In this document: positions 1-62,882 of the stretch, piece by piece | How the letters are laid out: the number at the start of each line of letters is the position of its first letter | How positions within the stretch are numbered: the stretch's first letter is position 1 | Source of the DNA: Tissierellia bacterium | GTDB taxonomy: Bacteria; Bacillota; Clostridia; Tissierellales; Peptoniphilaceae | Length of the DNA: 62,882 nucleotides | Assembly: GCA_030540635.1 (NCBI GenBank) | Contig: JAUNVW010000005.1 | Location: 1 to 62,882, forward strand | Direction: 5' to 3' | Made by a program: the position numbers and the translations under genes | The notes under the pieces: generated by a model | What the model was told of the DNA's origin: nothing | The model's input: the letters and a program-made list of their open reading frames with translations, nothing else | Database searches by the model: none

Positions 1-16
1 ATTGCCTTAGTGGAAC

Positions 17-274
17 TTATCCTTTAGGGCAAATATCATTCTCCATTTCAAGCTGACTTACCTTTTTTCTAAGTTCAATTAGCTCCTTCTCCTCATCAGT
101 CCTGTTATTATCAAGATCAAAGGACTTGGAGTTGTTGTATCTTAATACCCACGTTCTAATGGTAGGAACGGATACACCATATTCTTGGGATAGGCTTCTA
201 TAAGTGTGATTGCCTTGGTTGTAGATTTTTACTATCTGTTTTTTAAAGTCTTCATCATAACGCTTTCTGGTCAT
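17..274 (-). pseudogene. Truncated IS3-family transposase OrfA (helix-turn-helix subunit)
   Basis: The 85-residue product begins [18 protein letters not shown] and carries the helix-turn-helix of IS3/IS150-type OrfA (residues about 15-50, with [15 protein letters not shown]). A leucine-zipper-like stretch follows ([14 protein letters not shown]). Full OrfA proteins normally run on after the MENDI motif to a C-terminal region ending near the OrfB frameshift; here the reading switches to CPKG and stops, so the 3' end has been lost or shifted. A good ribosome site (AGGAGGAG) lies about 6 bases before the ATG. No OrfB is visible because the window ends. I see the truncation directly; the IS family is inferred from the domain pattern. 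Confidence 0.75.
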
Positions 275-336
275 TAAAATCTCCTCCTGATTTTATTGTA
301 CCATGTTAAGTAAAAATCTGTCCTATTTAGTATAGC

Positions 337-636
337 CTATCCAGTGTTCTTATTGGTATAGTCATTCATAAGAACATCTTTTTTATTTTTATATTCTTCA
401 TATATATTTGACAACTCTCTTACACTTATTTTTTTGTATTTACTTTTTTCAAAAGCAATCATTGCTTTTTCATAGGAAATAATTTCAGCCTTATATTCAC
501 TATAAAAGTCTTTATCTTCTGGGTTTTCTTTATAGATATCATAGATTAACTTATTCATTTTCATAGTGTTACTATCTTTAATAGTTGTGTAGAATTCACT
601 CATAACTTTCTCTATATCCTTAATTCTATTTAGCAT
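337..636 (-). CDS. Hypothetical protein, small, charged, helical
   Basis: This is a 99-residue reading frame rich in Lys, Glu and Tyr, probably all alpha-helical, with no signal peptide, membrane segment or recognised motif. A weak purine-rich site (AAGAGGC) precedes the ATG. Its stop codon lies right next to the sequence TATACTAAATAGGACAG, which resembles an IS3-family end, and the truncated orfA at 17-274 follows. The last residues (NKNTG) may therefore come from an insertion that cut the original C-terminus. I do not recognise a family. It may be a real accessory gene or a leftover of one. Confidence 0.4.
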   Translation of the reverse strand: MLNRIKDIEKVMSEFYTTIKDSNTMKMNKLIYDIYKENPEDKDFYSEYKAEIISYEKAMIAFEKSKYKKISVRELSNIYEEYKNKKDVLMNDYTNKNTG

Positions 637-745
637 TTATTGCCTCTTAACAGCCTCTTCGGTTCACCAATCCTTGAGACATTAATTCGAATACTACGAA
701 ATATTATGAGTGAATTAGAAACGAGTGTTCAAGAGTCTATGAAAG

Positions 746-794
746 CTAAAAAGCTATTGTGAATTTGTTTAAATCATTCACAATAGCTTTTTAG
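746..794. terminator. Perfect 18-bp inverted repeat, likely two-way terminator
   Basis: CTAAAAAGCTATTGTGAA at 746-763 is exactly complementary to 777-794, with a 13-base loop. Each arm carries a run of five T on its outer side, so it can end transcripts from both directions: the + strand gene tail that finishes at 762 and the minus-strand relic ending at 822. Confidence 0.75.
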
Positions 795-821
795 ACTATT
801 TAAGGAACATAGACTCAGTTA

Positions 822-1078
822 TTATTCATAAATTTCAAAATGTTTGGGATCTCTGCCATTAATTTTAGTAAAGAACTTGTTGTCAACACAAGTTTTAGAA
901 CGAATCGGATATCCCATTCGATTCATCTCATTTAGCTTTCAAATTACTAAATTTACATTGATATTAAATGTTTTGGCCAAATCACATACGTATATCCATC
1001 TCGGATATAGTAAAACAATTCATCTTCATCTAGAAGCAAATGATTTACAGCTATACTCCATTGGAATCTTTAAGTTTT
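822..1078 (-). pseudogene. Decayed gene fragment, unknown family
   Basis: Read on the minus strand, the stretch down to the stop at 822-824 gives a protein-like tail (MNRMGYPIRSKTCVDNKFFT, then KINGRDPKHFEIYE). In the same frame but beyond a TGA at 939-941 comes CDLAKTFNINVNLVI, which looks like part of a winged-helix or HTH fold. Further upstream the sense jumps to another frame (LLLDEDELFYYIRDGYTYV). One stop and at least one frameshift would explain this as a dead gene. The terminator-like hairpin at 746-794 lies just after it. The family is unknown. An opposite-strand frame at 844-1080 exists but looks less protein-like. Confidence 0.35.
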
Positions 1079-1080
1079 AG

Positions 1081-1111
1081 ACGGCCATTTATTTGATGAA
1101 TGGCCGTTTTG
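1081..1111 (+). terminator. Rho-independent terminator-like hairpin
   Basis: ACGGCCATT at 1081-1089 pairs with AATGGCCGT at 1099-1107, followed by TTTT. It acts on the + strand. The gene it served is not evident; it starts directly after a stop codon at 1078-1080. Confidence 0.65.
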
Positions 1112-1751
1112 TGTACTACTTCCATCTGGATTCGTCCACTATTGGTAAGAAGCATGTAGCTTATAACGCCCCCCTTTGTAAGACTATATTGTTGCTTAGG
1201 TTTTAAGATAATTAAATATAGACTTAGGTGTTAGGAATGACTCTGTCATGAAAATATTTGAGTATATTATCATTGTCCAAAAAACTTATTCCATGTAAAA
1301 AATAAAAAGTATAAATAAATACTTGGCGATAGTTATTATATGGTAAGTATGGAACAAGGGAGTAAATATAGTAGAAAAGAGGAACATAAAGGTAAGAAGA
1401 TACTTTCTTGTATAAAAAATCATTAAAAACTAGGAGGACGAGAAGGAAAATATAAAAGTCACATTGTTACATTATTAACCTTCTTAATCACATATATCAT
1501 CCATAATATGCCTTTTTATATTTATTCTTTGGATCAAATTTTTAGGTCAATATTTGAAACAGTCATTTTATAATAGTCATCTTAGGATTGAAACGGAAGG
1601 GAATATAGTTTATCCATAGACATGAGAAAACAAAAGGGATATTTAGTGAAGCATGTATCAACCTATTGGGAGTATATGGCAATGACAATCCTCGTTCTAA
1701 AGTCCAGGGATGAAATCTTCGATCTTGATGGGCGTTTAAGAGCTATGTAAT

Positions 1752-1780
1752 TTGTCAAAAACAGGCGATTATAGTATAAT
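1752..1780 (+). promoter_or_regulatory. Promoter of the metG T-box transcript
   Basis: TTGTCA at 1752-1757 and TATAAT at 1775-1780 are separated by exactly 17 bases. This is a near-consensus housekeeping (sigma-A type) promoter placed just before the T-box leader. Confidence 0.85.
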
Positions 1781-1786
1781 AGAAGA

Positions 1787-1978
1787 CATAAAACCGAAGA
1801 TAAGCGATGAAAGGATGAGTAGTGCCAAGATTTTTCATACAGAGAATCATCAGTAGCTGAGAGATGATGGAAAACAGGTTCGAAGATGGTCCGGGAGCTT
1901 TTAAGAAAATGAGGATCATTTCGATCGAATTAGAGTGGTACCACGAAACCTTCGTCTCTATGAGATGGGGGCTTTTTT
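1787..1978 (+). promoter_or_regulatory. T-box riboswitch (Met), metG leader
   Basis: The T-box sequence AGAGTGGTACCACG is at 1932-1945. It is followed by the terminator stem 1949-1958/1962-1971 and a T-run at 1973-1978. In Stem I the specifier is read as ATG at 1886-1888, just before the closing TCC that pairs with GGA near 1815. Uncharged tRNA-Met should favour the antiterminator and turn metG on. The specifier position was set by comparison with the three other T-boxes in this window. Confidence 0.9.
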
Positions 1979-2008
1979 ATTGCTTATGACGAAATAGGAG
2001 GAAATCCA

Positions 2009-3934
2009 TTGAAGAAGACTTATTATATTACGACCCCAATTTATTATCCCAGTGATAATTTAACATTGGGTCACACGTACACGACGATTATTGCCGATAC
2101 TTTAAAACGTTACAAAGAAGTTCAAGGTTACGATGTATTTTTCACGACGGGAACCGATGAACACGGTCAAAAATTATATGAACAAGCAAAAAAATTTGGT
2201 CAAAAGCCATTGGATTATATTGATCCCATTGTGGCTTCTGCGAAAGAATTGTGGGAAAAACTGGATATTGATTATGATGCTTTTGTTCGTTCCACTTCCG
2301 AAGAACACGAGAAGAACGCCCAAGATATTTTCCAAAAGCTCTATGATAAAGGAGAGATCTATAAGGATGTTTATAAGGGGAATTACTGTGTTCCTTGTGA
2401 AGCCTTTTTCACAGATGCCCAATTAGAGGATGGAAAATGTCCCGATTGTGGTCGTGAAGTTAGTTATCATGAAGAGGAGTCCTACTTCTTTAAATTATCG
2501 AAATATCGAGAACGTTTATTAAAACTTTACGAAGACAATCCAGATTTTCTACAGCCAGAATCTCGAAAAAATGAAATGATCAATAACTTTTTACAAGATG
2601 ATCTAGAAGATCTTTCGGTGTCAAGAACTTCCTTTGATTGGGGGGTCAAAGTTCCCTTTGACGAAAAGCACATTATCTATGTATGGATCGATGCGCTCTC
2701 TTGTTATTTGACGGGAATTGGATACGGAAAAGATCCGGAAACTTTCGAAAAATACTGGCCAGCTGATTTACATTTAGTCGGCAAGGAAATTGTTCGTTTC
2801 CATGCCATCATTTGGCCTGCACTTTTAATGGCTTTGGATTTGCCATTACCAAAGAAAATATTTGGTCATGGATGGATTTTATTTGATGAAGATAAAATGA
2901 GTAAATCCAAAGGAAATGTCGTCTATCCTGAACCGATTATTGATCTCTATGGGATTGATGCATTGAAATATTATTTGCTTCGGGATTTTACCTTCGGTCA
3001 AGACGGAAACTTCACTATGAGAAGATTTTTACAACGAATTAATTCTGATCTTTGTAATGATTTAGGGAATCTCGTGAGCCGTTCGATTACCATGGTCGAA
3101 AAGTATTTTGATGGCGTCTTACCTGAACCAGGTGAGGCACAAGATGTCGATGGGGATTTGATGAATTTAGCGGTAAGTGTCCGAGATAAAGTTGAGGATC
3201 ATATGGAACAGCTGAACTTATCCCAGGCCATGGAGGATATTTGGACCCTTGTCCGTCGAACGAATAAGTATATTGATGAAACGACGCCATGGATTTTGAT
3301 TAAGGAAGATCCGGAACGTTTAAAGACAGTTCTTTACAATTTATTAGAATCGGTACGGATTATCACGGTTTTAATTGCACCTTTTATTCCGACGACGGCA
3401 GAACGAGTTCGAGAACAGTTGGGGATTGAAACCATTCATTGGGACAGTGCGAAAGATTTTGGTGTTTTAAAACCAGGAACGAAAGTACACAAAACGGAGA
3501 ATTTGTTCCCTCGCTTGGATATTGATAAAGAAGTTGAAAAATTAGATAAAGCCAATCAAGAACTCATTGCCAAACGGGCAAAGGAAAAACAAAAAGACAA
3601 AGTGAAAGAAGAGGGCATTACCATTGAAGATTTTGCAAAAGTTGAGATGAAAGTTGGTCAAATCATTTCCTGTGAAGATCATCCCAATGCCGATAAATTA
3701 TTGGTTTCCAAGGTCAAGATTGGTGACGAAGAAAGGACCATTGTTTCCGGTATTAAGAAATGGTATAAAAAAGAAGATCTCGTCGGAAAAAAAGTCATTG
3801 TTTGTACAAATCTTAAACCGGTCAAGCTTCGAGGGGTAGAATCCAATGGTATGATTCTGGCGGCAGAAGAAGGCGATGAGTTAACCCTTCTTTCGACTTT
3901 AGAAGATATCGGTGATGGAGCCGTTGTGTCTTAA
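2009..3934 (+). CDS. metG: Methionyl-tRNA synthetase
   Basis: This class I synthetase charges tRNA-Met with methionine in the cytoplasm. The 641 residues hold the HIGH-type motif as TLGHT (19-23), a zinc knuckle with two CxxC pairs (about 127-148), KMSKS (296-300), an anticodon-binding helical domain, and a C-terminal tRNA-binding OB-fold from about residue 540 (DFAKVEMKVGQI). This is the long, dimeric bacterial form. The start is TTG at 2009, supported by AGGAGG 7 bases upstream and by the natural MKKTYYITTPIYYP beginning. It is the first gene of metG-tatD-rnmV-rsmA, an order common in Bacillota, and is controlled by the T-box leader just upstream. No defects seen. Confidence 0.98.
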   Translation: MKKTYYITTPIYYPSDNLTLGHTYTTIIADTLKRYKEVQGYDVFFTTGTDEHGQKLYEQAKKFGQKPLDYIDPIVASAKELWEKLDIDYDAFVRSTSEEHEKNAQDIFQKLYDKGEIYKDVYKGNYCVPCEAFFTDAQLEDGKCPDCGREVSYHEEESYFFKLSKYRERLLKLYEDNPDFLQPESRKNEMINNFLQDDLEDLSVSRTSFDWGVKVPFDEKHIIYVWIDALSCYLTGIGYGKDPETFEKYWPADLHLVGKEIVRFHAIIWPALLMALDLPLPKKIFGHGWILFDEDKMSKSKGNVVYPEPIIDLYGIDALKYYLLRDFTFGQDGNFTMRRFLQRINSDLCNDLGNLVSRSITMVEKYFDGVLPEPGEAQDVDGDLMNLAVSVRDKVEDHMEQLNLSQAMEDIWTLVRRTNKYIDETTPWILIKEDPERLKTVLYNLLESVRIITVLIAPFIPTTAERVREQLGIETIHWDSAKDFGVLKPGTKVHKTENLFPRLDIDKEVEKLDKANQELIAKRAKEKQKDKVKEEGITIEDFAKVEMKVGQIISCEDHPNADKLLVSKVKIGDEERTIVSGIKKWYKKEDLVGKKVIVCTNLKPVKLRGVESNGMILAAEEGDELTLLSTLEDIGDGAVVS

Positions 3935-3935
3935 T

Positions 3936-4718
3936 ATGAAATATTTAGTAGATTCCCATTGTCATCTTGTCGATGAGCGATTTGATTTTGATAAAGAAGA
4001 TATTATTGATAATTTTGAAAAAGATCAGATTCTATTTGTGGTTAATCCCGGGGATACTTTACAAAGTAGTAAGGATGCTGTGGAACTCGCGAGTCGCTTT
4101 GAGAAAGTATATGCTGCTGTTGGGATTCATCCCCATGAAGCAAAAGATTATGATGATGATATGGAAAAAGAATTATGTAAACTTATAGAAGAGCAAGATA
4201 AAATTGTGGCGATTGGTGAAATTGGTCTCGATTATTATTATGATCACTCGCCACGAGATATTCAAAAACAAGTGTTCCGTAGACAACTAGATCTCGCGGT
4301 AAAATATGATCTTCCCGTAATTATCCACAGTCGAGATGCCATACAAGATACCTATGATATATTAGCGGAGTATAGCGATCGTATCGTGGCGGTGATGCAC
4401 TCTTATTCGGGATCCTATGAAATGGCCAAGCGTTTCATGGATTTAGGATTTTATATTTCCATTTCTGGAACGGTGACTTTTAAAAATGCTCGCGTTGTGA
4501 AAGAAGTGGCGAAACAATTACCACTGGACCGATTGCTCATTGAAACCGATAGTCCTTATTTAACGCCAGAACCTTATCGAGGCAAGAGGAATGAGCCGAA
4601 ATATGTACGTTATGTGGCAGAAAAAATTTCAGAATTAAAAGATATTGCCAATAGTAAAGTCGTTGAGGCGACAAAGAATAATGCAAAAAGATTTTTCAGA
4701 ATCTCCATTGAAGATTAA
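3936..4718 (+). CDS. tatD: TatD family metal-dependent hydrolase/deoxyribonuclease
   Basis: The 260 residues form a TIM-barrel amidohydrolase. Metal-binding motifs are DSHCHL near the N-terminus, GEIGLDYYYD with its metal-bridging Glu, HSRDA, HSYSG and the C-terminal ETDSPYL. TatD proteins are 3'-5' DNA/RNA exonucleases and may act on peptides; the true substrate here is not shown by sequence. The ATG at 3936 lies one base after the metG stop; a longer in-frame start inside metG is unlikely because family members begin right before the DSHCH motif. It is co-transcribed with metG and overlaps rnmV. Confidence 0.93.
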   Translation: MKYLVDSHCHLVDERFDFDKEDIIDNFEKDQILFVVNPGDTLQSSKDAVELASRFEKVYAAVGIHPHEAKDYDDDMEKELCKLIEEQDKIVAIGEIGLDYYYDHSPRDIQKQVFRRQLDLAVKYDLPVIIHSRDAIQDTYDILAEYSDRIVAVMHSYSGSYEMAKRFMDLGFYISISGTVTFKNARVVKEVAKQLPLDRLLIETDSPYLTPEPYRGKRNEPKYVRYVAEKISELKDIANSKVVEATKNNAKRFFRISIED

Positions 4719-5235
4719 AGAAATCATTATCGTAGAAGGACGCGACGATATTACAGCAGTGAAATCTGCAGTGGATTGTGAAATTATCGCGACCGGTGGT
4801 ACCCATTTTTCCAAAGGCTTATTCGCCAAAATCGAGAAGGCCTATGAGCGAAAGGGAATTATCATTTTTACAGATCCGGATTATGCGGGACAGAAGATCC
4901 GTTCCCAATTAAATCGTCTTTTCCCCAAAGCGAAAAATGCCTATTTGCCACAGTCAAAAGCCATGAAAAAGGATGATATCGGTATTGAAAATGCTTCAAA
5001 AGACGATATTATCGATGCCTTAGAGAACGCAAAAATAACCTTAGAGGAGCCACGGAAAGAATTTACCATGGAAGATTTATATGAGTATGGCCTCATTGGT
5101 CCCAATTCGAAAGCGAAGCGCCTTCAAGTAGGGGAGAAATTACAAATTGGATACGGCAATGGGAAACAATTTTTAAAACGATTAAATGCCTATGGCATAG
5201 AACGAGAAGAATTAGAGGAGGCACTGGATGAGTAA
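4681..5235 (+). CDS. rnmV: Ribonuclease M5 (5S rRNA maturation)
   Basis: RNase M5 makes the final cuts that mature 5S rRNA, with ribosomal protein L18 as cofactor in Bacillus. The TOPRIM domain is seen as IIIVEGRDDITAVK (catalytic Glu and the Asp pair), then GGTHFSKGL and the FTDPDYAGQKIR metal motif. Its C-terminal half matches the family in outline. The start is uncertain: ATG at 4681 overlaps tatD by 38 bases and lacks a good ribosome site; TTG at 4708 would give a start closer to the usual length. The neighbours tatD and rsmA are the normal partners. It is probably translated by coupling to tatD. Confidence 0.93.
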   Translation: MQKDFSESPLKIKEIIIVEGRDDITAVKSAVDCEIIATGGTHFSKGLFAKIEKAYERKGIIIFTDPDYAGQKIRSQLNRLFPKAKNAYLPQSKAMKKDDIGIENASKDDIIDALENAKITLEEPRKEFTMEDLYEYGLIGPNSKAKRLQVGEKLQIGYGNGKQFLKRLNAYGIEREELEEALDE

Positions 5236-6079
5236 ACGACTGTATCAGCCTTCTTATGTACAGGAAATTCTCCAAAAATATGATTTTTATTTCAAAAAAT
5301 CCTTAGGACAGAATTTTCTCATTGATGGGAATATTGTGGGAGATATTGTCGAAAAATCAGGGATTCAAGAAGATGATGTGGTTTTGGAAATTGGACCGGG
5401 TATCGGTGTTTTGACCGAAGAATTGTCGTCTAAGGCAAAATTCGTTTATTCGGTAGAAATTGATAAAAACGCCGTGGAAATATTAAAGGATACTTTGAAA
5501 GATTATGATAATATTGAGATTATACCAGGAGATATTTTAAAAACAGATTTGAAAAAAATCTACGAAAAAAATCATCAAAAATTAAAAGTAGTCGCGAATT
5601 TACCCTATTATGTAACAACGCCAATTTTAGCCTATTTAATGGAACACAAGGACGATATCTCTCAAATCACCGTGATGATCCAAAAGGAAGTGGCACAGCG
5701 GATCGTATCAGAAAAAGACAGCAAACAATACAGTTCTCTTTCCGTATTTTTACAATACCATAGTGATCCTAGGATTCTAATGGATGTTCCTCGTACTGTT
5801 TTTATGCCAAAACCCAATGTGGATTCGGCGGTACTAGAACTGAAGTTGAAGGAGAAAAGATCTGATGTACCCGAGGACATTTTATTTCCATTGGTTCGGA
5901 CGGCCTTTAATCAACGTCGAAAGACCATATTAAATTCAATGACTTCTGGAGATTTAAATCTCTCAAAGGAAGAATTACGGGATATTCTAAAAAACTTAGG
6001 AATATCGCCAAAGGCCCGAGCCGAGAATCTATCCGTTGAAGATTTTATAAATATTGCAAAAGGAATAGCGAATGATTAA
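5228..6079 (+). CDS. rsmA: 16S rRNA dimethyladenosine transferase
   Basis: RsmA (KsgA) dimethylates two adjacent adenosines at the 3' end of 16S rRNA, a late step of 30S maturation. The SAM-binding fold shows QNFLID, then LEIGPGIGVLTEEL, VEIDKNA, and the catalytic NLPYYVTTPI. The 283 residues are normal length. The ATG lies 8 bases inside rnmV with AGAGGAGG before it, so the two are translationally coupled. It is the last gene of the metG operon; no clear terminator follows before the glutaredoxin pair. Confidence 0.97.
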   Translation: MSKRLYQPSYVQEILQKYDFYFKKSLGQNFLIDGNIVGDIVEKSGIQEDDVVLEIGPGIGVLTEELSSKAKFVYSVEIDKNAVEILKDTLKDYDNIEIIPGDILKTDLKKIYEKNHQKLKVVANLPYYVTTPILAYLMEHKDDISQITVMIQKEVAQRIVSEKDSKQYSSLSVFLQYHSDPRILMDVPRTVFMPKPNVDSAVLELKLKEKRSDVPEDILFPLVRTAFNQRRKTILNSMTSGDLNLSKEELRDILKNLGISPKARAENLSVEDFINIAKGIAND

Positions 6080-6135
6080 AGGAGTTAATATGGGGTATCA
6101 ATGATGTAGAGAAATGAGAAAGGAGTAATTCGAAT

Positions 6136-6366
6136 ATGAAAGATGTATTAATTTATACAAGTGATGGTTGTTCATTCTGCCACGCCGCAAAAGATTTCTT
6201 TGACAAAAACAATGTAGAATACACTGAAAAAAATGTATCGACGGATAAGGATGCACGAAAAGAACTTATGGCTAAAGGCCATATGGGCGTTCCCGTTATT
6301 GTAATTGGCGAAGAAGAACTCGTTGGCTTTGATGAAGCGAAAGTAAAAGAAGCTCTAGGGATGTAA
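6136..6366 (+). CDS. Glutaredoxin-like small thiol redox protein (CxxC)
   Basis: This 76-residue thioredoxin-fold protein has the dithiol site CSFC (residues 12-15), a VPV cis-proline (about 53-55) and a C-terminal VGFDEAKVKEAL helix, as in NrdH/glutaredoxin-like proteins of anaerobes. It should reduce disulfides in the cytoplasm; donor and target are unknown. An AAAGGAG site precedes the ATG. The next gene overlaps its stop codon and encodes a related protein, so the two form a tandem pair. Confidence 0.88.
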   Translation: MKDVLIYTSDGCSFCHAAKDFFDKNNVEYTEKNVSTDKDARKELMAKGHMGVPVIVIGEEELVGFDEAKVKEALGM

Positions 6367-6611
6367 TGGAAAAACCCATCGTTTATACTTCCGGAGAATG
6401 TCCCTATTCCTTAGCGGTGAAAGAGTATTTAAAAAATAATCATATTGATTTTGAAGAACGAAATATTTCTTTATGCCCAGAAGGAAAAAGAGAATTAATG
6501 AAATTAGGGTATTCTTTAGTACCCGTTGTCGTCTATGGCGATACCATTATTACTGGCTTTGAACCGGAACAATTAAACGAATTAAAAATAAGAGTACGAA
6601 AAAACGGATGA
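6366..6611 (+). CDS. Glutaredoxin-like protein with a single active-site cysteine (CPYS)
   Basis: The 81-residue product resembles its upstream neighbour: YTSGECPYSLAVKEYL, then LVPVVVYG (cis-proline) and GFEPEQLNEL. The active site is CPYS, so the second cysteine of the CxxC pair is replaced by serine, as in monothiol glutaredoxins. A second cysteine (LCPEG) lies near residue 38. It starts at ATG overlapping the stop of the previous gene (TAATG). A gene duplication followed by loss of the resolving cysteine is likely. It could act in glutathionylation-like or bacillithiol-like chemistry or in Fe-S handling; this is inference. Confidence 0.8.
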   Translation: MEKPIVYTSGECPYSLAVKEYLKNNHIDFEERNISLCPEGKRELMKLGYSLVPVVVYGDTIITGFEPEQLNELKIRVRKNG

Positions 6612-6669
6612 AGGGTATGCTCCCTAATCGATAGGATAGGATTGGGGAGCTACAATCATCCGTTTTTTT
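6599..6669 (+). terminator. Long rho-independent terminator
   Basis: AAAAAACGGATGA (6599-6611) pairs with TCATCCG plus seven T (6656-6669). Inside it, 6619-6629 pairs with 6640-6650 (GCTCCCTAATC with GATTGGGGAGC, one G-U). The outer arm contains the stop codon of the glutaredoxin gene. Confidence 0.8.
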
Positions 6670-6679
6670 CATATAAAAA

Positions 6680-6728
6680 AGCACGGATCACCGTGCTCTA
6701 TGTAATCGGTAACGGCATAACCGTTACC
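6680..6728 (-). terminator. Double hairpin terminator of the DUF1858 gene
   Basis: Read on the minus strand after the stop at 6735, the first hairpin is GGTAACGG/CCGTTACC (6708-6715 with 6721-6728). The second is GCACGG/CCGTGC (6681-6686 with 6691-6696), and a T-run follows it. The second is the likely stop signal. Confidence 0.75.
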
Positions 6729-6734
6729 TGATAA

Positions 6735-6920
6735 TTACTCATTCAATTGTTCCAGTAAATAGTTAATATCCAAACCATGAACCATGGCGGCTTCCTCTAG
6801 GGACTCCATTTGGGATGCTGGACAACCCACACAGGATAAACCATTTCTAAAAAGAATTTCAACAGTTTCAGGATTTTGTCGAATGACATCTCCGATTAAC
6901 ATGTCTTTGGTAATTTCCAT
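6735..6920 (-). CDS. DUF1858 domain protein (redox-disulfide type)
   Basis: These 61 residues fit the DUF1858/hybrid-cluster-associated redox disulfide domain: MEITKDMLIGDVIRQNPETV, then LFRNGLSCVGCPASQMESLE and a C-terminal helix. The CVGC pair (about residues 31-34) is the expected redox or metal-binding site. Family members are often found near hybrid-cluster or DsrE-like proteins and are thought to handle electrons or sulfur; the function is not known. It stands alone on the minus strand, convergent with the glutaredoxin pair and divergent from trpP. A GGAGG lies upstream of the ATG. Confidence 0.85.
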   Translation of the reverse strand: MEITKDMLIGDVIRQNPETVEILFRNGLSCVGCPASQMESLEEAAMVHGLDINYLLEQLNE

Positions 6921-6968
6921 GTATTATCCCTCCTTACTTATATCCCATTATAACGCAAAAGAAAAGCT

Positions 6969-7043
6969 TTGACAAATTTTTTAGAAAATTTTATAAAAAA
7001 AATGGAAAAATTCCTTGACATAAAAAGATGCAGAAGGTATAAT
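6969..7043 (+). promoter_or_regulatory. Promoter(s) of the trpP T-box transcript
   Basis: A consensus promoter TTGACA (7015-7020), 17 bases, TATAAT (7038-7043) precedes the T-box. A second one, TTGACA (6969-6974), 17 bases, TATAAA (6992-6997), lies 46 bases upstream, so transcription may start at two places. Confidence 0.8.
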
Positions 7044-7049
7044 AGATTA

Positions 7050-7314
7050 AACGAATAAATTACCGAGGACTGAGAGTAGTAAAATACTAGAAAGATAGCC
7101 AGAGAGCTTCGGCAGGTGGAATGAAGCCTATCGGAAGTATTTGAATGGACTCATAGGTAGCGAGGGGGAAAATAGAGTATCCCTTGCCGGGAGCTCCCGT
7201 TATCGAGCTAGGATATCGGAATTTTCCCGTATCCAAAAAGATAGAATTTTCTATAATTCTAAAAAGGATGGTACCGCGAACCCACCGTTTGCTCCTTGAG
7301 CAAGCGGTTTTTTT
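7050..7314 (+). promoter_or_regulatory. T-box riboswitch (Trp), trpP leader
   Basis: The T-box sequence AAGGATGGTACCGCGA is at 7264-7279. The terminator stem CCGTTTGCTC/GAGCAAGCGG (7285-7294 with 7298-7307) and seven T follow. The specifier loop reads GAA-TGG-A at 7143-7149, so the codon is TGG (7146-7148), Trp. This agrees with the gene downstream being a tryptophan transporter. A strand-wide open frame through the leader is chance. Confidence 0.93.
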
Positions 7315-7378
7315 ATTGTTCGTTACCACCTTTTCGTTGTGGCACTCCCGATATTTATACAATAAAGGAGAAAATTTG

Positions 7379-7873
7379 ATGAAGAAGAAGTACATTATTA
7401 GCGCATTATTATTGGCCATAGGATTTATTTTACATTCCATTGTCCCAGGATTTTTTGGAATGAAATTTGACTTATTGATCACTTTTCTAGTAATCGGCAT
7501 ATTACTGGAACCGGAAGTTAAAAATGCCCTTTTGGTGGGTTTACTCGGTGGAATATTAACGGCGTTGACCACAACTTTTCCTGGGGGACAAATTCCCAAT
7601 ATTTTAGACAAGATCTTGACAGCACTGGTCGTTGTGTTCCTGGCGAAAAATTTATCGGAATCGAGGATAAAAGTATATCTCATCTCCTTGATCGGTACTT
7701 TTATCAGCGGGGCATCCTTTTTGTTCTTCGCATTGATGATGACGGGTTTGCCTGTGCCTTATAGTACACTATTATTATCTGTGGTCATACCGACAGCACT
7801 TGTGAATATGGTTGTTACAGGAATCGTATATAAAGCGGTATTAATGGCTCAAAAAGCCGTTAAAACTGCATAA
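7379..7873 (+). CDS. trpP: Tryptophan transporter TrpP
   Basis: This membrane protein of 164 residues imports tryptophan. It has about five hydrophobic segments. It shares the family hallmarks HSIVPGFFGMKFD, LGGILTALTTTFPGGQIPN and the pattern LSVVIPTALVNMVVTG near the C-terminus, and the length agrees with Bacillus TrpP (about 170). The ATG at 7379 follows AAAGGAG by 8 bases and sits after the T-box terminator; the frame extends upstream through the leader, which is not coding. Expression should rise when tRNA-Trp is uncharged. It is a one-gene unit ending at a two-way terminator. Confidence 0.93.
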   Translation: MKKKYIISALLLAIGFILHSIVPGFFGMKFDLLITFLVIGILLEPEVKNALLVGLLGGILTALTTTFPGGQIPNILDKILTALVVVFLAKNLSESRIKVYLISLIGTFISGASFLFFALMMTGLPVPYSTLLLSVVIPTALVNMVVTGIVYKAVLMAQKAVKTA

Positions 7874-7899
7874 AAAAAGAGCCCATGGGCTCTTTTTTT
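7872..7899. terminator. Two-way terminator between trpP and the activase gene
   Basis: AAAAAAAGAGCCCATGGG continues as its own complement to give a near-perfect palindrome with seven A on one side and seven T on the other. It ends both convergent genes, and the stop of the minus-strand gene (7898-7900) lies in it. Confidence 0.9.
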
Positions 7900-8650
7900 A
7901 TGCTAATAGGGCGGCACCTATGGCACCGGCATATCGGGCATTCTTTGATGTGCGAACAGTAGATTGCAATTCTTTCGCAAGTTCTTCCACCATATAATCA
8001 CTATTACAAAATCCACCGGTCAAGAAATAGTTCTCTGCATAGGGTTTTCGTTGGGCAAGGCTTATGACTTTTGATAATATGGAATGAACGATGCCACAGG
8101 CAATATCTTCTTTTGTTGCGCCATTTCCCATAAGGGAGATCACTTCTGATTCGGCAAATACGGTGCACATGGAAGAGATTTTGATATCTTCACCTTTTCG
8201 TGCTAATTGAAACATTTCTTCTAAATCGACACCAAGGCGATTGGCCATGATTTCTAAAAATTTACCCGTCCCTGCACTACATTTATCATTCATAAGAAAG
8301 TCTTGGACAAAGCCATTTTGTAAAACAATGATTTTGGTATCTTGACCGCCAATATCAATAACCGTGCCGTCTTTTCCAAAGAGATACTCCGAGCCCTTCC
8401 CATGACAAGTAATTTCTGTGATTACTTTATCGGCGAAGGGAATGGATACCCTTCCATAACCAGTAGCGACAATTTTTGCATCCTTTTTAAGATATCCCAG
8501 GGATTCAAACCAATCTTTTATTTTCATCGCAGTTTCTTTGCTATTCCAACCACTGGGAATTACTAATTTTGCTAAAATTTCATCTTTATTATTATCCATA
8601 ACCACGGCTTTTGAGGCAGTGGAGCCAATATCAATACCAATATGATACAA
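7898..8650 (-). CDS. Acyl-CoA dehydratase activase (BadF/HgdC-type ATPase)
   Basis: The 250 residues form an ASKHA-fold ATPase: DIGSTASKAV (phosphate loop), DIGGQDTK, and GGFCNSDY near the C-terminus. Cysteines in NDKCSAGTGKFLE and SSMCTVF fit the pair that holds the [4Fe-4S] cluster shared between two subunits. Such activators use ATP to push one electron into 2-hydroxyacyl-CoA dehydratases or benzoyl-CoA reductase-like enzymes. No dehydratase subunits lie nearby, so its partner must be elsewhere or it may be a stand-alone member of the family (like YjiL). The cluster makes it oxygen-sensitive. Confidence 0.92.
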   Translation of the reverse strand: MYHIGIDIGSTASKAVVMDNNKDEILAKLVIPSGWNSKETAMKIKDWFESLGYLKKDAKIVATGYGRVSIPFADKVITEITCHGKGSEYLFGKDGTVIDIGGQDTKIIVLQNGFVQDFLMNDKCSAGTGKFLEIMANRLGVDLEEMFQLARKGEDIKISSMCTVFAESEVISLMGNGATKEDIACGIVHSILSKVISLAQRKPYAENYFLTGGFCNSDYMVEELAKELQSTVRTSKNARYAGAIGAALLA

Positions 8651-8749
8651 TTTTTATCACCCCATTGGTTTAATTATATCAATAACAATTTGATTTTTCA
8701 ACTAAAGAAGGATCGGTATTTTTATGATATTAAATTTGGGCGGATAAAT

Positions 8750-8778
8750 TTTTAAGAATTCTATATTTATGTTATCAT
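8750..8778 (+). promoter_or_regulatory. Likely hisS promoter (extended -10)
   Basis: TGT-TATCAT (TG at 8770-8771, -10 at 8773-8778) forms an extended -10. The -35 is weak (TTTTAA, 8750-8755, 17-base spacer). It sits 35 bases before hisS. Confidence 0.5.
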
Positions 8779-8812
8779 GGATTAAGATATCAATAAAAAG
8801 GATAGTGATGGA

Positions 8813-10105
8813 ATGATTCAAGCGAGAACATTACCGGGAATGATGGAATTATTGCCGGAAGATCAGATTATCTTTAATGAAATGAAAGATGCCATAGAAG
8901 GAGTATTTCAAAACCATGGCTTTTTTCCCTTAGATACACCGGCCATGGAAAATTTAGAAATTTTAACGGCAAAGGGTGGAGGAGAAACGTCAAAGCAAAT
9001 CTATGAAATCAAAGGCTCTAAACGAGATATTGGACTGCGTTTCGATTTAACGGTACCCTTGGCAAAATATGTAGCATTGTATTTTTCCGATTTAGAATTT
9101 CCATTTCGCCGATATCACATCGGTAAAGTTTATCGAGGTGAGCGTAATCAAAAGGGACGTTATCGAGAGTTTTACCAATGTGATATTGATATTATCGGTC
9201 ATAATAAGCTCTCCCTATATAATGATGGAGAAGTAGCTTCCGTCATGGCGGATATCTTTAAGGAACTTCAGTTGGATTATCGTTTCCATTATAATAATCG
9301 AAAATTACTCAATGGTTTTTTTGAATCTTTGGGGATATCCCGTTTTACAGAAACCCTTCGGATAATCGATAAGCTAGCAAAAATTGGAAGAGATAAGGTA
9401 ACAGAAGAATTATTGGAATTAGGTCTTGAAGAAGGGCCCATTCAAAGGATTTTAGATTTCATCGCGATCGACGGTAGTAATGATGAAATCCTAGAAAGGC
9501 TTAAAAATCTTGGAATAGAAGATGGGGGATATGTAGAAGGCCTTCATGAATTGGAGAAAGTCTATCGGATTATGACCGAACTCGGCGTTCCAAAAGAACG
9601 GATTCATATTGATCTATCAATAACAAGGGGATTGGATTATTATACGGGGACGGTATTGGAGACTTTTTTAAAAGATCATGAAAATCTTGGTTCCATTTGT
9701 TCCGGGGGACGTTATGATGATTTAGCAGGAAATTATACGAAACAAAAACTACCAGGTGTCGGTTTGAGTATTGGACTGACAAGACTGTTCTTCCTTTTAC
9801 AAGAGGAGAATTTATTACCGAAAACAGCAGAAAAGAAAATCTCGGCAATGGTCTTACCGATGAAGGGCTTTGAAGATCAAGGTATCGAAATTTTGAAAAA
9901 ACTAAGAGATGCGGGGAAAATCGTGATATGTCACACAGAAAGTGGGAAAATCGGGAAGAAATTCCAATTTGCCGATCGTATGAATATTCCCTATGTCATT
10001 GTCATTGGTGAAGATGAAATAAAATCAGGACGCTTTTCCCTACGGGATATGGAAACCGGTGATCAAGAGCAATTGTCCCTTGACAAAATTATTGAAAAGT
10101 TGTAA
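8813..10105 (+). CDS. hisS: Histidyl-tRNA synthetase
   Basis: This class II synthetase charges tRNA-His. The 430 residues show motif 1, then FDLTVPLAKY, motif 2 as RRYHIGKVYRGERNQKGRYREF, the histidine motif GLDYYTGTVLE (the family Arg before it is present as ITRGLDYY), motif 3 GVGLSIGLTRLF, and the C-terminal anticodon domain. It has the complete catalytic set, so it is the synthetase and not the HisZ regulatory paralogue. In many Bacillota hisS is followed by aspS; here thrS follows behind its own T-box. It has no T-box itself. AAAGGA lies about 11 bases before the ATG. Confidence 0.97.
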   Translation: MIQARTLPGMMELLPEDQIIFNEMKDAIEGVFQNHGFFPLDTPAMENLEILTAKGGGETSKQIYEIKGSKRDIGLRFDLTVPLAKYVALYFSDLEFPFRRYHIGKVYRGERNQKGRYREFYQCDIDIIGHNKLSLYNDGEVASVMADIFKELQLDYRFHYNNRKLLNGFFESLGISRFTETLRIIDKLAKIGRDKVTEELLELGLEEGPIQRILDFIAIDGSNDEILERLKNLGIEDGGYVEGLHELEKVYRIMTELGVPKERIHIDLSITRGLDYYTGTVLETFLKDHENLGSICSGGRYDDLAGNYTKQKLPGVGLSIGLTRLFFLLQEENLLPKTAEKKISAMVLPMKGFEDQGIEILKKLRDAGKIVICHTESGKIGKKFQFADRMNIPYVIVIGEDEIKSGRFSLRDMETGDQEQLSLDKIIEKL

Positions 10106-10108
10106 GAT
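10080..10108 (+). promoter_or_regulatory. Promoter of the thrS T-box, inside the end of hisS
   Basis: TTGACA (10080-10085) is 17 bases from TAAGAT (10103-10108). The -35 lies in the last codons of hisS, so the thrS transcript starts right after the hisS stop codon. The same TTGACA-17-TAAGAT pattern occurs at 12311-12339. Confidence 0.7.
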
Positions 10109-10114
10109 ATGGTA

Positions 10115-10310
10115 CAAGGTCAATCGAATATAGACGAGGACAGATCCCAGTAGCCATAAATCGAGCCTTCCAGAGAAACGAAATCATCGGCTGAAAATTT
10201 CGTAGGTACTCCCTATGGTGAATACTAATCTTGAGTCTTATGCCGAATGAGAAGTAATTAGGGTGGAACCACGAATACTCTTCGTCCCTTTTGGGATGGG
10301 GAGTTTTTTT
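10115..10310 (+). promoter_or_regulatory. T-box riboswitch (Thr), thrS leader
   Basis: The T-box AGGGTGGAACCACG is at 10260-10273. The terminator helix 10277-10288/10292-10303 and a T-run follow. In Stem I, AGAT (near 10141) pairs with ATCT (10227-10230); the specifier just before it is ACT (10224-10226), a Thr codon. Confidence 0.92.
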
Positions 10311-10356
10311 ATTTCTCGTTGTGGAATGAATTGAATAGATTTATAAGGAGGTTATT

Positions 10357-12267
10357 ATGATAAAAATTACTTTACCCGATGGATCGGTGATGGAAAAAGA
10401 AAAGGGGATTTCCCTTGCCCAATTATGCCAGTCCATATCCATGGGATTATATCGAGAAGCCATGGGCGCAGTTGTCGATGGCGAAGTGAAGGGCTTTCAT
10501 GAAATATTGGATCATGATTGTGAAGTGAAGTTTGTGAAATTTGATGATCCCGAAGGAAAAGAGATCTTTTGGCACACTTCTTCCCATTTAATGGCCTATG
10601 CCATTCAAAGACTTTTTGACGATGTTCTTTTTGCCATTGGTCCAGCCATTGATAATGGCTTCTATTACGATCTCGACAGTGAACATCATTTTTCCGAAGA
10701 AGATTTTGAGGCCATTGAAAAGGAAATGAAAAAGATCGTAAAAGAAGGCCATAAAATGGAAAAGATTGAGATATCAAGGAAAGAGGCATTGGAACGTTTC
10801 CGGGAGCAAGGAGATATTTACAAAGTGGAATTAATTGAATCCTTTGATCCTGAGGATAAAATCTCCCTCTATCAATTAGGTGATTTTGTGGATCTTTGTA
10901 GAGGACCCCATTTAATGGATGTGTCCAAAATAAAAGCGGTTAAATTATTATCCGTAGCAGGAGCCTATTGGCGTGGCGATGAAAACAATAAAATGCTTCA
11001 ACGGATTTACGGGATTACTTTCCCGAAACAAAAAATGCTCGAAGAGTATTTAAATATGTTAGAAGAAGCAAAGAAACGGGATCATCGTAAACTTGGTCGT
11101 GAATTGGATCTTTTTAGTATCCATGAAGAAGGACCGGGATTCCCCTTTTTCCATCCCAAAGGTATGATTATTAAAAATCAATTGGAAGGATTCTTAAGAA
11201 AAACCTTAGCCGATCGCGGATATGGAGAAATCAAAACCCCATTGATTTTAAATGAAGATCTATGGCATCGTTCCGGTCATTGGGATAATTACAAAGAAAA
11301 TATGTACTATACGAAAATTGACAGGGAAGATTATGCCATTAAACCAATGAATTGTCCAGGATCGATTATTGTGTATAATTCAAGGCCCCATTCCTATCGG
11401 GAATTACCGATACGAATGGCAGAACTCGGTCAAGTTCATCGTCATGAATTGTCCGGTGCCCTCCACGGCTTATTGCGAGTTCGTACCTTTGTCCAAGATG
11501 ATGCCCATGTCTTTTGCTTGCCCGAACAAATTGAAGATGAAATTACAGACATCATCGATTTATGCGATTATATCTATTCGGTTTTTGGTTTCCGCTACAC
11601 TGTTGAATTATCGACAAAACCTGAAAACGCCATGGGTTCCGATGAAGATTGGGAGCGAGCAACAGAAGCCCTTCGTAAAGCATTGGAGAGAAATCATTTA
11701 GATTATCGAATTAACGAAGGAGATGGAGCATTTTATGGGCCGAAAATTGATTTCCATCTACTGGATGCCATTGGTAGACCTTGGCAATGTGGAACGATTC
11801 AACTGGATTTCCAAATGCCCGAACGTTTTGAAATGACCTATATTGATTCCAATGGGGAGAAAAAACGGCCGGTCATGATTCACCGTGCAATATTAGGCTC
11901 TGAAGAGCGTTTCATGGGAATATTAATTGAACATTTTGCCGGTAAATTCCCCGCTTGGTTAAGTCCTGTTCAAGTGGACATTTTACCGATTTCTGATAAA
12001 TTTAATCCCTATGGAGAAGAAATTGAGAAGAAACTAAAAGATGCTGGTTTTCGCGTTCATCTCGACGGACGCTCAGAGAAAATTGGCTTTAAAATAAGAG
12101 AGTCTCAACTTCGTAAAACCAATTATGCATTAATCCTTGGTGAAAAAGAGATGAACTCAGGAGAAGTTTCAGTCAGGGTTCGAGATGAAGGAGATATTGG
12201 GGCGATGAAATTGGAAGACTTTATTCAGAAATTAGACAAAGAAATTAAGCGCAAAGAAATTAAATAA
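10357..12267 (+). CDS. thrS: Threonyl-tRNA synthetase
   Basis: The enzyme charges tRNA-Thr and removes mischarged serine. The 636 residues contain an N-terminal TGS domain (1-60), the editing domain with HTSSHLMAYA (His pair near residues 73-77) and a later DLCRGPH, the class II core with MNCPGS (zinc-binding Cys) and HRHELSGALHGLLRVR, then a C-terminal anticodon-binding domain (KFPAWLSPVQV onward). This is full length. AAGGAGG lies 7 bases before the ATG. It is governed by the T-box leader and ends at a strong hairpin at 12274. Confidence 0.98.
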   Translation: MIKITLPDGSVMEKEKGISLAQLCQSISMGLYREAMGAVVDGEVKGFHEILDHDCEVKFVKFDDPEGKEIFWHTSSHLMAYAIQRLFDDVLFAIGPAIDNGFYYDLDSEHHFSEEDFEAIEKEMKKIVKEGHKMEKIEISRKEALERFREQGDIYKVELIESFDPEDKISLYQLGDFVDLCRGPHLMDVSKIKAVKLLSVAGAYWRGDENNKMLQRIYGITFPKQKMLEEYLNMLEEAKKRDHRKLGRELDLFSIHEEGPGFPFFHPKGMIIKNQLEGFLRKTLADRGYGEIKTPLILNEDLWHRSGHWDNYKENMYYTKIDREDYAIKPMNCPGSIIVYNSRPHSYRELPIRMAELGQVHRHELSGALHGLLRVRTFVQDDAHVFCLPEQIEDEITDIIDLCDYIYSVFGFRYTVELSTKPENAMGSDEDWERATEALRKALERNHLDYRINEGDGAFYGPKIDFHLLDAIGRPWQCGTIQLDFQMPERFEMTYIDSNGEKKRPVMIHRAILGSEERFMGILIEHFAGKFPAWLSPVQVDILPISDKFNPYGEEIEKKLKDAGFRVHLDGRSEKIGFKIRESQLRKTNYALILGEKEMNSGEVSVRVRDEGDIGAMKLEDFIQKLDKEIKRKEIK

Positions 12268-12273
12268 AGCGAC

Positions 12274-12311
12274 AAACTCTATCTGGCCCAGACTAGATAG
12301 AGTTTTTTGTT
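12274..12311 (+). terminator. Terminator after thrS
   Basis: AAACTCTATCT (12274-12284) is exactly complementary to AGATAGAGTTT (12295-12305); three more T, then G and T-rich sequence, follow. Confidence 0.88.
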
Positions 12312-12339
12312 TGACAAAAAACGACTTTGCCATTAAGAT
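12311..12339 (+). promoter_or_regulatory. Promoter for the C_GCAxxG_C_C gene
   Basis: TTGACA (12311-12316), 17 bases, TAAGAT (12334-12339). A TATAAT at 12347-12352 is a possible alternative -10 but has no good -35. Confidence 0.65.
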
Positions 12340-12380
12340 AAAGATGTATAATTAATAATTTATAAGAAAGGGAGAGGGGA

Positions 12381-12833
12381 TTGACAAAAAAAAGTTTAGA
12401 TCAAATCGAAGAACAAGCGAGAACATATTTCGATAAGGGAGAATTATATTGCTCCGAAGCCGTTGTAAAAACAATCAATGATGCATTGGAACAGCCAATG
12501 GATCCAGCAATTGTAAAAATGGCGTCGGGTTTTCCAGTGGGCTTAGGAATGGCCCAATGTTTATGTGGTGCAGTTTCTGGGGCGGAAATGGCCCTAGGTC
12601 TGGTCTATGGAAGAGAGTATGGCGAAGAGATGGATCCTTCGATGTTTAACTACTCAAAGGCGCTCCATGATTATTGCGTCGATGAATACGGTGCGACTTG
12701 TTGTCGAGTGATTACGAGAAAATGGAAAGGGGATCAATTCGCCTCTAAAGGTCGCCATGAACACTGTGTGGAAATTACCGGTAAAATGACACGATGGGTT
12801 GCAGAACAATTACAAAAGGACGGAAAACTTTAA
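12381..12833 (+). CDS. C-GCAxxG-C-C family redox-type protein
   Basis: The 150-residue protein shows the spaced cysteines of this family: CSEAVV near residue 29, then FPVGLGMAQCLCGAVSGAEMALGL, CVDEYGATCC, and HCVEITGKM near the C-terminus. These proteins are common in anaerobes, often near oxidoreductases, and are thought to bind a metal or do thiol chemistry; no reaction is proven. The start is TTG at 12381, backed by GGGAGAGGGG 3-4 bases before. It has its own promoter and sits between thrS and the infC leader with no terminator between, so some read-through into infC is possible. Confidence 0.85.
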   Translation: MTKKSLDQIEEQARTYFDKGELYCSEAVVKTINDALEQPMDPAIVKMASGFPVGLGMAQCLCGAVSGAEMALGLVYGREYGEEMDPSMFNYSKALHDYCVDEYGATCCRVITRKWKGDQFASKGRHEHCVEITGKMTRWVAEQLQKDGKL

Positions 12834-12865
12834 ATAAAAAACACGAAGAATTTGGGAAGAGGGCC

Positions 12866-12894
12866 TTGACAGAAGGTGATAAGAGTGATATCAT
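12866..12894 (+). promoter_or_regulatory. Promoter of infC-rpmI-rplT
   Basis: TTGACA (12866-12871), 17 bases, TATCAT (12889-12894). It is followed by a leader of about 160 bases. Confidence 0.78.
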
Positions 12895-12899
12895 AATTT

Positions 12900-13036
12900 T
12901 TGTTGAAGTAGAGATATCCGCTCTCACCTTATGGCGAAAGCCCGTAGGTTATAAAACAATACGTAAGACCCAGGGGTTGAAAGACCATGGTGTTTTTGTG
13001 TGTTTTTTTGAGACGGGTATTCACCTGTCTTTTTTT
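12900..13036 (+). promoter_or_regulatory. infC leader with attenuator (L20-leader type)
   Basis: The leader ends in a hairpin AGACGGGT-ATTC-ACCTGTCT (13011-13030) and a run of seven T, placed 28 bases before infC. In Bacillota this position holds an autoregulatory leader to which ribosomal protein L20 binds and causes early termination. The terminator is seen; the L20 control is inferred from synteny and not from a matched consensus. Confidence 0.75.
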
Positions 13037-13057
13037 AATGCGTGGAGGTGCATATCT

Positions 13058-13570
13058 ATAAAGGAATTACAAACGAATGAAAATATTCGTGCAAAAGAAG
13101 TTCGCTTAATTGATCAAGACGGCAATCAAGTGGGAATTGTACCATTAAATGAGGCTTTGGATTTGGCATATAGCAAGAAATTAGATCTTGTAAATATGGC
13201 GCCAACGGCAAAACCACCGGTTTGTCGAATTCTCGATTACGGGAAATATCGTTATGAAATGATCAAGAAAGAAAAAGAAGCAAAAAAGAATCAAAAAACC
13301 GTGGAATTAAAAGAAATTCGTTTTTCACCCAATATTGATACCCATGATTTAAAGGTTAAAGCCAATCAGGCAAATAAGTTCTTAAAAAATGGAGATAAAG
13401 TTAAAGTCTCGGTTCGATTTCGAGGAAGAGAAATGGGGCATACCCAATTGGGAGAAGAAGTTCTCAATGATTTTGTGGAATTAACCAGTGAATATGGCGT
13501 CGTCGATAAGAAGCCAAAAATGGAAGGACGTCGCATGGTAATGTTCCTGGTACAAAAAACCGAAGATTAG
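13058..13570 (+). CDS. infC: Translation initiation factor IF-3
   Basis: IF-3 keeps ribosomal subunits apart and checks start codons. The product of about 170 residues has the family N-domain ([19 protein letters not shown]), the basic linker ([18 protein letters not shown]) and the C-domain with [16 protein letters not shown]. No ATG, GTG or TTG lies at a suitable place: the codons after GGAGGTG are TGC-ATA-TCT-ATA-AAG. I place the start at ATA 13058, 7 bases after the ribosome site; infC of most bacteria begins with AUU, AUC or AUA, which lets IF-3 limit its own synthesis. A longer frame from 12794 runs through the leader and is not real. Confidence 0.95.
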
Positions 13571-13581
13571 GAGGAATTATA

Positions 13582-13773
13582 ATGCCAAAAATGAAAACTC
13601 ACTCCGGTTCTAAAAAAAGATTTAAAAGAACAGGTACCGGAAAATTAAGAAGATATAAAGCATATCGAAGCCATTTAACGGGCAAAAAATCACCAAAAAG
13701 AATTCGTCGATTGAGAAAAGCATCTGTTGTTAGTAAAGCCGATGCCCGTCGTATCGACAAAATGATTCCATAA
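13582..13773 (+). CDS. rpmI: 50S ribosomal protein L35
   Basis: This basic 63-residue protein of the large ribosomal subunit begins [18 protein letters not shown], the L35 signature, and keeps the [13 protein letters not shown] region. AGGAGG lies 7 bases before the ATG, 11 bases after infC. It is the middle gene of the infC-rpmI-rplT operon. Confidence 0.98.
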
Positions 13774-13791
13774 TAGAAGGAGGGGAATAAA

Positions 13792-14145
13792 ATGGCAAGA
13801 GTAAAAAGAGGTACAAATGCAAGAAAACGCCATAAAAAAGTTTTAAAACAAGCGAAAGGATTCTTTGGTTCTAGACATCGTCTATTTAAAACTGCAAATA
13901 CTGCCGTTATGCGTTCAATGGCTCATCAATATATCGGTAGAAAACATAGAAAAAGAGATATGCGTAAATTGTGGATTACACGAATTAACGCAGCAACTCG
14001 TCAAAACGGTTTATCCTATTCGAAATTCATGCATGGACTAAAGGTGATGGGCGTAGACATCAACCGAAAAATGCTATCGGAAATGGCCATTCATGATCCA
14101 AAAGCCTTTTCTAATTTGGTAGAAATGGCGAAGGAAAACATCTAA
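13792..14145 (+). CDS. rplT: 50S ribosomal protein L20
   Basis: L20 binds 23S rRNA early in 50S assembly and in Bacillota represses its own operon through the leader. The 117 residues are typical: [34 protein letters not shown], and [29 protein letters not shown] lies before the ATG. It is the last gene of the operon, with a terminator right after. Confidence 0.98.
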
Positions 14146-14146
14146 G

Positions 14147-14170
14147 AAAATCCCTCAACAGGGATTTTTT
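14147..14170 (+). terminator. Terminator after rplT
   Basis: AAAATCCCT (14147-14155) pairs with AGGGATTTT (14160-14168) around CAAC, with six T in all. It ends only 13 bases before the ktrB start codon. Confidence 0.88.
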
Positions 14171-14182
14171 GTTTATTATTCG

Positions 14183-15523
14183 ATGATAAAAACGAATATC
14201 ACAGAACGGCTTCAAAAAAACCCACCATTGTTTTTGACCATGGGATTCTTAGCGATGATTGTAGGAGGCAGTCTTTTATTAATGCTCCCGATGAGTAGTA
14301 GTGAAAACAGTTTTACACCACTACTCGATTCTGTTTTCACGGCAACATCAAGTGTTTGCGTAACAGGACTTACTACCGTCGACACCGCAACCCATTGGTC
14401 CACCTTTGGCCATATTGTGATTATTACGCTAATCCAAATCGGAGGGCTGGGATTTATGACGGCGACATCCATACTCGCCTTGATTTTAGGAAAAAGATTC
14501 ACCCTGTCCGATCGGCTGATTATTTCAGAGCAAATGGGCATGGACAATATCAAAGGCATGGTAAAACTGATTCGCTATGTTATTTTTTCCGCTTTTTTCA
14601 TTGAGGGAACAGGGGCAATACTATTAATGTTTTCCCTCGTCCCTCAATATGGCGCAAAAGGTATATGGTATTCCGTATTTCATGCAATATCTGCATTTTG
14701 CAATGCGGGATTTGATCTCTTTGGCAATTCTTTGCTGGATTATACCTTCAATCCCTATATTATCGGGATTATTTCCTTGCTGATCATCATCGGCGGGCTA
14801 GGTTTTGGTGTCTATATGGATATTTCCAGTAAAAAAACGAAATTCCAAATGTATTCCTTGCACACAAAAATAGTTTTAGTCACGACCTTCCTGTTGATCA
14901 TTAGCATGACGATTATTACCTTTGTATTAGAATCAAATAATCCTTCAACCCTTCAAAATGTAGGATTCTTCGATCGTTTAACGGCATCTTTTTTCCAATC
15001 GGTAACCCTTAGGACATCAGGTTTTCAATCGATGCCACAGGAACAAATACTTGATTCAACGGCGGCGATGTCTATTCCCTATATGTTTATTGGTGGATCA
15101 CCGGGGGCAACGGCAGGGGGAATTAAAACGACGACTTTTGCCCTTCTATTCATTGTATTATTCAATGAAATTAAAGGGAGCGAAGACATTGTATGCTTCC
15201 ACCGAAGAATTCGGTTTTTTGTCGTCCGACGGGCCATATCCATATTTATACTGGCCTTACTTTGGGTGAGTATATCGACGATTATCCTATTAATCGTTGA
15301 ACCTTATCCGTTTATCGATATTTTATTCGAAATTGTATCGGCTTTTGGAACAGTCGGATTAACAAGGGCTTTAACACCCCATTTGCAAAATTTATCGAAA
15401 ATTATCATCATCCTATCGATGTATTTGGGAAGGGTAGGTACGATGACGGTTATTTTCGCCTTTTCCGAAAAGAATGTGAAGAAAGGGTTTAAAGAGGCCC
15501 ATGGAGAAGTAATTATAGGTTAG
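14183..15523 (+). CDS. ktrB: Trk/Ktr potassium uptake channel subunit KtrB
   Basis: KtrB is the membrane channel of the KtrAB potassium uptake system. The 446 residues give eight to ten membrane segments and the four pore loops with their filter glycines: TSSVCVTGLTT, SAFCNAGFDL, LRTSGFQSM and SAFGTVGLT. The C-terminus is short and cytoplasmic. The ATG at 14183 has no Shine-Dalgarno site and stands 13 bases after the rplT terminator; how it is started is unclear (see findings). The partner ktrA follows 9 bases later. Confidence 0.95.
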   Translation: MIKTNITERLQKNPPLFLTMGFLAMIVGGSLLLMLPMSSSENSFTPLLDSVFTATSSVCVTGLTTVDTATHWSTFGHIVIITLIQIGGLGFMTATSILALILGKRFTLSDRLIISEQMGMDNIKGMVKLIRYVIFSAFFIEGTGAILLMFSLVPQYGAKGIWYSVFHAISAFCNAGFDLFGNSLLDYTFNPYIIGIISLLIIIGGLGFGVYMDISSKKTKFQMYSLHTKIVLVTTFLLIISMTIITFVLESNNPSTLQNVGFFDRLTASFFQSVTLRTSGFQSMPQEQILDSTAAMSIPYMFIGGSPGATAGGIKTTTFALLFIVLFNEIKGSEDIVCFHRRIRFFVVRRAISIFILALLWVSISTIILLIVEPYPFIDILFEIVSAFGTVGLTRALTPHLQNLSKIIIILSMYLGRVGTMTVIFAFSEKNVKKGFKEAHGEVIIG

Positions 15524-15532
15524 GAGGAAATC

Positions 15533-16186
15533 ATGAAAGATTACGCCGTTTTAGGTTGTGGTCGTTTTGGTCGAACCATTGCGACGAAATTATCAGAACT
15601 GAATCAATCGGTTCTATTGGTCGATAATGACGAAGATACGGTGGATGAAATGTCGAAAATTGTCACCCATGCAGTTTTTGCCGATATAACCCAGGCAAGG
15701 GTTTTAGAATCCCTTGGCTTATCAAATTTTGATGTCGTTATTATTGCTATATCGTCAAATTTTGAATCATCCATTGTGGCAACGGTAAAATGTAAAGAAT
15801 TAGGTGTTGAAACCGTCATTGCAAAAGCAAAGGATCAGATTCGTGCGAAAATCTTAAAAAGAGTCGGCGCAGATAAAGTATTGATTCCGGAAATGGATAT
15901 TGCCAATCGAACAGCGGTGTCCCTTGTGGAAAATGGAATAATAGATTTTATTAATTTGTCCGATGGATTGACGATTGCAGAAGTCAATACTCCAGTGGAA
16001 TGGGTTGGTAAAAGTATAAAAGAACTAGACGTCCGTTCTAATTTTAGCATTAATATCGTTGCGATAAAACAGGAGGAACATTTTAATGTGAGTCCCGATG
16101 CGGATTATGAGTTCCGAAAAGGGGATAAATTTTTAGTCATTGGAGATTCTGATGTTTTAGGTGAACTATTTGGCCATGAAGAATAA
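15533..16186 (+). CDS. ktrA: Potassium uptake regulatory subunit KtrA
   Basis: This cytoplasmic gating ring protein of KtrAB binds nucleotides and, in many species, c-di-AMP. The 217 residues hold an N-terminal RCK/Rossmann domain (VLGCGRFGRTIATKL, VDNDED) and a C-terminal RCK-C domain (from about residue 135, IAEVNTPVEWVGKSIKELD). AGGAGG lies 6 bases upstream. It overlaps the next gene by 11 bases. The c-di-AMP phosphodiesterase gene gdpP at 23351 in the same window makes c-di-AMP control of KtrA plausible; this is inference. Confidence 0.95.
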   Translation: MKDYAVLGCGRFGRTIATKLSELNQSVLLVDNDEDTVDEMSKIVTHAVFADITQARVLESLGLSNFDVVIIAISSNFESSIVATVKCKELGVETVIAKAKDQIRAKILKRVGADKVLIPEMDIANRTAVSLVENGIIDFINLSDGLTIAEVNTPVEWVGKSIKELDVRSNFSINIVAIKQEEHFNVSPDADYEFRKGDKFLVIGDSDVLGELFGHEE

Positions 16187-16910
16187 GTTCATTGATTCTA
16201 AAAATAATCGAGAATATAAAAAGTACCAATCTTTAAGTAAAAGAAAATATCGAGAGAAAGAACAATTATTTTTAGTGGAAGGTTTAAAACTTACAATGGA
16301 GGCGGAGAAAGTCGGATTATTGGAAAAGGTGATCACGAAGGAAGGTGTACCAATCCATTTGAATGCACCGACGATATATTTATCCAATAGCTTATTTGCC
16401 AAATTATCGACCCAAGGAAATCCTGAAGGGATTATGGGGCTTTGTGCCATGGCAAAGGAAAAACCCCTAGGCAAAAAAATACTCTATCTCGAAGAGATAC
16501 GAGATCCCGGCAATTTAGGAACCATGATTCGTTCCGCTGAAGCCTTTGGATTTTCCGTTATGATTTCAAAAAACTCCGTCGATTTATATCACGAAAAAAC
16601 CCTTCGCGGTTCCATGGGTTCTGTTTTCCGAGTGCCCATTAAGACCCAATGTGATCGGGAGGATTTATTGGCATTAAAAAAGAAATTCTACAAAATTTAT
16701 GCCACGGATTTACAGGGAGAAATACTGAGAAGTATGAAATTTGAAACTCCCTTTGTACTTGTCATAGGTTCAGAATCCCATGGAGTAAAAAAAGAGAGCT
16801 TAGATTTGGCAAACTCAACAATAAAAATACCCATGGAGGGGAAAGTGGAATCTCTCAATGCCGCCACATCGGCATCTTTGCTAATGTTTTATAGTCAATT
16901 AGAGCCTTAG
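16176..16910 (+). CDS. TrmH/SpoU family RNA 2'-O-methyltransferase
   Basis: This 244-residue SPOUT methyltransferase transfers methyl from SAM to a ribose in rRNA or tRNA. Motif 1 is EEIRDPGNLGTMIRSAEAFGF, motif 2 VIGSESHGVKKE, and motif 3 IPMEGKVESLNAATSASLLM (the Asn-Ala SAM knot). An N-terminal substrate-binding domain precedes it (QSLSKRKYREKEQLFLVEG). It resembles Bacillus YsgA, whose gene also lies near infC-rpmI-rplT; the exact target cannot be told. The start chosen is ATG 16176 inside ktrA; GTG at 16161 is a longer option. Confidence 0.9.
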   Translation: MKNKFIDSKNNREYKKYQSLSKRKYREKEQLFLVEGLKLTMEAEKVGLLEKVITKEGVPIHLNAPTIYLSNSLFAKLSTQGNPEGIMGLCAMAKEKPLGKKILYLEEIRDPGNLGTMIRSAEAFGFSVMISKNSVDLYHEKTLRGSMGSVFRVPIKTQCDREDLLALKKKFYKIYATDLQGEILRSMKFETPFVLVIGSESHGVKKESLDLANSTIKIPMEGKVESLNAATSASLLMFYSQLEP

Positions 16911-16928
16911 ACTTTGTCTAAGGTTTTT
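16905..16928 (+). terminator. Terminator after the methyltransferase gene
   Basis: CCTTAGAC-TTT-GTCTAAGG (16905-16923) followed by seven T; the stop codon lies in the first arm. Confidence 0.9.
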
Positions 16929-16992
16929 TTATTGCTCATATTTGATATAATAGACGTATATCCACAAGAAAATAGGAAAAGGAGGATATTAT

Positions 16993-18207
16993 TTGCGCAT
17001 ACTTCATATATCTGCCCAATTGCCGACCCGTACCGGTTCGGGTGTTTATTATTCCAGTGTCATGGAAGAAATTGATCAATTGGGAGGCTACGTACAAGGG
17101 GCCATTTACGGTACCCAGAAACCCTTTATCTTTAAGGAACCAAAAATTCAATATCCCATTGAATTTCAAACGGATGAAATTGATTTCCCCATTGTGGGCA
17201 TGAGTGATATTATGCCCTATGAGAATACCTGTTATAAAGACATGACAGAAGATATGATTCGATGCTGGAAAAGTGCATTTCGTAAACGAATTCAACAAGC
17301 CATCAAAGAATTTAAGCCCGATTGTATCTTCTCCCATCATTTATGGATATTAACATCCTTAGTTTTAGAGGAAGCAAGGGGAATACCGGTTTATGGATTT
17401 GGTCATGGTACAGATATTCGTCAAGCAAAACAGAATCCGAAAATGTTTCATCGCCATGTAAAAGATCTCCATCGATTAAAAAAAGTATTCGCATTATCCA
17501 ATCTTCATATTCCAGATCTTATGGAATTATATGGATTGGAAAAAGAACAAATTGTCGTTACCGGTGCAGGATTTTCCAAAGAAATTTTTTATGAGGACGA
17601 TGTACAAGGGGAGAAAGATGAAATTCTCGTGGTTTTTGCCGGTAAAATTGCACCGTCAAAAGGCGTTTATGAATTGGTAAAGGCCTTTGATCCCATTAGT
17701 AAAAACCAGAGGGATGTGTTTTTAGATATTATTGGTTCTGGTAATTTCAAAGCGAAAAAACTCCTTTATGATTTACAATCAAAAGTAAATCATGTCATTA
17801 TTTATAATGCCGAAGATCAAAAATCCTTAGGGGACTTCTTCCGAAGGGCCGATATTTTAGTTCTTCCCTCTTTTTATGAAGGATTAGGTCTAGTAGCTTT
17901 GGAAGCCTTGGCTTCTGGTTGTCGCGTTGTGGCAACACAAATCGATGGATTAATGGAATTATTAGGACCGAATATTGAAGAGTCGGGAGCCATTGAATAT
18001 ATTCCATTACCAAGGATTTACGATACGGATAAACCGGTAAAGGAAGATCTTCCTGAATTTCGCCGTAAATTGACGAAAAAACTTAAATTGCAAATTGAAC
18101 GAGTTCGAAATAGGGAGCAAATTCCCGATAATATAAAGAAACAAATTGATTCGCATTCATGGACAAATTTAACAAAGAGAATATTAAAGGAAGTGAAGGA
18201 AGGTTAA
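16993..18207 (+). CDS. Family 4 glycosyltransferase (GT-B fold)
   Basis: This retaining glycosyltransferase of 404 residues has an N-terminal acceptor domain beginning MRILHISAQLPTRTGSGVYY and a C-terminal GT1-type donor domain: VVFAGKIAPSKGVYELVKAF, then PSFYEGLGLVALEALASGCR, the nucleotide-sugar site. No signal peptide is seen; it should work at the inner face of the membrane or in the cytosol. Donor and acceptor are unknown. The start is TTG at 16993 with GGAGG 8 bases before. A TATAAT at 16946-16951 without a good -35 is the likely promoter. The gene for malic enzyme follows one base after its stop. Confidence 0.9.
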   Translation: MRILHISAQLPTRTGSGVYYSSVMEEIDQLGGYVQGAIYGTQKPFIFKEPKIQYPIEFQTDEIDFPIVGMSDIMPYENTCYKDMTEDMIRCWKSAFRKRIQQAIKEFKPDCIFSHHLWILTSLVLEEARGIPVYGFGHGTDIRQAKQNPKMFHRHVKDLHRLKKVFALSNLHIPDLMELYGLEKEQIVVTGAGFSKEIFYEDDVQGEKDEILVVFAGKIAPSKGVYELVKAFDPISKNQRDVFLDIIGSGNFKAKKLLYDLQSKVNHVIIYNAEDQKSLGDFFRRADILVLPSFYEGLGLVALEALASGCRVVATQIDGLMELLGPNIEESGAIEYIPLPRIYDTDKPVKEDLPEFRRKLTKKLKLQIERVRNREQIPDNIKKQIDSHSWTNLTKRILKEVKEG

Positions 18208-18208
18208 T

Positions 18209-19363
18209 ATGAATATTTACGAAAAAGCGTTAAAGGCCCATGGGAAATGGCAAGGTAAGATTTCAACGGAATTAAAAATGCCCTTAGATACAAAAGAAGA
18301 TCTTTCCTTGGCCTATACACCGGGGGTAGCCGAAGCCTGTCGGGAAATTGCAAAAGATGAAAAAGCAATGGATGTTTTAACTTGGAAGAAGAATACCGTT
18401 GCCGTAATTACCGATGGTTCTGCAGTTTTAGGATTAGGGAATATTGGGGCAAAGGCAGCAATGCCGGTTATGGAAGGAAAATGTGCTTTATTTAAACGTT
18501 TTGCCGATATTAATGCGGTTCCCCTTTTACTGGATACACAGGATCCCGATGAAATTGTAAATATTATCAAAAATATTGCCCCGACCTTCGGTGGAATCAA
18601 TTTAGAAGATATTTCATCACCCCGTTGTGTCGCCATTGAAGAGGCATTAATCGATGCCTTGGATATTCCCGTATTCCATGATGATCAGCATGGTACAGCT
18701 ATTGTCGTCATTGCTGCTTTAATTAATGCGTTAAAAATTGTCCATAAAAAAGCCGAAGAAATCACCATTACATTATCTGGTGCCGGTGCGGCAGGTTATG
18801 CCATTGCGAGGATGTTGAATCAATTAGGGGTATATAATATATATGCCTTCCATCGTCCTGGAATTCTATCGAAAAATGAAGAATCCAAATATGATGATGT
18901 GAAAAAAGAAATCGCAAGAATAACAAATCACGGAGAGGAAATATTGACGATGGAAGAGGCCATGGCAAAATCCGATGTATTTATTGGTGTATCGGGGCCG
19001 AATCTCATTGATCAAAATATGGTAAGATCCATGAAAAAAGATCCAATAATTTTCGCCATGGCCAATCCGGATCCTGAGATAAGTTACGAAAAAGCCAAAG
19101 AAGCAGGTGCGCGGGTCGTTGGGACAGGCCGTAGTGATTATCCCAATCAAATCAATAATGTATTGGCCTTCCCGGGATTATTTAAAGGGGCATTGCGAAG
19201 TGGAGCAAAAAAAATTACCGAGACCATGAAAATGGCGGCGGCAAAAGCCCTAGCCGATCTCGTCGATGATGAAGAATTAGAACAAGGAATTGTGATTCCA
19301 TCCGTATTTAATTTTGAAGTAGCAGAACAGGTAGCAAAAAAGGTAGAAGCTGAAGTCAAATAG
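18209..19363 (+). CDS. NAD(P)-dependent malic enzyme
   Basis: The enzyme decarboxylates L-malate to pyruvate, giving NAD(P)H. The 384 residues show the catalytic Tyr in SLAYTPGVAEAC, the Lys in AVITDGSAVLGLGNIGAKAAM (just after), the metal-binding FGGINLEDISSP and VFHDDQHGTA, and a Rossmann domain with LSGAGAAGYAIARML. This is the short prokaryotic type. AGGAAGG lies before the ATG. The order glycosyltransferase-malic enzyme-radical SAM is tight (gaps of 1 and 13 bases) and suggests one transcript. Coenzyme preference cannot be set by eye. Confidence 0.95.
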   Translation: MNIYEKALKAHGKWQGKISTELKMPLDTKEDLSLAYTPGVAEACREIAKDEKAMDVLTWKKNTVAVITDGSAVLGLGNIGAKAAMPVMEGKCALFKRFADINAVPLLLDTQDPDEIVNIIKNIAPTFGGINLEDISSPRCVAIEEALIDALDIPVFHDDQHGTAIVVIAALINALKIVHKKAEEITITLSGAGAAGYAIARMLNQLGVYNIYAFHRPGILSKNEESKYDDVKKEIARITNHGEEILTMEEAMAKSDVFIGVSGPNLIDQNMVRSMKKDPIIFAMANPDPEISYEKAKEAGARVVGTGRSDYPNQINNVLAFPGLFKGALRSGAKKITETMKMAAAKALADLVDDEELEQGIVIPSVFNFEVAEQVAKKVEAEVK

Positions 19364-19376
19364 AAAAGGTGAGGAT

Positions 19377-20243
19377 ATGGATTTGCTCTATTCAAGAGAT
19401 ACGATTTATCGACCGATTACCGAAGAAAATTCTGTTTTTTTAGAAGTACAACAGGGATGTTCCTACGGTGGATGTGCATTTTGTGATTTTGGAAAAGACG
19501 AATATCGGGTTTTTTCCTTGGATGATATTGCAACAAAAATCCATTTATTAAAGGAAATATATACCGATGAAAAAAGGATGTTTCTTTTAGGACAAAACGC
19601 TTTAGCTTTACAAAGAAATTACTTGGAACATATCTTTAAAATGGTAAAAAAACATATGCCCAATATTGAAGAATTTGCGATGTATGGTCGGGCAGATGAT
19701 GTATTACGAAAAAATGAAGCCGATTTGAAAAGATTGATGAATCTTGGACTGAAGGAGCTTCATATCGGCTTAGAATCTGGTAGCGATGAAGTTTTACATC
19801 AAATGAATAAAAAGATCACAAGAAAAGAGTATCAAAAAGCCTTTCATTTATTGGATAAATTGGATTTAGATTATAGTATTACGATTATTCCTGGCCTTGG
19901 TGGAAAAGAAGGTCGAGATGATCATATCGAAATGACGGCAAAAATGATTAATGAAATCCATCCAAAATTAATTTGGGCATTGGATTTATACATTTGGCCT
20001 GGAACAAAATTAAAAGAAATGGTGGAACGGGGAGAGTTTCAACCGATGGATCCTATGGAAATGGCAGAAGAGCAAATCTATCTTATGGATCGTATCCATA
20101 AAAATGAGAAATGCTTTTATCTGAACACGACTTATATGGGATTTTACACATTATTTGGAGAATTGTCCCGTGGTAAAAACCGGCTATATGCCATGATGAT
20201 GAAGCTATATCGTCAAGATGAAGATATTATAATTGGGAGGTAA
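19377..20243 (+). CDS. Radical SAM protein of unknown role
   Basis: The 288 residues form a radical SAM barrel. The cluster motif is QQGCSYGGCAFCDFG, with cysteines spaced Cx4CxxC instead of Cx3CxxC. The same spacing is familiar in a large group of uncharacterised radical SAM proteins with GCPWNRCTFC. Further signs are the LGQNALAL strand, ELHIGLESGSDEVL and IPGLGGKEGRDDH. There is no extra cluster domain or B12 domain. It is followed 2 bases later by a free-standing ATP-cone gene and is probably co-transcribed with it. The substrate is unknown. Confidence 0.88.
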   Translation: MDLLYSRDTIYRPITEENSVFLEVQQGCSYGGCAFCDFGKDEYRVFSLDDIATKIHLLKEIYTDEKRMFLLGQNALALQRNYLEHIFKMVKKHMPNIEEFAMYGRADDVLRKNEADLKRLMNLGLKELHIGLESGSDEVLHQMNKKITRKEYQKAFHLLDKLDLDYSITIIPGLGGKEGRDDHIEMTAKMINEIHPKLIWALDLYIWPGTKLKEMVERGEFQPMDPMEMAEEQIYLMDRIHKNEKCFYLNTTYMGFYTLFGELSRGKNRLYAMMMKLYRQDEDIIIGR

Positions 20244-20245
20244 AA

Positions 20246-20644
20246 ATGAAAAAGAATTTAACGAAAGAGATTTTGATTGAAAACATCAAGGATTATTTGG
20301 AACAAGAAAAGTTAAGCAAAGAAAGGGCCATGGCCTTACTCGACGAGCTAAAATTAGAGGCCATGGAAGAGTTTGTTCAAGAAGGACATTTTGTGCTGAA
20401 AAAGAAAAATAAAATTCAAAAATTTGACGCCGATAAACTCTATAATTCCATTGCCAATGCTTCCGATGATGCAAAAAGACCGATGACTCGCTCAGATATT
20501 GATTTATTAATCGATAAAGTAAAAAAGTATATGGAATCATCGGGTAAAAACTTAATCCACACCAATAAGATTCGTGATATCGTGATGGAGACCCTAAAGG
20601 ATTACGGTTTTAAAACCGTTGCCGAACATTATGAAAAATTTTAA
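20246..20644 (+). CDS. Free-standing ATP-cone domain protein
   Basis: The 132 residues have a helical N-terminal part (1-45) and then a region that reads like an ATP-cone: FVLKKKNKIQKFDADKLYNS, later MTRSDIDLLIDKVKKYM, HTNKIRDIVMETL and VAEHYEKF. ATP-cones sense ATP/dATP and are normally attached to ribonucleotide reductases or to NrdR with its zinc ribbon. Neither partner is present here: there are no cysteines and no catalytic domain. The gene lies 2 bases after the radical SAM gene and ends at a strong terminator. A nucleotide-sensing regulatory role is inferred; nothing shows the target. Confidence 0.8.
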   Translation: MKKNLTKEILIENIKDYLEQEKLSKERAMALLDELKLEAMEEFVQEGHFVLKKKNKIQKFDADKLYNSIANASDDAKRPMTRSDIDLLIDKVKKYMESSGKNLIHTNKIRDIVMETLKDYGFKTVAEHYEKF

Positions 20645-20648
20645 CAAT

Positions 20649-20672
20649 ACGGGGTCGAAAGACCCCGTTTTT
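20649..20672 (+). terminator. Terminator with GAAA tetraloop
   Basis: ACGGGGTC-GAAA-GACCCCGT (20649-20668), then T to 20672. Confidence 0.92.
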
Positions 20673-20694
20673 CGATGAACAATGGAGGGGAATG

Positions 20695-21417
20695 ATGAGA
20701 ATTTATTTAGCCTATGGTAATTTGAATATGGTAATTAATACCGAAGGGGCCTATATTGAAAAACTAACTTTAGATCATCGGAAAGTCTTAGAAGATCGCC
20801 ATGAGATTATGATCGATGGATTAAAAAAACAGCGGGGAGGCTGTCATATTTGCTGTCCTAATTTTGGTCCTGATGAAAAGACATTTATGCAGCAACACGG
20901 TTTCGCCCGGGAGATTTCTTGGAATGTTTTGGCATCCGATGAGGATATGGTCATTCTGAAGACTCGGGGGATTCAAGAATATCGTGATTTAGAAATGTAT
21001 TTATTGTATCAAACCGGTAACCGTTCTTTTCGCATGAGCTTAACCTTAGACAATAAATCTGAAAAAGAACTTCCCGTTGCCCCAGGATTCCATCCGTATT
21101 TCCACACAAAGAATAAGGAATTTAATCACTTTGGCGAAAAATACTCCGAAAATGAATTAACAAGAACGGTTTTTGTGCCGGGATCAAATTTTAGTTTTTC
21201 TACATCGGAATTTCAAATCTGTGTAAAAAGTACGACCATTGGTCAAATAGCGTTGTGGTCTGATTTTAAAGGGGATTATATCTGTGTCGAGCCGACTTAT
21301 AATGGTCCATGTTTTACGAGGAAAGGGAATGATGCAAAAATACTTGGACCGGGGGAGAAACTAAAAATGGAAACAGAGTTTATTATTTACGAACGGGATG
21401 GAGAAGATCATTGTTAA
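20695..21417 (+). CDS. Aldose 1-epimerase / hexose-phosphate mutarotase-like protein
   Basis: The 240-residue galactose-mutarotase fold protein interconverts sugar anomers. Family signs are the CCPNFGPDE stretch (in place of the usual Arg-containing loop), the catalytic His in APGFHPYF, and YICVEPTYNGP with the catalytic Glu. It is shorter than GalM (about 340) and closer in size to the YeaD/hexose-6-phosphate type. The first ATG at 20692 is only 1 base from GGAGGGG, so the second ATG at 20695 is more likely used. The corA gene starts inside its end. Confidence 0.85.
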   Translation: MRIYLAYGNLNMVINTEGAYIEKLTLDHRKVLEDRHEIMIDGLKKQRGGCHICCPNFGPDEKTFMQQHGFAREISWNVLASDEDMVILKTRGIQEYRDLEMYLLYQTGNRSFRMSLTLDNKSEKELPVAPGFHPYFHTKNKEFNHFGEKYSENELTRTVFVPGSNFSFSTSEFQICVKSTTIGQIALWSDFKGDYICVEPTYNGPCFTRKGNDAKILGPGEKLKMETEFIIYERDGEDHC

Positions 21418-22385
21418 GCTCTGCCCATATCATTTCTTATAATAAAAATGAATTAAAGAAACAAGAACTCCATTGTCTTGGAGATATCGAGAAAATGGAC
21501 AATCATATCCATTGGATCGATTGTATCAATGGATCACCGGAAGAAATATCTGAAATTGGTGATTTTTTTAATATCCATCCCTTAGTCATTGAAGATATTA
21601 TCGATGAAGGACAAATGCCGAAATTAGAAGATTATGGAGATTATATCGTCCTTATTATTAAAGATATTGATTATAAAATTAAGGCGGAAGAACCGTTGAC
21701 AATGGAGCAAATGACCATAATACTGAAAGGAAATACCCTAATGAGTTTTCGAAAGAGATTTTCTTATTTGGATCTAAAAATAGGGGGAAAATTAAAGGAA
21801 GGAACCATGCTACGTAAATCCAAAGGGGATACTCTATTGTACACCTTGGCAGATATTGTCGTGGATCATTATTTTCAAGTATTGGAAGATATGGATCAGG
21901 GTATCGATGATATGGAGGATAATGTCCTTGAGCATCCCGAGCCAGATGTTTTAGAGGATATCTATAATTTAAAACGTTCATTAATTTATATGCGCCGGAC
22001 TCTGTGGCCGACAAGGAACGCGATGAACCATCTAACGAGAACCGATTCTATCCAAATCGAAGAAAAGACGATCTTTTATTTTCGAGATTTATATGATCAT
22101 ATTATACAAATCATTGATTTAACGGAAACCTATCGAGAGATTTGCTCCGGTTTATTGGACACTTATTTATCCAGTGTTAGTAATAAGACCAATGATATTA
22201 TGAAAGTACTGACGGTGTTTTCCACGATTTTTATCCCGTTAACTTTTATTGCTGGTGTTTATGGCATGAATTTTAAGTATATGCCCGAATTATATTTAAA
22301 ATGGGCTTATCCTGTATTTTGGATAATATCTGGACTTATTACGATTGTCATGTTAATTTATTTCAAGAAGAAAAAATGGTTATAG
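21411..22385 (+). CDS. corA: CorA-type magnesium/divalent cation channel
   Basis: This pentameric inner-membrane channel brings in Mg2+ (or Co2+/Ni2+). The 324 residues have a long soluble N-terminal funnel (1-255), two C-terminal membrane helices, and the YGMNF signature at the end of the first (about residue 285). The C-terminus is basic (FKKKKWL). The start is TTG at 21411, 7 bases after GGAG, overlapping the stop of the mutarotase gene, so translation is coupled. No riboswitch precedes it. Confidence 0.95.
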   Translation: MLSSAHIISYNKNELKKQELHCLGDIEKMDNHIHWIDCINGSPEEISEIGDFFNIHPLVIEDIIDEGQMPKLEDYGDYIVLIIKDIDYKIKAEEPLTMEQMTIILKGNTLMSFRKRFSYLDLKIGGKLKEGTMLRKSKGDTLLYTLADIVVDHYFQVLEDMDQGIDDMEDNVLEHPEPDVLEDIYNLKRSLIYMRRTLWPTRNAMNHLTRTDSIQIEEKTIFYFRDLYDHIIQIIDLTETYREICSGLLDTYLSSVSNKTNDIMKVLTVFSTIFIPLTFIAGVYGMNFKYMPELYLKWAYPVFWIISGLITIVMLIYFKKKKWL

Positions 22386-22427
22386 GCAATTTGGAGAAAA
22401 GATCTTGGATATAGTATAATAGATTAG

Positions 22428-23351
22428 ATGGAGGTGTTCATTATCAATACAATACAAAATGAACAAAAGGGATTAGTCCTAGCGAAAATGATCGGAATAT
22501 CATTTATGATTTATTTATTGTCATTTTATTTGTTTCCATTTCTCATTTTCCTAGTTCCATGCCCTCTAGTCATATTATATATAAAATACGGAATGAAAGA
22601 AGGGTTAATCGGGATTTTTTTCGTACCCTTCGCCATCCTTTTTGTTTCGAATATACAAAATGCCACAATATTTTTAATTTATATCGGGATATTGACCATT
22701 GGCATTGGTCAAATGGTGCGAGAAAATTACCATCATCAAAGTATTTTATTAACAACATCCGGTGGATTAATTTCTTCAAGTTTAATTATTTATTTTTCCA
22801 TGCGGTATTTCACGGGGATCGATTTGCTAGAATCCTTTCGTGAAATTATGATGTCAATACTAAATGATGATCTTTTTCAAGGATTAGAATCTGTTTCTGG
22901 CGTCGTGGAAGAATTAATCGAAACCATGATTGTTATGGCGCCGGCGGTTCTGGTGATGACGGCATTACTTTCAGCCTATTTAAACTATGTTATTCCTGTA
23001 CATTATTTGGCTCAGAAAAAGATGAGCCGACATTTACCCCCTTATCCGAAGAATTTTCATTTGCCCTATGGTTTTACTGCAATGGCTATCATAAGTTTAA
23101 CCCTTGTCTTTTTCTCCCAATACCTTCACTTCCCATATTATCAAGAAGTAATGATGAATATGATAGGAGTTTTCGGTGGCTTATTCATGTTTAACGGATT
23201 GGGGACTGTGGACTATTATTTGGCAAAAAAATCAAAACGGAGCCTTCGGATTATTCTTCCGATATTTCTCATTTTATTTCAATTCACCCTCATTTATTCC
23301 TTAATTGGAATTGTAGATAGTGTGATTAACTTCAGAAAGCGGTGGAAATAA
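22428..23351 (+). CDS. DUF2232 membrane protein (YybS-like)
   Basis: The roughly 300-residue protein has about eight membrane segments and the DUF2232 layout. It lies before gdpP-rplI-dnaB, as in Bacillus yybS. Its biochemical role is unknown. The start is puzzling: the only ATG (22428) overlaps GGAGGTG, has no ribosome site upstream, and stands 8 bases after TATAAT (22415-22420), so the mRNA could begin at that ATG. An upstream TAG blocks any longer frame. Other choices are ATT 22440 or ATC 22443, spaced 5-8 bases from GGAGG. It overlaps gdpP by one base. Confidence 0.85.
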   Translation: MEVFIINTIQNEQKGLVLAKMIGISFMIYLLSFYLFPFLIFLVPCPLVILYIKYGMKEGLIGIFFVPFAILFVSNIQNATIFLIYIGILTIGIGQMVRENYHHQSILLTTSGGLISSSLIIYFSMRYFTGIDLLESFREIMMSILNDDLFQGLESVSGVVEELIETMIVMAPAVLVMTALLSAYLNYVIPVHYLAQKKMSRHLPPYPKNFHLPYGFTAMAIISLTLVFFSQYLHFPYYQEVMMNMIGVFGGLFMFNGLGTVDYYLAKKSKRSLRIILPIFLILFQFTLIYSLIGIVDSVINFRKRWK

Positions 23352-25345
23352 TGAAAAAATTTAAATATTCAGATATAAGGGAATCCTATGCTTTTTATGG
23401 CACGCTTATTGTTCTATCGTTAATACTGGTGTATTTCAATCATATTTTGGGAGGAATTGGATTTCTTGTAAGTTTTTATTTGATCTACACCGATTATAAA
23501 AATCGAGTGAAATTAGATCATCGCCTGACTAAAGAAATTGAATCCATCAATGATTCCTTCGATGAAATCACCAGGGGAGCCGTTTTTGCTGTACCTTTTC
23601 CCTTAGTTATTATTAATGAACATAAGGAGATTACATGGTATAATACCAATTTTAAACGGATCATCGGTGTCGAAGATGATATTCTCGCGCAAAATATTGA
23701 TAAAATAATTCCAGGATTGCAATTGCCGGATAATAAAAAGAAATATATCGAAGTTAAACTTGCAGAATCCCATTACCGTTTTTATATTAATCGTTTTAAA
23801 AAAGAAACGGGGGAATTTAATCAAGCGATTTTGTTATATGGCGTTGATATCACCGATCAAGTGCGATTAAAAGAAATCTTTGATGATAAATTGCTGTCCA
23901 TGATGGTTTTGTATATCGATAATTTCGATGAAGTTCGTCAGACGGCAGAGGAAGGGAAAAGATCCATTGTTTTTGCCGAAATTGATCGGATGATCAGCGA
24001 TTTTGCCACTGCCCATAATGCCTATGCAAGGCGATACGAACAAGATAAATATGTGATTTTTTTAGAAAAAAAAGATCTTATGAATATTGTTGAGAATAAA
24101 TTTAAGATTCTTGATAAAGTTCGGGAAGCTCGCTTTGGTAATACTATACCGGTGACCCTTTCCATTGGTGCCACCTATAAAGGAGAAAATCCTCTGGCGA
24201 TACACAATACGGCAAGGCTTGCCTTGGATGTTGCCTTAGGACGGGGTGGTGATCAAGCAGTATTGAAAGTGGGCGATGATTTATCTTATTTTGGAGGAAA
24301 GAATAAAGCACAAGAAAAACGAAGTAAAGTAAAGGCCAGGGTGATTTCCCATGCCTTAAAACAATTGATTTTACAGTCCAGCAATATTATTATCATGGGC
24401 CATAAGAATCCCGATATGGATTCCATTGGTTCTTGCTTAGGGGTGCTGGAAATGGTTAATCTCTTAGATAAACCCGGCTATATTGTTTTGAATGAAGTGT
24501 CTCCAGCCATTGAAAATGTCTATCGATCCCTTGTCGAATCGGAGATTGACTTTGAATCAAAATTGATCGATAGTGAAGAAGCCATGAAGCTATGTGATTC
24601 GTCAACTTTGGTCTGTGTATTAGATAATCATCGAAAGAATTCCTGTGAATGTCCGGAATTATTAGATATTACCGATAAAATCGTCTTAATTGACCATCAC
24701 CGTCGCGGAAGGGATTATATTAAAAACACGACCCTTACTTATCTTGAACCCTACGCATCATCGGCATCGGAAATGGTTACAGAGCTACTCTTTTATTTAA
24801 CGGATAAATTAGAAATTCCAAAGGTAACAGCAGAGGCTTTATTGGCGGGGATTACCGTAGATACTAAGAACTTCTTTTATCAAACCGGTGTGCGAACATT
24901 TGAAGCCGCTTCCATTTTAAAACGACAAGGGGCAGATTCCATTAAGGTCAAACAACTCTTTAAAGACGATGCAAAGACCATGATGCTTAAATCAGAAGTC
25001 ATTTCCAATATGGAAGTGTATCAGGATAATATTGCCATTGGAGTTTTGGATCAAGAAATAGAAGAAGCCGTGTTGATTGCCGCCCAGGCCGCCGACGATT
25101 TGTTAAATATTTTAGGTATCGAGGCATCCTTTGTGCTGACTAGAGCCCATGGGAAAACCCACATTTCCGGTCGCTCCCTTGGGGAGATATCGGTACAATT
25201 GATTCTTGAAAAATTAGGTGGTGGCGGACATTTAACGAGTGCTGGCACCCAAATGGAAGAAGGTATTGAAGAATCCATTGTCAAGTTAAAACAAGCCATA
25301 GACGAGTATAATGAGGAGGATAAAGATGAAATATATATTGATTAA
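23351..25345 (+). CDS. gdpP: Cyclic-di-AMP phosphodiesterase GdpP
   Basis: GdpP breaks down c-di-AMP to pApA at the membrane. The 664 residues have two N-terminal membrane helices (about 12-50), a PAS-like domain ([16 protein letters not shown]), a degenerate GGDEF domain ([11 protein letters not shown]), then DHH ([27 protein letters not shown]) and DHHA1 ([20 protein letters not shown]). Metal-binding His and Asp residues are all there. The start is ATG 23351, sharing its A with the stop of the DUF2232 gene; GTG at 23342 is another option. It overlaps rplI by 20 bases. The KtrA regulator at 15533 is a likely beneficiary of c-di-AMP control. Confidence 0.96.
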
Positions 25346-25772
25346 AGATGTTAAAGGATTGGGAAAAGCAGGAGAACTGGTAAATGCAAAACAAGGTTAT
25401 GCAAGAAATTACCTTTTGCCCAATGGCCTTGCCATTGAAGGAACAAAGGAAAATTTAAAACAATGGAAAGAAGAAAATAAAAAACAACGACAAAAAGAAA
25501 TGGAACAAAGAAAAGAAGCGGAAAGTTTGAAAGAAGATCTGGAAACGAAGGGGATTCAAATCCCGGCAAAAACTGGAGAATCCGATAAATTATTTGGTTC
25601 CATTACGGCCATCGATATAGCAGAAGCGTTGAAAAAACAACGAAATATTGATATTGATAAAAAGAAAGTAGAAATGGATGACAATATTAAGGCTTTGGGA
25701 AATTATACTGTAAAAGTACGGGTATATCCAGAAATTATTGCCAATGTTAAAGTGGAGGTAGTAAAGGAGTAG
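25326..25772 (+). CDS. rplI: 50S ribosomal protein L9
   Basis: The 148-residue large-subunit protein begins [20 protein letters not shown], with the L9 signature [15 protein letters not shown], a long connecting helix ([20 protein letters not shown]) and the C-terminal domain. The start is ATG 25326 after GAGGAGG; an in-frame ATG at 25311 overlaps that ribosome site and is rejected. It sits inside the end of gdpP and just before dnaB, the usual order. Confidence 0.98.
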
Positions 25773-25778
25773 ATTTTC

Positions 25779-27095
25779 GTGACACAGGAAGTCGAAGGTA
25801 GGGTATCACCCTATGACAATATGGCAGAAATGTCGGTTCTCGGATCGATGATATTAGATCCGGAAGCCATTGATATTGCCTCTTCCGTTTTAAGTGCCCG
25901 TGATTTTTATTCGACGAATCATCAAGAGATCTATAATGGAATCATGGGATTGGCACAAAAGGGGGAAGCTGTTGATTATGTGACATTAGCCAATGTATTG
26001 GGAGAAGAAGGTGTGCTCGATACCGTAGGTGGTATTCGTTATATCACAGAACTCTCCTCTTATATCGGCACTTCTGCCAATGTTGCCCATTATGCAAAGA
26101 TTGTAAAAGACAAAGCGATTTTACGGCAATTAATTAAGATATCCGATGCCATTACGGAAAAAGCATATATATCGAAACCGACAAAAGAAGTCCTCGAATA
26201 TGCGGAAGATAAAATTTATAATCTTTCCCAAGATCGCATCCATCGCGACCTTGTGCCCATTGCCGACACCATTAGCGAAACCCTTCAAAGGATTGAGCAA
26301 ATGTCCATGTCAGAATCGGATATTACGGGAGTTACGACGGGACTACGGGATCTCGACCGTCATTTATCGGGTTTACAACCATCGGATTTGGTATTACTAG
26401 CAGCTAGGCCTTCCATGGGAAAGACATCCCTCGGGGTGAATATGGCCATATCCGCTGCAGATGCTGGTCATAATGTGGCGATATTTTCTTTGGAAATGAG
26501 TAAAATTCAGTTAACCCAAAGAATACTTAGTAATTGCTCACTTATTGAATTACAAGATATCATCAAAGGAAATATCGAAGATTGGAACGAATTGGCGACG
26601 GCGATGGAATATGTCCGTGATCTTGGGATATATCTCGATGATACATCGGGAATTTCCCTGACGGAATTACGTTCAAAATGCCGCCGACTTTCTTCTCAAA
26701 AAGGATTAGATCTAGTCGTCATTGATTATTTACAATTAATGACTACCGATTCTGGAGAAAGTAATCGTCAACAGGAAATATCCACCATATCCCGGGGGCT
26801 AAAAGCCCTCGCCAAGGATTTATCCTGCCCAGTTCTTGCCCTATCCCAATTATCAAGGGCTCCAGAAATGAGAAAGGATCATCGTCCCATCATGTCGGAT
26901 TTAAGGGAATCGGGAGCCATTGAGCAAGATGCCGATGTTGTTATGATGCTCTATCGAGATGATTATTATAATGAAGATTCAGAAGTGCCGGGAATCACAG
27001 AAGTTATCGTCACAAAGCATCGTAATGGACCAACGGGTACAGTGGAACTTTATTTTGATAGTAAACGTGCAAAATTTATTTCATCGGCGGAGTAA
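25779..27095 (+). CDS. dnaB: Replicative DNA helicase
   Basis: DnaB is the hexameric helicase that opens the replication fork. The 438 residues have the N-terminal domain (SVLGSMILDPEAIDIA), a linker, and the RecA-like motor with Walker A ARPSMGKTSL, Walker B VVIDYLQLM, the arginine finger region SDLRESGAIEQDADVV, and the VTKHRNGPTG motif. No intein is present. The start is GTG at 25779 after AAAGGAG. Genes for a DnaD-like protein and a DnaC/DnaI-like loader follow within 1.5 kb, so helicase and loader are made together. Confidence 0.97.
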   Translation: MTQEVEGRVSPYDNMAEMSVLGSMILDPEAIDIASSVLSARDFYSTNHQEIYNGIMGLAQKGEAVDYVTLANVLGEEGVLDTVGGIRYITELSSYIGTSANVAHYAKIVKDKAILRQLIKISDAITEKAYISKPTKEVLEYAEDKIYNLSQDRIHRDLVPIADTISETLQRIEQMSMSESDITGVTTGLRDLDRHLSGLQPSDLVLLAARPSMGKTSLGVNMAISAADAGHNVAIFSLEMSKIQLTQRILSNCSLIELQDIIKGNIEDWNELATAMEYVRDLGIYLDDTSGISLTELRSKCRRLSSQKGLDLVVIDYLQLMTTDSGESNRQQEISTISRGLKALAKDLSCPVLALSQLSRAPEMRKDHRPIMSDLRESGAIEQDADVVMMLYRDDYYNEDSEVPGITEVIVTKHRNGPTGTVELYFDSKRAKFISSAE

Positions 27096-27099
27096 ATCT

Positions 27100-27738
27100 A
27101 TGGAAAGAATCCTTGGCCCTCGTTTTTATTTTGAAGATTTAAAAAAATCCGATGTTCGGGAAATCAAAAATCAATGGGGCGTTCACGACAGTGAATTATT
27201 CATTGATTATAATTTATCCCTACTTAGCGAATACGAATTGTCGATTTGGTACATGATGAAAAAAAGAAATTATCGAAAGCGATATTTTACCATTCGAAAT
27301 TTTGATGATCAATTATTAGGATATATTGGATTAAAAAATATATCGATGGGAAAAAAAACAGCGGAATTAGGAATCGTACTGGACCCCAATTGCGTTAATC
27401 AAAAAATTGGAACAGACGCCATTGATCTCTTACTCAGTTATTATTTCAATGAAATGGAAATGGATAAAATTTATCTCGATGTCAATGAATTCAATCACCG
27501 TGCCATTCGTTGTTATGAAAAAGTAGGTTTTGAAATTGAATTAGCCCATAGCATTTTGTTTGAGAATCAAAACATTAATTTTAATGATCCAAAATACCAT
27601 CATTATCGCCAATATTTTGAAATTGAAAATGGTAAAATTTATTCCAAAATCTGGACCATGGGTTTATCGCGTCAAGATTTTCATCGGGAGGTGGATTATG
27701 AAATACAGAATCGAAAAAAACAAAGTGGATATTGGTGA
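27100..27738 (+). CDS. GNAT family N-acetyltransferase
   Basis: This RimL-like acetyltransferase of 212 residues moves an acetyl group from acetyl-CoA to an amine. The GNAT core is seen as LLGYIGLKNISMGKKTAELGIVLDP, then QKIGTDAIDLLLSYYF (acetyl-CoA loop) and LDVNEFNHRAIRCYEKVGF. The C-terminal 40 residues are an extra tail. The start is ATG 27100 with GGAG 7 bases upstream, just after dnaB; it overlaps the dnaD-like gene by 41 bases. The substrate is unknown. Its place between dnaB and the loader genes is notable. Confidence 0.85.
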   Translation: MERILGPRFYFEDLKKSDVREIKNQWGVHDSELFIDYNLSLLSEYELSIWYMMKKRNYRKRYFTIRNFDDQLLGYIGLKNISMGKKTAELGIVLDPNCVNQKIGTDAIDLLLSYYFNEMEMDKIYLDVNEFNHRAIRCYEKVGFEIELAHSILFENQNINFNDPKYHHYRQYFEIENGKIYSKIWTMGLSRQDFHREVDYEIQNRKKQSGYW

Positions 27739-28453
27739 AACTTCCATTGAAAATATTTTTCTCAATCAGTATTTGCCCCATGCCACAGGTCCTGCCTTAA
27801 AAGTGTATTTGTATCTTTACAAACACGCAAAAGATCCCACCGTGGAAGACGATTTAAATACGAAAGATTTGTCAAAGGCTTTGCAATTGACGGAACAAGA
27901 AATTGCAAAAAGTTTAGAATACTGGATGGAAGAAGGGATTTTAAAACGTGATTTCAATGTCGAAACAGGAGAAAATACATTTTATTTCCTATCATTGCGC
28001 GAATTGTATTTCGGGATAACGGATCCCTTCCAATATGACCAGCGTCCCATTTTACGGACTATGGACAGTCAAAAGATGAAAGAAATGTACGATGCCATTG
28101 AAAGCATTATTAATTTAGAATTAAACACCAATGAAATGGAGAAATTAAGGGATCATATTGAATCCACGGGACAAAGTCCGGAAATCATCATTATGGGTTT
28201 CCAGTATTGTGCCCAAGAAAAAGGAAAGAAAAATTTAAATTACGTTCTCCAAGTATTAAGAAATTGGCATCTCGATGGGATCAACACCATCGATGATTAT
28301 GCCGCCATGGAAAAGAAAAAAGAAGAACAGAAAAAAGTACAACGCAGAAAACGGAAATATTACAAACCTAAAAATAATATTGACAAAGGCAAGCGATTAA
28401 ATGATGATGAGGATTTCTTCTTAAAAAAACTATTGGATGAAATGGATGATTAG
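27698..28453 (+). CDS. DnaD domain protein (primosome component)
   Basis: The 251 residues have an N-terminal winged-helix domain (GPALKVYLYLYKHAKD to EEGILKRDF) and a C-terminal DnaB_2/DnaD domain (PEIIIMGFQYCAQEKGKKNL, NYVLQVLRNWHLDGI), then a very basic tail. DnaD-type proteins help load the helicase during replication initiation and restart. The ATG at 27698 has GGGAGGTG 5 bases upstream. It ends exactly where the loader gene begins. Confidence 0.92.
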   Translation: MKYRIEKNKVDIGETSIENIFLNQYLPHATGPALKVYLYLYKHAKDPTVEDDLNTKDLSKALQLTEQEIAKSLEYWMEEGILKRDFNVETGENTFYFLSLRELYFGITDPFQYDQRPILRTMDSQKMKEMYDAIESIINLELNTNEMEKLRDHIESTGQSPEIIIMGFQYCAQEKGKKNLNYVLQVLRNWHLDGINTIDDYAAMEKKKEEQKKVQRRKRKYYKPKNNIDKGKRLNDDEDFFLKKLLDEMDD

Positions 28454-29410
28454 ATGAATGAAAGAAAAGAAGCCAATCGGATTCTAGCTCAATACCGTAA
28501 AGAAAATGAAGAAAAATTTCAACGGAAAAGAAATCGCATGAAAAAAGAAATACCGGAATATTTTCAAAAAGAAAAGCTGAAAAAAAGTCTAGGTATTGCT
28601 TTTATCCGAGAATCCATGGAACAGGGAAATCCTGAAGCCATATTACAGAAAATAAAAACGATCGATGATGAAATGATGGAAATTCTTTCTTCCCAAGGTT
28701 ATGAAAAAAAAGATCTTGAAAAAGAATACCATTGTAATCTTTGTAAAGATGAAGGCCATGTATTGGGAAAAATTTGTTCTTGTAAACGAAGGCTGGAATT
28801 AGAAATACTATATCGCCATTCCAGATTGGAAGAACGCTTAAAGGAAGAGAATTTTGAGACCTTTGATTTAAATTTATTTTCCGATGATGATAGTTTTTCA
28901 ATACGAGAACATATGGGGATCTACTATGATCGCTTAAAAAAATATGCGGAAGAATTCCATCGAAATTCCCCCTCCATATTATTTACGGGTCCAGTGGGAA
29001 CAGGTAAAACTTTTTTTTGCTCATCCATTGCAAAAAAAGTCATGGAAAAAGGTCACAGTGTACTCTATAAAACGGCATCGGAATTGATGAAAGATTTATG
29101 GGATTATTATTATGCCCCCTTTGATGATAAAGAAAATATGGTAAAACAATATCGGATGATTCAAGATTCGGAATTACTCATCATTGATGATTTAGGTACT
29201 GAAAATATTACCGATACATCCCTATCCCATTTATTTAATTTGTTAAACGAGCGTATGGTTCAAAATCAACCGACGATAATATCGACCAATTTAAGATTAA
29301 CGGATATTGAAAGTTATTATGATGGGCGAATATATTCCAGAATCATTGGAAATTATGATATTTTCATATTTAGGGGAGAAGATCTTAGGAGGAAAAAAAG
29401 AGGTTTATAA
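28454..29410 (+). CDS. DnaC/DnaI-type helicase loader ATPase
   Basis: The 318-residue AAA+ protein loads DnaB. It has an N-terminal coiled region, a zinc-binding part with CNLCKDEG and CSCKR (about residues 93-111), Walker A GPVGTGKTFF (near residue 180), Walker B LLIIDDLGTE, and an arginine-finger stretch RIYSRIIGN. It resembles Bacillus DnaI. It starts directly after the dnaD-like stop. Its own stop overlaps the nnrE start (TAATG). Confidence 0.94.
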   Translation: MNERKEANRILAQYRKENEEKFQRKRNRMKKEIPEYFQKEKLKKSLGIAFIRESMEQGNPEAILQKIKTIDDEMMEILSSQGYEKKDLEKEYHCNLCKDEGHVLGKICSCKRRLELEILYRHSRLEERLKEENFETFDLNLFSDDDSFSIREHMGIYYDRLKKYAEEFHRNSPSILFTGPVGTGKTFFCSSIAKKVMEKGHSVLYKTASELMKDLWDYYYAPFDDKENMVKQYRMIQDSELLIIDDLGTENITDTSLSHLFNLLNERMVQNQPTIISTNLRLTDIESYYDGRIYSRIIGNYDIFIFRGEDLRRKKRGL

Positions 29411-30042
29411 TGTGTATTACACCGCAACAAATGAGAGAAATGGATCGATTTACCATTGAAAAATTAGGGGTACCTTCCATTCTTTTAATGGAAAATGCAA
29501 AAAATGCATTTATGAAACATGTGGCAAGTCATCGCCACTATTTAGTTCTTTGTGGTACGGGGAATAATGGCGGGGATGGTCTTGCCATTGCTCGAGAATT
29601 AATATTAAATCATAAAGATGTGATCATTGGTATATTGGGAGATCCGCAAAGAGGAACGGAAGATTTTAAAATAAATTATCGAATTTTGAAGAATTTAAGG
29701 GCGAATATCGTCGATGCATTTCATTACGACGAATATGAAAAATTCGATATTGATGATTGCATCATTGATGCTGTATTTGGTACAGGGTTAGAGCGAGAAA
29801 TCGCCGGGGAATATCGTCGAGTAATAGAAAGGGTTAATCAGACGAAGGCTTATAAAATGTCGGTGGACATCCCTTCGGGAATTCATGGCGAAAGTGGTGA
29901 AACCATGGGGGTATCCTTCGATGCGGATATCGTCATTACATTCCACCGTAAAAAGCTGGGGCTACAAAAAATCGATGCCCAAGTCATTACAGAACATATT
30001 GGAATTCCAGATTTTGTTACCGATATTATCTTGGATCAATAG
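29410..30042 (+). CDS. nnrE: NAD(P)H-hydrate epimerase (YjeF_N domain only)
   Basis: The enzyme turns R-NAD(P)HX, a damaged cofactor, into the S form for repair. The 210 residues match the YjeF_N fold: MREMDRFTIEKLGVPSILLM, CGTGNNGGDGLAIAREL, the catalytic Asp in IIDAVFGTGL, and SVDIPSGIHGESG. Many bacteria have this domain fused to the ADP-dependent dehydratase (NnrD, about 500 residues in all); here the protein stops after the epimerase domain. The dehydratase must be coded elsewhere or be missing. It is co-translated with the loader gene and ends in a terminator. Confidence 0.93.
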   Translation: MCITPQQMREMDRFTIEKLGVPSILLMENAKNAFMKHVASHRHYLVLCGTGNNGGDGLAIARELILNHKDVIIGILGDPQRGTEDFKINYRILKNLRANIVDAFHYDEYEKFDIDDCIIDAVFGTGLEREIAGEYRRVIERVNQTKAYKMSVDIPSGIHGESGETMGVSFDADIVITFHRKKLGLQKIDAQVITEHIGIPDFVTDIILDQ

Positions 30043-30044
30043 AT

Positions 30045-30101
30045 AAAGAAGCCAAAGGCAAAATCCTTATAAATGAATGGGATATGCAAGGCTTCTTTTT
30101 T
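30045..30101 (+). terminator. Terminator after nnrE
   Basis: AAAGAAGCC (30045-30053) pairs with GGCTTCTTT (30090-30098); more T follow. The long loop can fold further. Confidence 0.8.
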
Positions 30102-30102
30102 A

Positions 30103-30426
30103 TTAATAGGAATGGGGATTTTCTATGTATCCAGGGCGAAGGGAAAATAAAATACAGCTATTGAATAGGAGTAACATAAGGATAGTAAATCCGATATGGC
30201 ATTGTTGGAAAATGGAAAAATATCCGAGAAATAGAAAAAGCACGGACAATCCCTTTACCTTTTTCGATAAATGTAAATCATCTCGATGTCGCCATCGATA
30301 AAGCATAAGATACAGGATCCATAAGATGAATAAGAATAGAAAGGGAAACCATTTCTGATCTGAGAAATAGACCATCGATGGAATAATTAAAATATTACTC
30401 ATAAAAAATAAACCACTGTGCTTCAT
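30103..30426 (-). CDS. Small membrane protein of unknown function
   Basis: The 107-residue protein has three to four hydrophobic segments (SNILIIPSMVYF, FPFLFLFILWILYLMLY, GLSVLFLFLGYFSIF, GFTILMLLLFNSCILF) with a charged RWRHRDDLHLSKK loop. No family is recognised. The start is ATG at 30426 preceded by GGTGATGAA; an in-frame start 12 codons upstream is possible. It is alone on the minus strand and divergent from the serS T-box. Confidence 0.6.
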   Translation of the reverse strand: MKHSGLFFMSNILIIPSMVYFSDQKWFPFLFLFILWILYLMLYRWRHRDDLHLSKKVKGLSVLFLFLGYFSIFQQCHIGFTILMLLLFNSCILFSLRPGYIENPHSY

Positions 30427-30528
30427 TTCATCACCAATCCTCATGGATTTATTATATACCACATTAAAGAATTAGTAAAGCATATATCTATGTTATAAAC
30501 AATAATATCCTTCGCTCTCTTTCTAAAT

Positions 30529-30557
30529 TTGAAAAGAAAAAGATTCTATGGTATAAT
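30529..30557 (+). promoter_or_regulatory. Promoter of the serS T-box transcript
   Basis: TTGAAA (30529-30534), 17 bases, TATAAT (30552-30557). Confidence 0.85.
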
Positions 30558-30563
30558 GTTTTA

Positions 30564-32035
<1,472 letters not shown>

Positions 32036-32037
32036 AA

Positions 32038-32065
32038 TTAAAGCCGGCGATGAAGTCGGCTTTAA
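32038..32065 (+). terminator. Hairpin after serS, possible terminator
   Basis: TTAAAGCCG (32038-32046) pairs with CGGCTTTAA (32057-32065). The T-run lies inside the arm and the tail is poor in T, so termination may be partial. Confidence 0.55.
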
Positions 32066-32171
32066 TCCATTTCATCAAAAGGTATATTTATCGAAAATTA
32101 CAGGATAAGAAAGGTTTTGTAGTTTTAAAATTGATGTAAATATAGTATAATATATCAATGAGGTGATGGTG

Positions 32172-33356
32172 TTGAAACAAATGATGAAAAGAATAGTCCC
32201 GCTGATTATGGCGATCCTTCTCTTGATTCCCCAGTCTTCAATGGCTGCCATTGGCATTGAGAAAAGTGTCCATGCCTATTATGTTGGCGAACAGGAAAGC
32301 GGACAAGAATTTTTAAATCATAACGGAGATGAAGTACTACCCATCGCTTCCATTACAAAGATTATGACCTATATGATTGTAAAAGATGCAATACAAGCCG
32401 GTACAATTGGAGAAATGGATCCGGTAACTATTACCGAAGATGTAGAACAAACTCCAGGATCGAGTATGGAATTGAAAAATGAAGAAATTGTAACGGTACA
32501 AGAGCTCATCCGTGGATTGATTATTGTCTCTGCGAATGATGCGGCAGTTGCCCTGGCTAAACATGTCGCGGGAACAGAACAAAATTTTATCCCATTGATG
32601 GAACAGAAGGCAGAAGAACTTGGCCTTAGAAATTATCACTTTTACAATGCCTCGGGATATCCCTTTGATGGTGTTGATAATCTGTTAAGCGCAAAAGATG
32701 TGTTTAAAATGACGAAATATTGTTTGGATAATTATCCTGAGATTTTAACAATAGCACAAGAACCGGCGCTGGATATGCCTGCCCGTAATTATCGTAAAGA
32801 CACCACAATACCTTTAGTGGGGGAAATGAAAGGTGTCGATGGTTTAAAAACAGGTACAACAGATGCTGCTGGCCACTGCTTGGTCTCTACCTTTACCGTT
32901 TTTGACGATGAAGGAAATGATGCTTTTCGAGGAATTTCTGTGGTATTAGGAACAGAATCTAAAGATATGAGAAATAAAGTAGCACGATATATTATTGAAT
33001 ATGTCCAGAAGAATTTTCGTTATCGAGAAATCCTCGATCCAAATATCCCCTATAAAAAATGGGCGGAAAATTCGGTGAAAAATGGCTATATTGAAGTATA
33101 TCCAGAGGAAGAACTCGTTCTTCTTATCAATAAAGAAACCGGCATTATACGGCGAGATTACCTCGATGAAAACAAGAAAGCACCGATAAAAAAAGGGGAA
33201 ATATTAGGTGAACTTACCATTGAACCGGTGGGCCTACCGATACATCAAATTAATTTAGTAACGAAAGAAAATTATGAATTAGCCGATACAAAAACAAGAC
33301 TCCAAAGATTATCTTCTTATATCTTTGAGATATTCCGTACAATGCTCTATATATAA
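32172..33356 (+). CDS. D-alanyl-D-alanine carboxypeptidase (DacF-like, S11)
   Basis: This low-molecular-weight penicillin-binding protein trims peptidoglycan stem peptides outside the cell. The 394 residues have a signal peptide (MKQMMKRIVPLIMAILLLIP), catalytic ASITK (SxxK), SANDAA (SxN) and GLKTGTT (KTG), then a C-terminal beta domain and a final amphipathic anchor (SSYIFEIFRTMLYI). The start is TTG at 32172, spaced 6 bases from GAGGTG; ATG/GTG codons just before overlap that site. TATAAT at 32146-32151 is the likely -10. The tRNA-Arg gene starts 20 bases after its stop. Confidence 0.94.
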   Translation: MKQMMKRIVPLIMAILLLIPQSSMAAIGIEKSVHAYYVGEQESGQEFLNHNGDEVLPIASITKIMTYMIVKDAIQAGTIGEMDPVTITEDVEQTPGSSMELKNEEIVTVQELIRGLIIVSANDAAVALAKHVAGTEQNFIPLMEQKAEELGLRNYHFYNASGYPFDGVDNLLSAKDVFKMTKYCLDNYPEILTIAQEPALDMPARNYRKDTTIPLVGEMKGVDGLKTGTTDAAGHCLVSTFTVFDDEGNDAFRGISVVLGTESKDMRNKVARYIIEYVQKNFRYREILDPNIPYKKWAENSVKNGYIEVYPEEELVLLINKETGIIRRDYLDENKKAPIKKGEILGELTIEPVGLPIHQINLVTKENYELADTKTRLQRLSSYIFEIFRTMLYI

Positions 33357-33358
33357 TA

Positions 33359-33473
33359 TTGGGATAATCCCCTTTTGCCCCCATAATTAAGTTGGATATA
33401 ATACTCCCCTCCTAAGGGAGATTCACTGGTTCGAGTCCGGTTGGGGGTGCCAAATGATCTGGGGATTACCCAA
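33359..33473 (+). other. Inverted repeat enclosing tRNA-Arg
   Basis: TTGGGATAATCCCC (33359-33372) is complementary to GGGGATTACCCAA (33461-33473) with one bulged base, giving 13 base pairs. The tRNA lies in between, 4 bases after the first arm and 8 bases before the second. The transcript could form a tRNA held in a long helix, as in precursors cut by RNase III-type enzymes. The second arm touches the terminator that starts at 33472. Confidence 0.8.
33377..33452 (+). tRNA. tRNA-Arg(CCU)
   Basis: This 76-base cloverleaf has CCA encoded. Acceptor arm GCCCCCA pairs with TGGGGGT (one G-U at the end); anticodon stem CTCCC/GGGAG with loop CTCCTAA gives anticodon CCT (reads AGG); T-arm ACTGG-TTCGAGT-CCGGT is normal. 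The D-stem is ATTA/TAAT, only A-U pairs, and the common G10 is A, which is unusual. D-loop GG and T54-T55-C56 are kept, so the tRNA is probably functional. Confidence 0.92.
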
Positions 33474-33500
33474 AAGATCCGAGAAATCGGATCTTTTTTT
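33472..33500 (+). terminator. Terminator after tRNA-Arg
   Basis: AAAAGATCCGA-GAAA-TCGGATCTTTT (33472-33497) and further T. Confidence 0.92.
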
Positions 33501-33538
33501 ATTGTTGATATGAAAAAAATAAATGATGGAAAAAACCC

Positions 33539-33567
33539 TTGACAAGGATTCAATAAGGTCCTATAAT
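33539..33567 (+). promoter_or_regulatory. Promoter of hrcA-grpE-dnaK
   Basis: TTGACA (33539-33544), 17 bases, TATAAT (33562-33567): full consensus. The CIRCE operator starts 5 bases later and covers the start site. Confidence 0.93.
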
Positions 33568-33571
33568 GGTA

Positions 33572-33598
33572 TTAGCACTCGAGGAGAGTGAGTGCTAA
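33572..33598 (+). promoter_or_regulatory. CIRCE operator (HrcA binding site)
   Basis: TTAGCACTC (33572-33580), nine bases, GAGTGCTAA (33590-33598): the perfect CIRCE inverted repeat. HrcA should bind here and block its own operon until heat stress titrates its chaperone helper GroEL. Confidence 0.97.
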
Positions 33599-33620
33599 CA
33601 GAACAGATAAGGAGGCGAAG

Positions 33621-34655
33621 ATGCTGAATGATCAATTAACAAGTCGACAGAAATCCATATTATTTGCTGTAATTCAATCCTTTATTGAAGATGGCGAGCC
33701 TATGGGTTCTAGAACATTGGCGAAGAAATACGATATCGGCGTTTCACCTGCAACCATTAGAAATGATATGAGTGATTTGGAAGATTTAGGATATTTGAGC
33801 AAATCCCATATTTCATCGGGCAGGATTCCCTCCGAACTGGCTTATCGTGCTTATGTTAAAAGAATCATGGAAGATGTTTTTAATGAAATAAACACGGAAG
33901 CATCTTTAGCTGTTTCAAGGATGTTCTCCCATCATATGATTCCTTGGGAGAAAATGATTGAATCAGCAGCTAAAATTTTATCCGAATTAACAGGATACAC
34001 CATAGTATCTATGATTATGCGGCCTTTGACCACAAAGATTGTCCACTCGGAATTAATAGCCATTGATCCGAAAAATTTTTGTTTAGTGAATTTATATGAA
34101 ACTGGGGATGTGACAAATTCGATAATTCGAGTGCCTCGAGAGCCGAGCGTTGAAGAAGTGAAGAAAATGAATTTCTATTTGAATTCTTTATTTACAGGAA
34201 AAGATTTATTGTCTTTGGAGAAAGAATTGAAAAATCTTCAACAATGGCGAAGGTTTCCGGAGATTGGCAATAGCATTTACGATTTAATTAAAAATGAAAT
34301 TTCCGAATTTAATAAAATGGATATTCATTATGAAGGATTGTCGAAGATCTTTGAGTTTCCCGAGTATAGCGAATTAAGTAGGGCGAAGGCCTTTATACAA
34401 TTTATAGAGGATGAAGAGAATATTGAGAATTTATTTATCGAAAGTAAAAATGATTATTTAGACATTAAAATTGGCACAGAAAATAAGGCAGATATTCTCC
34501 ATGAAAACACCGTAATGACGTCAACCTATTTTTTAAGTAATTCAACATCCGGCAAAATCGCAGTGATTGCGCCAACAAGGATGAAATATAAAAAAACAAT
34601 TGAGGCAATGATGAAACTTTCTTGGAAAATCAATAATTTGAGCTTCAATTATTAG
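33621..34655 (+). CDS. hrcA: Heat-inducible transcription repressor HrcA
   Basis: The 344 residues have an N-terminal winged-helix domain (GSRTLAKKYDIGVSPATIRNDMSDLEDLGYL) and the HrcA dimer domain ending with the IAVIAPTRMKYKKTIEAMM stretch. It represses operons with CIRCE sites, including this one. The ATG at 33621 follows AAGGAGG by 6 bases; an upstream in-frame extension into CIRCE is not real. It is the first gene of hrcA-grpE-dnaK. Confidence 0.97.
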   Translation: MLNDQLTSRQKSILFAVIQSFIEDGEPMGSRTLAKKYDIGVSPATIRNDMSDLEDLGYLSKSHISSGRIPSELAYRAYVKRIMEDVFNEINTEASLAVSRMFSHHMIPWEKMIESAAKILSELTGYTIVSMIMRPLTTKIVHSELIAIDPKNFCLVNLYETGDVTNSIIRVPREPSVEEVKKMNFYLNSLFTGKDLLSLEKELKNLQQWRRFPEIGNSIYDLIKNEISEFNKMDIHYEGLSKIFEFPEYSELSRAKAFIQFIEDEENIENLFIESKNDYLDIKIGTENKADILHENTVMTSTYFLSNSTSGKIAVIAPTRMKYKKTIEAMMKLSWKINNLSFNY

Positions 34656-34665
34656 GAGTGATAAT

Positions 34666-35169
34666 ATGGAAGAAGAAAAAAAAGAAGAGATGGATCAGGA
34701 TGTTGCTGAAGAGGAATCGTCCGAGGAAGTAGAAACAAAAGAAGACGATGGCGATGAGCAATACGAGGCATTGAAAAACTCATTTGTTCGTTTACAGGCA
34801 GATTTTTCGAATTATAAAAAACGAATTGAAAGGGAAAAATCCCAGCAAATTCGTTTGGCGGGAGAAGGAGTCATTATGAAACTTTTGCCGATCATCGATG
34901 ATCTTGATCGCGCCATTGATAATAGCGATGAAGAGGATGAATTTGTTCAGGGAATTGCATTGATCCGAGATTCGTTTTTACAGGTATTAGAATCAGAAGG
35001 TTTGGAAGAAATCCCATCGGATGGCGAAAAGTTTGATCCTAATTTACACCATGCGGTAGTTACTGAGGAGTCGGATAAAGAAGCCGATAAGGTCTTGGAA
35101 ACTTTCCAAAAAGGATATCGACTTCATGATAAAGTCATCCGTCCGGCGATGGTAAAAGTTAGTAAATAG
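34666..35169 (+). CDS. grpE: Nucleotide exchange factor GrpE
   Basis: GrpE drives ADP release from DnaK. The 167 residues start with a very acidic tail (1-30), then a long coiled coil (ALKNSFVRLQADFSNYKKRI) and the beta domain with FDPNLHHAV and GYRLHDKVIRPAMVKV. TAGGAGTG lies before the ATG, 10 bases after hrcA. It is regulated with hrcA by CIRCE. Confidence 0.96.
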   Translation: MEEEKKEEMDQDVAEEESSEEVETKEDDGDEQYEALKNSFVRLQADFSNYKKRIEREKSQQIRLAGEGVIMKLLPIIDDLDRAIDNSDEEDEFVQGIALIRDSFLQVLESEGLEEIPSDGEKFDPNLHHAVVTEESDKEADKVLETFQKGYRLHDKVIRPAMVKVSK

Positions 35170-35219
35170 AAAATAAGCGATAACAATCGATAAAACAATA
35201 ATATATAGGAGGAATTTAA

Positions 35220-37046
35220 ATGAGTAAAATAATTGGTATAGACTTGGGTACAACAAACTCGGCAGTAGCCGTATTAGAAGGTGGAGAAGCAACGATTATC
35301 CCCAATTCAGAAGGAAATCGTACGACACCGTCTGTCGTTGCCTTTACAAAGGACGGGGAAAGACTTGTCGGTGAAACGGCAAAAAGACAAGCCATCACTA
35401 ACCCTGATCGCACCATTGCATCGATTAAAAGGGAAATGGGTTCAGAGCATAAAGTAAATATCGATGGTAAGGATTATTCCCCAGAAGAGATTTCTGCCAT
35501 GATTTTACAAAAACTAAAATCAGATACTGAAAGTTATTTAGGGGAAACGGTGACCGATGCGGTTATTACTGTTCCGGCCTACTTTACCGATGCCCAAAGA
35601 CAAGCAACGAAGGATGCTGGTAAAATTGCAGGTTTAAATGTTAAACGTATCATTAACGAACCGACAGCCGCCGCATTGGCCTATGGGATTGAGAAGGAAA
35701 CCGATCAGCACAAAATCATGGTATATGATTTAGGCGGTGGTACTTTCGATGTTTCTATCCTAGAAGTTGGCGATGGTGTTTTTGAAGTATTGGCAACCCG
35801 TGGTAATAATCGTTTAGGTGGCGATGATTTTGACGAAAAATTAATCGACTATATGGCTGAAGAATTTAAAAAGGAAAATGGTGTAGATTTAAGAAAAGAT
35901 GCGACTTCCTTACAACGTTTAAAAGATGCCGCTGAAAAAGCGAAAAAAGAACTTTCCTCTACATTGACTTCCAATGTCAACTTACCATTTATTACAGCAA
36001 TTAATGGTACGCCTGCCCACTTAAATATGGACATTAAACGAAGTAAATTTGAAGAACTTACCCATGATTTAGTTGAAGAATCCCTAGAGCCCGTTCGTCA
36101 AGCATTAAGGGATGCAGAGCTACAAGCTTCAGATATTGAAAAAATCCTATTGGTCGGTGGTTCGACAAGGGTTCCTGCCGTACAAGAAGCCGTTAAAAAA
36201 CTTATCGGTAAAGAACCTCAAAAAGATATTAACCCCGATGAATGTGTAGCATTGGGTGCCGCCTTACAAGGGGGAGTATTAACTGGAGAAGTAAAAGATT
36301 TATTACTTCTTGATGTAACGCCCTTATCCCTTGGTATTGAAACATTAGGTGGAGTAAGCACAAAATTAATTGAAAGAAACACAACTATTCCAACGAAAAA
36401 ATCACAAACATTTACAACAGCCGCCGATGGTCAAACATCTGTTGAAATCGTCGTATTACAAGGGGAAAGGGAAATGGCCCAAGACAATGTTCTTTTAGGA
36501 AAATTCCAATTAACGGATATTCCAGCAGCCCCAAGGGGAGTACCACAAATCGAAGTAACTTTCGATATTGATGCCAATGGTATTGTAAATGTATCGGCAA
36601 AAGATTTAGGATCTGGTAAAGAACAATCCATGACCATTACCGCTTCAACCAATATGTCAGAGGAAGAAATCCAAAGTAAAATTAATGAAGCAGAAAAACA
36701 TGCTGAAGAAGATAAAAAGAAAAAGGAATTAATTGAAGCGAGAAATAATGGAGAATCTGTGGCATATCAAACAGAAAAAACATTGAAAGATCTCGGCGAT
36801 AAAGTCGATGCATCGGAAAAATCCTCCATCGAAGACAAAGTCAAAGCATTGAGAGATGTATTAACTTCTGACAATGTCGAAGAGATTCAAACGAAAACAG
36901 AAGAATTGACCCAAGAACTTTATAAAATGAGTGAAAAACTTTATCAAGGACAAGAACAAGGACAGGGTCCAAATCCGGAACAACCGGAAGATGATGTAGT
37001 AGACGCTGATTATGAAGTCGTCGATGATGAAGAGGATGAAGAATAA
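35220..37046 (+). CDS. dnaK: Chaperone DnaK (Hsp70)
   Basis: The 608-residue Hsp70 has the ATPase domain ([44 protein letters not shown]) and the peptide-binding domain after the [14 protein letters not shown] linker. It ends with the acidic tail [14 protein letters not shown]. It lacks the extra loop in the ATPase domain found in Gram-negative DnaK, as expected for Bacillota. TAGGAGG lies 7 bases before the ATG. A terminator follows; dnaJ has a separate promoter. Confidence 0.98.
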
Positions 37047-37055
37047 GATTATGTG

Positions 37056-37088
37056 AAAAGCCGGTCAGTTTTCTTGACCGGTTTTTTT
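37056..37088 (+). terminator. Terminator after dnaK
   Basis: CCGGTCA (37061-37067) pairs with TGACCGG (37075-37081), flanked by AAAAG and seven T. Confidence 0.9.
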
Positions 37089-37096
37089 GTGTGATC

Positions 37097-37123
37097 TTGC
37101 AATTACGGTAAAGAAAGTATAAT
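37097..37123 (+). promoter_or_regulatory. Promoter of dnaJ-prmA-rsmE-mtaB
   Basis: TTGCAA (37097-37102), 15 bases, TATAAT (37118-37123). No CIRCE repeat is near, so this unit may escape HrcA control except by read-through. Confidence 0.65.
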
Positions 37124-37175
37124 ATAGAGTAGTTATCGAAGATGATTTTGTAAAGATAGGAGTGTTTGTGAAATC

Positions 37176-38309
37176 ATGAAGGATTTATACGAAATCCTAG
37201 GTGTCGATCGATCGGCAAATGGGGGAGAGATTAAACGGCAATATCGAAGATTGGCGAAGAAATATCACCCCGATGTTAATCCCGGTGATGATGAGGCCCA
37301 GGAGAAGTTTAAAGAAATAAATATGGCCTATGAAATATTATCGGATAAGGATAAACGTCGTCAATATGACACCTATGGCATGGATGCTTTTAAAAACGGT
37401 GGTCAAGGTGGTGGATTTTCCGGAATGGATTTCGGGGATATCTTTGGGGATATCTTCGGTGATTTCTTTGGCGGTGGATTTGGCCAACAAAGAAAATACG
37501 ATCACAATGCCCCGAGAAAAGGCAGTGATATTGAACAACAAATTCATTTAACCTTTGAAGAAGCTGTTTTTGGTGTGGAAAAAGAGATTCGCATTCAACG
37601 CATTATTAATTGCGAGAATTGTCATGGTTCGGGGGCAGAACCAGGTACCGATAAAAAAGTCTGTGGTAAATGCCATGGATCAGGAGAAGTTCACTACCAA
37701 CAAAACACAGGCTTTGGGACCTTTGTCCGGACTACTGTTTGTGATGAATGTGGCGGTACGGGAGAGATTATTGAGAAAAAATGCCATGAATGTAAAGGGA
37801 GAAAGAAGATTCGAGTTAATAAAACGATCCATGTGAAAATTCCCGCAGGCGTTGATAATGGTTCCATTATTAATTTGCGTGGGGAAGGTAATGAGGGAGA
37901 CAATCAAGGCCCAAGTGGCGATCTTTATATTATTATTACCGTAAAAGAACATGAGTTTTTCCAACGTCAGGGCTCAGATATTTATTATGAATTGCCGATT
38001 TCCTTTGTGCAAGCAAGTCTTGGTGCCAAATTAAAAGTACCGACCCTTGATGGAATCACTAACTTTGATTTACCGGCAGGCACCCAAACGGGAACGAGAT
38101 TTACCTTAGAAAATGAAGGTGTCCAGAAATTACGAGGAAAAGGTAAAGGAAATATTTATTTTGATGTCCGTGTATTGGTGCCGAAAAAATTAAGTAAAAA
38201 ACAAAAGGAAATTTTAAAAGAATTTTCAGAAGCCAGTGGAGATTTTTATGAAGAACACGAAGAGAAAAAGGGATTCTTCGAAAAATTAATTGGAAAATTT
38301 GAATCATGA
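37176..38309 (+). CDS. dnaJ: Chaperone DnaJ (Hsp40)
   Basis: The 377 residues hold the J-domain with the HPD motif (KKYHPDVN, about 31-38), the Gly/Phe-rich part (GGQGGGFSGMDFGDIFGDIF), four zinc repeats (CENCHGSG, CGKCHGSG, CDECGGTG, CHECKGRK) and the C-terminal substrate domain. It stimulates DnaK ATPase and delivers substrates. Its stop TGA overlaps the prmA start codon (ATGA). The ribosome site is GATAGGAG, 14 bases before the ATG, a long spacing. Confidence 0.98.
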   Translation: MKDLYEILGVDRSANGGEIKRQYRRLAKKYHPDVNPGDDEAQEKFKEINMAYEILSDKDKRRQYDTYGMDAFKNGGQGGGFSGMDFGDIFGDIFGDFFGGGFGQQRKYDHNAPRKGSDIEQQIHLTFEEAVFGVEKEIRIQRIINCENCHGSGAEPGTDKKVCGKCHGSGEVHYQQNTGFGTFVRTTVCDECGGTGEIIEKKCHECKGRKKIRVNKTIHVKIPAGVDNGSIINLRGEGNEGDNQGPSGDLYIIITVKEHEFFQRQGSDIYYELPISFVQASLGAKLKVPTLDGITNFDLPAGTQTGTRFTLENEGVQKLRGKGKGNIYFDVRVLVPKKLSKKQKEILKEFSEASGDFYEEHEEKKGFFEKLIGKFES

Positions 38310-39187
38310 TTTATCAAAAAATTCAATGGACAATTTCAAGAAGGGATGTAGAACTTGTTATAGCGGTTCTAGATGGTCAAGGAATCGATACTCTGGAAAT
38401 TTCCGATGATAAAGATATCTCTGATTATTACAATGAGAAAGAAGAATGGATTATCATGGATCCCTTCGATGATTACGGTGATGAAATAAAATTATCCTTT
38501 TATCTCGATGGAAAGGAAAAGTTTTTTACACCAAAAATACTGGAAAATAAAATAATTGCAGAAGAAATAAAAACAATCGATGATCAAGATTATTTATACC
38601 AATGGCAAAAGTATTATGAGCCCATCGAAATAGGAGATTTACTCGTATTACCTTCTTGGGAAGAACGGGTGAGTGATAAAACCGTCATTAAAATCGATCC
38701 GGGAATGGCCTTTGGAACGGGGGATCATGAAACGACGAAGGCTTGCTTAGATTTGATACAAGGGCTGGATCTTTCTGGCAAATCCGTATTGGATATTGGA
38801 ACAGGTTCAGGGATATTAGCTTTCGCCTGTGATAAATTCGGTGCACAATATGTAAAGGGCATTGATATTGATCCCGTTGCCATTGAACAAGCAAAGGCGA
38901 ATCAGCAGTTGAATAATACACAAGTGACATTTGTAGAAGGGGATTTAGTAAAGGATGTCGAAGAAAAGTTTGATATTCTATTGGGAAACTTATTATCCCA
39001 TATCATTATTAAAATGCTGCCGGATCTTCCATCCCGATTAAAGAAAGACCATAGCATTATATTATCGGGTATTCTTTGTTCTGAAGAAATGGAAATGGAA
39101 CAGGCCTTGGAGAAAGAAAATTATGAAATCATCGATCGTCGAAAAAATGGTCAGTGGTTGGCCTTAAAGGTTCGGTGGAATGGATGA
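38306..39187 (+). CDS. prmA: Ribosomal protein L11 methyltransferase
   Basis: PrmA trimethylates L11. The 293 residues have an N-terminal substrate domain and a SAM domain with KIDPGMAFGTGDHETTKACL, SVLDIGTGSGILAFA, GIDIDPVAIEQAK and LLGNLLSHI. It starts inside the dnaJ stop codon and overlaps rsmE by 4 bases, so the three genes are coupled. The order dnaJ-prmA-rsmE is the usual one in Bacillota. Confidence 0.96.
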   Translation: MIYQKIQWTISRRDVELVIAVLDGQGIDTLEISDDKDISDYYNEKEEWIIMDPFDDYGDEIKLSFYLDGKEKFFTPKILENKIIAEEIKTIDDQDYLYQWQKYYEPIEIGDLLVLPSWEERVSDKTVIKIDPGMAFGTGDHETTKACLDLIQGLDLSGKSVLDIGTGSGILAFACDKFGAQYVKGIDIDPVAIEQAKANQQLNNTQVTFVEGDLVKDVEEKFDILLGNLLSHIIIKMLPDLPSRLKKDHSIILSGILCSEEMEMEQALEKENYEIIDRRKNGQWLALKVRWNG

Positions 39188-39897
39188 GACGTTTTTTTCG
39201 AAACAGTGAAGATAAACAAGGAAATGATATTATTATCCAAGGCGATGATTTTCGACACATGAAACATGCACTTCGCCTTAATGATGGTGATGAGGTGCGT
39301 ATTGTCATCGATGGAATGATTTATATTTGTACTTTAAGTTTTCAAGAAGATCGAGCCATTGGTCATATCATCGATATTGAAGAAAAATCCTATGAATCAC
39401 CCTTGAAGATACATTTATATCAAGGGATATTAAAAGGGGATCATATGGATTTTGTTTTACAAAAGTCGACAGAACTTGGGATTACTAAAATTAGTCCTTT
39501 AGAAACCGAACGTACCATTGTCCGTTTAAATGAAAAGAAATATCAAAAAAGAAAAAAGCGGTACGAAAAAATTGTCGAAGAAGCCGCGAAACAATCAAAA
39601 AGGACGGTAATTCCTGAAATTGGAAATCTCTGCCAATTAAAAGATATTCAAGAAGAACTAATAATATGTGGTTATGAAAAAGATCAATCGAGGAATCTCC
39701 GACAAATAATTAAAGAAATTGATAGGGAAGAAATTGCCATTGTTATAGGTCCAGAAGGTGGTTTTTCCGCGAAAGAAATAGATTTATTAAAGGGAAAAGG
39801 GGCAAAGATTGCCGATTTCGGACCTCGAATTTTACGGGGTGAAACGGCTCCACTTTTCCTAATATCGGTATTACAATATGAATTGGGAGATCTATAG
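39184..39897 (+). CDS. rsmE: 16S rRNA m3U1498 methyltransferase
   Basis: RsmE methylates U1498 of 16S rRNA. The 237 residues begin MRRFFRNSEDKQGND with a small PUA-like domain, then the SPOUT domain: LQKSTELGITKISPLETERT, IVEEAAKQSKRTVIPEI, and IGPEGGFSAKEIDLL with LGPRILRGETAP-like FGPRILRGETAP. The ATG overlaps the prmA stop. An in-frame upstream extension inside prmA is rejected because family members begin at this Met. Confidence 0.96.
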   Translation: MRRFFRNSEDKQGNDIIIQGDDFRHMKHALRLNDGDEVRIVIDGMIYICTLSFQEDRAIGHIIDIEEKSYESPLKIHLYQGILKGDHMDFVLQKSTELGITKISPLETERTIVRLNEKKYQKRKKRYEKIVEEAAKQSKRTVIPEIGNLCQLKDIQEELIICGYEKDQSRNLRQIIKEIDREEIAIVIGPEGGFSAKEIDLLKGKGAKIADFGPRILRGETAPLFLISVLQYELGDL

Positions 39898-39908
39898 GAG
39901 GTGATCCA

Positions 39909-41195
39909 TTGAAAACTGTGGCATTTTATACACTAGGTTGTAAAGTAAATCAGTATGAAACCGAAGCGATGATGGAATTGTTTCAAAAACATCATTATAA
40001 AGTTCAAGATTTTTCGGAAAAATCGGATTTATATATTATTAATACCTGTACCGTAACGAATCAATCGGATCGAAAATCCCGTCAAATGATCTCGCGGGCT
40101 CGTAAAAACAACGGTGATGCCATTATTGCCGTTGTCGGTTGTTATCCTCAAGTGAGTCCAGAGGAAGTAGAAAAAATCGAAGGTGTGGATTTAATCGTTG
40201 GTACAGCAGATCGCAATAAGATCGTGGAATATTGCGAAAGGGCAATGGGATCCGACGGGGTATTTAATGAAGTAGAAGATAGCGATGACCATCAGATCTT
40301 TGAGGAATTGGTCATTGAGAATCAATCCCATATGACAAGGGCTTATATTAAAATCCAAGAAGGTTGCCGTATGTTTTGTTCCTATTGTATTATTCCATAT
40401 GCCAGGGGACCTTTGAAAAGTCGACCGATTAAAGAAATTCAAAAAGAGGCCCAGAAATTAGCAAAAAATGGTTATCAGGAAATTATACTAACGGGTATCC
40501 ATGTGGCATCTTATGGCTTAGACTTGGGAAAAGAACGATTGATTGATGTCATCGAAACAGTAGCAAATATCGACGGAATTGAACGGGTGCGCTTAAGTTC
40601 TCTAGAGCCTCGCCATATTAGTCCAGAGTTTTTAAGGCGAATGAAAGAAACGAAAAAAGCCTGCGATCACTTTCATTTATCTTTACAAAGTGGCTCCGAT
40701 TTTATTTTACAACAGATGAATCGGAAATATGATCGAAAACTTTTCTTAGAAAAAGTTCAATTGATTCGTGAGTATTTTCCAAATGCAGGAATCACGACAG
40801 ATATTATTGTTGGTTTTCCCGGTGAAAAGGAAGAAGATTTTGAACAAACTTTGGATTTAGTAAAAAAAGTACATTTTTCAAAAATTCATGTTTTTAAATA
40901 TTCACCAAGAAAAGGAACGAAGGCAGCGCAAATGAAAAATCAAATTAATGGACGAATCAAAAAAGAACGGTCGAATCGTTTGATAGAAGCTGGTAAGATT
41001 GAAACGAAACAATTTTTAGAAAAGTATTGCCATTATCCCCTAGAGGTACTTTGGGAAGAACGTTCGGAAGATGGTCATATGGAAGGGTATACGACAAACT
41101 ACATTCGGATTCGTGGCCCCTATGACAAAAATAAAACCAATAAAATTGAGGAAGTAATTGCCCACAAAATCGATGGAGAGGTCCTCGTCCTTTAA
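39909..41195 (+). CDS. mtaB: tRNA t6A37 methylthiotransferase MtaB
   Basis: MtaB adds a methylthio group to t6A37 in tRNAs reading ANN codons. The 428 residues have the N-terminal cluster domain with three cysteines (LGCKVNQYE, INTCTVTNQ, VVGCYPQ), the radical SAM motif GCRMFCSYCIIPYARG, SLQSGSDFILQQMNRKY, and the C-terminal TRAM domain. The KVNQYE form of the first motif separates MtaB from MiaB. The start is TTG 39909 with AGGAGGTG 7 bases before. It uses two [4Fe-4S] clusters, which the Suf system in this window could supply. Confidence 0.96.
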   Translation: MKTVAFYTLGCKVNQYETEAMMELFQKHHYKVQDFSEKSDLYIINTCTVTNQSDRKSRQMISRARKNNGDAIIAVVGCYPQVSPEEVEKIEGVDLIVGTADRNKIVEYCERAMGSDGVFNEVEDSDDHQIFEELVIENQSHMTRAYIKIQEGCRMFCSYCIIPYARGPLKSRPIKEIQKEAQKLAKNGYQEIILTGIHVASYGLDLGKERLIDVIETVANIDGIERVRLSSLEPRHISPEFLRRMKETKKACDHFHLSLQSGSDFILQQMNRKYDRKLFLEKVQLIREYFPNAGITTDIIVGFPGEKEEDFEQTLDLVKKVHFSKIHVFKYSPRKGTKAAQMKNQINGRIKKERSNRLIEAGKIETKQFLEKYCHYPLEVLWEERSEDGHMEGYTTNYIRIRGPYDKNKTNKIEEVIAHKIDGEVLVL

Positions 41196-41238
41196 GTCGA
41201 TCTCTTTTATGATATAATGAATTAAAGTGAGGTGTCAT

Positions 41239-41580
41239 ATGGACTGTATATTTTGCAAAATTGCCACGAAAAAAATAGAAACAGAATTCCTTTATGAAGA
41301 TGAGGATATTGTGGTGTTTAATGATTTAAATCCCCAAGCGCCGGTTCATTTTCTTGTTATTCCAAAGCGGCATATTGCCTCGGCCAATGAAATTGGTAAA
41401 GGGGATATTCCTTTAATTGGACATATCTTTGAAGTCATTGCCCATTTAGCGAAAGAATTAGGGATTGGGGAAGAGGGTTATCGCATCGTCAATAATATTG
41501 GCGAAGCGGGAGGACAAAGTGTTCCCCATTTACATTTCCATGTCCTTGGTGGTCGATCTCTACAATGGCCACCAGGTTAA
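41239..41580 (+). CDS. HIT family nucleotide hydrolase
   Basis: This 113-residue histidine-triad protein (HINT type) has the zinc-like start DCIFCKIATKK and the active-site HLHFHVLGG (HxHxH) near the C-terminus. Such proteins hydrolyse AMP-lysine or AMP-amidate substrates; the in vivo substrate is unknown. The ATG at 41239 is preceded by GAGGTG. A TATAAT at 41213-41218 gives it a probable promoter of its own. It lies between mtaB and rpsU as in many Clostridia. Confidence 0.94.
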   Translation: MDCIFCKIATKKIETEFLYEDEDIVVFNDLNPQAPVHFLVIPKRHIASANEIGKGDIPLIGHIFEVIAHLAKELGIGEEGYRIVNNIGEAGGQSVPHLHFHVLGGRSLQWPPG

Positions 41581-41616
41581 AGAATGAGAATTATTTACCC
41601 CGAAGTTTATATTTTA

Positions 41617-41750
41617 TGGTATAATGGGAAAGTAAACATCGTATGATGTTTCGTCCCTTCATCTTTCTATGACTAGAAGGCGGGGGAGAAGGTTCAGCCT
41701 GCCTGAAAAGGCTCAACATACTCTTGTATTAAGAGGGGAGGGGACATTGG
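41617..41750 (+). promoter_or_regulatory. rpsU promoter and structured leader
   Basis: An extended -10, TGG-TATAAT (41617-41625), lacks a good -35. The leader of about 120 bases holds several short inverted repeats: AACATC/GATGTT near 41636-41651, AGCCT/AGGCT near 41697-41712, and CTCTT/AAGAG near 41721-41735, the last ending at the GGGGAGGGG ribosome site. They may control rpsU translation; this is inference. Confidence 0.55.
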
Positions 41751-41930
41751 ATGTCAGAAATTAAAGTCGGCGAAAATGAAAGTTTAGACAATGCACTTCG
41801 ACGTTTTAAAAAGCAATGTGCACGATCCGGTGTATTATCCGAGTATCGTAAAAGAAAACATTATGAAAAGCCGAGTGTAAAGCGGAAGAAAAAATCAGAG
41901 GCTGCACGACGTAAAAAAAGAAAATTTTAA
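41751..41930 (+). CDS. rpsU: 30S ribosomal protein S21
   Basis: This short gene codes for 59 residues. The product starts [20 protein letters not shown] and ends in the lysine/arginine tail AARRKKRKF, both typical of S21, a small-subunit protein needed for initiation. GAGGGGAGGGG lies 7 bases before the ATG. A hairpin terminator follows 6 bases after the stop. In many relatives a GatB/YqeY gene comes next; here rpiB does. Confidence 0.97.
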
Positions 41931-41936
41931 TTCTTA

Positions 41937-41964
41937 GGGATGCCATGTGCATCTCTTTTTTTTT
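41937..41964 (+). terminator. Terminator after rpsU
   Basis: GGGATGC-CATGT-GCATCTC (41937-41955, one G-U) followed by nine T. Confidence 0.88.
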
Positions 41965-42027
41965 ATGTTTTTTAAAAATATCCAGCATCTGATATAATAA
42001 AAGGGATGAAGAGGGAGGCAAAAAAAT

Positions 42028-42471
42028 ATGAAAATTGCAATTGCATCGGATCATGGAGGATTCGATTTAAAAAAAGAAGTCGTCGAGTATTTAAAAGAAA
42101 AAGGTTATGAAGTAAAAGATCTTGGAACACATTCCAATGAATCGGTAGATTACGCCGATTATGCAAAACCAGTCTGTGAGATGGTCCGTCGAGAAGAAGG
42201 GACAAATGGTATTTTAATATGTGGGACAGGCTTGGGAATGAGCATGAGTGCGAACAAAATAAAAGGGATTCGTGCGGCATGTGTTGCTGAACCCTTTTCT
42301 GCAAAAATGGCGAAAGAACATAATAATGCCAATGTTTTATGTTTTGGGGCAAGGGTATTGGGGATTGAATTGGTAAAAATGATCCTTGATGAATATCTGG
42401 ATAACGAATTTGAAGGAGGACGTCATCAGCGCCGAATTGATAAAATTATGGCGTTGGAAGGGGAATTATAA
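42028..42471 (+). CDS. rpiB: Ribose-5-phosphate isomerase B
   Basis: The enzyme interconverts ribose-5-P and ribulose-5-P; some members act on other sugar phosphates. The 147 residues have IAIASDHGGFDLKKEV, the catalytic Cys in GILICGTGLGMSMSANKIKGIRAA, and the C-terminal GGRHQRRIDKI phosphate site. GAGGGAGG lies 10 bases before the ATG. An extended -10 TGA-TATAAT (41990-41998) is the likely promoter. It shares its last base with the polA start codon. Confidence 0.95.
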   Translation: MKIAIASDHGGFDLKKEVVEYLKEKGYEVKDLGTHSNESVDYADYAKPVCEMVRREEGTNGILICGTGLGMSMSANKIKGIRAACVAEPFSAKMAKEHNNANVLCFGARVLGIELVKMILDEYLDNEFEGGRHQRRIDKIMALEGEL

Positions 42472-45110
42472 TGAAAAAAAGATTTGTGATGATCGATGGA
42501 TCTTCGTTGATTTTTCGTGCGTTTTATGCCATTCGTGATTTACGAACAAAAGATGGTATTTTCACCAATGGTGTCTATGGATTTCTATCCATGTATTATA
42601 AAATGATGGAAGAATACAAGCCAGATCATGTTCTTGTTGCCTTTGATCGTTCGACACCGACCTTTCGCCACGAAGATTATGAAGATTATAAAGGAAATCG
42701 TCAAGAAACACCACCGGAATTAAAAGATCAATTTGGTATTTTAAAAGATGTTTTAGATAAAATGAAAATATGTCAGATTGACATGGATGGTTACGAAGCC
42801 GACGATATCATTGGAACCATGGCAAAAATAGCCGGTGAAAAAGATTTTGATGTCCTATTATTTACAGGAGATCGGGATTATTTTCAATTGGTTGATTCGA
42901 ATATCGAGGTCCTACTAACCCGAAAGGGAATCTCGAATTTGGAATTGTTTGATGTCAAAACTATTCATAAAGAATATGGGGTCACGCCAAAGGAATTAAT
43001 CGAAGTGAAAGGATTAATGGGAGATACATCGGATAATATACCAGGAGTTCCTGGAGTTGGTGAAAAAACAGCTTTAAAATACATTAAAAAATATGGTAAT
43101 ATTGAAACCCTTTACGAGCATATCGATGAGATATCCGGGAAAGTAACAAAACAAAGATTAATCGACAATGAAAAGACGGCATATTTATCCCGTTCCTTAG
43201 GTAGAATCAAGTTGGATGTCCCATTACCAATCACCATTGAAGATTGTGTTGTCGAAGAGCCGGATGTGGAAGGATTACGAGGGATTTTTGAGCGATTGGA
43301 ATTCAATTCCTTTTTGCAAAATCTTCCGGGAGAAGAAAGTTCAGAGGATGAACAATTTCATTATGAATTTATGGAATCAAAGGAGATCTCCTCGGTCATT
43401 AAAGATATTCAAAAAAATAAAGAAATGATTTTCCATATTTTCTACGATGGAGATAATTATATTCATAGTGAACCAAAATTTTTAGCGATTAATTACAAAA
43501 ATGGAGCGGGAATCTTTCCCTTTGAAGAAAAACTAATGGAATCGCTAAAAAAAGTTCTTGAAGATGAGTCCATCGAGAAAATATCCTATGATATTAAATC
43601 AGATATCTATTATGGCTTTAAATATGGAATTGATGTAAAAATGCCCTATGAAGATTTAACCGTTGCTGAATATCTTATTGATCCATCGACGACGAATTAT
43701 GATATTTCACGGGGAGCCCAATCTTATTTGGAACGCACCGTCGCCTCTGAAGAAGAGATTCTGGGAAAGGGGAAGAAGAAAAAATCCTATGGCGATTTAA
43801 AGGATGATGAGCTGGGAAATTATTTAGGGATGAATATTGCCATTACAAAGGAATTACGTCAGAAGCTCAATGATATTATCCATGAACGAAAAATGGATCC
43901 CCTTTATTATGAAATAGAATTGCCCTTGGTGAAAGTATTAGCATCCATGGAATATGAAGGAATTACTGTTGATCAGGAAATCCTGAAAGATCTCGGTGAA
44001 GGTTTCCAAGAAGAAATCGACGAATTAACGGAAAAGATACATCGTATTGTGGGGGAAGAATTTAATATTAATTCCCCAAAACAATTGGGTGAAATATTAT
44101 TTGAAAAATTAAAATTACCGATTATAAAACGCACTAAAACCGGTTACTCAACGGCCCAAGATGTTTTGGAGAAACTTCAAGGATCCCACGAAATCATCGA
44201 TTATATTATGCGCTACCGATCTTTATCGAAGCTCGTATCGACGTATATCGATGGATTCATTGATTTAGTGGGCGAAGACGGAAAAATCCACTCCACTTTC
44301 AATCAAATCATAACGGCGACTGGTCGGATCTCGTCAAAGGATCCAAATCTGCAAAATATTCCAATCCGAACTCCAGAAGGTCGCCTTATTCGAAAGGCTT
44401 TTGTCGCCAAAGAAAACCATCAATTGGTCGATGCAGATTACTCTCAAATTGAATTACGGGTCCTTGCCCATTTATCCGATGATGGGAAAATGAAGGATGC
44501 TTTTTTACATGATGCCGATATCCATCGTAAAACGGCATCGGAGGTGTTCCATGTTGAGATGGACGAAGTCACAAAGACCCAAAGATCCAATGCGAAAGCC
44601 GTAAACTTTGGGATTGTCTATGGCGTTTCCGATTATGGTTTATCTCAAAACTTGGGAATTAGCCGAAAGGAAGCGAAGGAATATATTGAAAAGTATTTAA
44701 ACACCTATCCTGGTATACAAAAATACATGGATGAAATTGTCAAGAAGGCAAAAAACCAAGGTTTTGTTGAAACGATTATGCATCGGCGACGCTATGTGCC
44801 AGAAATCAAAAGTAAGAATTTTAATATCCGATCCTTTGGAGAACGAGTTGCCTTAAATACTCCGATTCAAGGATCAGCTGCAGATATTATTAAAATTGCC
44901 ATGGTGAATATCTATGATGCCTTAGAAAAAAGTCCTCTAAAAGCAAAATTAATCCTTCAAATCCATGACGAATTGATTTTAGAAACGCCGGAAGATGAAA
45001 TTGATCAAGTAAAGGATCTCTTAAAGAAAGTCATGGAAGACGCCGTTACCTTATCTGTACCAATGAAAGTGGATGTCAGTGTTGGAAAATCATGGTATGA
45101 CGAAGATTAA
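42471..45110 (+). CDS. polA: DNA polymerase I
   Basis: Pol I removes RNA primers and fills gaps. The 879 residues contain the 5'-3' exonuclease (1-290; LIFRAFYAI, GYEADDIIGT, VKGLMGDTSDNIPGVPGVGEKTA), a middle domain, and the polymerase with DADYSQIELRVLAHLS (motif A), RSNAKAVNFGIVYGVS (motif B) and LQIHDELILE (motif C). The middle 3'-5' exonuclease-like domain lacks the DxE metal motif (IFHIFYDGDN at its place), so proofreading is absent, as in Bacillus and Thermus. The ATG overlaps the rpiB stop. It overlaps coaE by 14 bases. Confidence 0.98.
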   Translation: MKKRFVMIDGSSLIFRAFYAIRDLRTKDGIFTNGVYGFLSMYYKMMEEYKPDHVLVAFDRSTPTFRHEDYEDYKGNRQETPPELKDQFGILKDVLDKMKICQIDMDGYEADDIIGTMAKIAGEKDFDVLLFTGDRDYFQLVDSNIEVLLTRKGISNLELFDVKTIHKEYGVTPKELIEVKGLMGDTSDNIPGVPGVGEKTALKYIKKYGNIETLYEHIDEISGKVTKQRLIDNEKTAYLSRSLGRIKLDVPLPITIEDCVVEEPDVEGLRGIFERLEFNSFLQNLPGEESSEDEQFHYEFMESKEISSVIKDIQKNKEMIFHIFYDGDNYIHSEPKFLAINYKNGAGIFPFEEKLMESLKKVLEDESIEKISYDIKSDIYYGFKYGIDVKMPYEDLTVAEYLIDPSTTNYDISRGAQSYLERTVASEEEILGKGKKKKSYGDLKDDELGNYLGMNIAITKELRQKLNDIIHERKMDPLYYEIELPLVKVLASMEYEGITVDQEILKDLGEGFQEEIDELTEKIHRIVGEEFNINSPKQLGEILFEKLKLPIIKRTKTGYSTAQDVLEKLQGSHEIIDYIMRYRSLSKLVSTYIDGFIDLVGEDGKIHSTFNQIITATGRISSKDPNLQNIPIRTPEGRLIRKAFVAKENHQLVDADYSQIELRVLAHLSDDGKMKDAFLHDADIHRKTASEVFHVEMDEVTKTQRSNAKAVNFGIVYGVSDYGLSQNLGISRKEAKEYIEKYLNTYPGIQKYMDEIVKKAKNQGFVETIMHRRRYVPEIKSKNFNIRSFGERVALNTPIQGSAADIIKIAMVNIYDALEKSPLKAKLILQIHDELILETPEDEIDQVKDLLKKVMEDAVTLSVPMKVDVSVGKSWYDED

Positions 45111-45699
45111 TATTATTACCGGTTCCATTGGATCGGGAAAATCGACGGTGGCACAAATTTTAAGGGATAAAAATTTTATTGTTTATGATACCGATCAAAT
45201 GGTCCATGATCTTTATGAAAAACCGCGGATGATTGAGAAAATTCGCAAAGAATTTGGTGAACAAGTGATAAATAAAAATCAGATTGATCGGAAAGCCCTA
45301 GGAGAAATTGTGTTTAATTCCAAAGAAAAAATGAGAACCCTTGAAAATATCGTTCATCCTGATATAATAGATATGTTAGAGAGTGTAATCAGGGATTTTT
45401 CAGGAGATCTTCTCTTTGTGGAAATGCCTCAATTTTTTGAAATTGAAGAAAAAATACGGCAATCTCTACCCATTGGTGAAGTATGGCTTGTGATCCTCGA
45501 TCAAGACACCCAAATACAAAGGGTAATGGAACGGGATCATATGAATTATCACGAAGCAAAAAAAAGATTAAAAAGCCAATGGCCCAATGAACGAAAGGTT
45601 CACCATTCAGATCAATTACTATATAATAATGGAAGCATCAATGATCTTGAAAAAACCATTGGGAATATATTGAATGGAGAAAAATATGAAAGTGATTAA
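45097..45699 (+). CDS. coaE: Dephospho-CoA kinase
   Basis: This kinase catalyses the last step of CoA synthesis. The 200 residues have the P-loop TGSIGSGKSTVAQ (about 9-17), the DTDQMVHDLY CoA-site motif, HPDI, and FVEMPQFFE in place of the common VPLLFE. The start is ATG 45097 inside polA (a longer in-frame ATG at 45073 would add 8 residues). polA-coaE-lytic transglycosylase is a known gene order in Clostridia. Its end overlaps the next gene by 14 bases. Confidence 0.94.
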   Translation: MTKINIITGSIGSGKSTVAQILRDKNFIVYDTDQMVHDLYEKPRMIEKIRKEFGEQVINKNQIDRKALGEIVFNSKEKMRTLENIVHPDIIDMLESVIRDFSGDLLFVEMPQFFEIEEKIRQSLPIGEVWLVILDQDTQIQRVMERDHMNYHEAKKRLKSQWPNERKVHHSDQLLYNNGSINDLEKTIGNILNGEKYESD

Positions 45700-46327
45700 A
45701 CGATTCTTCCTATTACTTTTCGTTGTAATATTCATTGTATTATTGGCAGGCCTTGCGACGGTTTACTATGGAACGGCGACAAGAATAGTGAAATATGTCG
45801 ATGATGTGGAAGAATACAGTAGTGAATATGATGTTGATCCCTTATTGATATTATCCGTGATCAAAGTGGAGAGTAATTTTAAAAATGACGCAGTGAGTCA
45901 TATGAATGCCCACGGATTAATGCAGATCATTCCCGAAACTGGGGAATGGGTAGCCAATCAATTGAATTTGGAGTATTCCGACGAGATGCTACAAGATGAA
46001 GAAACAAATATAAAAATGGGCACATATTATCTTTCCTATCTATTGAAACATTTTGGAAATCGGGATTTGGCTTTAGCGGCATACAATGGTGGCATTGGAA
46101 ATGTGTCAAAATGGTTATTGGATGAAAAATATTCCTCCGATGGCATGAATTTAGATCATATTCCCATTGATGAAACAAGAAATTATGTAGTAAAGGTTAA
46201 TAATAACTATAAAATCTATAAAATTTTCTATGAAGGCGTGCGCCTTCGGGAAAATATGCACAAAGAGTTTAAAACATATGTCAATAATGTCTTTCGCACC
46301 GTAAAAGATATTAAGAATAAATATTAG
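45686..46327 (+). CDS. Membrane-anchored lytic murein transglycosylase (SLT domain)
   Basis: The 213-residue protein has an N-terminal membrane anchor (FFLLLFVVIFIVLLAGLATV) and an extracellular SLT domain with the catalytic Glu in VIKVESNFKND, then GLMQIIPETGEW and DLALAAYNGGIGNVSKW. It cleaves peptidoglycan glycan strands, giving anhydro-ends. The start at ATG 45686 follows GGAG; an in-frame ATG 4 codons upstream is possible. Its neighbours polA and coaE are common partners. A hairpin and tRNA-Leu follow. Confidence 0.93.
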   Translation: MKVIKRFFLLLFVVIFIVLLAGLATVYYGTATRIVKYVDDVEEYSSEYDVDPLLILSVIKVESNFKNDAVSHMNAHGLMQIIPETGEWVANQLNLEYSDEMLQDEETNIKMGTYYLSYLLKHFGNRDLALAAYNGGIGNVSKWLLDEKYSSDGMNLDHIPIDETRNYVVKVNNNYKIYKIFYEGVRLRENMHKEFKTYVNNVFRTVKDIKNKY

Positions 46328-46347
46328 CTCAAAACAAAGTTTTGAGC
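46327..46347 (+). other. Perfect hairpin between the transglycosylase gene and tRNA-Leu
   Basis: GCTCAAAAC-AAA-GTTTTGAGC (9 pairs, three-base loop) starts at the stop codon and ends 4 bases before tRNA-Leu. No T-run follows. It may act as a weak terminator or a processing or insulating element for the tRNA. Confidence 0.7.
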
Positions 46348-46351
46348 CTAT

Positions 46352-46436
46352 GCAGAGGTGGTGGAATGGTAGACACGCTATCTTGAGGGGGTAGTGGAGA
46401 TTCTCCGTGAGGGTTCGACTCCCTTCCTCTGCACCA
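46352..46436 (+). tRNA. tRNA-Leu(GAG)
   Basis: This 85-base class II tRNA has CCA encoded. Acceptor GCAGAGG pairs with CCTCTGC; the anticodon stem CTATC/GGTAG holds loop TTGAGGG, anticodon GAG (reads CTC/CTT). The long variable arm GGAGATTCTCC is typical of Leu, and the T-arm contains GGTTCGACTCC. Confidence 0.96.
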
Positions 46437-46472
46437 GTTTTATTGAGGAATGATAATAGATTAACATCAAGG

Positions 46473-46508
46473 AAACGTCATAACCGTTTATCGTGTGACG
46501 TTTTTTTT
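46473..46508 (+). terminator. Terminator after tRNA-Leu
   Basis: AACGTCA and TGACGTT (46474-46480 with 46496-46502) form the stem, closing a 15-base loop, and T continue to 46508. Confidence 0.82.
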
Positions 46509-46590
46509 CAGCTATGTCATATTGTTGATCGTGAAAAAGTAAACGGATGAAGAAATACCATTCGTTTTAGCATTCTAAAGATTTCAAAAG

Positions 46591-46645
46591 AAAGGAGAGC
46601 TATCTGCCCTTTGGCGGTATTTCAGATAGCGTGTTGATAATTATG
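46591..46645 (+). promoter_or_regulatory. rnfC leader: hairpin between ribosome site and start codon
   Basis: AAAGGAG (46591-46597) is the only good ribosome site, but it lies 45 bases before the ATG at 46643. Between them GCTATCTG (46599-46606) pairs perfectly with CAGATAGC (46623-46630). Folding brings the site to about 13 bases from ATG 46643 (about 4 from TTG 46634). The loop holds CCTTT (46608-46612), complementary to AAAGG in the ribosome site. Translation of the Rnf operon may thus be controlled by structure; no ligand or factor is shown. Confidence 0.65.
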
Positions 46646-47971
46646 GCTTTAGAACATCTTAGTTTTAAAGGCGGGTATCATGTTACGGATTATAAAGAAT
46701 TATCCAATCAAGCGGCTTTGGAACAAGGGCCAAAACCTGAACTTGTGAGAATATCCCTTCATCAACATATAGGTGCCCCCTGTGAACCCTTAGTTAAAAG
46801 AAAAGATGAAGTCAAAGTGGGGCAAAAAATTGGTGATTCCAAAGCGACGATTTCAGCACCGATTCATTCATCGGTCAGCGGTGTTGTTACGAAGATCGAA
46901 GAAGTTCCTAATAATCAAGGGGGCGTGTCCAAAACTGTGATCATCGAATCCGATGGTAAATTTGAAAAATGTTTTGAGACAAAGAACAATGATTACACCC
47001 AAATGACACCGGAACAAATTATTGAATTGGTACGAGAAGCTGGTATTGTCGGTTTAGGAGGGGCAGGATTTCCTGCATCTGTAAAATTAACCAAGAGACG
47101 TCCAGATCAAGTCATTGATACAATGATTATTAACGGCGCCGAATGTGAGCCATATTTGACATCGGATCAGATGGCCATGGAAAATTTCCCGGAAATGGTA
47201 TTTAAAGGACTGGATATTGCCATGCGAGCTATGGGGGCAAAAAAAGGTTACATAGCGGTGGAAGACAATAAGCCTAAAGCCATCGAAGCCCTAAAGGCAT
47301 TTGAATCGAAATATGAGAATATTGAAATTGCCAGCTTGAAGACGAAATATCCCCAGGGAGATATGCGACGACTCATTGTAGCAATTACAGGGAAGAAACT
47401 TCCGAAATCCACATCGGCGACCAATGAAGGAATTCAGGTATTCAATGCCTCCACAGCAATTGGAATTTACCAAGCCGTCGTTGAAGAAAAGCCATTATAT
47501 GAAAAAATTGTAACAGTTACGGGAAATGCGTTGAAAAAGCCGAAGAACTTAATGGTACCCATTGGGACATCGGTGGAAGAATTAATTTCATATTGTGGAG
47601 GCTTTAAGGAAGAGCCTGGAAAAGTTGTCATAGGTGGTCCGATGATGGGATCAAGTCAGTTTACCTTAGATATTCCAACGGTAAAAACAACCGGTGGAAT
47701 TATATGTATGACGAAGGAGGAAGCGAAACCACCGATCGTCTCTCCTTGTATAAAATGTGGGAAATGTGTAGATGTTTGTCCAGTGAATTTGATGCCACTG
47801 TATATCCAACAAAGGGCCCTTCTTGATCATTTTGAAGAAGCGAATAAATTAGGAATCATGGACTGTATTGAATGTGGAACTTGTTCTTATATCTGTCCTT
47901 CCAATCGTCCATTGGTTGAAGCAATTATTTATGGAAAGAATCAGATCATGGCACAGGAATTATCGCGATAG
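46643..47971 (+). CDS. rnfC: Rnf electron transport complex subunit C
   Basis: RnfC is the cytoplasmic NADH/NAD+-reactive subunit of the ion-pumping ferredoxin:NAD+ oxidoreductase. The 442 residues have an N-terminal barrel-sandwich domain (SFKGGYH), a flavin/NADH domain (GIVGLGGAGFPASVKL, INGAECEPYLTSD) and two [4Fe-4S] ferredoxin motifs (CIKCGKCVDVCPVNL and CIECGTCSYICPSNR). The ATG at 46643 gives the usual short N-terminus; GTG 46631 and TTG 46634 are in frame. It is the first gene of rnfCDGEAB, the order of Clostridia and Acetobacterium. Confidence 0.97.
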   Translation: MALEHLSFKGGYHVTDYKELSNQAALEQGPKPELVRISLHQHIGAPCEPLVKRKDEVKVGQKIGDSKATISAPIHSSVSGVVTKIEEVPNNQGGVSKTVIIESDGKFEKCFETKNNDYTQMTPEQIIELVREAGIVGLGGAGFPASVKLTKRRPDQVIDTMIINGAECEPYLTSDQMAMENFPEMVFKGLDIAMRAMGAKKGYIAVEDNKPKAIEALKAFESKYENIEIASLKTKYPQGDMRRLIVAITGKKLPKSTSATNEGIQVFNASTAIGIYQAVVEEKPLYEKIVTVTGNALKKPKNLMVPIGTSVEELISYCGGFKEEPGKVVIGGPMMGSSQFTLDIPTVKTTGGIICMTKEEAKPPIVSPCIKCGKCVDVCPVNLMPLYIQQRALLDHFEEANKLGIMDCIECGTCSYICPSNRPLVEAIIYGKNQIMAQELSR

Positions 47972-47983
47972 GGGGAGAGTTGC

Positions 47984-48949
47984 TTGGAAGAAAATAAAGT
48001 CTTAGAACCCTTGGAGTATGGTGAATTAGTGGTTTCGGCCACGCCCCATTTACGCTCCTCGAATACGGTTCGTCAAGAAATGTTAAATGTATGTATTGCA
48101 TTAATGCCAGCATTATTTGCAGCGGTATACTTTTTTGGGCTTAGATCCTTAATCATAACGGCAGTATCCGTTGGAGCATGTGTACTTTCGGAATATATTT
48201 ATGAAAAAATAACCCAACGGGAAATTTCCATCGGTGATTTCTCAGCTGTTGTTACGGGAATCCTATTGGCGTATAATTTGCCCGTTAGTATACCATTACC
48301 TATGGTCGCCCTTGGTGGGGTATTTGCCATTATTATTGTAAAACAATTATTTGGTGGACTAGGGGCAAACTTTATGAATCCGGCATTGGGAGCAAGGGCT
48401 TTTCTAATGGCTTCTTGGTCATCCCATATGGCTAATTTTACCGTACCACGGACGGATATGGTATCGGCGCCAACCTATTTATCAGGGGCCATGGATGAAG
48501 GAATTATTATTTCTGTAAAAGATGCGTTTATCGGAAATATGGGAGGATGTATCGGTGAAGTATCGGCATTGGCTTTATTAATCGGTGCGATCTATCTCAT
48601 TGCAAAAAAGATTATCTCCCTTCGAATTCCCCTTGTTTATATTGGATCTACCGTAATTGTATTACTTTTATGCGGTATCCCCATGGCGGATATACCATTA
48701 CAAATATTATCCGGTGGTCTTATTTTAGGAGCCTTTTTCATGGCGACCGATTATGTAACGGCTCCGGTTAGTCGTAAAGGTCAAATTATTTTTGCTTTAG
48801 GATGTGGCATATTTACGGCATTAATCCGAGTGTTTGGAGCGCTACCTGAAGGAGTTTCCTATTCCATTTTAGTAATGAATGCAGCTTCACCTTTAATAGA
48901 ACAGTTGACAATGCCGAAACCTTTCGGTAGGGGAGGTTCGAATAAATAA
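47984..48949 (+). CDS. rnfD: Rnf electron transport complex subunit D
   Basis: This integral membrane subunit has 321 residues and about nine membrane helices. The motif SAPTYLSGA (near residue 165) holds the threonine expected to bind FMN covalently; GANFMNPALGARAFL is a family signature. It takes part in ion movement coupled to electron flow. The start is TTG 47984 after GGGGGAG. Its stop overlaps the rnfG start (TAATG). Confidence 0.96.
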   Translation: MEENKVLEPLEYGELVVSATPHLRSSNTVRQEMLNVCIALMPALFAAVYFFGLRSLIITAVSVGACVLSEYIYEKITQREISIGDFSAVVTGILLAYNLPVSIPLPMVALGGVFAIIIVKQLFGGLGANFMNPALGARAFLMASWSSHMANFTVPRTDMVSAPTYLSGAMDEGIIISVKDAFIGNMGGCIGEVSALALLIGAIYLIAKKIISLRIPLVYIGSTVIVLLLCGIPMADIPLQILSGGLILGAFFMATDYVTAPVSRKGQIIFALGCGIFTALIRVFGALPEGVSYSILVMNAASPLIEQLTMPKPFGRGGSNK

Positions 48950-49524
48950 TGAAAGAATCTTTTGTATTAGCAGCGAAACTCTTTATTATTACAGCAGTAT
49001 CGGCACTGATCTTATCTTTGGTAAACTCCGTTACTGAACCGGTGATTGCCCAGAGGGAATTGGAAGAATACAATCGCTCTTTGGCTGAAGTTTATCCCGA
49101 TGCCGATGATTTTGAAACCATTGGTGAAGATGAAGTAGGATTACTTCAAGAAAAAGATGAGCAGATTGAAGATGTTGTGAAGGCCAAACAAGGCGAAAAC
49201 ACCATTGGATGGGTCGTCAAGGCCAATGGAAAAGGTGGTTATGGCGGATCCGTTGAAATAGTTGTCGGTGTTAATCAAGATAAAGAAATCGTCGGCTACA
49301 AGATATTAAAATCCCAGGAAACTCCTGGTATTGGGGATAAAATTGGGGAAGAAGAATTTATCCATCATATCATTGGTACATCGGTAGAAAATGAAGTCAT
49401 TGCAGTAAAACAACCATCTGCCGAAAATGAAATTATGACAATTTCTGGTGCGACTTATTCCAGCAATGCTGTACTCAATGGAATCAATGCAACGGTTAAT
49501 GCATTGACAGAAGTAATGCCTTAA
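48949..49524 (+). CDS. rnfG: Rnf electron transport complex subunit G
   Basis: This flavoprotein is anchored by one N-terminal helix (LFIITAVSALILSLVN) with its body outside the cytoplasm. The 191 residues carry an FMN-binding domain: GYKILKSQETPGIGDKI and the covalent FMN threonine in TISGATYSSNAVLNGI. It overlaps rnfD by one base and precedes rnfE by 11 bases. Confidence 0.96.
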   Translation: MKESFVLAAKLFIITAVSALILSLVNSVTEPVIAQRELEEYNRSLAEVYPDADDFETIGEDEVGLLQEKDEQIEDVVKAKQGENTIGWVVKANGKGGYGGSVEIVVGVNQDKEIVGYKILKSQETPGIGDKIGEEEFIHHIIGTSVENEVIAVKQPSAENEIMTISGATYSSNAVLNGINATVNALTEVMP

Positions 49525-49535
49525 GGAGAGCTGAT

Positions 49536-50138
49536 ATGAATAAAAAGCAAATAATAAAAGACGGAATTATCGGTAACAATCCCGTTCTCGTCCAGCTCGT
49601 TGGTCTGTGTTCCGTATTAGGTGTCAGTACCACAGTGGTTAATGCCGTGGGTATGAGCTTATCGGTTATTTTCGTATTAGTATTATCAAATATCGTCGTT
49701 TCAATATTAAGAAACTTTATTCCAGATAAGGTGAGAATTCCGGCGTATATTGTAATAATCGCTACCTTTGTTACCTTAGTTCAAATGATATTACAAGCCT
49801 ATGTGCCGGCAATTTACGACTCATTGGGATTATTTATTCCCCTAATCGTTGTAAACTGTATTATCTTGGCCCGTGCCGAGTCCTTTGCTTCTAAAAATTC
49901 TTTGGGACTATCATTAATCGATGGTTTTGCCAATGGAATTGGATACTCTTGGGTTATCATTGTATTAGCTTTTATAAGGGAACTATTCGGATCTGGAGCG
50001 ATTCTTGGTAAAAATATTATCGGTGATTTACCGGCCATTGGAATGGTTGCGGCGGCACCGGGAGCCTTTATTATCCTGGGGATTATGTATGCCGTATATA
50101 ATCAAATTCAAATGAATCGTGAAAAAGGAGGACAATAA
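49536..50138 (+). CDS. rnfE: Rnf electron transport complex subunit E
   Basis: The 200-residue membrane subunit has about six helices and is related to NqrD. Family signs are GNNPVLVQLVGLCSVLGVSTT and VVNCIILARAESFASKN, with conserved Cys residues in the half-membrane helices that bind a [2Fe-2S] cluster shared with RnfA. It overlaps the rnfA start by one base. Confidence 0.96.
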   Translation: MNKKQIIKDGIIGNNPVLVQLVGLCSVLGVSTTVVNAVGMSLSVIFVLVLSNIVVSILRNFIPDKVRIPAYIVIIATFVTLVQMILQAYVPAIYDSLGLFIPLIVVNCIILARAESFASKNSLGLSLIDGFANGIGYSWVIIVLAFIRELFGSGAILGKNIIGDLPAIGMVAAAPGAFIILGIMYAVYNQIQMNREKGGQ

Positions 50139-50713
50139 TGGAATTATTGAAAATCATTTTATTAAATGTATTGGTCAATAACTATGTCCTTGGTCAATTC
50201 TTAGGAATTTGTCCCCTCATTGGGGTTTCATCGAAGACGGAAACGGCAACGGGAATGAGTGCAGCGGTAACCTTTGTAATTACCATTGCGTCCATTGTAA
50301 CCTTTGTCATACAAAAATACATTTTAAATCGATTCGGCATTGAATTTATGCAGACCATTGTATTTATACTAGTTATTGCCACTTTGGTTCAATTTGTTGA
50401 AATGGCATTAAAGAAAATGAGTCCAAATTTATATTCTGCCCTCGGTGTATTCTTGCCATTAATCACAACGAATTGCGTTGTTTTAGGTGTGGCTGTAAAT
50501 AATATTACCGAAGGATACAATATCCTCGAGACGATTGCCTCAGCCATTGGGGCATCCCTTGGATTTGCCATTGCCATAATATTATTGGCGGCAATTCGGG
50601 AGAAATTAGAGCTGAATCAGAATATCCCCGATTGTTTTAAAGGGGTACCCATAGCCTTTGTCGCCATCGGATTAATGTCCATGGCATTCATCGGCTTTGC
50701 AGGATTAGTATAG
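50138..50713 (+). CDS. rnfA: Rnf electron transport complex subunit A
   Basis: The 191-residue membrane subunit is a homologue of NqrE and partner of RnfE in an inverted pair. It has about six helices, VNNYVLGQFLGICPLIGVS and the Cys-containing PLITTNCVVLGVAVNN that helps hold the intramembrane [2Fe-2S] cluster. AAAGGAGG lies before the ATG, inside the end of rnfE. Confidence 0.96.
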   Translation: MELLKIILLNVLVNNYVLGQFLGICPLIGVSSKTETATGMSAAVTFVITIASIVTFVIQKYILNRFGIEFMQTIVFILVIATLVQFVEMALKKMSPNLYSALGVFLPLITTNCVVLGVAVNNITEGYNILETIASAIGASLGFAIAIILLAAIREKLELNQNIPDCFKGVPIAFVAIGLMSMAFIGFAGLV

Positions 50714-50722
50714 GAGGAGAGT

Positions 50723-51577
50723 ATGGATCGAATAATCATACCGATTTTAACCCTTGGAGGACTGGGAATTCTCTTTGCATTAATCCTTTCCTTTGCATCG
50801 AAGAAATTTCATGTAAAAGTTGATCGACGCATTGAAGCCGTTAGGGCGGAACTCCCAGGAGCCAATTGTGGAGCTTGCGGGTTCCCCGGTTGTGATGGCT
50901 TAGCCGCAGCGATTATCAATGATGGTGCAGCGATTACAGCATGTCCTGTCGGTGGAGAATCTTTAGTTCATCGTTTGGCCGAATTATTGGGACGAGTTGC
51001 CGATGAAACAAGTAAAGAAGTTGCCTGTGTTATGTGCCAAGGTGACTGTAATTTAGCGGAAGAAAAATTCCATTATATTGGGATAAATGATTGCCGTGCC
51101 AATCAAAATATCCAAGGGGGATCAAAGAAATGTTCCTATGGTTGTTTAGGCTGTGGAACATGTAAAGATGTTTGTAATTTTGGTGCCATTGAAATGGTGA
51201 ATCGTTTACCGGTAATCGATAAGGATAAATGTACGGCATGTCGTCAATGTGTGGAGATTTGTCCCCGTAATATTATAAAAATGGTCGATTATGAACAGCC
51301 GGTTATGGTAAAATGTGTCAGTTTCGACAAAGGAAAAGATGTCCGGGGTAGTTGTAAAGTGGGATGTATTGGGTGTCGAATTTGTGCAAAACAATGTCCC
51401 GACGGTTTTGTCATCGAAAATAATTTGGCCCATTTCAATTGGTCAAAGGATTTGGATATGGAAGAGGTTTATAATGCCGTTGATAAATGTCCAACAAAGG
51501 CGATCTATCCTGGTTTAGAACGGCAAGAGAAAAAGAAAGAAGAAAAACGAAAAGAAAAATTAGCTAAAAATGCATAA
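50723..51577 (+). CDS. rnfB: Rnf electron transport complex subunit B (ferredoxin-type)
   Basis: RnfB receives electrons from reduced ferredoxin. The 284 residues have an N-terminal membrane helix (IIIPILTLGGLGILFALILS), a four-Cys cluster domain (GANCGACGFPGCDG ... CPVGG), a second Cys set (CVMCQGDC, CRANQN, SYGCLGCGTCKDVC), and ferredoxin motifs CTACRQCVEICPRNI and CIGCRICAKQCPDGF. The tail is basic and charged. It is the last gene of the operon; a terminator follows. Confidence 0.96.
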   Translation: MDRIIIPILTLGGLGILFALILSFASKKFHVKVDRRIEAVRAELPGANCGACGFPGCDGLAAAIINDGAAITACPVGGESLVHRLAELLGRVADETSKEVACVMCQGDCNLAEEKFHYIGINDCRANQNIQGGSKKCSYGCLGCGTCKDVCNFGAIEMVNRLPVIDKDKCTACRQCVEICPRNIIKMVDYEQPVMVKCVSFDKGKDVRGSCKVGCIGCRICAKQCPDGFVIENNLAHFNWSKDLDMEEVYNAVDKCPTKAIYPGLERQEKKKEEKRKEKLAKNA

Positions 51578-51583
51578 AATAAG

Positions 51584-51610
51584 AAACCACCGGTGATACG
51601 GTGGTTTTTT
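51584..51610 (+). terminator. Terminator after rnfB
   Basis: AAACCACCG-GTGATA-CGGTGGTTT (51584-51607), T to 51610. Confidence 0.92.
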
Positions 51611-51649
51611 GTGTGGACTTAAAAAATCCTTTTAGTGTGTCTGTATATG

Positions 51650-51726
51650 TGCTATAATAAGACGAGAATACCAATCACCTACGAATTAGTAGGAATTAAA
51701 ATTATCGATTTAAGAGGAGGTACACA
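51650..51726 (+). promoter_or_regulatory. suf operon promoter and short leader
   Basis: An extended -10, TGC-TATAAT (51650-51658), has a weak -35. In the 5' leader CCTAC-GAATTA-GTAGG (near 51678-51693) is a small inverted repeat that could be an operator or an RNA hairpin; its binding factor is not known. AGAGGAGG precedes sufC. Confidence 0.6.
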
Positions 51727-52488
51727 ATGAGTGAAGAATTGTTAAAAATAGAAAATCTCCATGCCAATGTGGATGGAACAGAAATTTTAAAAGGTGTAAA
51801 TTTAGAGATAAATAAAGGTGAAATCCATGTGATAATGGGTCCCAATGGTTCGGGAAAATCAACATTGGCCAATGTCATAATGGATAATCCAGTATATACC
51901 GTTACTCAAGGTAGAGTATATTTTGAAGGTGAAGATATCACGGAATTGACGACGGATAAACGGGCGAAAAAAGGAATGTTTATGTCCTTTCAAACGCCGG
52001 AAGAAGTTGAAGGAATTAGTTTAGAAAATTTTCTTCGAACGGCGAAGGCAGAAATTACGGGAGAAGAACAGTCCATCCTTGATTTTAGAGATGAAATGGA
52101 AGAAACCATGGAGATATTAAAATTAAGTGATGATTATTTATCCCGCTATTTAAATGTAGGTTTTTCCGGTGGAGAAAAGAAAAAATCAGAAATTTTACAA
52201 TTATTAGTATTAAATCCGAAATTCGCCATTTTGGACGAAACGGATTCAGGACTAGATGTCGATGCGGTGAAATTAGTCTCCCAAGGTATCCGAGAATATA
52301 AAAATGAAGACAATGCCCTACTCATTATCACCCACCATAGTGAAATTATGAAAGACATCCATCCCGATTATGTTCATGTGATTGTCGATGGACAAATCGT
52401 ACAAGAAGGTGGCGAAGAACTGATGAATCAAATCATCGAGCATGGATTTGAGAAATCGATGGAAGAAGGGAAAGTCCATGGAAAATAA
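51727..52488 (+). CDS. sufC: Fe-S cluster assembly ATPase SufC
   Basis: SufC is an ABC-type ATPase of the SufBCD scaffold. The 253 residues have Walker A MGPNGSGKSTLANVI, the ABC signature FSGGEKKKSEILQ, Walker B FAILDETDSGLDVDA, and the switch His in IITHHSEI. There is no membrane domain, as expected. It opens the sufCBDSU operon typical of Bacillota. It overlaps sufB by 11 bases. Confidence 0.97.
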   Translation: MSEELLKIENLHANVDGTEILKGVNLEINKGEIHVIMGPNGSGKSTLANVIMDNPVYTVTQGRVYFEGEDITELTTDKRAKKGMFMSFQTPEEVEGISLENFLRTAKAEITGEEQSILDFRDEMEETMEILKLSDDYLSRYLNVGFSGGEKKKSEILQLLVLNPKFAILDETDSGLDVDAVKLVSQGIREYKNEDNALLIITHHSEIMKDIHPDYVHVIVDGQIVQEGGEELMNQIIEHGFEKSMEEGKVHGK

Positions 52489-53890
52489 ACGAAAAAAGAC
52501 TTATGTCGAAGATCTAGACCGGGGGATCTATGATCGAAAGGACGAAGTAAAATATCGCTCGAAAATTAAAGGATTAAATGAAGAAGTCATCCGTATGATC
52601 TCGGAAGAGAAAAATGAACCAGAATGGATGTTAGATATCCGGTTGAAGGCCTTAAAAATATTCAATGAAACGCCTAATCCAGTATGGGGACCAGATTTAT
52701 CGGAAGTGGATATCGATGATATTATCACCTATATTCGACCTGACGCCGACTTGTCCGATACCTGGGAAAGTGTTCCTGATTATATTCGCGATACTTTCGA
52801 TGCCTTAGGCATACAAGAAGCGGAAAAAGAACTCTTCCTCTCGGGAGTCGGTGCACAATATGATTCCGAAGTTGTTTATCACAATTTACAGCAATCCCTT
52901 ATTGATCAAGGAGTTATATATACAGATTTCGAAACGGGATTAAAGGAATACGAAGATATTGTAAAAAAACATTATGCTAAGGCGATTTCTCCATCCCTTC
53001 ATAAATACGCAGCCCTTCACTACGCTTTGTCCAGTGGGGGATCCTTTATCTATGTTCCTAAGGGCGTTCGTGTAGATATTCCTTTACAATCCTATTATCG
53101 ACTGAATGCTCCAGGCGCTGGTCAGTTTGAGCACACATTAATTGTTGTAGAAGACGATGCCTATTGTCATTTTATTGAAGGCTGTTCTGCTCCCCGTTGG
53201 AATCAAACCAATGTTCACGCAGGAGGCGTAGAACTCTATGTCGGTAAAAATTCTACTTTACGATTTTCATCCATTGAAAATTGGTCACGGAATATGTACA
53301 ATCTCAACACAAAACGTGCCATCGTCGAAGAAAATGGATCCATTCAATGGGTGGGAGGATCTTTTGGATCGAAAGTTTCCATGCTCTATCCCACATCGGT
53401 ATTGATTGGTGAAGGGGCGAAAGCGGAAATGGTGACCATATCCTTTGGTTCCCGTGGTCAAGTTATTGATAACGGCGCATCGACAATCCATGCTGCATCA
53501 AATACCAGTTCGAACATTATAACAAAATCCATATCAAAAGGTGGCGGAGAAGCAAATTTTAGAGGAATGGTTAAAGTATTAGAAGAAGCTAAAAATTGCA
53601 AATCCACAGTTTCTTGTGAGTCTTTAATGTTAGATAATGAATCGAGATCGGACACAATTCCATATATTGAAGTCAAAAATAAATCTTGCGATCTTGGCCA
53701 CGAAGCAAAAATAGGCCGAATCGATGATCAAGTGATTTACTATTTAATGACAAGAGGTTTTTCGGAAGAAGAAGCAAAATCCATTGTTGTTCGAGGTTTT
53801 GCCGAGCCTATCGCAAAGGAATTACCCATGGAATATGCCGTGGAAATGAATAATTTAATTAATCTCGAATTGGAAGGAACCATAGGGTAG
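52478..53890 (+). CDS. sufB: Fe-S cluster scaffold protein SufB
   Basis: The 470-residue beta-helix protein is the main scaffold on which [4Fe-4S] clusters are built. Typical stretches are SGGSFIYVPKGVRVDIPLQSY, EGCSAPRW, ENWSRNMYNLNTKRA, and CESLMLDNESRSDTIPYIEV near the C-terminus, with the cluster-ligand Cys and Glu. The ATG at 52478 lies within sufC after GAAGGG; a longer in-frame ATG at 52442 is rejected. Confidence 0.97.
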   Translation: MENKRKKTYVEDLDRGIYDRKDEVKYRSKIKGLNEEVIRMISEEKNEPEWMLDIRLKALKIFNETPNPVWGPDLSEVDIDDIITYIRPDADLSDTWESVPDYIRDTFDALGIQEAEKELFLSGVGAQYDSEVVYHNLQQSLIDQGVIYTDFETGLKEYEDIVKKHYAKAISPSLHKYAALHYALSSGGSFIYVPKGVRVDIPLQSYYRLNAPGAGQFEHTLIVVEDDAYCHFIEGCSAPRWNQTNVHAGGVELYVGKNSTLRFSSIENWSRNMYNLNTKRAIVEENGSIQWVGGSFGSKVSMLYPTSVLIGEGAKAEMVTISFGSRGQVIDNGASTIHAASNTSSNIITKSISKGGGEANFRGMVKVLEEAKNCKSTVSCESLMLDNESRSDTIPYIEVKNKSCDLGHEAKIGRIDDQVIYYLMTRGFSEEEAKSIVVRGFAEPIAKELPMEYAVEMNNLINLELEGTIG

Positions 53891-53898
53891 GTGATAAT

Positions 53899-54882
53899 AT
53901 GGAATTAAAAGTTAATGAATTAAAATATAAAACCTATGAACATTTAAAGATCAACGATTCGACAATTGTTTTACCGAAACAAGAAAAAGGCCATCTGGAG
54001 ATTCCCGAATTTTTATCGAATTATAATTACGGTATGAGTGAAGAATTCATTAAATACCAAATGGAAAGGGCCAATGAATATCATCAATATGATGAAGAAA
54101 ATATGGTCAAAGAGTATAAAATATCAGAATCCCTTTACGATGTTCAAGATATTATCGTTGAGGAAGGACAAAAGAAAAAGATTCGCCTGATTTACCATAT
54201 GGAAGACAACAAAACCCGTTCTTCCTTGATCCGTCTTTATGCGAAAAAAAATGCAGAAGTTTATGTGGATTTAGTATCCATCGGTGAAGACCAAGGAAAT
54301 AATATTGAAAATTTCTTTGCCCTAGTGGAAGAAGATGCAAAAGTATATGTTCGACAAGTTCTATTGGGGGGGCATCAAATTACCGTCCATCATAAAGCCC
54401 ATCTTAAAGGCGAAAGGAGTAAATTCAAAGAAAACAGCATTTACTTTGGCGTTGAAGATGAACAAATTGATTTATTTTATGATATTGTCCATGAAGGCGC
54501 AAAATCATGGTCGAGTCTCCATGTACATGGAGCTTTGAAGGATTATGCCTATAAGAAATTCCGATCGACCCTTGATTTTCTACAAGGTTCATCTCAATCA
54601 GAAGGTTCAGAAACAGAATATGTCACCTTATTATCAGATACGGCAACAAATATTCAAGTACCGGTACTCCTATGTAATGAAGATGATGTGCTAGGAGATC
54701 ATGCGGCATCCTGTGGTAATATTGATCCGGATAAAATGTTTTACCTCCAATCGAGGGGATTGAGTCAAGAAAATGCCGAGCGCTTGATTGTCAAAGCCAA
54801 ATTTGCGCCAACTATTGAACGGATAGAAGATGAACAATTACGAAACGAAATATGGAAAACTATTGATGAGAAAATCAGGTGA
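53899..54882 (+). CDS. sufD: Fe-S cluster assembly protein SufD
   Basis: This partner of SufB in the SufBC2D complex has 327 residues. It shares the C-terminal SufBD fold, seen in SEGSETEYVTLLSD, CNEDDVLGDHAASCGNIDPDKMFYL and GLSQENAERLIVKAKF. It is shorter than E. coli SufD at the N-terminus. It sits between sufB and sufS with gaps of 8 and 4 bases and probably has no life outside the complex. Confidence 0.93.
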   Translation: MELKVNELKYKTYEHLKINDSTIVLPKQEKGHLEIPEFLSNYNYGMSEEFIKYQMERANEYHQYDEENMVKEYKISESLYDVQDIIVEEGQKKKIRLIYHMEDNKTRSSLIRLYAKKNAEVYVDLVSIGEDQGNNIENFFALVEEDAKVYVRQVLLGGHQITVHHKAHLKGERSKFKENSIYFGVEDEQIDLFYDIVHEGAKSWSSLHVHGALKDYAYKKFRSTLDFLQGSSQSEGSETEYVTLLSDTATNIQVPVLLCNEDDVLGDHAASCGNIDPDKMFYLQSRGLSQENAERLIVKAKFAPTIERIEDEQLRNEIWKTIDEKIR

Positions 54883-54886
54883 TCTA

Positions 54887-56131
54887 ATGAAATCTATTAC
54901 AGTCGATGCAATACGGAAAGATTTTCCCTATTTGCAAGAACATTATAAGAATAAACAGATTTGCTATCTCGATAACGCAGCGACGACTCAAAAGCCTCAA
55001 CAGGTGATCGATGCCTTAACAAATTACTATCAATACGCCAATGGTGGTCCCCATCGAGGAGCCCATTATTTCTCGATGAAATCAACGGAAATATACGAAT
55101 CCACCCGGCAAAAAGTTGCGGATTTTATTGGGGCGAAATCACAGGATGAGATTGTTTTTACAAGAGGGGCAACGGAAGGACTTAATCTTCTCGCATACAG
55201 TTATGGCCTTGAAGAATTAAAAGAAGGCGATGAAATTCTATTATCCATCATGGAACATCATTCAAATCTTTGTAATTGGCAATATGTTGCGGAAAAAACG
55301 AAGGCAAAACTCGTATTTATTGGGCTCGATGAAAATCGTCATTTAGATATGGAGGATTTTCGACAAAAATTAAATCAGAATACAAAATTATTAAGCATTA
55401 CTGCGGCATCCAATGTTACAGGTGAAATGCCAAAGGTCAAAGAAATGATTCAGTTAGCCAAAAAAGTCAATCCCGAGATAACAACCGTCATTGACGGTTC
55501 CCAGTGGATTCCCCATCACCCAGGAAATATCGTAGATATTGATGCTGATTTTCTCGTGTTTTCTGGACATAAAATGTGTGCAGCCATGGGAATCGGTGTA
55601 TTATATGGCAAAAAAGAGCGTTTAAATTCATTAAAACCATTCCATTATGGTGGGGATATGATCGAATATGTGGATAAATATGAATCTACTTTCTTAGATG
55701 CTCCCCATCGTTTTGAAGCCGGTACGCAAAATGTTGGTGGTGTTGCTTCCCTTGCGGCGGCGATTGATTATATCCAACAGATCGGTTTCGATTTTATTAA
55801 GAATCAAGAAAAAAAATTAATGGACTATGCCTATGATGAAATGAGTAAAATGGATGAGATTGAAATTTATTCGGTGCCAGGGGATCATCGTTCTCCGGCT
55901 CTTTCATTTAATTTCAAAGAAGTTCATCCCCATGATGTAGCGACGATTCTCAATGAACAAGGAATTGCCATACGATCAGGTCATCATTGTGCCCAACCTC
56001 TTCATCGGTACTTGGATTGTAATTTTTCTTGTCGTGTATCTTTTGGTTTTTATAATACAATTGAAGAAGTGGATTACTTCTTAGAACATTTGGACGATGT
56101 AAAGAAGGTGTTTCAAATTGGGATTAGATGA
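54887..56131 (+). CDS. sufS: Cysteine desulfurase SufS
   Basis: This PLP enzyme takes sulfur from cysteine for cluster assembly. The 414 residues have CYLDNAATTQKPQQVI, the PLP-stacking His in EHHSNLCNW, the PLP lysine in FSGHKMCAAMGIGVLYGKK, and the catalytic Cys in RSGHHCAQPLHR near residue 370. This is a group II desulfurase that works with SufU. The ATG at 54887 lies just after the sufD stop; a longer in-frame start within sufD is rejected. It overlaps sufU by 14 bases. Confidence 0.97.
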   Translation: MKSITVDAIRKDFPYLQEHYKNKQICYLDNAATTQKPQQVIDALTNYYQYANGGPHRGAHYFSMKSTEIYESTRQKVADFIGAKSQDEIVFTRGATEGLNLLAYSYGLEELKEGDEILLSIMEHHSNLCNWQYVAEKTKAKLVFIGLDENRHLDMEDFRQKLNQNTKLLSITAASNVTGEMPKVKEMIQLAKKVNPEITTVIDGSQWIPHHPGNIVDIDADFLVFSGHKMCAAMGIGVLYGKKERLNSLKPFHYGGDMIEYVDKYESTFLDAPHRFEAGTQNVGGVASLAAAIDYIQQIGFDFIKNQEKKLMDYAYDEMSKMDEIEIYSVPGDHRSPALSFNFKEVHPHDVATILNEQGIAIRSGHHCAQPLHRYLDCNFSCRVSFGFYNTIEEVDYFLEHLDDVKKVFQIGIR

Positions 56132-56561
56132 TTTATATACACAAATTGTATTAGAACACAGTCAAAGTAAAAAAAATCACCGGGAAGTCGAAGATGCGGA
56201 TATTATTCGCAAAGGACATAATCCTTCCTGTGGTGATGAAATTAGTTTGGAAATAAAATTGACGGGAAATAAAATAGAAGATATTTCCTATACTGGAATT
56301 GGTTGTGCCATAAGCAAAGCCTCGACATCGATCATGTGTGATTTGATACGGGGAAAAACAATCGAAGAAGCATTGGCCTTGGAAGATACTTTTCGACAAA
56401 TGGTCCTTGGCGAAATTACCGATCGAAAAGAATTAAAAGCGTTAAAAGATGCCCGGGCTTTTTCCAATATGAAGAATATGCCAGCCCGAATTAAATGTGC
56501 AACCCTTCCATGGTATACCTTAGAAAAAATCTTTACAGAAGAAATTCAATACGGCGAATAA
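56118..56561 (+). CDS. sufU: Sulfur-transfer/Zn protein SufU
   Basis: SufU takes the persulfide from SufS in Gram-positive bacteria and binds zinc. The 147 residues have the IscU-like core with three cysteines in NPSCGDEI, GCAISKAS and KCATLPWYTL, plus the Gram-positive insertion between the second and third Cys. The start is TTG 56118, 8 bases after AAGGTG. It ends the suf operon; no strong terminator is seen before fba. Confidence 0.95.
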   Translation: MGLDDLYTQIVLEHSQSKKNHREVEDADIIRKGHNPSCGDEISLEIKLTGNKIEDISYTGIGCAISKASTSIMCDLIRGKTIEEALALEDTFRQMVLGEITDRKELKALKDARAFSNMKNMPARIKCATLPWYTLEKIFTEEIQYGE

Positions 56562-56630
56562 TTACTTTTTTCCCCCAATATGATAAAATAGAGATATACG
56601 AAAAGACTATTTTATAAGGGGGATTTTTTT

Positions 56631-57494
56631 ATGTTGGTATCAGCAAAAGAAATGTTGGAAAAAGCATTAAAAGAACATTATGCAGTGGGTCAATTCAATA
56701 TTAATAATTTAGAATGGACAAAAGCGATTTTAGAAACGGCGGAGGAGAACAATTCACCGGTAATATTAGGTGTGAGTGAAGGTGCGGGAAAATACATGGG
56801 AGGCTATCATACCGTCATGGGTATGGTTAAGGGACTTATGGAGGATTTAAACATCACCGTACCCGTTGCCGTTCATTTAGATCACGGAAGCTTTGATGGT
56901 GCTAAAGAATGTATTGAGGCCGGATTTACATCCATTATGTTTGATGGCTCTTCTTATCCGATTGACGAAAATATCGAAAAAACGAAGGAAATTGTTGCAC
57001 TTGCCCATAGGGAAGGGATTTCCGTGGAAGCAGAAGTTGGATCCATTGGTGGGGAGGAAGATGGAGTCGTAGGTCGGGGGGAGATCGCAGATCCCGAGGA
57101 ATGTAAACGGATTGCGGATTTGGGTATTGATTTTTTAGCAGCAGGAATTGGTAATATCCATGGTGTATATCCAAAGGATTGGCAAGGTTTAGATTTTAAT
57201 GCCCTCGATGCCATCAAACAAAAAATTGGAGATTTACCATTGGTACTTCACGGTGGAACGGGAATCTCCGATGAAATGATTCAACAATCCATAGAACTTG
57301 GTGTTTCAAAAATTAATGTAAATACGGAATGCCAGATCGCCTTTAATGAAGCGACCAGAAAGTATTATGAACAGGGAAAAGATCGCGAAGGGAAAGGCTT
57401 TGATCCGAGGAAAGTATTAAAATCAGGGACAGAAGCCATTAAAGAAACCGTAAAAGAAAAAATGGAAATTTTTGGCTCCATTAATAAAGCATAA
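56631..57494 (+). CDS. fba: Class II fructose-bisphosphate aldolase
   Basis: The enzyme splits fructose-1,6-bisphosphate in glycolysis. The 287 residues show the zinc-binding VAVHLDHGS (His), VEAEVGSIGGEEDG, AAGIGNIHGVY (His) and LVLHGGTGISDEMIQQSI, plus INVNTECQIAF. It is the Zn2+-dependent, FbaA-like short type. Tagatose-bisphosphate activity cannot be excluded. GGGGG lies 8 bases before the ATG. Confidence 0.96.
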   Translation: MLVSAKEMLEKALKEHYAVGQFNINNLEWTKAILETAEENNSPVILGVSEGAGKYMGGYHTVMGMVKGLMEDLNITVPVAVHLDHGSFDGAKECIEAGFTSIMFDGSSYPIDENIEKTKEIVALAHREGISVEAEVGSIGGEEDGVVGRGEIADPEECKRIADLGIDFLAAGIGNIHGVYPKDWQGLDFNALDAIKQKIGDLPLVLHGGTGISDEMIQQSIELGVSKINVNTECQIAFNEATRKYYEQGKDREGKGFDPRKVLKSGTEAIKETVKEKMEIFGSINKA

Positions 57495-57498
57495 ATAA

Positions 57499-57522
57499 AG
57501 GGATTGGTAATATCCAATCCCT
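57499..57522 (+). terminator. Perfect hairpin after fba
   Basis: AGGGATTGG-TAATAT-CCAATCCCT (57499-57522). It is followed by A/T-rich sequence without a T-run, so termination may be weak. Confidence 0.55.
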
Positions 57523-57534
57523 AAAATTATAATA

Positions 57535-57563
57535 TTGTCATTGAAATATTATTTTGCTATAAT
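57535..57563 (+). promoter_or_regulatory. Strong promoter of the asnB-like gene
   Basis: TTGTCA (57535-57540), 17 bases, TATAAT (57558-57563), with TGC directly before the -10 (extended -10). Confidence 0.88.
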
Positions 57564-57593
57564 TTTTTTATCATAAATAAACGAGGTGGATAT

Positions 57594-59411
57594 ATGGGAA
57601 GTATTGCCGTTAAAATTCAAAAAGAAAAAAGATTTCAAGATATCGAAGAAATGAATCGAAGATTGGGCCATCGTGGAGAGCTTCATAATGAAATATTAAA
57701 CCATGGCATATTGGCCTTGGGGACAAATACCAATGAAAGCCAAAACTTAATGAAAAATAATCCTTCTGTAGAAAAACAGGGATTAATCATCGCTATTGAT
57801 GGAGAAATATTCGATCAAGAACAATTGAAAAAAGAATTTCCAAAGGACAAAATTGATACGACGATCGAATTGATCGCAGCCCTATATCGCCGTGATTTCA
57901 CAAAATTTTTGCCCCGATTAAATGGTGATTTTGTGATATTCATCTATGATAAACATCGTGATATTGCCATTGTTGCACGAGATGCTTTTGGTGTGAAACC
58001 TTTTTTTTACACAAATAACACAAAGGATGGTTCCATGATGATGGCATCGGAAATAAAAGCCTTTATTGGATCGGATTCTTTCAAAAAAGAACTCAATAAT
58101 AAAGCCCTATCTTCTTATTTATCCTTTCAATATGCACCAGGTCCAGGAACATTTTTTGAAGAGGTCTATGCCTTAGCCCCAGGGTCTTATTTGCTCATTG
58201 ATGTGGGGAGAAATTGTTCTTATTCCATTGAAAAATACTATGAATATGAAATGCATCCAATAAAAGGTGATCAAAAAGAATTGGAAGAACAATTGATCAC
58301 CGTACTTAAGAAAGCGGTGGAAAGACGTCGATCTCCTGGTATGGGATCCTTTTTATCCGGCGGAATAGACTCTTCATTGATCACCACTTTATTAATGCCT
58401 GAAAAAACATTTAGTATTGGATTTGATGAAGAAACGGGAATCTTTGATGAATCCATACATGCAAAGGAATTAGCGGATATACTGGGGATTGAAAATATCA
58501 AATATGAATTGACCGGTGAAGAAGCCTTTGAAAAATTAGGAGAGATACAATATTTCGCCGATCAACCCCATGGTAATCTATCGACTGTTCCATTGTATTT
58601 CCTTGCAAATATGGCGAAAAAACATGTGGACAGTGTCCAGTCTGGAGAAGGCGCCGACGAATTTTTTGGTGGCTATTCCTCCTTCATCGATGGACCTCAA
58701 ATGAGAAAATATAAAAAACTGCCCCTGTGGTTTCGTAAAGGCATGAAAAGTATAGCTAAAAACCAGAAGGGAAAAAAATGGCAACAATTGGTGGAAGCAG
58801 GTAGTGATGTCGAAGAGTATTTTATCGGTGAAGCGAAAATATTTACGGAGCAAGAAAGCCGTAGTGTTTTACGACCACCTTATGATGGGGGTCATGGCAC
58901 AGATTATTATACAAAACCCTTATATCAAGCCTATCGCCAATATTCTGATTTACAGAAGAAACAAATGATTGATATCGAATTATTTATGCCCTGGGATATC
59001 CTTGTGAAAGCTGACCGTATGACGAGTTCGTGTTCATTGGGAATTCGTGCTCCTTTTATGGATCGAGAGATTATTGAAATTTCGGCATCACTTGAGGATT
59101 CAATGAAATCTAGGGATGGTATTTCTAAATATTTAATACGGGAAATGGCAAAAAATCAATTGCCCGAAGAATGGGTTAAGCGTAAAAAACTTGGTTTTCC
59201 TGTACCGATGAAATTCTGGCTTTTACGGACAAATATCTATGAACAAGTACGTTCTTATTTCGTATCGGATATGGCAAAGGAGTTTTTTGAAACAAAGAAA
59301 ATAATAAAGCTACTGAACGATCACTATGAACAAAAAGCAATGAATCAGCGTTATATTTATGTAATCTTCGCTTTCTTAAAATGGTATGAAGAATACTTTA
59401 TAAAACGATAA
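57594..59411 (+). CDS. Asparagine synthetase-like protein lacking the glutaminase cysteine
   Basis: The 605 residues match glutamine-dependent asparagine synthetase in layout. The C-terminal synthetase domain looks intact: SFLSGGIDSSLITTLL (PP-loop), SGEGADEFFGGYSSF, LGIRAPFMDREIIEIS and KRKKLGFPVPM. The N-terminal domain begins MGSIAVKIQ, while active enzymes begin MCGIAG: the nucleophile Cys2 is Gly. Other glutamine-site residues also differ (IDGEIF for NGEIY; DTTIEL where the family has a SDxE-type Asp). So it probably cannot hydrolyse glutamine and may use free ammonia, or another amine, to form asparagine or a related amide. GAGGTG lies before the ATG. It has its own promoter and terminator. 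Confidence 0.88.
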   Translation: MGSIAVKIQKEKRFQDIEEMNRRLGHRGELHNEILNHGILALGTNTNESQNLMKNNPSVEKQGLIIAIDGEIFDQEQLKKEFPKDKIDTTIELIAALYRRDFTKFLPRLNGDFVIFIYDKHRDIAIVARDAFGVKPFFYTNNTKDGSMMMASEIKAFIGSDSFKKELNNKALSSYLSFQYAPGPGTFFEEVYALAPGSYLLIDVGRNCSYSIEKYYEYEMHPIKGDQKELEEQLITVLKKAVERRRSPGMGSFLSGGIDSSLITTLLMPEKTFSIGFDEETGIFDESIHAKELADILGIENIKYELTGEEAFEKLGEIQYFADQPHGNLSTVPLYFLANMAKKHVDSVQSGEGADEFFGGYSSFIDGPQMRKYKKLPLWFRKGMKSIAKNQKGKKWQQLVEAGSDVEEYFIGEAKIFTEQESRSVLRPPYDGGHGTDYYTKPLYQAYRQYSDLQKKQMIDIELFMPWDILVKADRMTSSCSLGIRAPFMDREIIEISASLEDSMKSRDGISKYLIREMAKNQLPEEWVKRKKLGFPVPMKFWLLRTNIYEQVRSYFVSDMAKEFFETKKIIKLLNDHYEQKAMNQRYIYVIFAFLKWYEEYFIKR

Positions 59412-59413
59412 AT

Positions 59414-59438
59414 CAGGGAGTAATCCCTGGTTTTTTTA
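59414..59438 (+). terminator. Terminator after the asnB-like gene
   Basis: CAGGGA-GTAA-TCCCTG (59414-59429) followed by a G and seven T. Confidence 0.9.
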
Positions 59439-60347
59439 TGAAAAGATCATTATTCTCGTACGGGGAGATGGATATTCATTTGTCCCTTATAAAAAAGGCG
59501 TAAACAATCAAGTTGAAAAAGAAAGATGTTGAATTCCAAGACGATTGCAATTATGGAAAAATTAAATAAATTAAGAGATGAGCATTATTCTCGTTGAAAA
59601 TAAGCATTAAAACAGAAGGCTCTATAAATTTTTTATCATTATGATGAAGGAAGTCCACATTATAGTTGATGGGATTTTTATATTTGGATTTACTTAGGAA
59701 AGCCAAAGTGATTGAAGGGGAATTTAAAAATAACCATAGGATAGAATTTATCCACGGTCAATGATAAAATATTCCATAGAAACATAAAGGACGGTGGGGA
59801 AAATGATTCGAGATCAAGTGAAAATCTTAAGTTTTATTAATAGAATAGGGATCTTTTTATCGTAAAAAACAGATCACATTGATCAACATCTAAACTTCAA
59901 TAAATGATGAGGGATAAAAATGGAAAGTTTGTGAGGATTTATATCTTCATTAACAATATCGAAGATCCCTAGGATACTTTACGCGATGATCTTCCCGGTG
60001 GAAATTAATGGATATAATTATCATCGCCTAAAGATAAGGGGATAAGCGTGAAGGAAAATCTTGAAAAGAAGACCAGGACAGACAGTGGGCATCGAAACTT
60101 ATTGGATAATGTTGTAAAATAGATGAAGAAAGGAATTCTAAAGGCCATAGAGATTATAAAATACAGAAATCTTTCAGAAAAAAGAAGCAGATGAGAAATT
60201 ATATGGAATTTCTCCTTAATCTCCAAAAAGTACGACCAGTTGTTGAAGGGAAAATGAATAATGGGATTTGGTAAAAGGATCGATTGGATATTAAATATTC
60301 CGATAGAACATATTGATATTAAAACACAACCCATGGGAGGATGATCG
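59439..60347. other. Gene-free stretch, probably a decayed gene
   Basis: About 900 bases hold no frame that I can support on either strand. The base make-up resembles the coding DNA around it more than typical A/T-rich spacers. Short protein-like runs on the + strand (for example GILKAIEIIKYRNLSEKR near 60130-60190) are broken by stops and shifts. A 109-codon minus-strand frame (60005-60334) is hydrophobic and lacks a ribosome site, and I take it as chance. An old inactivated gene between asnB and ppk2 is the best guess. No promoter or RNA gene was found in it. Confidence 0.5.
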
Positions 60348-61232
60348 ATGGATATTAAAAAATATCAAGTTAAAACAGGGCAAAAAGTAAATCTTAAAAA
60401 TTATCCGACTAGTATAGACGATCAAATGAACAAGAAAGAAACGAAAAAGCGATTAATGCCGGATAATCTAGAACAGATGAGAGAATTGCAAGATCGTTTA
60501 TATGCGGAAGATAAATACGGCGTAGTTATGGTTTTACAAGCCATGGATGCAGCGGGGAAAGACGGCGCCATAAAACATGTCATGACGGCTTTAAATCCCC
60601 AGGGGACAAAAGTGACTTCCTTTAAAGTGCCCACAAGGATTGAAATGAACCATGATTATTTATGGCGTATATCCAAGGCCCTACCAGCAAGGGGAGAGAT
60701 CGGAATATTCAATCGCTCCCATTATGAAGATGTGATTGTTACAAAAGTTCACGATAATGTGGACCATGGGAAAATTCCAGAAAAATTAATCACCGAAGAT
60801 ATTTGGACAAAACGTTATGGACAAATTAATAATTTTGAAAAATATCTCGTAGAAAATGGTTTTAAATTTATAAAAATATTTTTACATCTTTCGAAGGACG
60901 AACAAAAAGATCGATTACTGAGCAGAATTAATAATCCAGATAAAAATTGGAAATTTTCAAAAAGTGATATTTATGAACGAGCCTATTGGGAGGAATACCA
61001 AAATGCTTATGAAGAAATGTTGGAAAACACATCAACGAAGGAAGCGCCATGGTATGTCGTGCCCGCCGATCGAAAATGGTTCAGTCGATATTTGATTTCA
61101 GAAATCGTATTAAATGTCTTGCAAGAAATCAATCCGCAGTATCCCTCATTAAATCAAGAAGATTTGGCAAATTTAGAGCAATGGAAAGTCATTTTAGAAA
61201 AAGAAGAAGAAAATACATTAAGGAAGGATTAA
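60348..61232 (+). CDS. Polyphosphate kinase 2 family protein
   Basis: PPK2 enzymes move phosphate from polyphosphate to nucleotides (AMP to ADP or ADP to ATP). The 294 residues have the Walker A-like QAMDAAGKDGAIKHVM (about 64-79), the lid region with FNRSHYEDVIVTKVH (Walker B-like Asp), and PWYVVPADRKWFSRY. The length fits class I/III one-domain enzymes; which nucleotide is used cannot be told. GGGAGG lies 7 bases before the ATG. It is followed 1 base later by a small zinc-ribbon gene. Confidence 0.93.
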   Translation: MDIKKYQVKTGQKVNLKNYPTSIDDQMNKKETKKRLMPDNLEQMRELQDRLYAEDKYGVVMVLQAMDAAGKDGAIKHVMTALNPQGTKVTSFKVPTRIEMNHDYLWRISKALPARGEIGIFNRSHYEDVIVTKVHDNVDHGKIPEKLITEDIWTKRYGQINNFEKYLVENGFKFIKIFLHLSKDEQKDRLLSRINNPDKNWKFSKSDIYERAYWEEYQNAYEEMLENTSTKEAPWYVVPADRKWFSRYLISEIVLNVLQEINPQYPSLNQEDLANLEQWKVILEKEEENTLRKD

Positions 61233-61233
61233 A

Positions 61234-61497
61234 ATGAAGTGTCCAAAATGTCATCGACCCATGGAAGAAGGAGTAATTACGGGTAAAAAAGGATTTTATT
61301 ATTTACCAAAGGAGGAGTATCAACTTTTGGGAATGAAACGGTATCAACGAGACTCAAAAGAATTTATACCCATTGGTTTTCTCGAAAATTGGGGAGAACA
61401 AACCGTGCCCCATATCTATCGTTGTACCCATTGTCACATTATCACAGGAATGATCGAAGAAAAAGACCGATTGAAATATGTACGGGATGAATTTTAA
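61234..61497 (+). CDS. Small zinc-ribbon protein
   Basis: The 87 residues have one CxxC at the start (MKCPKCHRPMEEG) and a second near the end (YRCTHCHIITGMI), a typical zinc ribbon, with a linker between them. This resembles small uncharacterised zinc-ribbon proteins of the DUF6487 kind. It is co-transcribed with ppk2 (start 1 base after its stop, AGGAAGG before the ATG). No function can be given. Confidence 0.75.
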   Translation: MKCPKCHRPMEEGVITGKKGFYYLPKEEYQLLGMKRYQRDSKEFIPIGFLENWGEQTVPHIYRCTHCHIITGMIEEKDRLKYVRDEF

Positions 61498-61500
61498 AAA

Positions 61501-61531
61501 GAAGAAAACCGATCTATGATCGGTTTTCTTC
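61501..61531. terminator. Perfect 14-bp hairpin, two-way terminator
   Basis: GAAGAAAACCGATC (61501-61514), TAT loop, GATCGGTTTTCTTC (61518-61531), just after the zinc-ribbon gene. The convergent gene ends at 61670. Confidence 0.85.
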
Positions 61532-61669
61532 AAAGAGGTACAAACATGCTTTCCATACAACTCATAAAAACATCAGCAGAATCATTTCATGATTTTGTAG
61601 AAAAGAAGTTATGTATCTTAATTATACGAGATTTAAATCTGATTGGCAAGGGAAATCGTATTCTAAAAA

Positions 61670-62632
61670 TTATTTGAAATCCTCGAGCAAGCCCGTTAAA
61701 GGGATATGCTCGTTATATACTCCCGGTAATAATTCTGTGAAACAAAGACCGACTTCTGTTCCTTCGGCATTGAGAATACGGCATAAATTTTCGAAATAAT
61801 ACAGATTCAACTGTCCTTTCATCATTGGCACAATTTCATAATACTCTTCCTTAATTCCTGGGATTTCCACAGACCAAGATGATGAGAACTTCAGATCATG
61901 GGCCGTCATGAATTCCAAAGGTTTTACTACATAATCTTGAACCCGTTTACTTTCGCCGTTTTTCAAAATATAGGTACCATCACAACTTGGTCGGTGATTG
62001 GGATAATGAAAGAGCATGATCTCCTCACCGTCATAAAAACGAAGAGAAAACCATTCCCAATGGGTTTTTGTTGAAAATAAATTAAAAGGACCACCTTGTT
62101 TATCGAACCATGTAAGGCCTTTGACGGGGATTTTTTTGTGATCAATCGTTAAAAATCCCCGTGTCGCCATATTCGTAATCGAGCAATAATAGCTCCGATC
62201 GCGAGAAGAATCCGTTCCCATTTGAAGAATACCCTTATCCCCATGCCAAATTAAATCCTTCGTAAATTCACAATTGAGGGCATAGGAGAAATTCTCTCCG
62301 ATTCCTTTAAAATTCATGCCTTGTTCGGAACGGGAACAATAGGATCCATTCATTTCGATCTTAGAATCGGTCAATTGAATTTCTTTTCGATACAAACTAT
62401 TTTTTTGATAAAAAAGATGTTCATTGTCCTTGAAATTTGTTATCGCGAGCATAATGGTCCATGGCTTTAAAATAATCATATTATTGGCTACGATGGTGAA
62501 TTGAAAAGTATAGAGGTTTTTATCATCATCTTGTAAAATTCCGGTGGCATACCACCATTCGTGTATTGCTTTGTGTTCACCCCACTCTTTATCAAAAGAT
62601 AAATCCTCTTCTTTGAACAATACTTTTTCCAT
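61670..62632 (-). CDS. AttH/CrtC-like lipocalin-domain protein
   Basis: The 320-residue protein has the two-lipocalin layout of the AttH / carotenoid 1,2-hydratase (CrtC) group. Near the start is HEWWYATGIL; then come KGLTWFDKQGGPF, HWEWFSLRFYDGEEIMLFHYPN and a C-terminal half ending in VGLCFTELLPG. Trp-rich motifs like HEWWY and HWEWF are the family's hallmark. It has no signal peptide, so it is probably cytoplasmic. CrtC itself hydrates carotenoids; no carotenoid genes are here, so the substrate is unknown. AAAGGAAG precedes the ATG. Confidence 0.8.
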   Translation of the reverse strand: MEKVLFKEEDLSFDKEWGEHKAIHEWWYATGILQDDDKNLYTFQFTIVANNMIILKPWTIMLAITNFKDNEHLFYQKNSLYRKEIQLTDSKIEMNGSYCSRSEQGMNFKGIGENFSYALNCEFTKDLIWHGDKGILQMGTDSSRDRSYYCSITNMATRGFLTIDHKKIPVKGLTWFDKQGGPFNLFSTKTHWEWFSLRFYDGEEIMLFHYPNHRPSCDGTYILKNGESKRVQDYVVKPLEFMTAHDLKFSSSWSVEIPGIKEEYYEIVPMMKGQLNLYYFENLCRILNAEGTEVGLCFTELLPGVYNEHIPLTGLLEDFK

Positions 62633-62763
62633 AGAATCTTCCTTTCTTTGGTTTATATATACCCAATATATAAAAAGAAGTGTAAAAAAATCTTCCTATA
62701 GGAATCCATCAATTTCCGATATATATCATGCTGAAATGATTTCATCGTTAAAAAAGGAATAAA

Positions 62764-62788
62764 AAAGAGAGGAATGAATCCTCTCTTT
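62764..62788 (-). terminator. Terminator of the partial gene at the window end
   Basis: AAAGAGAGGA (62764-62773) pairs with TCCTCTCTTT (62779-62788). On the minus strand the stem is followed by a run of T, so it ends the gene whose stop is at 62810. Confidence 0.75.
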
Positions 62789-62809
62789 AAACTCTAGTGC
62801 CAAATAATT

Positions 62810-62882
62810 TTATACTAATCCTACATATTTCCATCGAATTGGATTTGATGTCCTTACTAAATATATGGTGGAGATGGCGGGA
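62810..62882 (-). CDS. C-terminal end of an unknown gene (partial)
   Basis: The last 23 codons of a minus-strand gene enter the window: the product ends with ISTIYLVRTSNPIRWKYVGL and then V, followed by a stop at 62810-62812. A terminator follows 22 bases after the stop. The composition is protein-like and the terminator placement fits, but the family cannot be told from so short a piece. Confidence 0.4.
   Translation of the reverse strand, partial: PAISTIYLVRTSNPIRWKYVGLV

Follow-up and report, generated by a model that had tools for sequence, protein, structure and literature searches.

The tRNA-Arg(CCU) gene studied here lies directly downstream of dacF, and its leader and trailer pair with each other in a 13-bp helix that closes around the tRNA. 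We propose that this helix is a split version of the stem that related genomes carry at the same junction, and that it may guard the end of the dacF mRNA once the tRNA has been cut out of the common transcript. As a whole, we give this reading a probability of roughly 0.36. The parts of it that are supported by sequence are the co-transcription of dacF and the tRNA, the recurrence of a stem at their junction, the helix itself, the gene order and the absence of a promoter for the tRNA.

The dacF-tRNA-Arg(CCU) locus

The window, that is the whole stretch of 62,882 nt that we analysed, comes from a draft genome of 1.3 Mb (69% complete) in which 31 tRNA genes were found and whose closest matches within the family are Miniphocaeibacter, Lagierella and Mediannikoviicoccus. 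With names taken from reading the translations, the gene order on the + strand is serS-like, dacF, tRNA-Arg(CCU), a terminator and hrcA-grpE-dnaK-dnaJ. The upstream cistron is an open reading frame for a dacF-type D-alanyl-D-alanine carboxypeptidase (32163-33356, + strand), closed by a TAA at 33354-33356. The tRNA gene, with its CCA encoded, follows on the same strand after 20 nt (33377-33452; ARAGORN, and 56.7 bits with the Rfam tRNA model). At 33472-33497 (+ strand), an 11-bp stem containing GC pairs and followed by a T-run (-13.9 kcal/mol) has the make-up of an intrinsic terminator common to dacF and the tRNA. We rejected an antiterminator switch in which 33456-33479 would pair at the expense of this terminator, the alternative hairpin having a predicted probability below 1e-5.

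Downstream of the terminator, the hrcA-grpE-dnaK-dnaJ genes have a strong promoter of their own. A consensus TTGACA-17-TATAAT is followed by a CIRCE-like inverted repeat read by eye, TTAGCACTC-N9-GAGTGCTAA (window 33539-33598), and the arrangement is ordinary heat-shock operon control. Elsewhere in the window, at 7057-7299, there is a T-box leader (Rfam RF00230, 100.5 bits).

Probable read-through from dacF

The tRNA-Arg(CCU) is very probably excised from the dacF mRNA, because no locus of the family with a short spacer between the two genes has a promoter for the tRNA. In a consensus scan, the only kind of scan applied (12 points for both hexamers, one more for an extended -10, cut-off at least 10), none of 18 loci with spacers below 30 nt had a promoter-like site at 35 nt or less from the tRNA, as opposed to 22 of 29 with spacers of 30-130 nt (Fisher p 1e-7). 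The studied locus falls in the first kind, and the same consensus scan found no site scoring at least 10 in the 150 nt before its tRNA. Read-through from the carboxypeptidase gene, one of the options that the sequence-only reading had put forward, gains support from these 18 loci and from the synteny kept in the family, where tblastn placed dacF upstream of tRNA-Arg(CCU) at 57 of 93 distinct loci. In one genome (G017), tRNA-Arg(CCU) occurs twice, at a distance of about 1.5 kb and in both cases after its own copy of dacF (L182 671 and 2212); the pair seems to have been duplicated as a unit.

The alternative is that the tRNA has its own promoter at a TATAAT overlapping the dacF stop codon (33352-33357, + strand), the helix being then a by-product of a short leader. 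The hexamer is a perfect -10, and in four relatives (L136, L144, L194 and L199) the end of dacF contains TTGATT-16-TATAAT with a hairpin after it. However, the studied locus has no matching -35 at 16-18 nt, and its TATAAT stands 19 nt before the tRNA, as against approximately 8-13 nt for the other single tRNA genes of the genome. We therefore rejected this candidate as extremely doubtful, and the TATAAT is probably a non-working promoter. Furthermore, a transcript starting at 33364, which had been expected to preclude the helix, would retain 8 of the 13 pairs and is still predicted to form it (P 0.997).

Structure and statistics of the leader-trailer helix

The 5' arm TTGGGATAATCCCC (33359-33372, + strand) and the 3' arm GGGGATTACCCAA (33461-33473, + strand) form 13 Watson-Crick pairs with a single bulged A (A33364). 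The sequence-only reading had described these arms correctly. They stand 4 and 8 nt away from the mature ends of the tRNA, being linked to it by UUUU (33373-33376), which occupies positions N(-4) to N(-1) relative to the RNase P cut, and by AAUGAUCU (33453-33460), an unpaired stretch within which we would place the cut in the trailer. In the predicted fold, N(-1) to N(-4) and the CCA also stay unpaired when the helix is formed, and the terminator stacks on the 3' arm. The pairing probability of the helix is 0.999, whether the cloverleaf is fixed or free, and adding the helix to a fold with fixed cloverleaf and terminator brings the energy from -35.1 to -52.6 kcal/mol.

When the two 30-nt flanks were shuffled with their dinucleotides kept, 66 of 20,000 versions paired equally well, and 23 of 13,992 mismatched natural leader/trailer pairs matched the strength of the helix. 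The chance of such a helix is thus about 0.002-0.003 per tRNA and about 0.05-0.1 over the 31 tRNA genes of the genome; taken alone, these statistics are suggestive, not conclusive. At -21.0 kcal/mol, the helix is the second strongest among 153 distinct tRNA flank pairs of the family. The strongest belongs to tRNA-Asp(GTC) of the same genome, with approximately 21 bp, -25.5 kcal/mol and none of 20,000 shuffles reaching it. Across 158 tRNAs, we did not observe a family-wide excess of flanking helices.

The tRNA-Asp(GTC) helix directly abuts its tRNA (L092 1700-1850, minus strand; G000 C13:10569-10719). In two further genomes (G031 and G117), all four tRNA-Asp loci have a flanking helix of 10-13 bp with a different sequence. 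At these loci (L158 1580-1768, and likewise L157, L163 and L164), the tRNA-Asp is followed by a sequence of no known kind, with no Rfam match, and then by a second 3' half of tRNA-Asp, as if a small element had been inserted or the gene partly duplicated.

Conservation of the arms

Our comparison of the arms covered other genera; a congener was sought by DacF protein, which gave no match, and by tRNA pattern, which returned other genera only. Complementary arms conserved in relatives had been the criterion of the sequence-only reading, and in the other genera they are not conserved; the recurring feature is that this position holds a stem. In Miniphocaeibacter (G018), for example, the tRNA-Arg(CCU) is identical, while its flanks are unrelated and unpaired. 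The compensatory pairing that would mark an RNase III stem was not observed among these genera, in which the flanks were unrelated and unpaired.

This finding bears on the possibility that the helix is a processing stem of the rRNA kind, in which RNase III (or Mini-III) would cut both strands and free a short pre-tRNA from the dacF mRNA. The 13 bp with their small bulge do close around the tRNA, the same genome has the longer helix around tRNA-Asp(GTC), and the flanking helices at the four tRNA-Asp loci of G031 and G117 point the same way. Against this stand the lack of conservation of the arms, the junctions of relatives, which carry nothing longer than short local hairpins, and the fact that RNase P alone suffices to free a 5' end. 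Moreover, helices of 13 bp, as well as hairpins of 5-12 bp, are short substrates for RNase III. In the open-licence literature we found no precedent for RNase III processing of single bacterial tRNAs. We regard this explanation as unlikely.

Two other suggestions of the sequence-only reading were not supported. A link with a rare codon is not favoured by the frequency of AGG in the open reading frames of the window (5.3 per 1000 codons, vs 6.8 for AGA), and past mobility is not favoured by copies of the arms, which occur at chance level in both the window and the genome. Inverted repeats of a mobile element or an att site were likewise rejected, as repeats of the arms are not in excess and the neighbouring open reading frames are housekeeping genes.

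A stem recurs at the junction in relatives

A local hairpin was found at all 11 other loci with spacers of 15-29 nt, and at eight of these 11 its stem ends 3-5 nt before the tRNA, the corresponding distance for the studied helix being 4 nt. The studied locus is the sole one with a spacer of this length that has no such hairpin, and it is the one with a leader-trailer helix; its local leader hairpin is not significant (-3.9 kcal/mol, p 0.72). When significance was set at p <= 0.017 by shuffles of the last 32 nt of the spacer, 14 of 16 promoterless spacers of 10-60 nt had a significant hairpin, and these 14 belong to eight lineage groups, the sequences being unrelated between groups. The two others are the studied genome and L182_2212, for which a 45-nt window yields a longer hairpin (-15.0 kcal/mol). 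As controls, we took spacers of 16-50 nt between tRNAs: a hairpin was present in 6 of 65 outside the Arg(ACG) position and in 6 of 15 before tRNA-Arg(ACG). The excess over tRNA-tRNA spacers has a p of 2e-9 by locus, which is too small given the relatedness of the loci, and of 2e-6 with one entry per lineage; the hairpin groups and thresholds were set after inspection of the data, and all these figures are descriptive.

Regarding the Arg(ACG) position, several genera (L093, L094, L096, L102, L103 and L109) have a hairpin whose tail is rich in T in the Gly(GCC)-Arg(ACG) spacer, which precedes the last tRNA of its cluster. A hairpin can also be read in the source genome, over the full 41 nt of this spacer.

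The recurrence of the stem has to be weighed against chance, namely that short G/C-rich arms happen to match near one tRNA gene and have no role. The shuffles leave about 0.1 such helices expected over the 31 tRNA genes, the arms are conserved in no other genus, and flanking helices show no excess in the family. On the other hand, the helix occupies exactly the place of the stem found at all 11 comparable loci and stops equally far from the tRNA, and both of the strongest flank helices among the 153 belong to the source genome. A neutral pairing is, in our estimate, as improbable as a stem for RNase III.

In relatives, the stem at the junction is a short hairpin of about 5-12 bp. About half of these hairpins carry T-rich tails, with 6 T in the last 8 nt (L007, L025, L037, L040, L147 and L150), and such tails would fit a leaky dacF terminator that lowers the output of tRNA. 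At the studied locus, this role would fall to a hairpin of the first arm together with UUUU, and GGGATAATCCCC followed by TTTT can be read in this way. However, the hairpins of L180, L188, L038 and L182 have no T-run, so that several junction hairpins are not plain terminators; moreover, the local hairpin of the studied locus is weak, and its strong helix includes the trailer and therefore cannot act before the tRNA is made. We consider leaky termination very unlikely at this locus.

A possible clamp on the dacF mRNA

Under our preferred explanation, the split junction stem, we infer in which order the cuts are made, that the dacF mRNA is protected and that the split helix is equivalent to the hairpins of relatives. 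tRNA-Arg(CCU) would stand last, with no promoter of its own, in a dacF transcript ending at the terminator, and its excision by RNase P would strip the new 3' end of the dacF mRNA of the terminator hairpin. In relatives, where a small hairpin follows the dacF stop codon and precedes the tRNA, the cut mRNA would still end in a stem and a few nucleotides. In the studied genome, the leader would pair with the trailer instead. With RNase P cutting at 33376/33377 and the trailer being opened within the 8 nt of AAUGAUCU, the end of the dacF mRNA would stay clamped to the 3' arm and the terminator, and thus be shielded from 3' exonucleases. Until the cuts are made, this stem would keep the tRNA fold apart from the mRNA.

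The predicted cut products have an energy of -34.0 kcal/mol together and of -3.9 and -19.6 kcal/mol apart, so that about 10 kcal/mol favours their pairing. Against the clamp, the hairpins of relatives act in cis, whereas a clamp at the studied locus requires a trailer fragment that persists, and those hairpins of relatives with T-rich tails could be leaky terminators. A role of the flanking stem in processing, as had been suggested from the sequence, is counted among the supported parts of that earlier reading.

The stem might instead act as a brake on RNase P, delaying the excision of the tRNA so that the dacF mRNA is translated first, with a ribosome on the stop codon melting the 5' arm. Stem-loops in the leader, like pairing of the leader, are known anti-determinants of RNase P (PMC9433436), and the 5' arm begins 2 nt past the dacF stop codon. 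Nevertheless, neither N(-1) to N(-4) nor the CCA is paired in the helix, and spacers between tRNAs seldom carry a hairpin, although such timing could help there too. We find a brake distinctly improbable, placing it after RNase III and chance, which we rate as equal, and ahead of leaky termination and, last, an own promoter.

At three loci of one genus (L003 1445-1504, L015 1442-1501 and L018 1442-1501, in G031, G117 and G116, respectively), the dacF frame ends ...AAT ATA TAT TAG, and the G of the TAG is nucleotide 1 of tRNA-Arg(CCU). Judging from the sequence, cleavage by RNase P at these loci would leave a dacF mRNA without a complete stop codon.

A broader reading, which we put forward as speculative and unlikely, is that in this family of small-genome Clostridia the 3' ends of dacF mRNAs may be made by RNase P and not by termination, and that caps for them may have evolved repeatedly. 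The cap would mostly be a hairpin; in the studied genome it would be the clamp, and in the Lagierella/Mediannikoviicoccus type a stop codon ending on nucleotide 1 of the tRNA. This last arrangement would make DacF synthesis and tRNA excision alternatives, since cutting out the tRNA destroys the overlapping stop codon.

The junction raises a question that is rarely asked, namely how an mRNA is protected when its 3' end arises from the excision of a tRNA. It offers a natural series at one conserved place (no spacer, a spacer with a hairpin, a leader-trailer clamp, and a terminator with a promoter), which makes this question testable in culturable relatives.

Comparison with known systems

In E. 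coli, a stem-loop in the leader of valV is an anti-determinant of RNase P (PMC9433436). The likeness to the studied locus lies in a secondary structure in the tRNA leader near the cleavage site; here, by contrast, leader and trailer form a helix together, in which neither N(-1) to N(-4) nor the CCA takes part, and this helix stands behind a protein gene.

The helices formed by rRNA leaders and trailers and cut by RNase III are similar in enclosing a stable RNA, to be excised, between a paired leader and trailer. In contrast to them, the stem around tRNA-Arg(CCU) has only 13 bp, encloses one tRNA in the transcript of a protein gene and has arms that are not conserved, and its cutting by RNase III is hypothetical.

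The E. coli secG-leuU transcript, which joins a protein gene and a tRNA, is reportedly processed by RNase P. As at our locus, the tRNA comes directly after the protein gene (14 nt there) and the terminator right after the tRNA, although gene and tRNA are others, the secG-leuU spacer has no hairpin on reading and no flanking helix was noted. With a tRNA on the same strand 20 nt after dacF and no separate promoter for it in the consensus scan, the studied locus shares these two features with a dicistron of the secG-leuU type.
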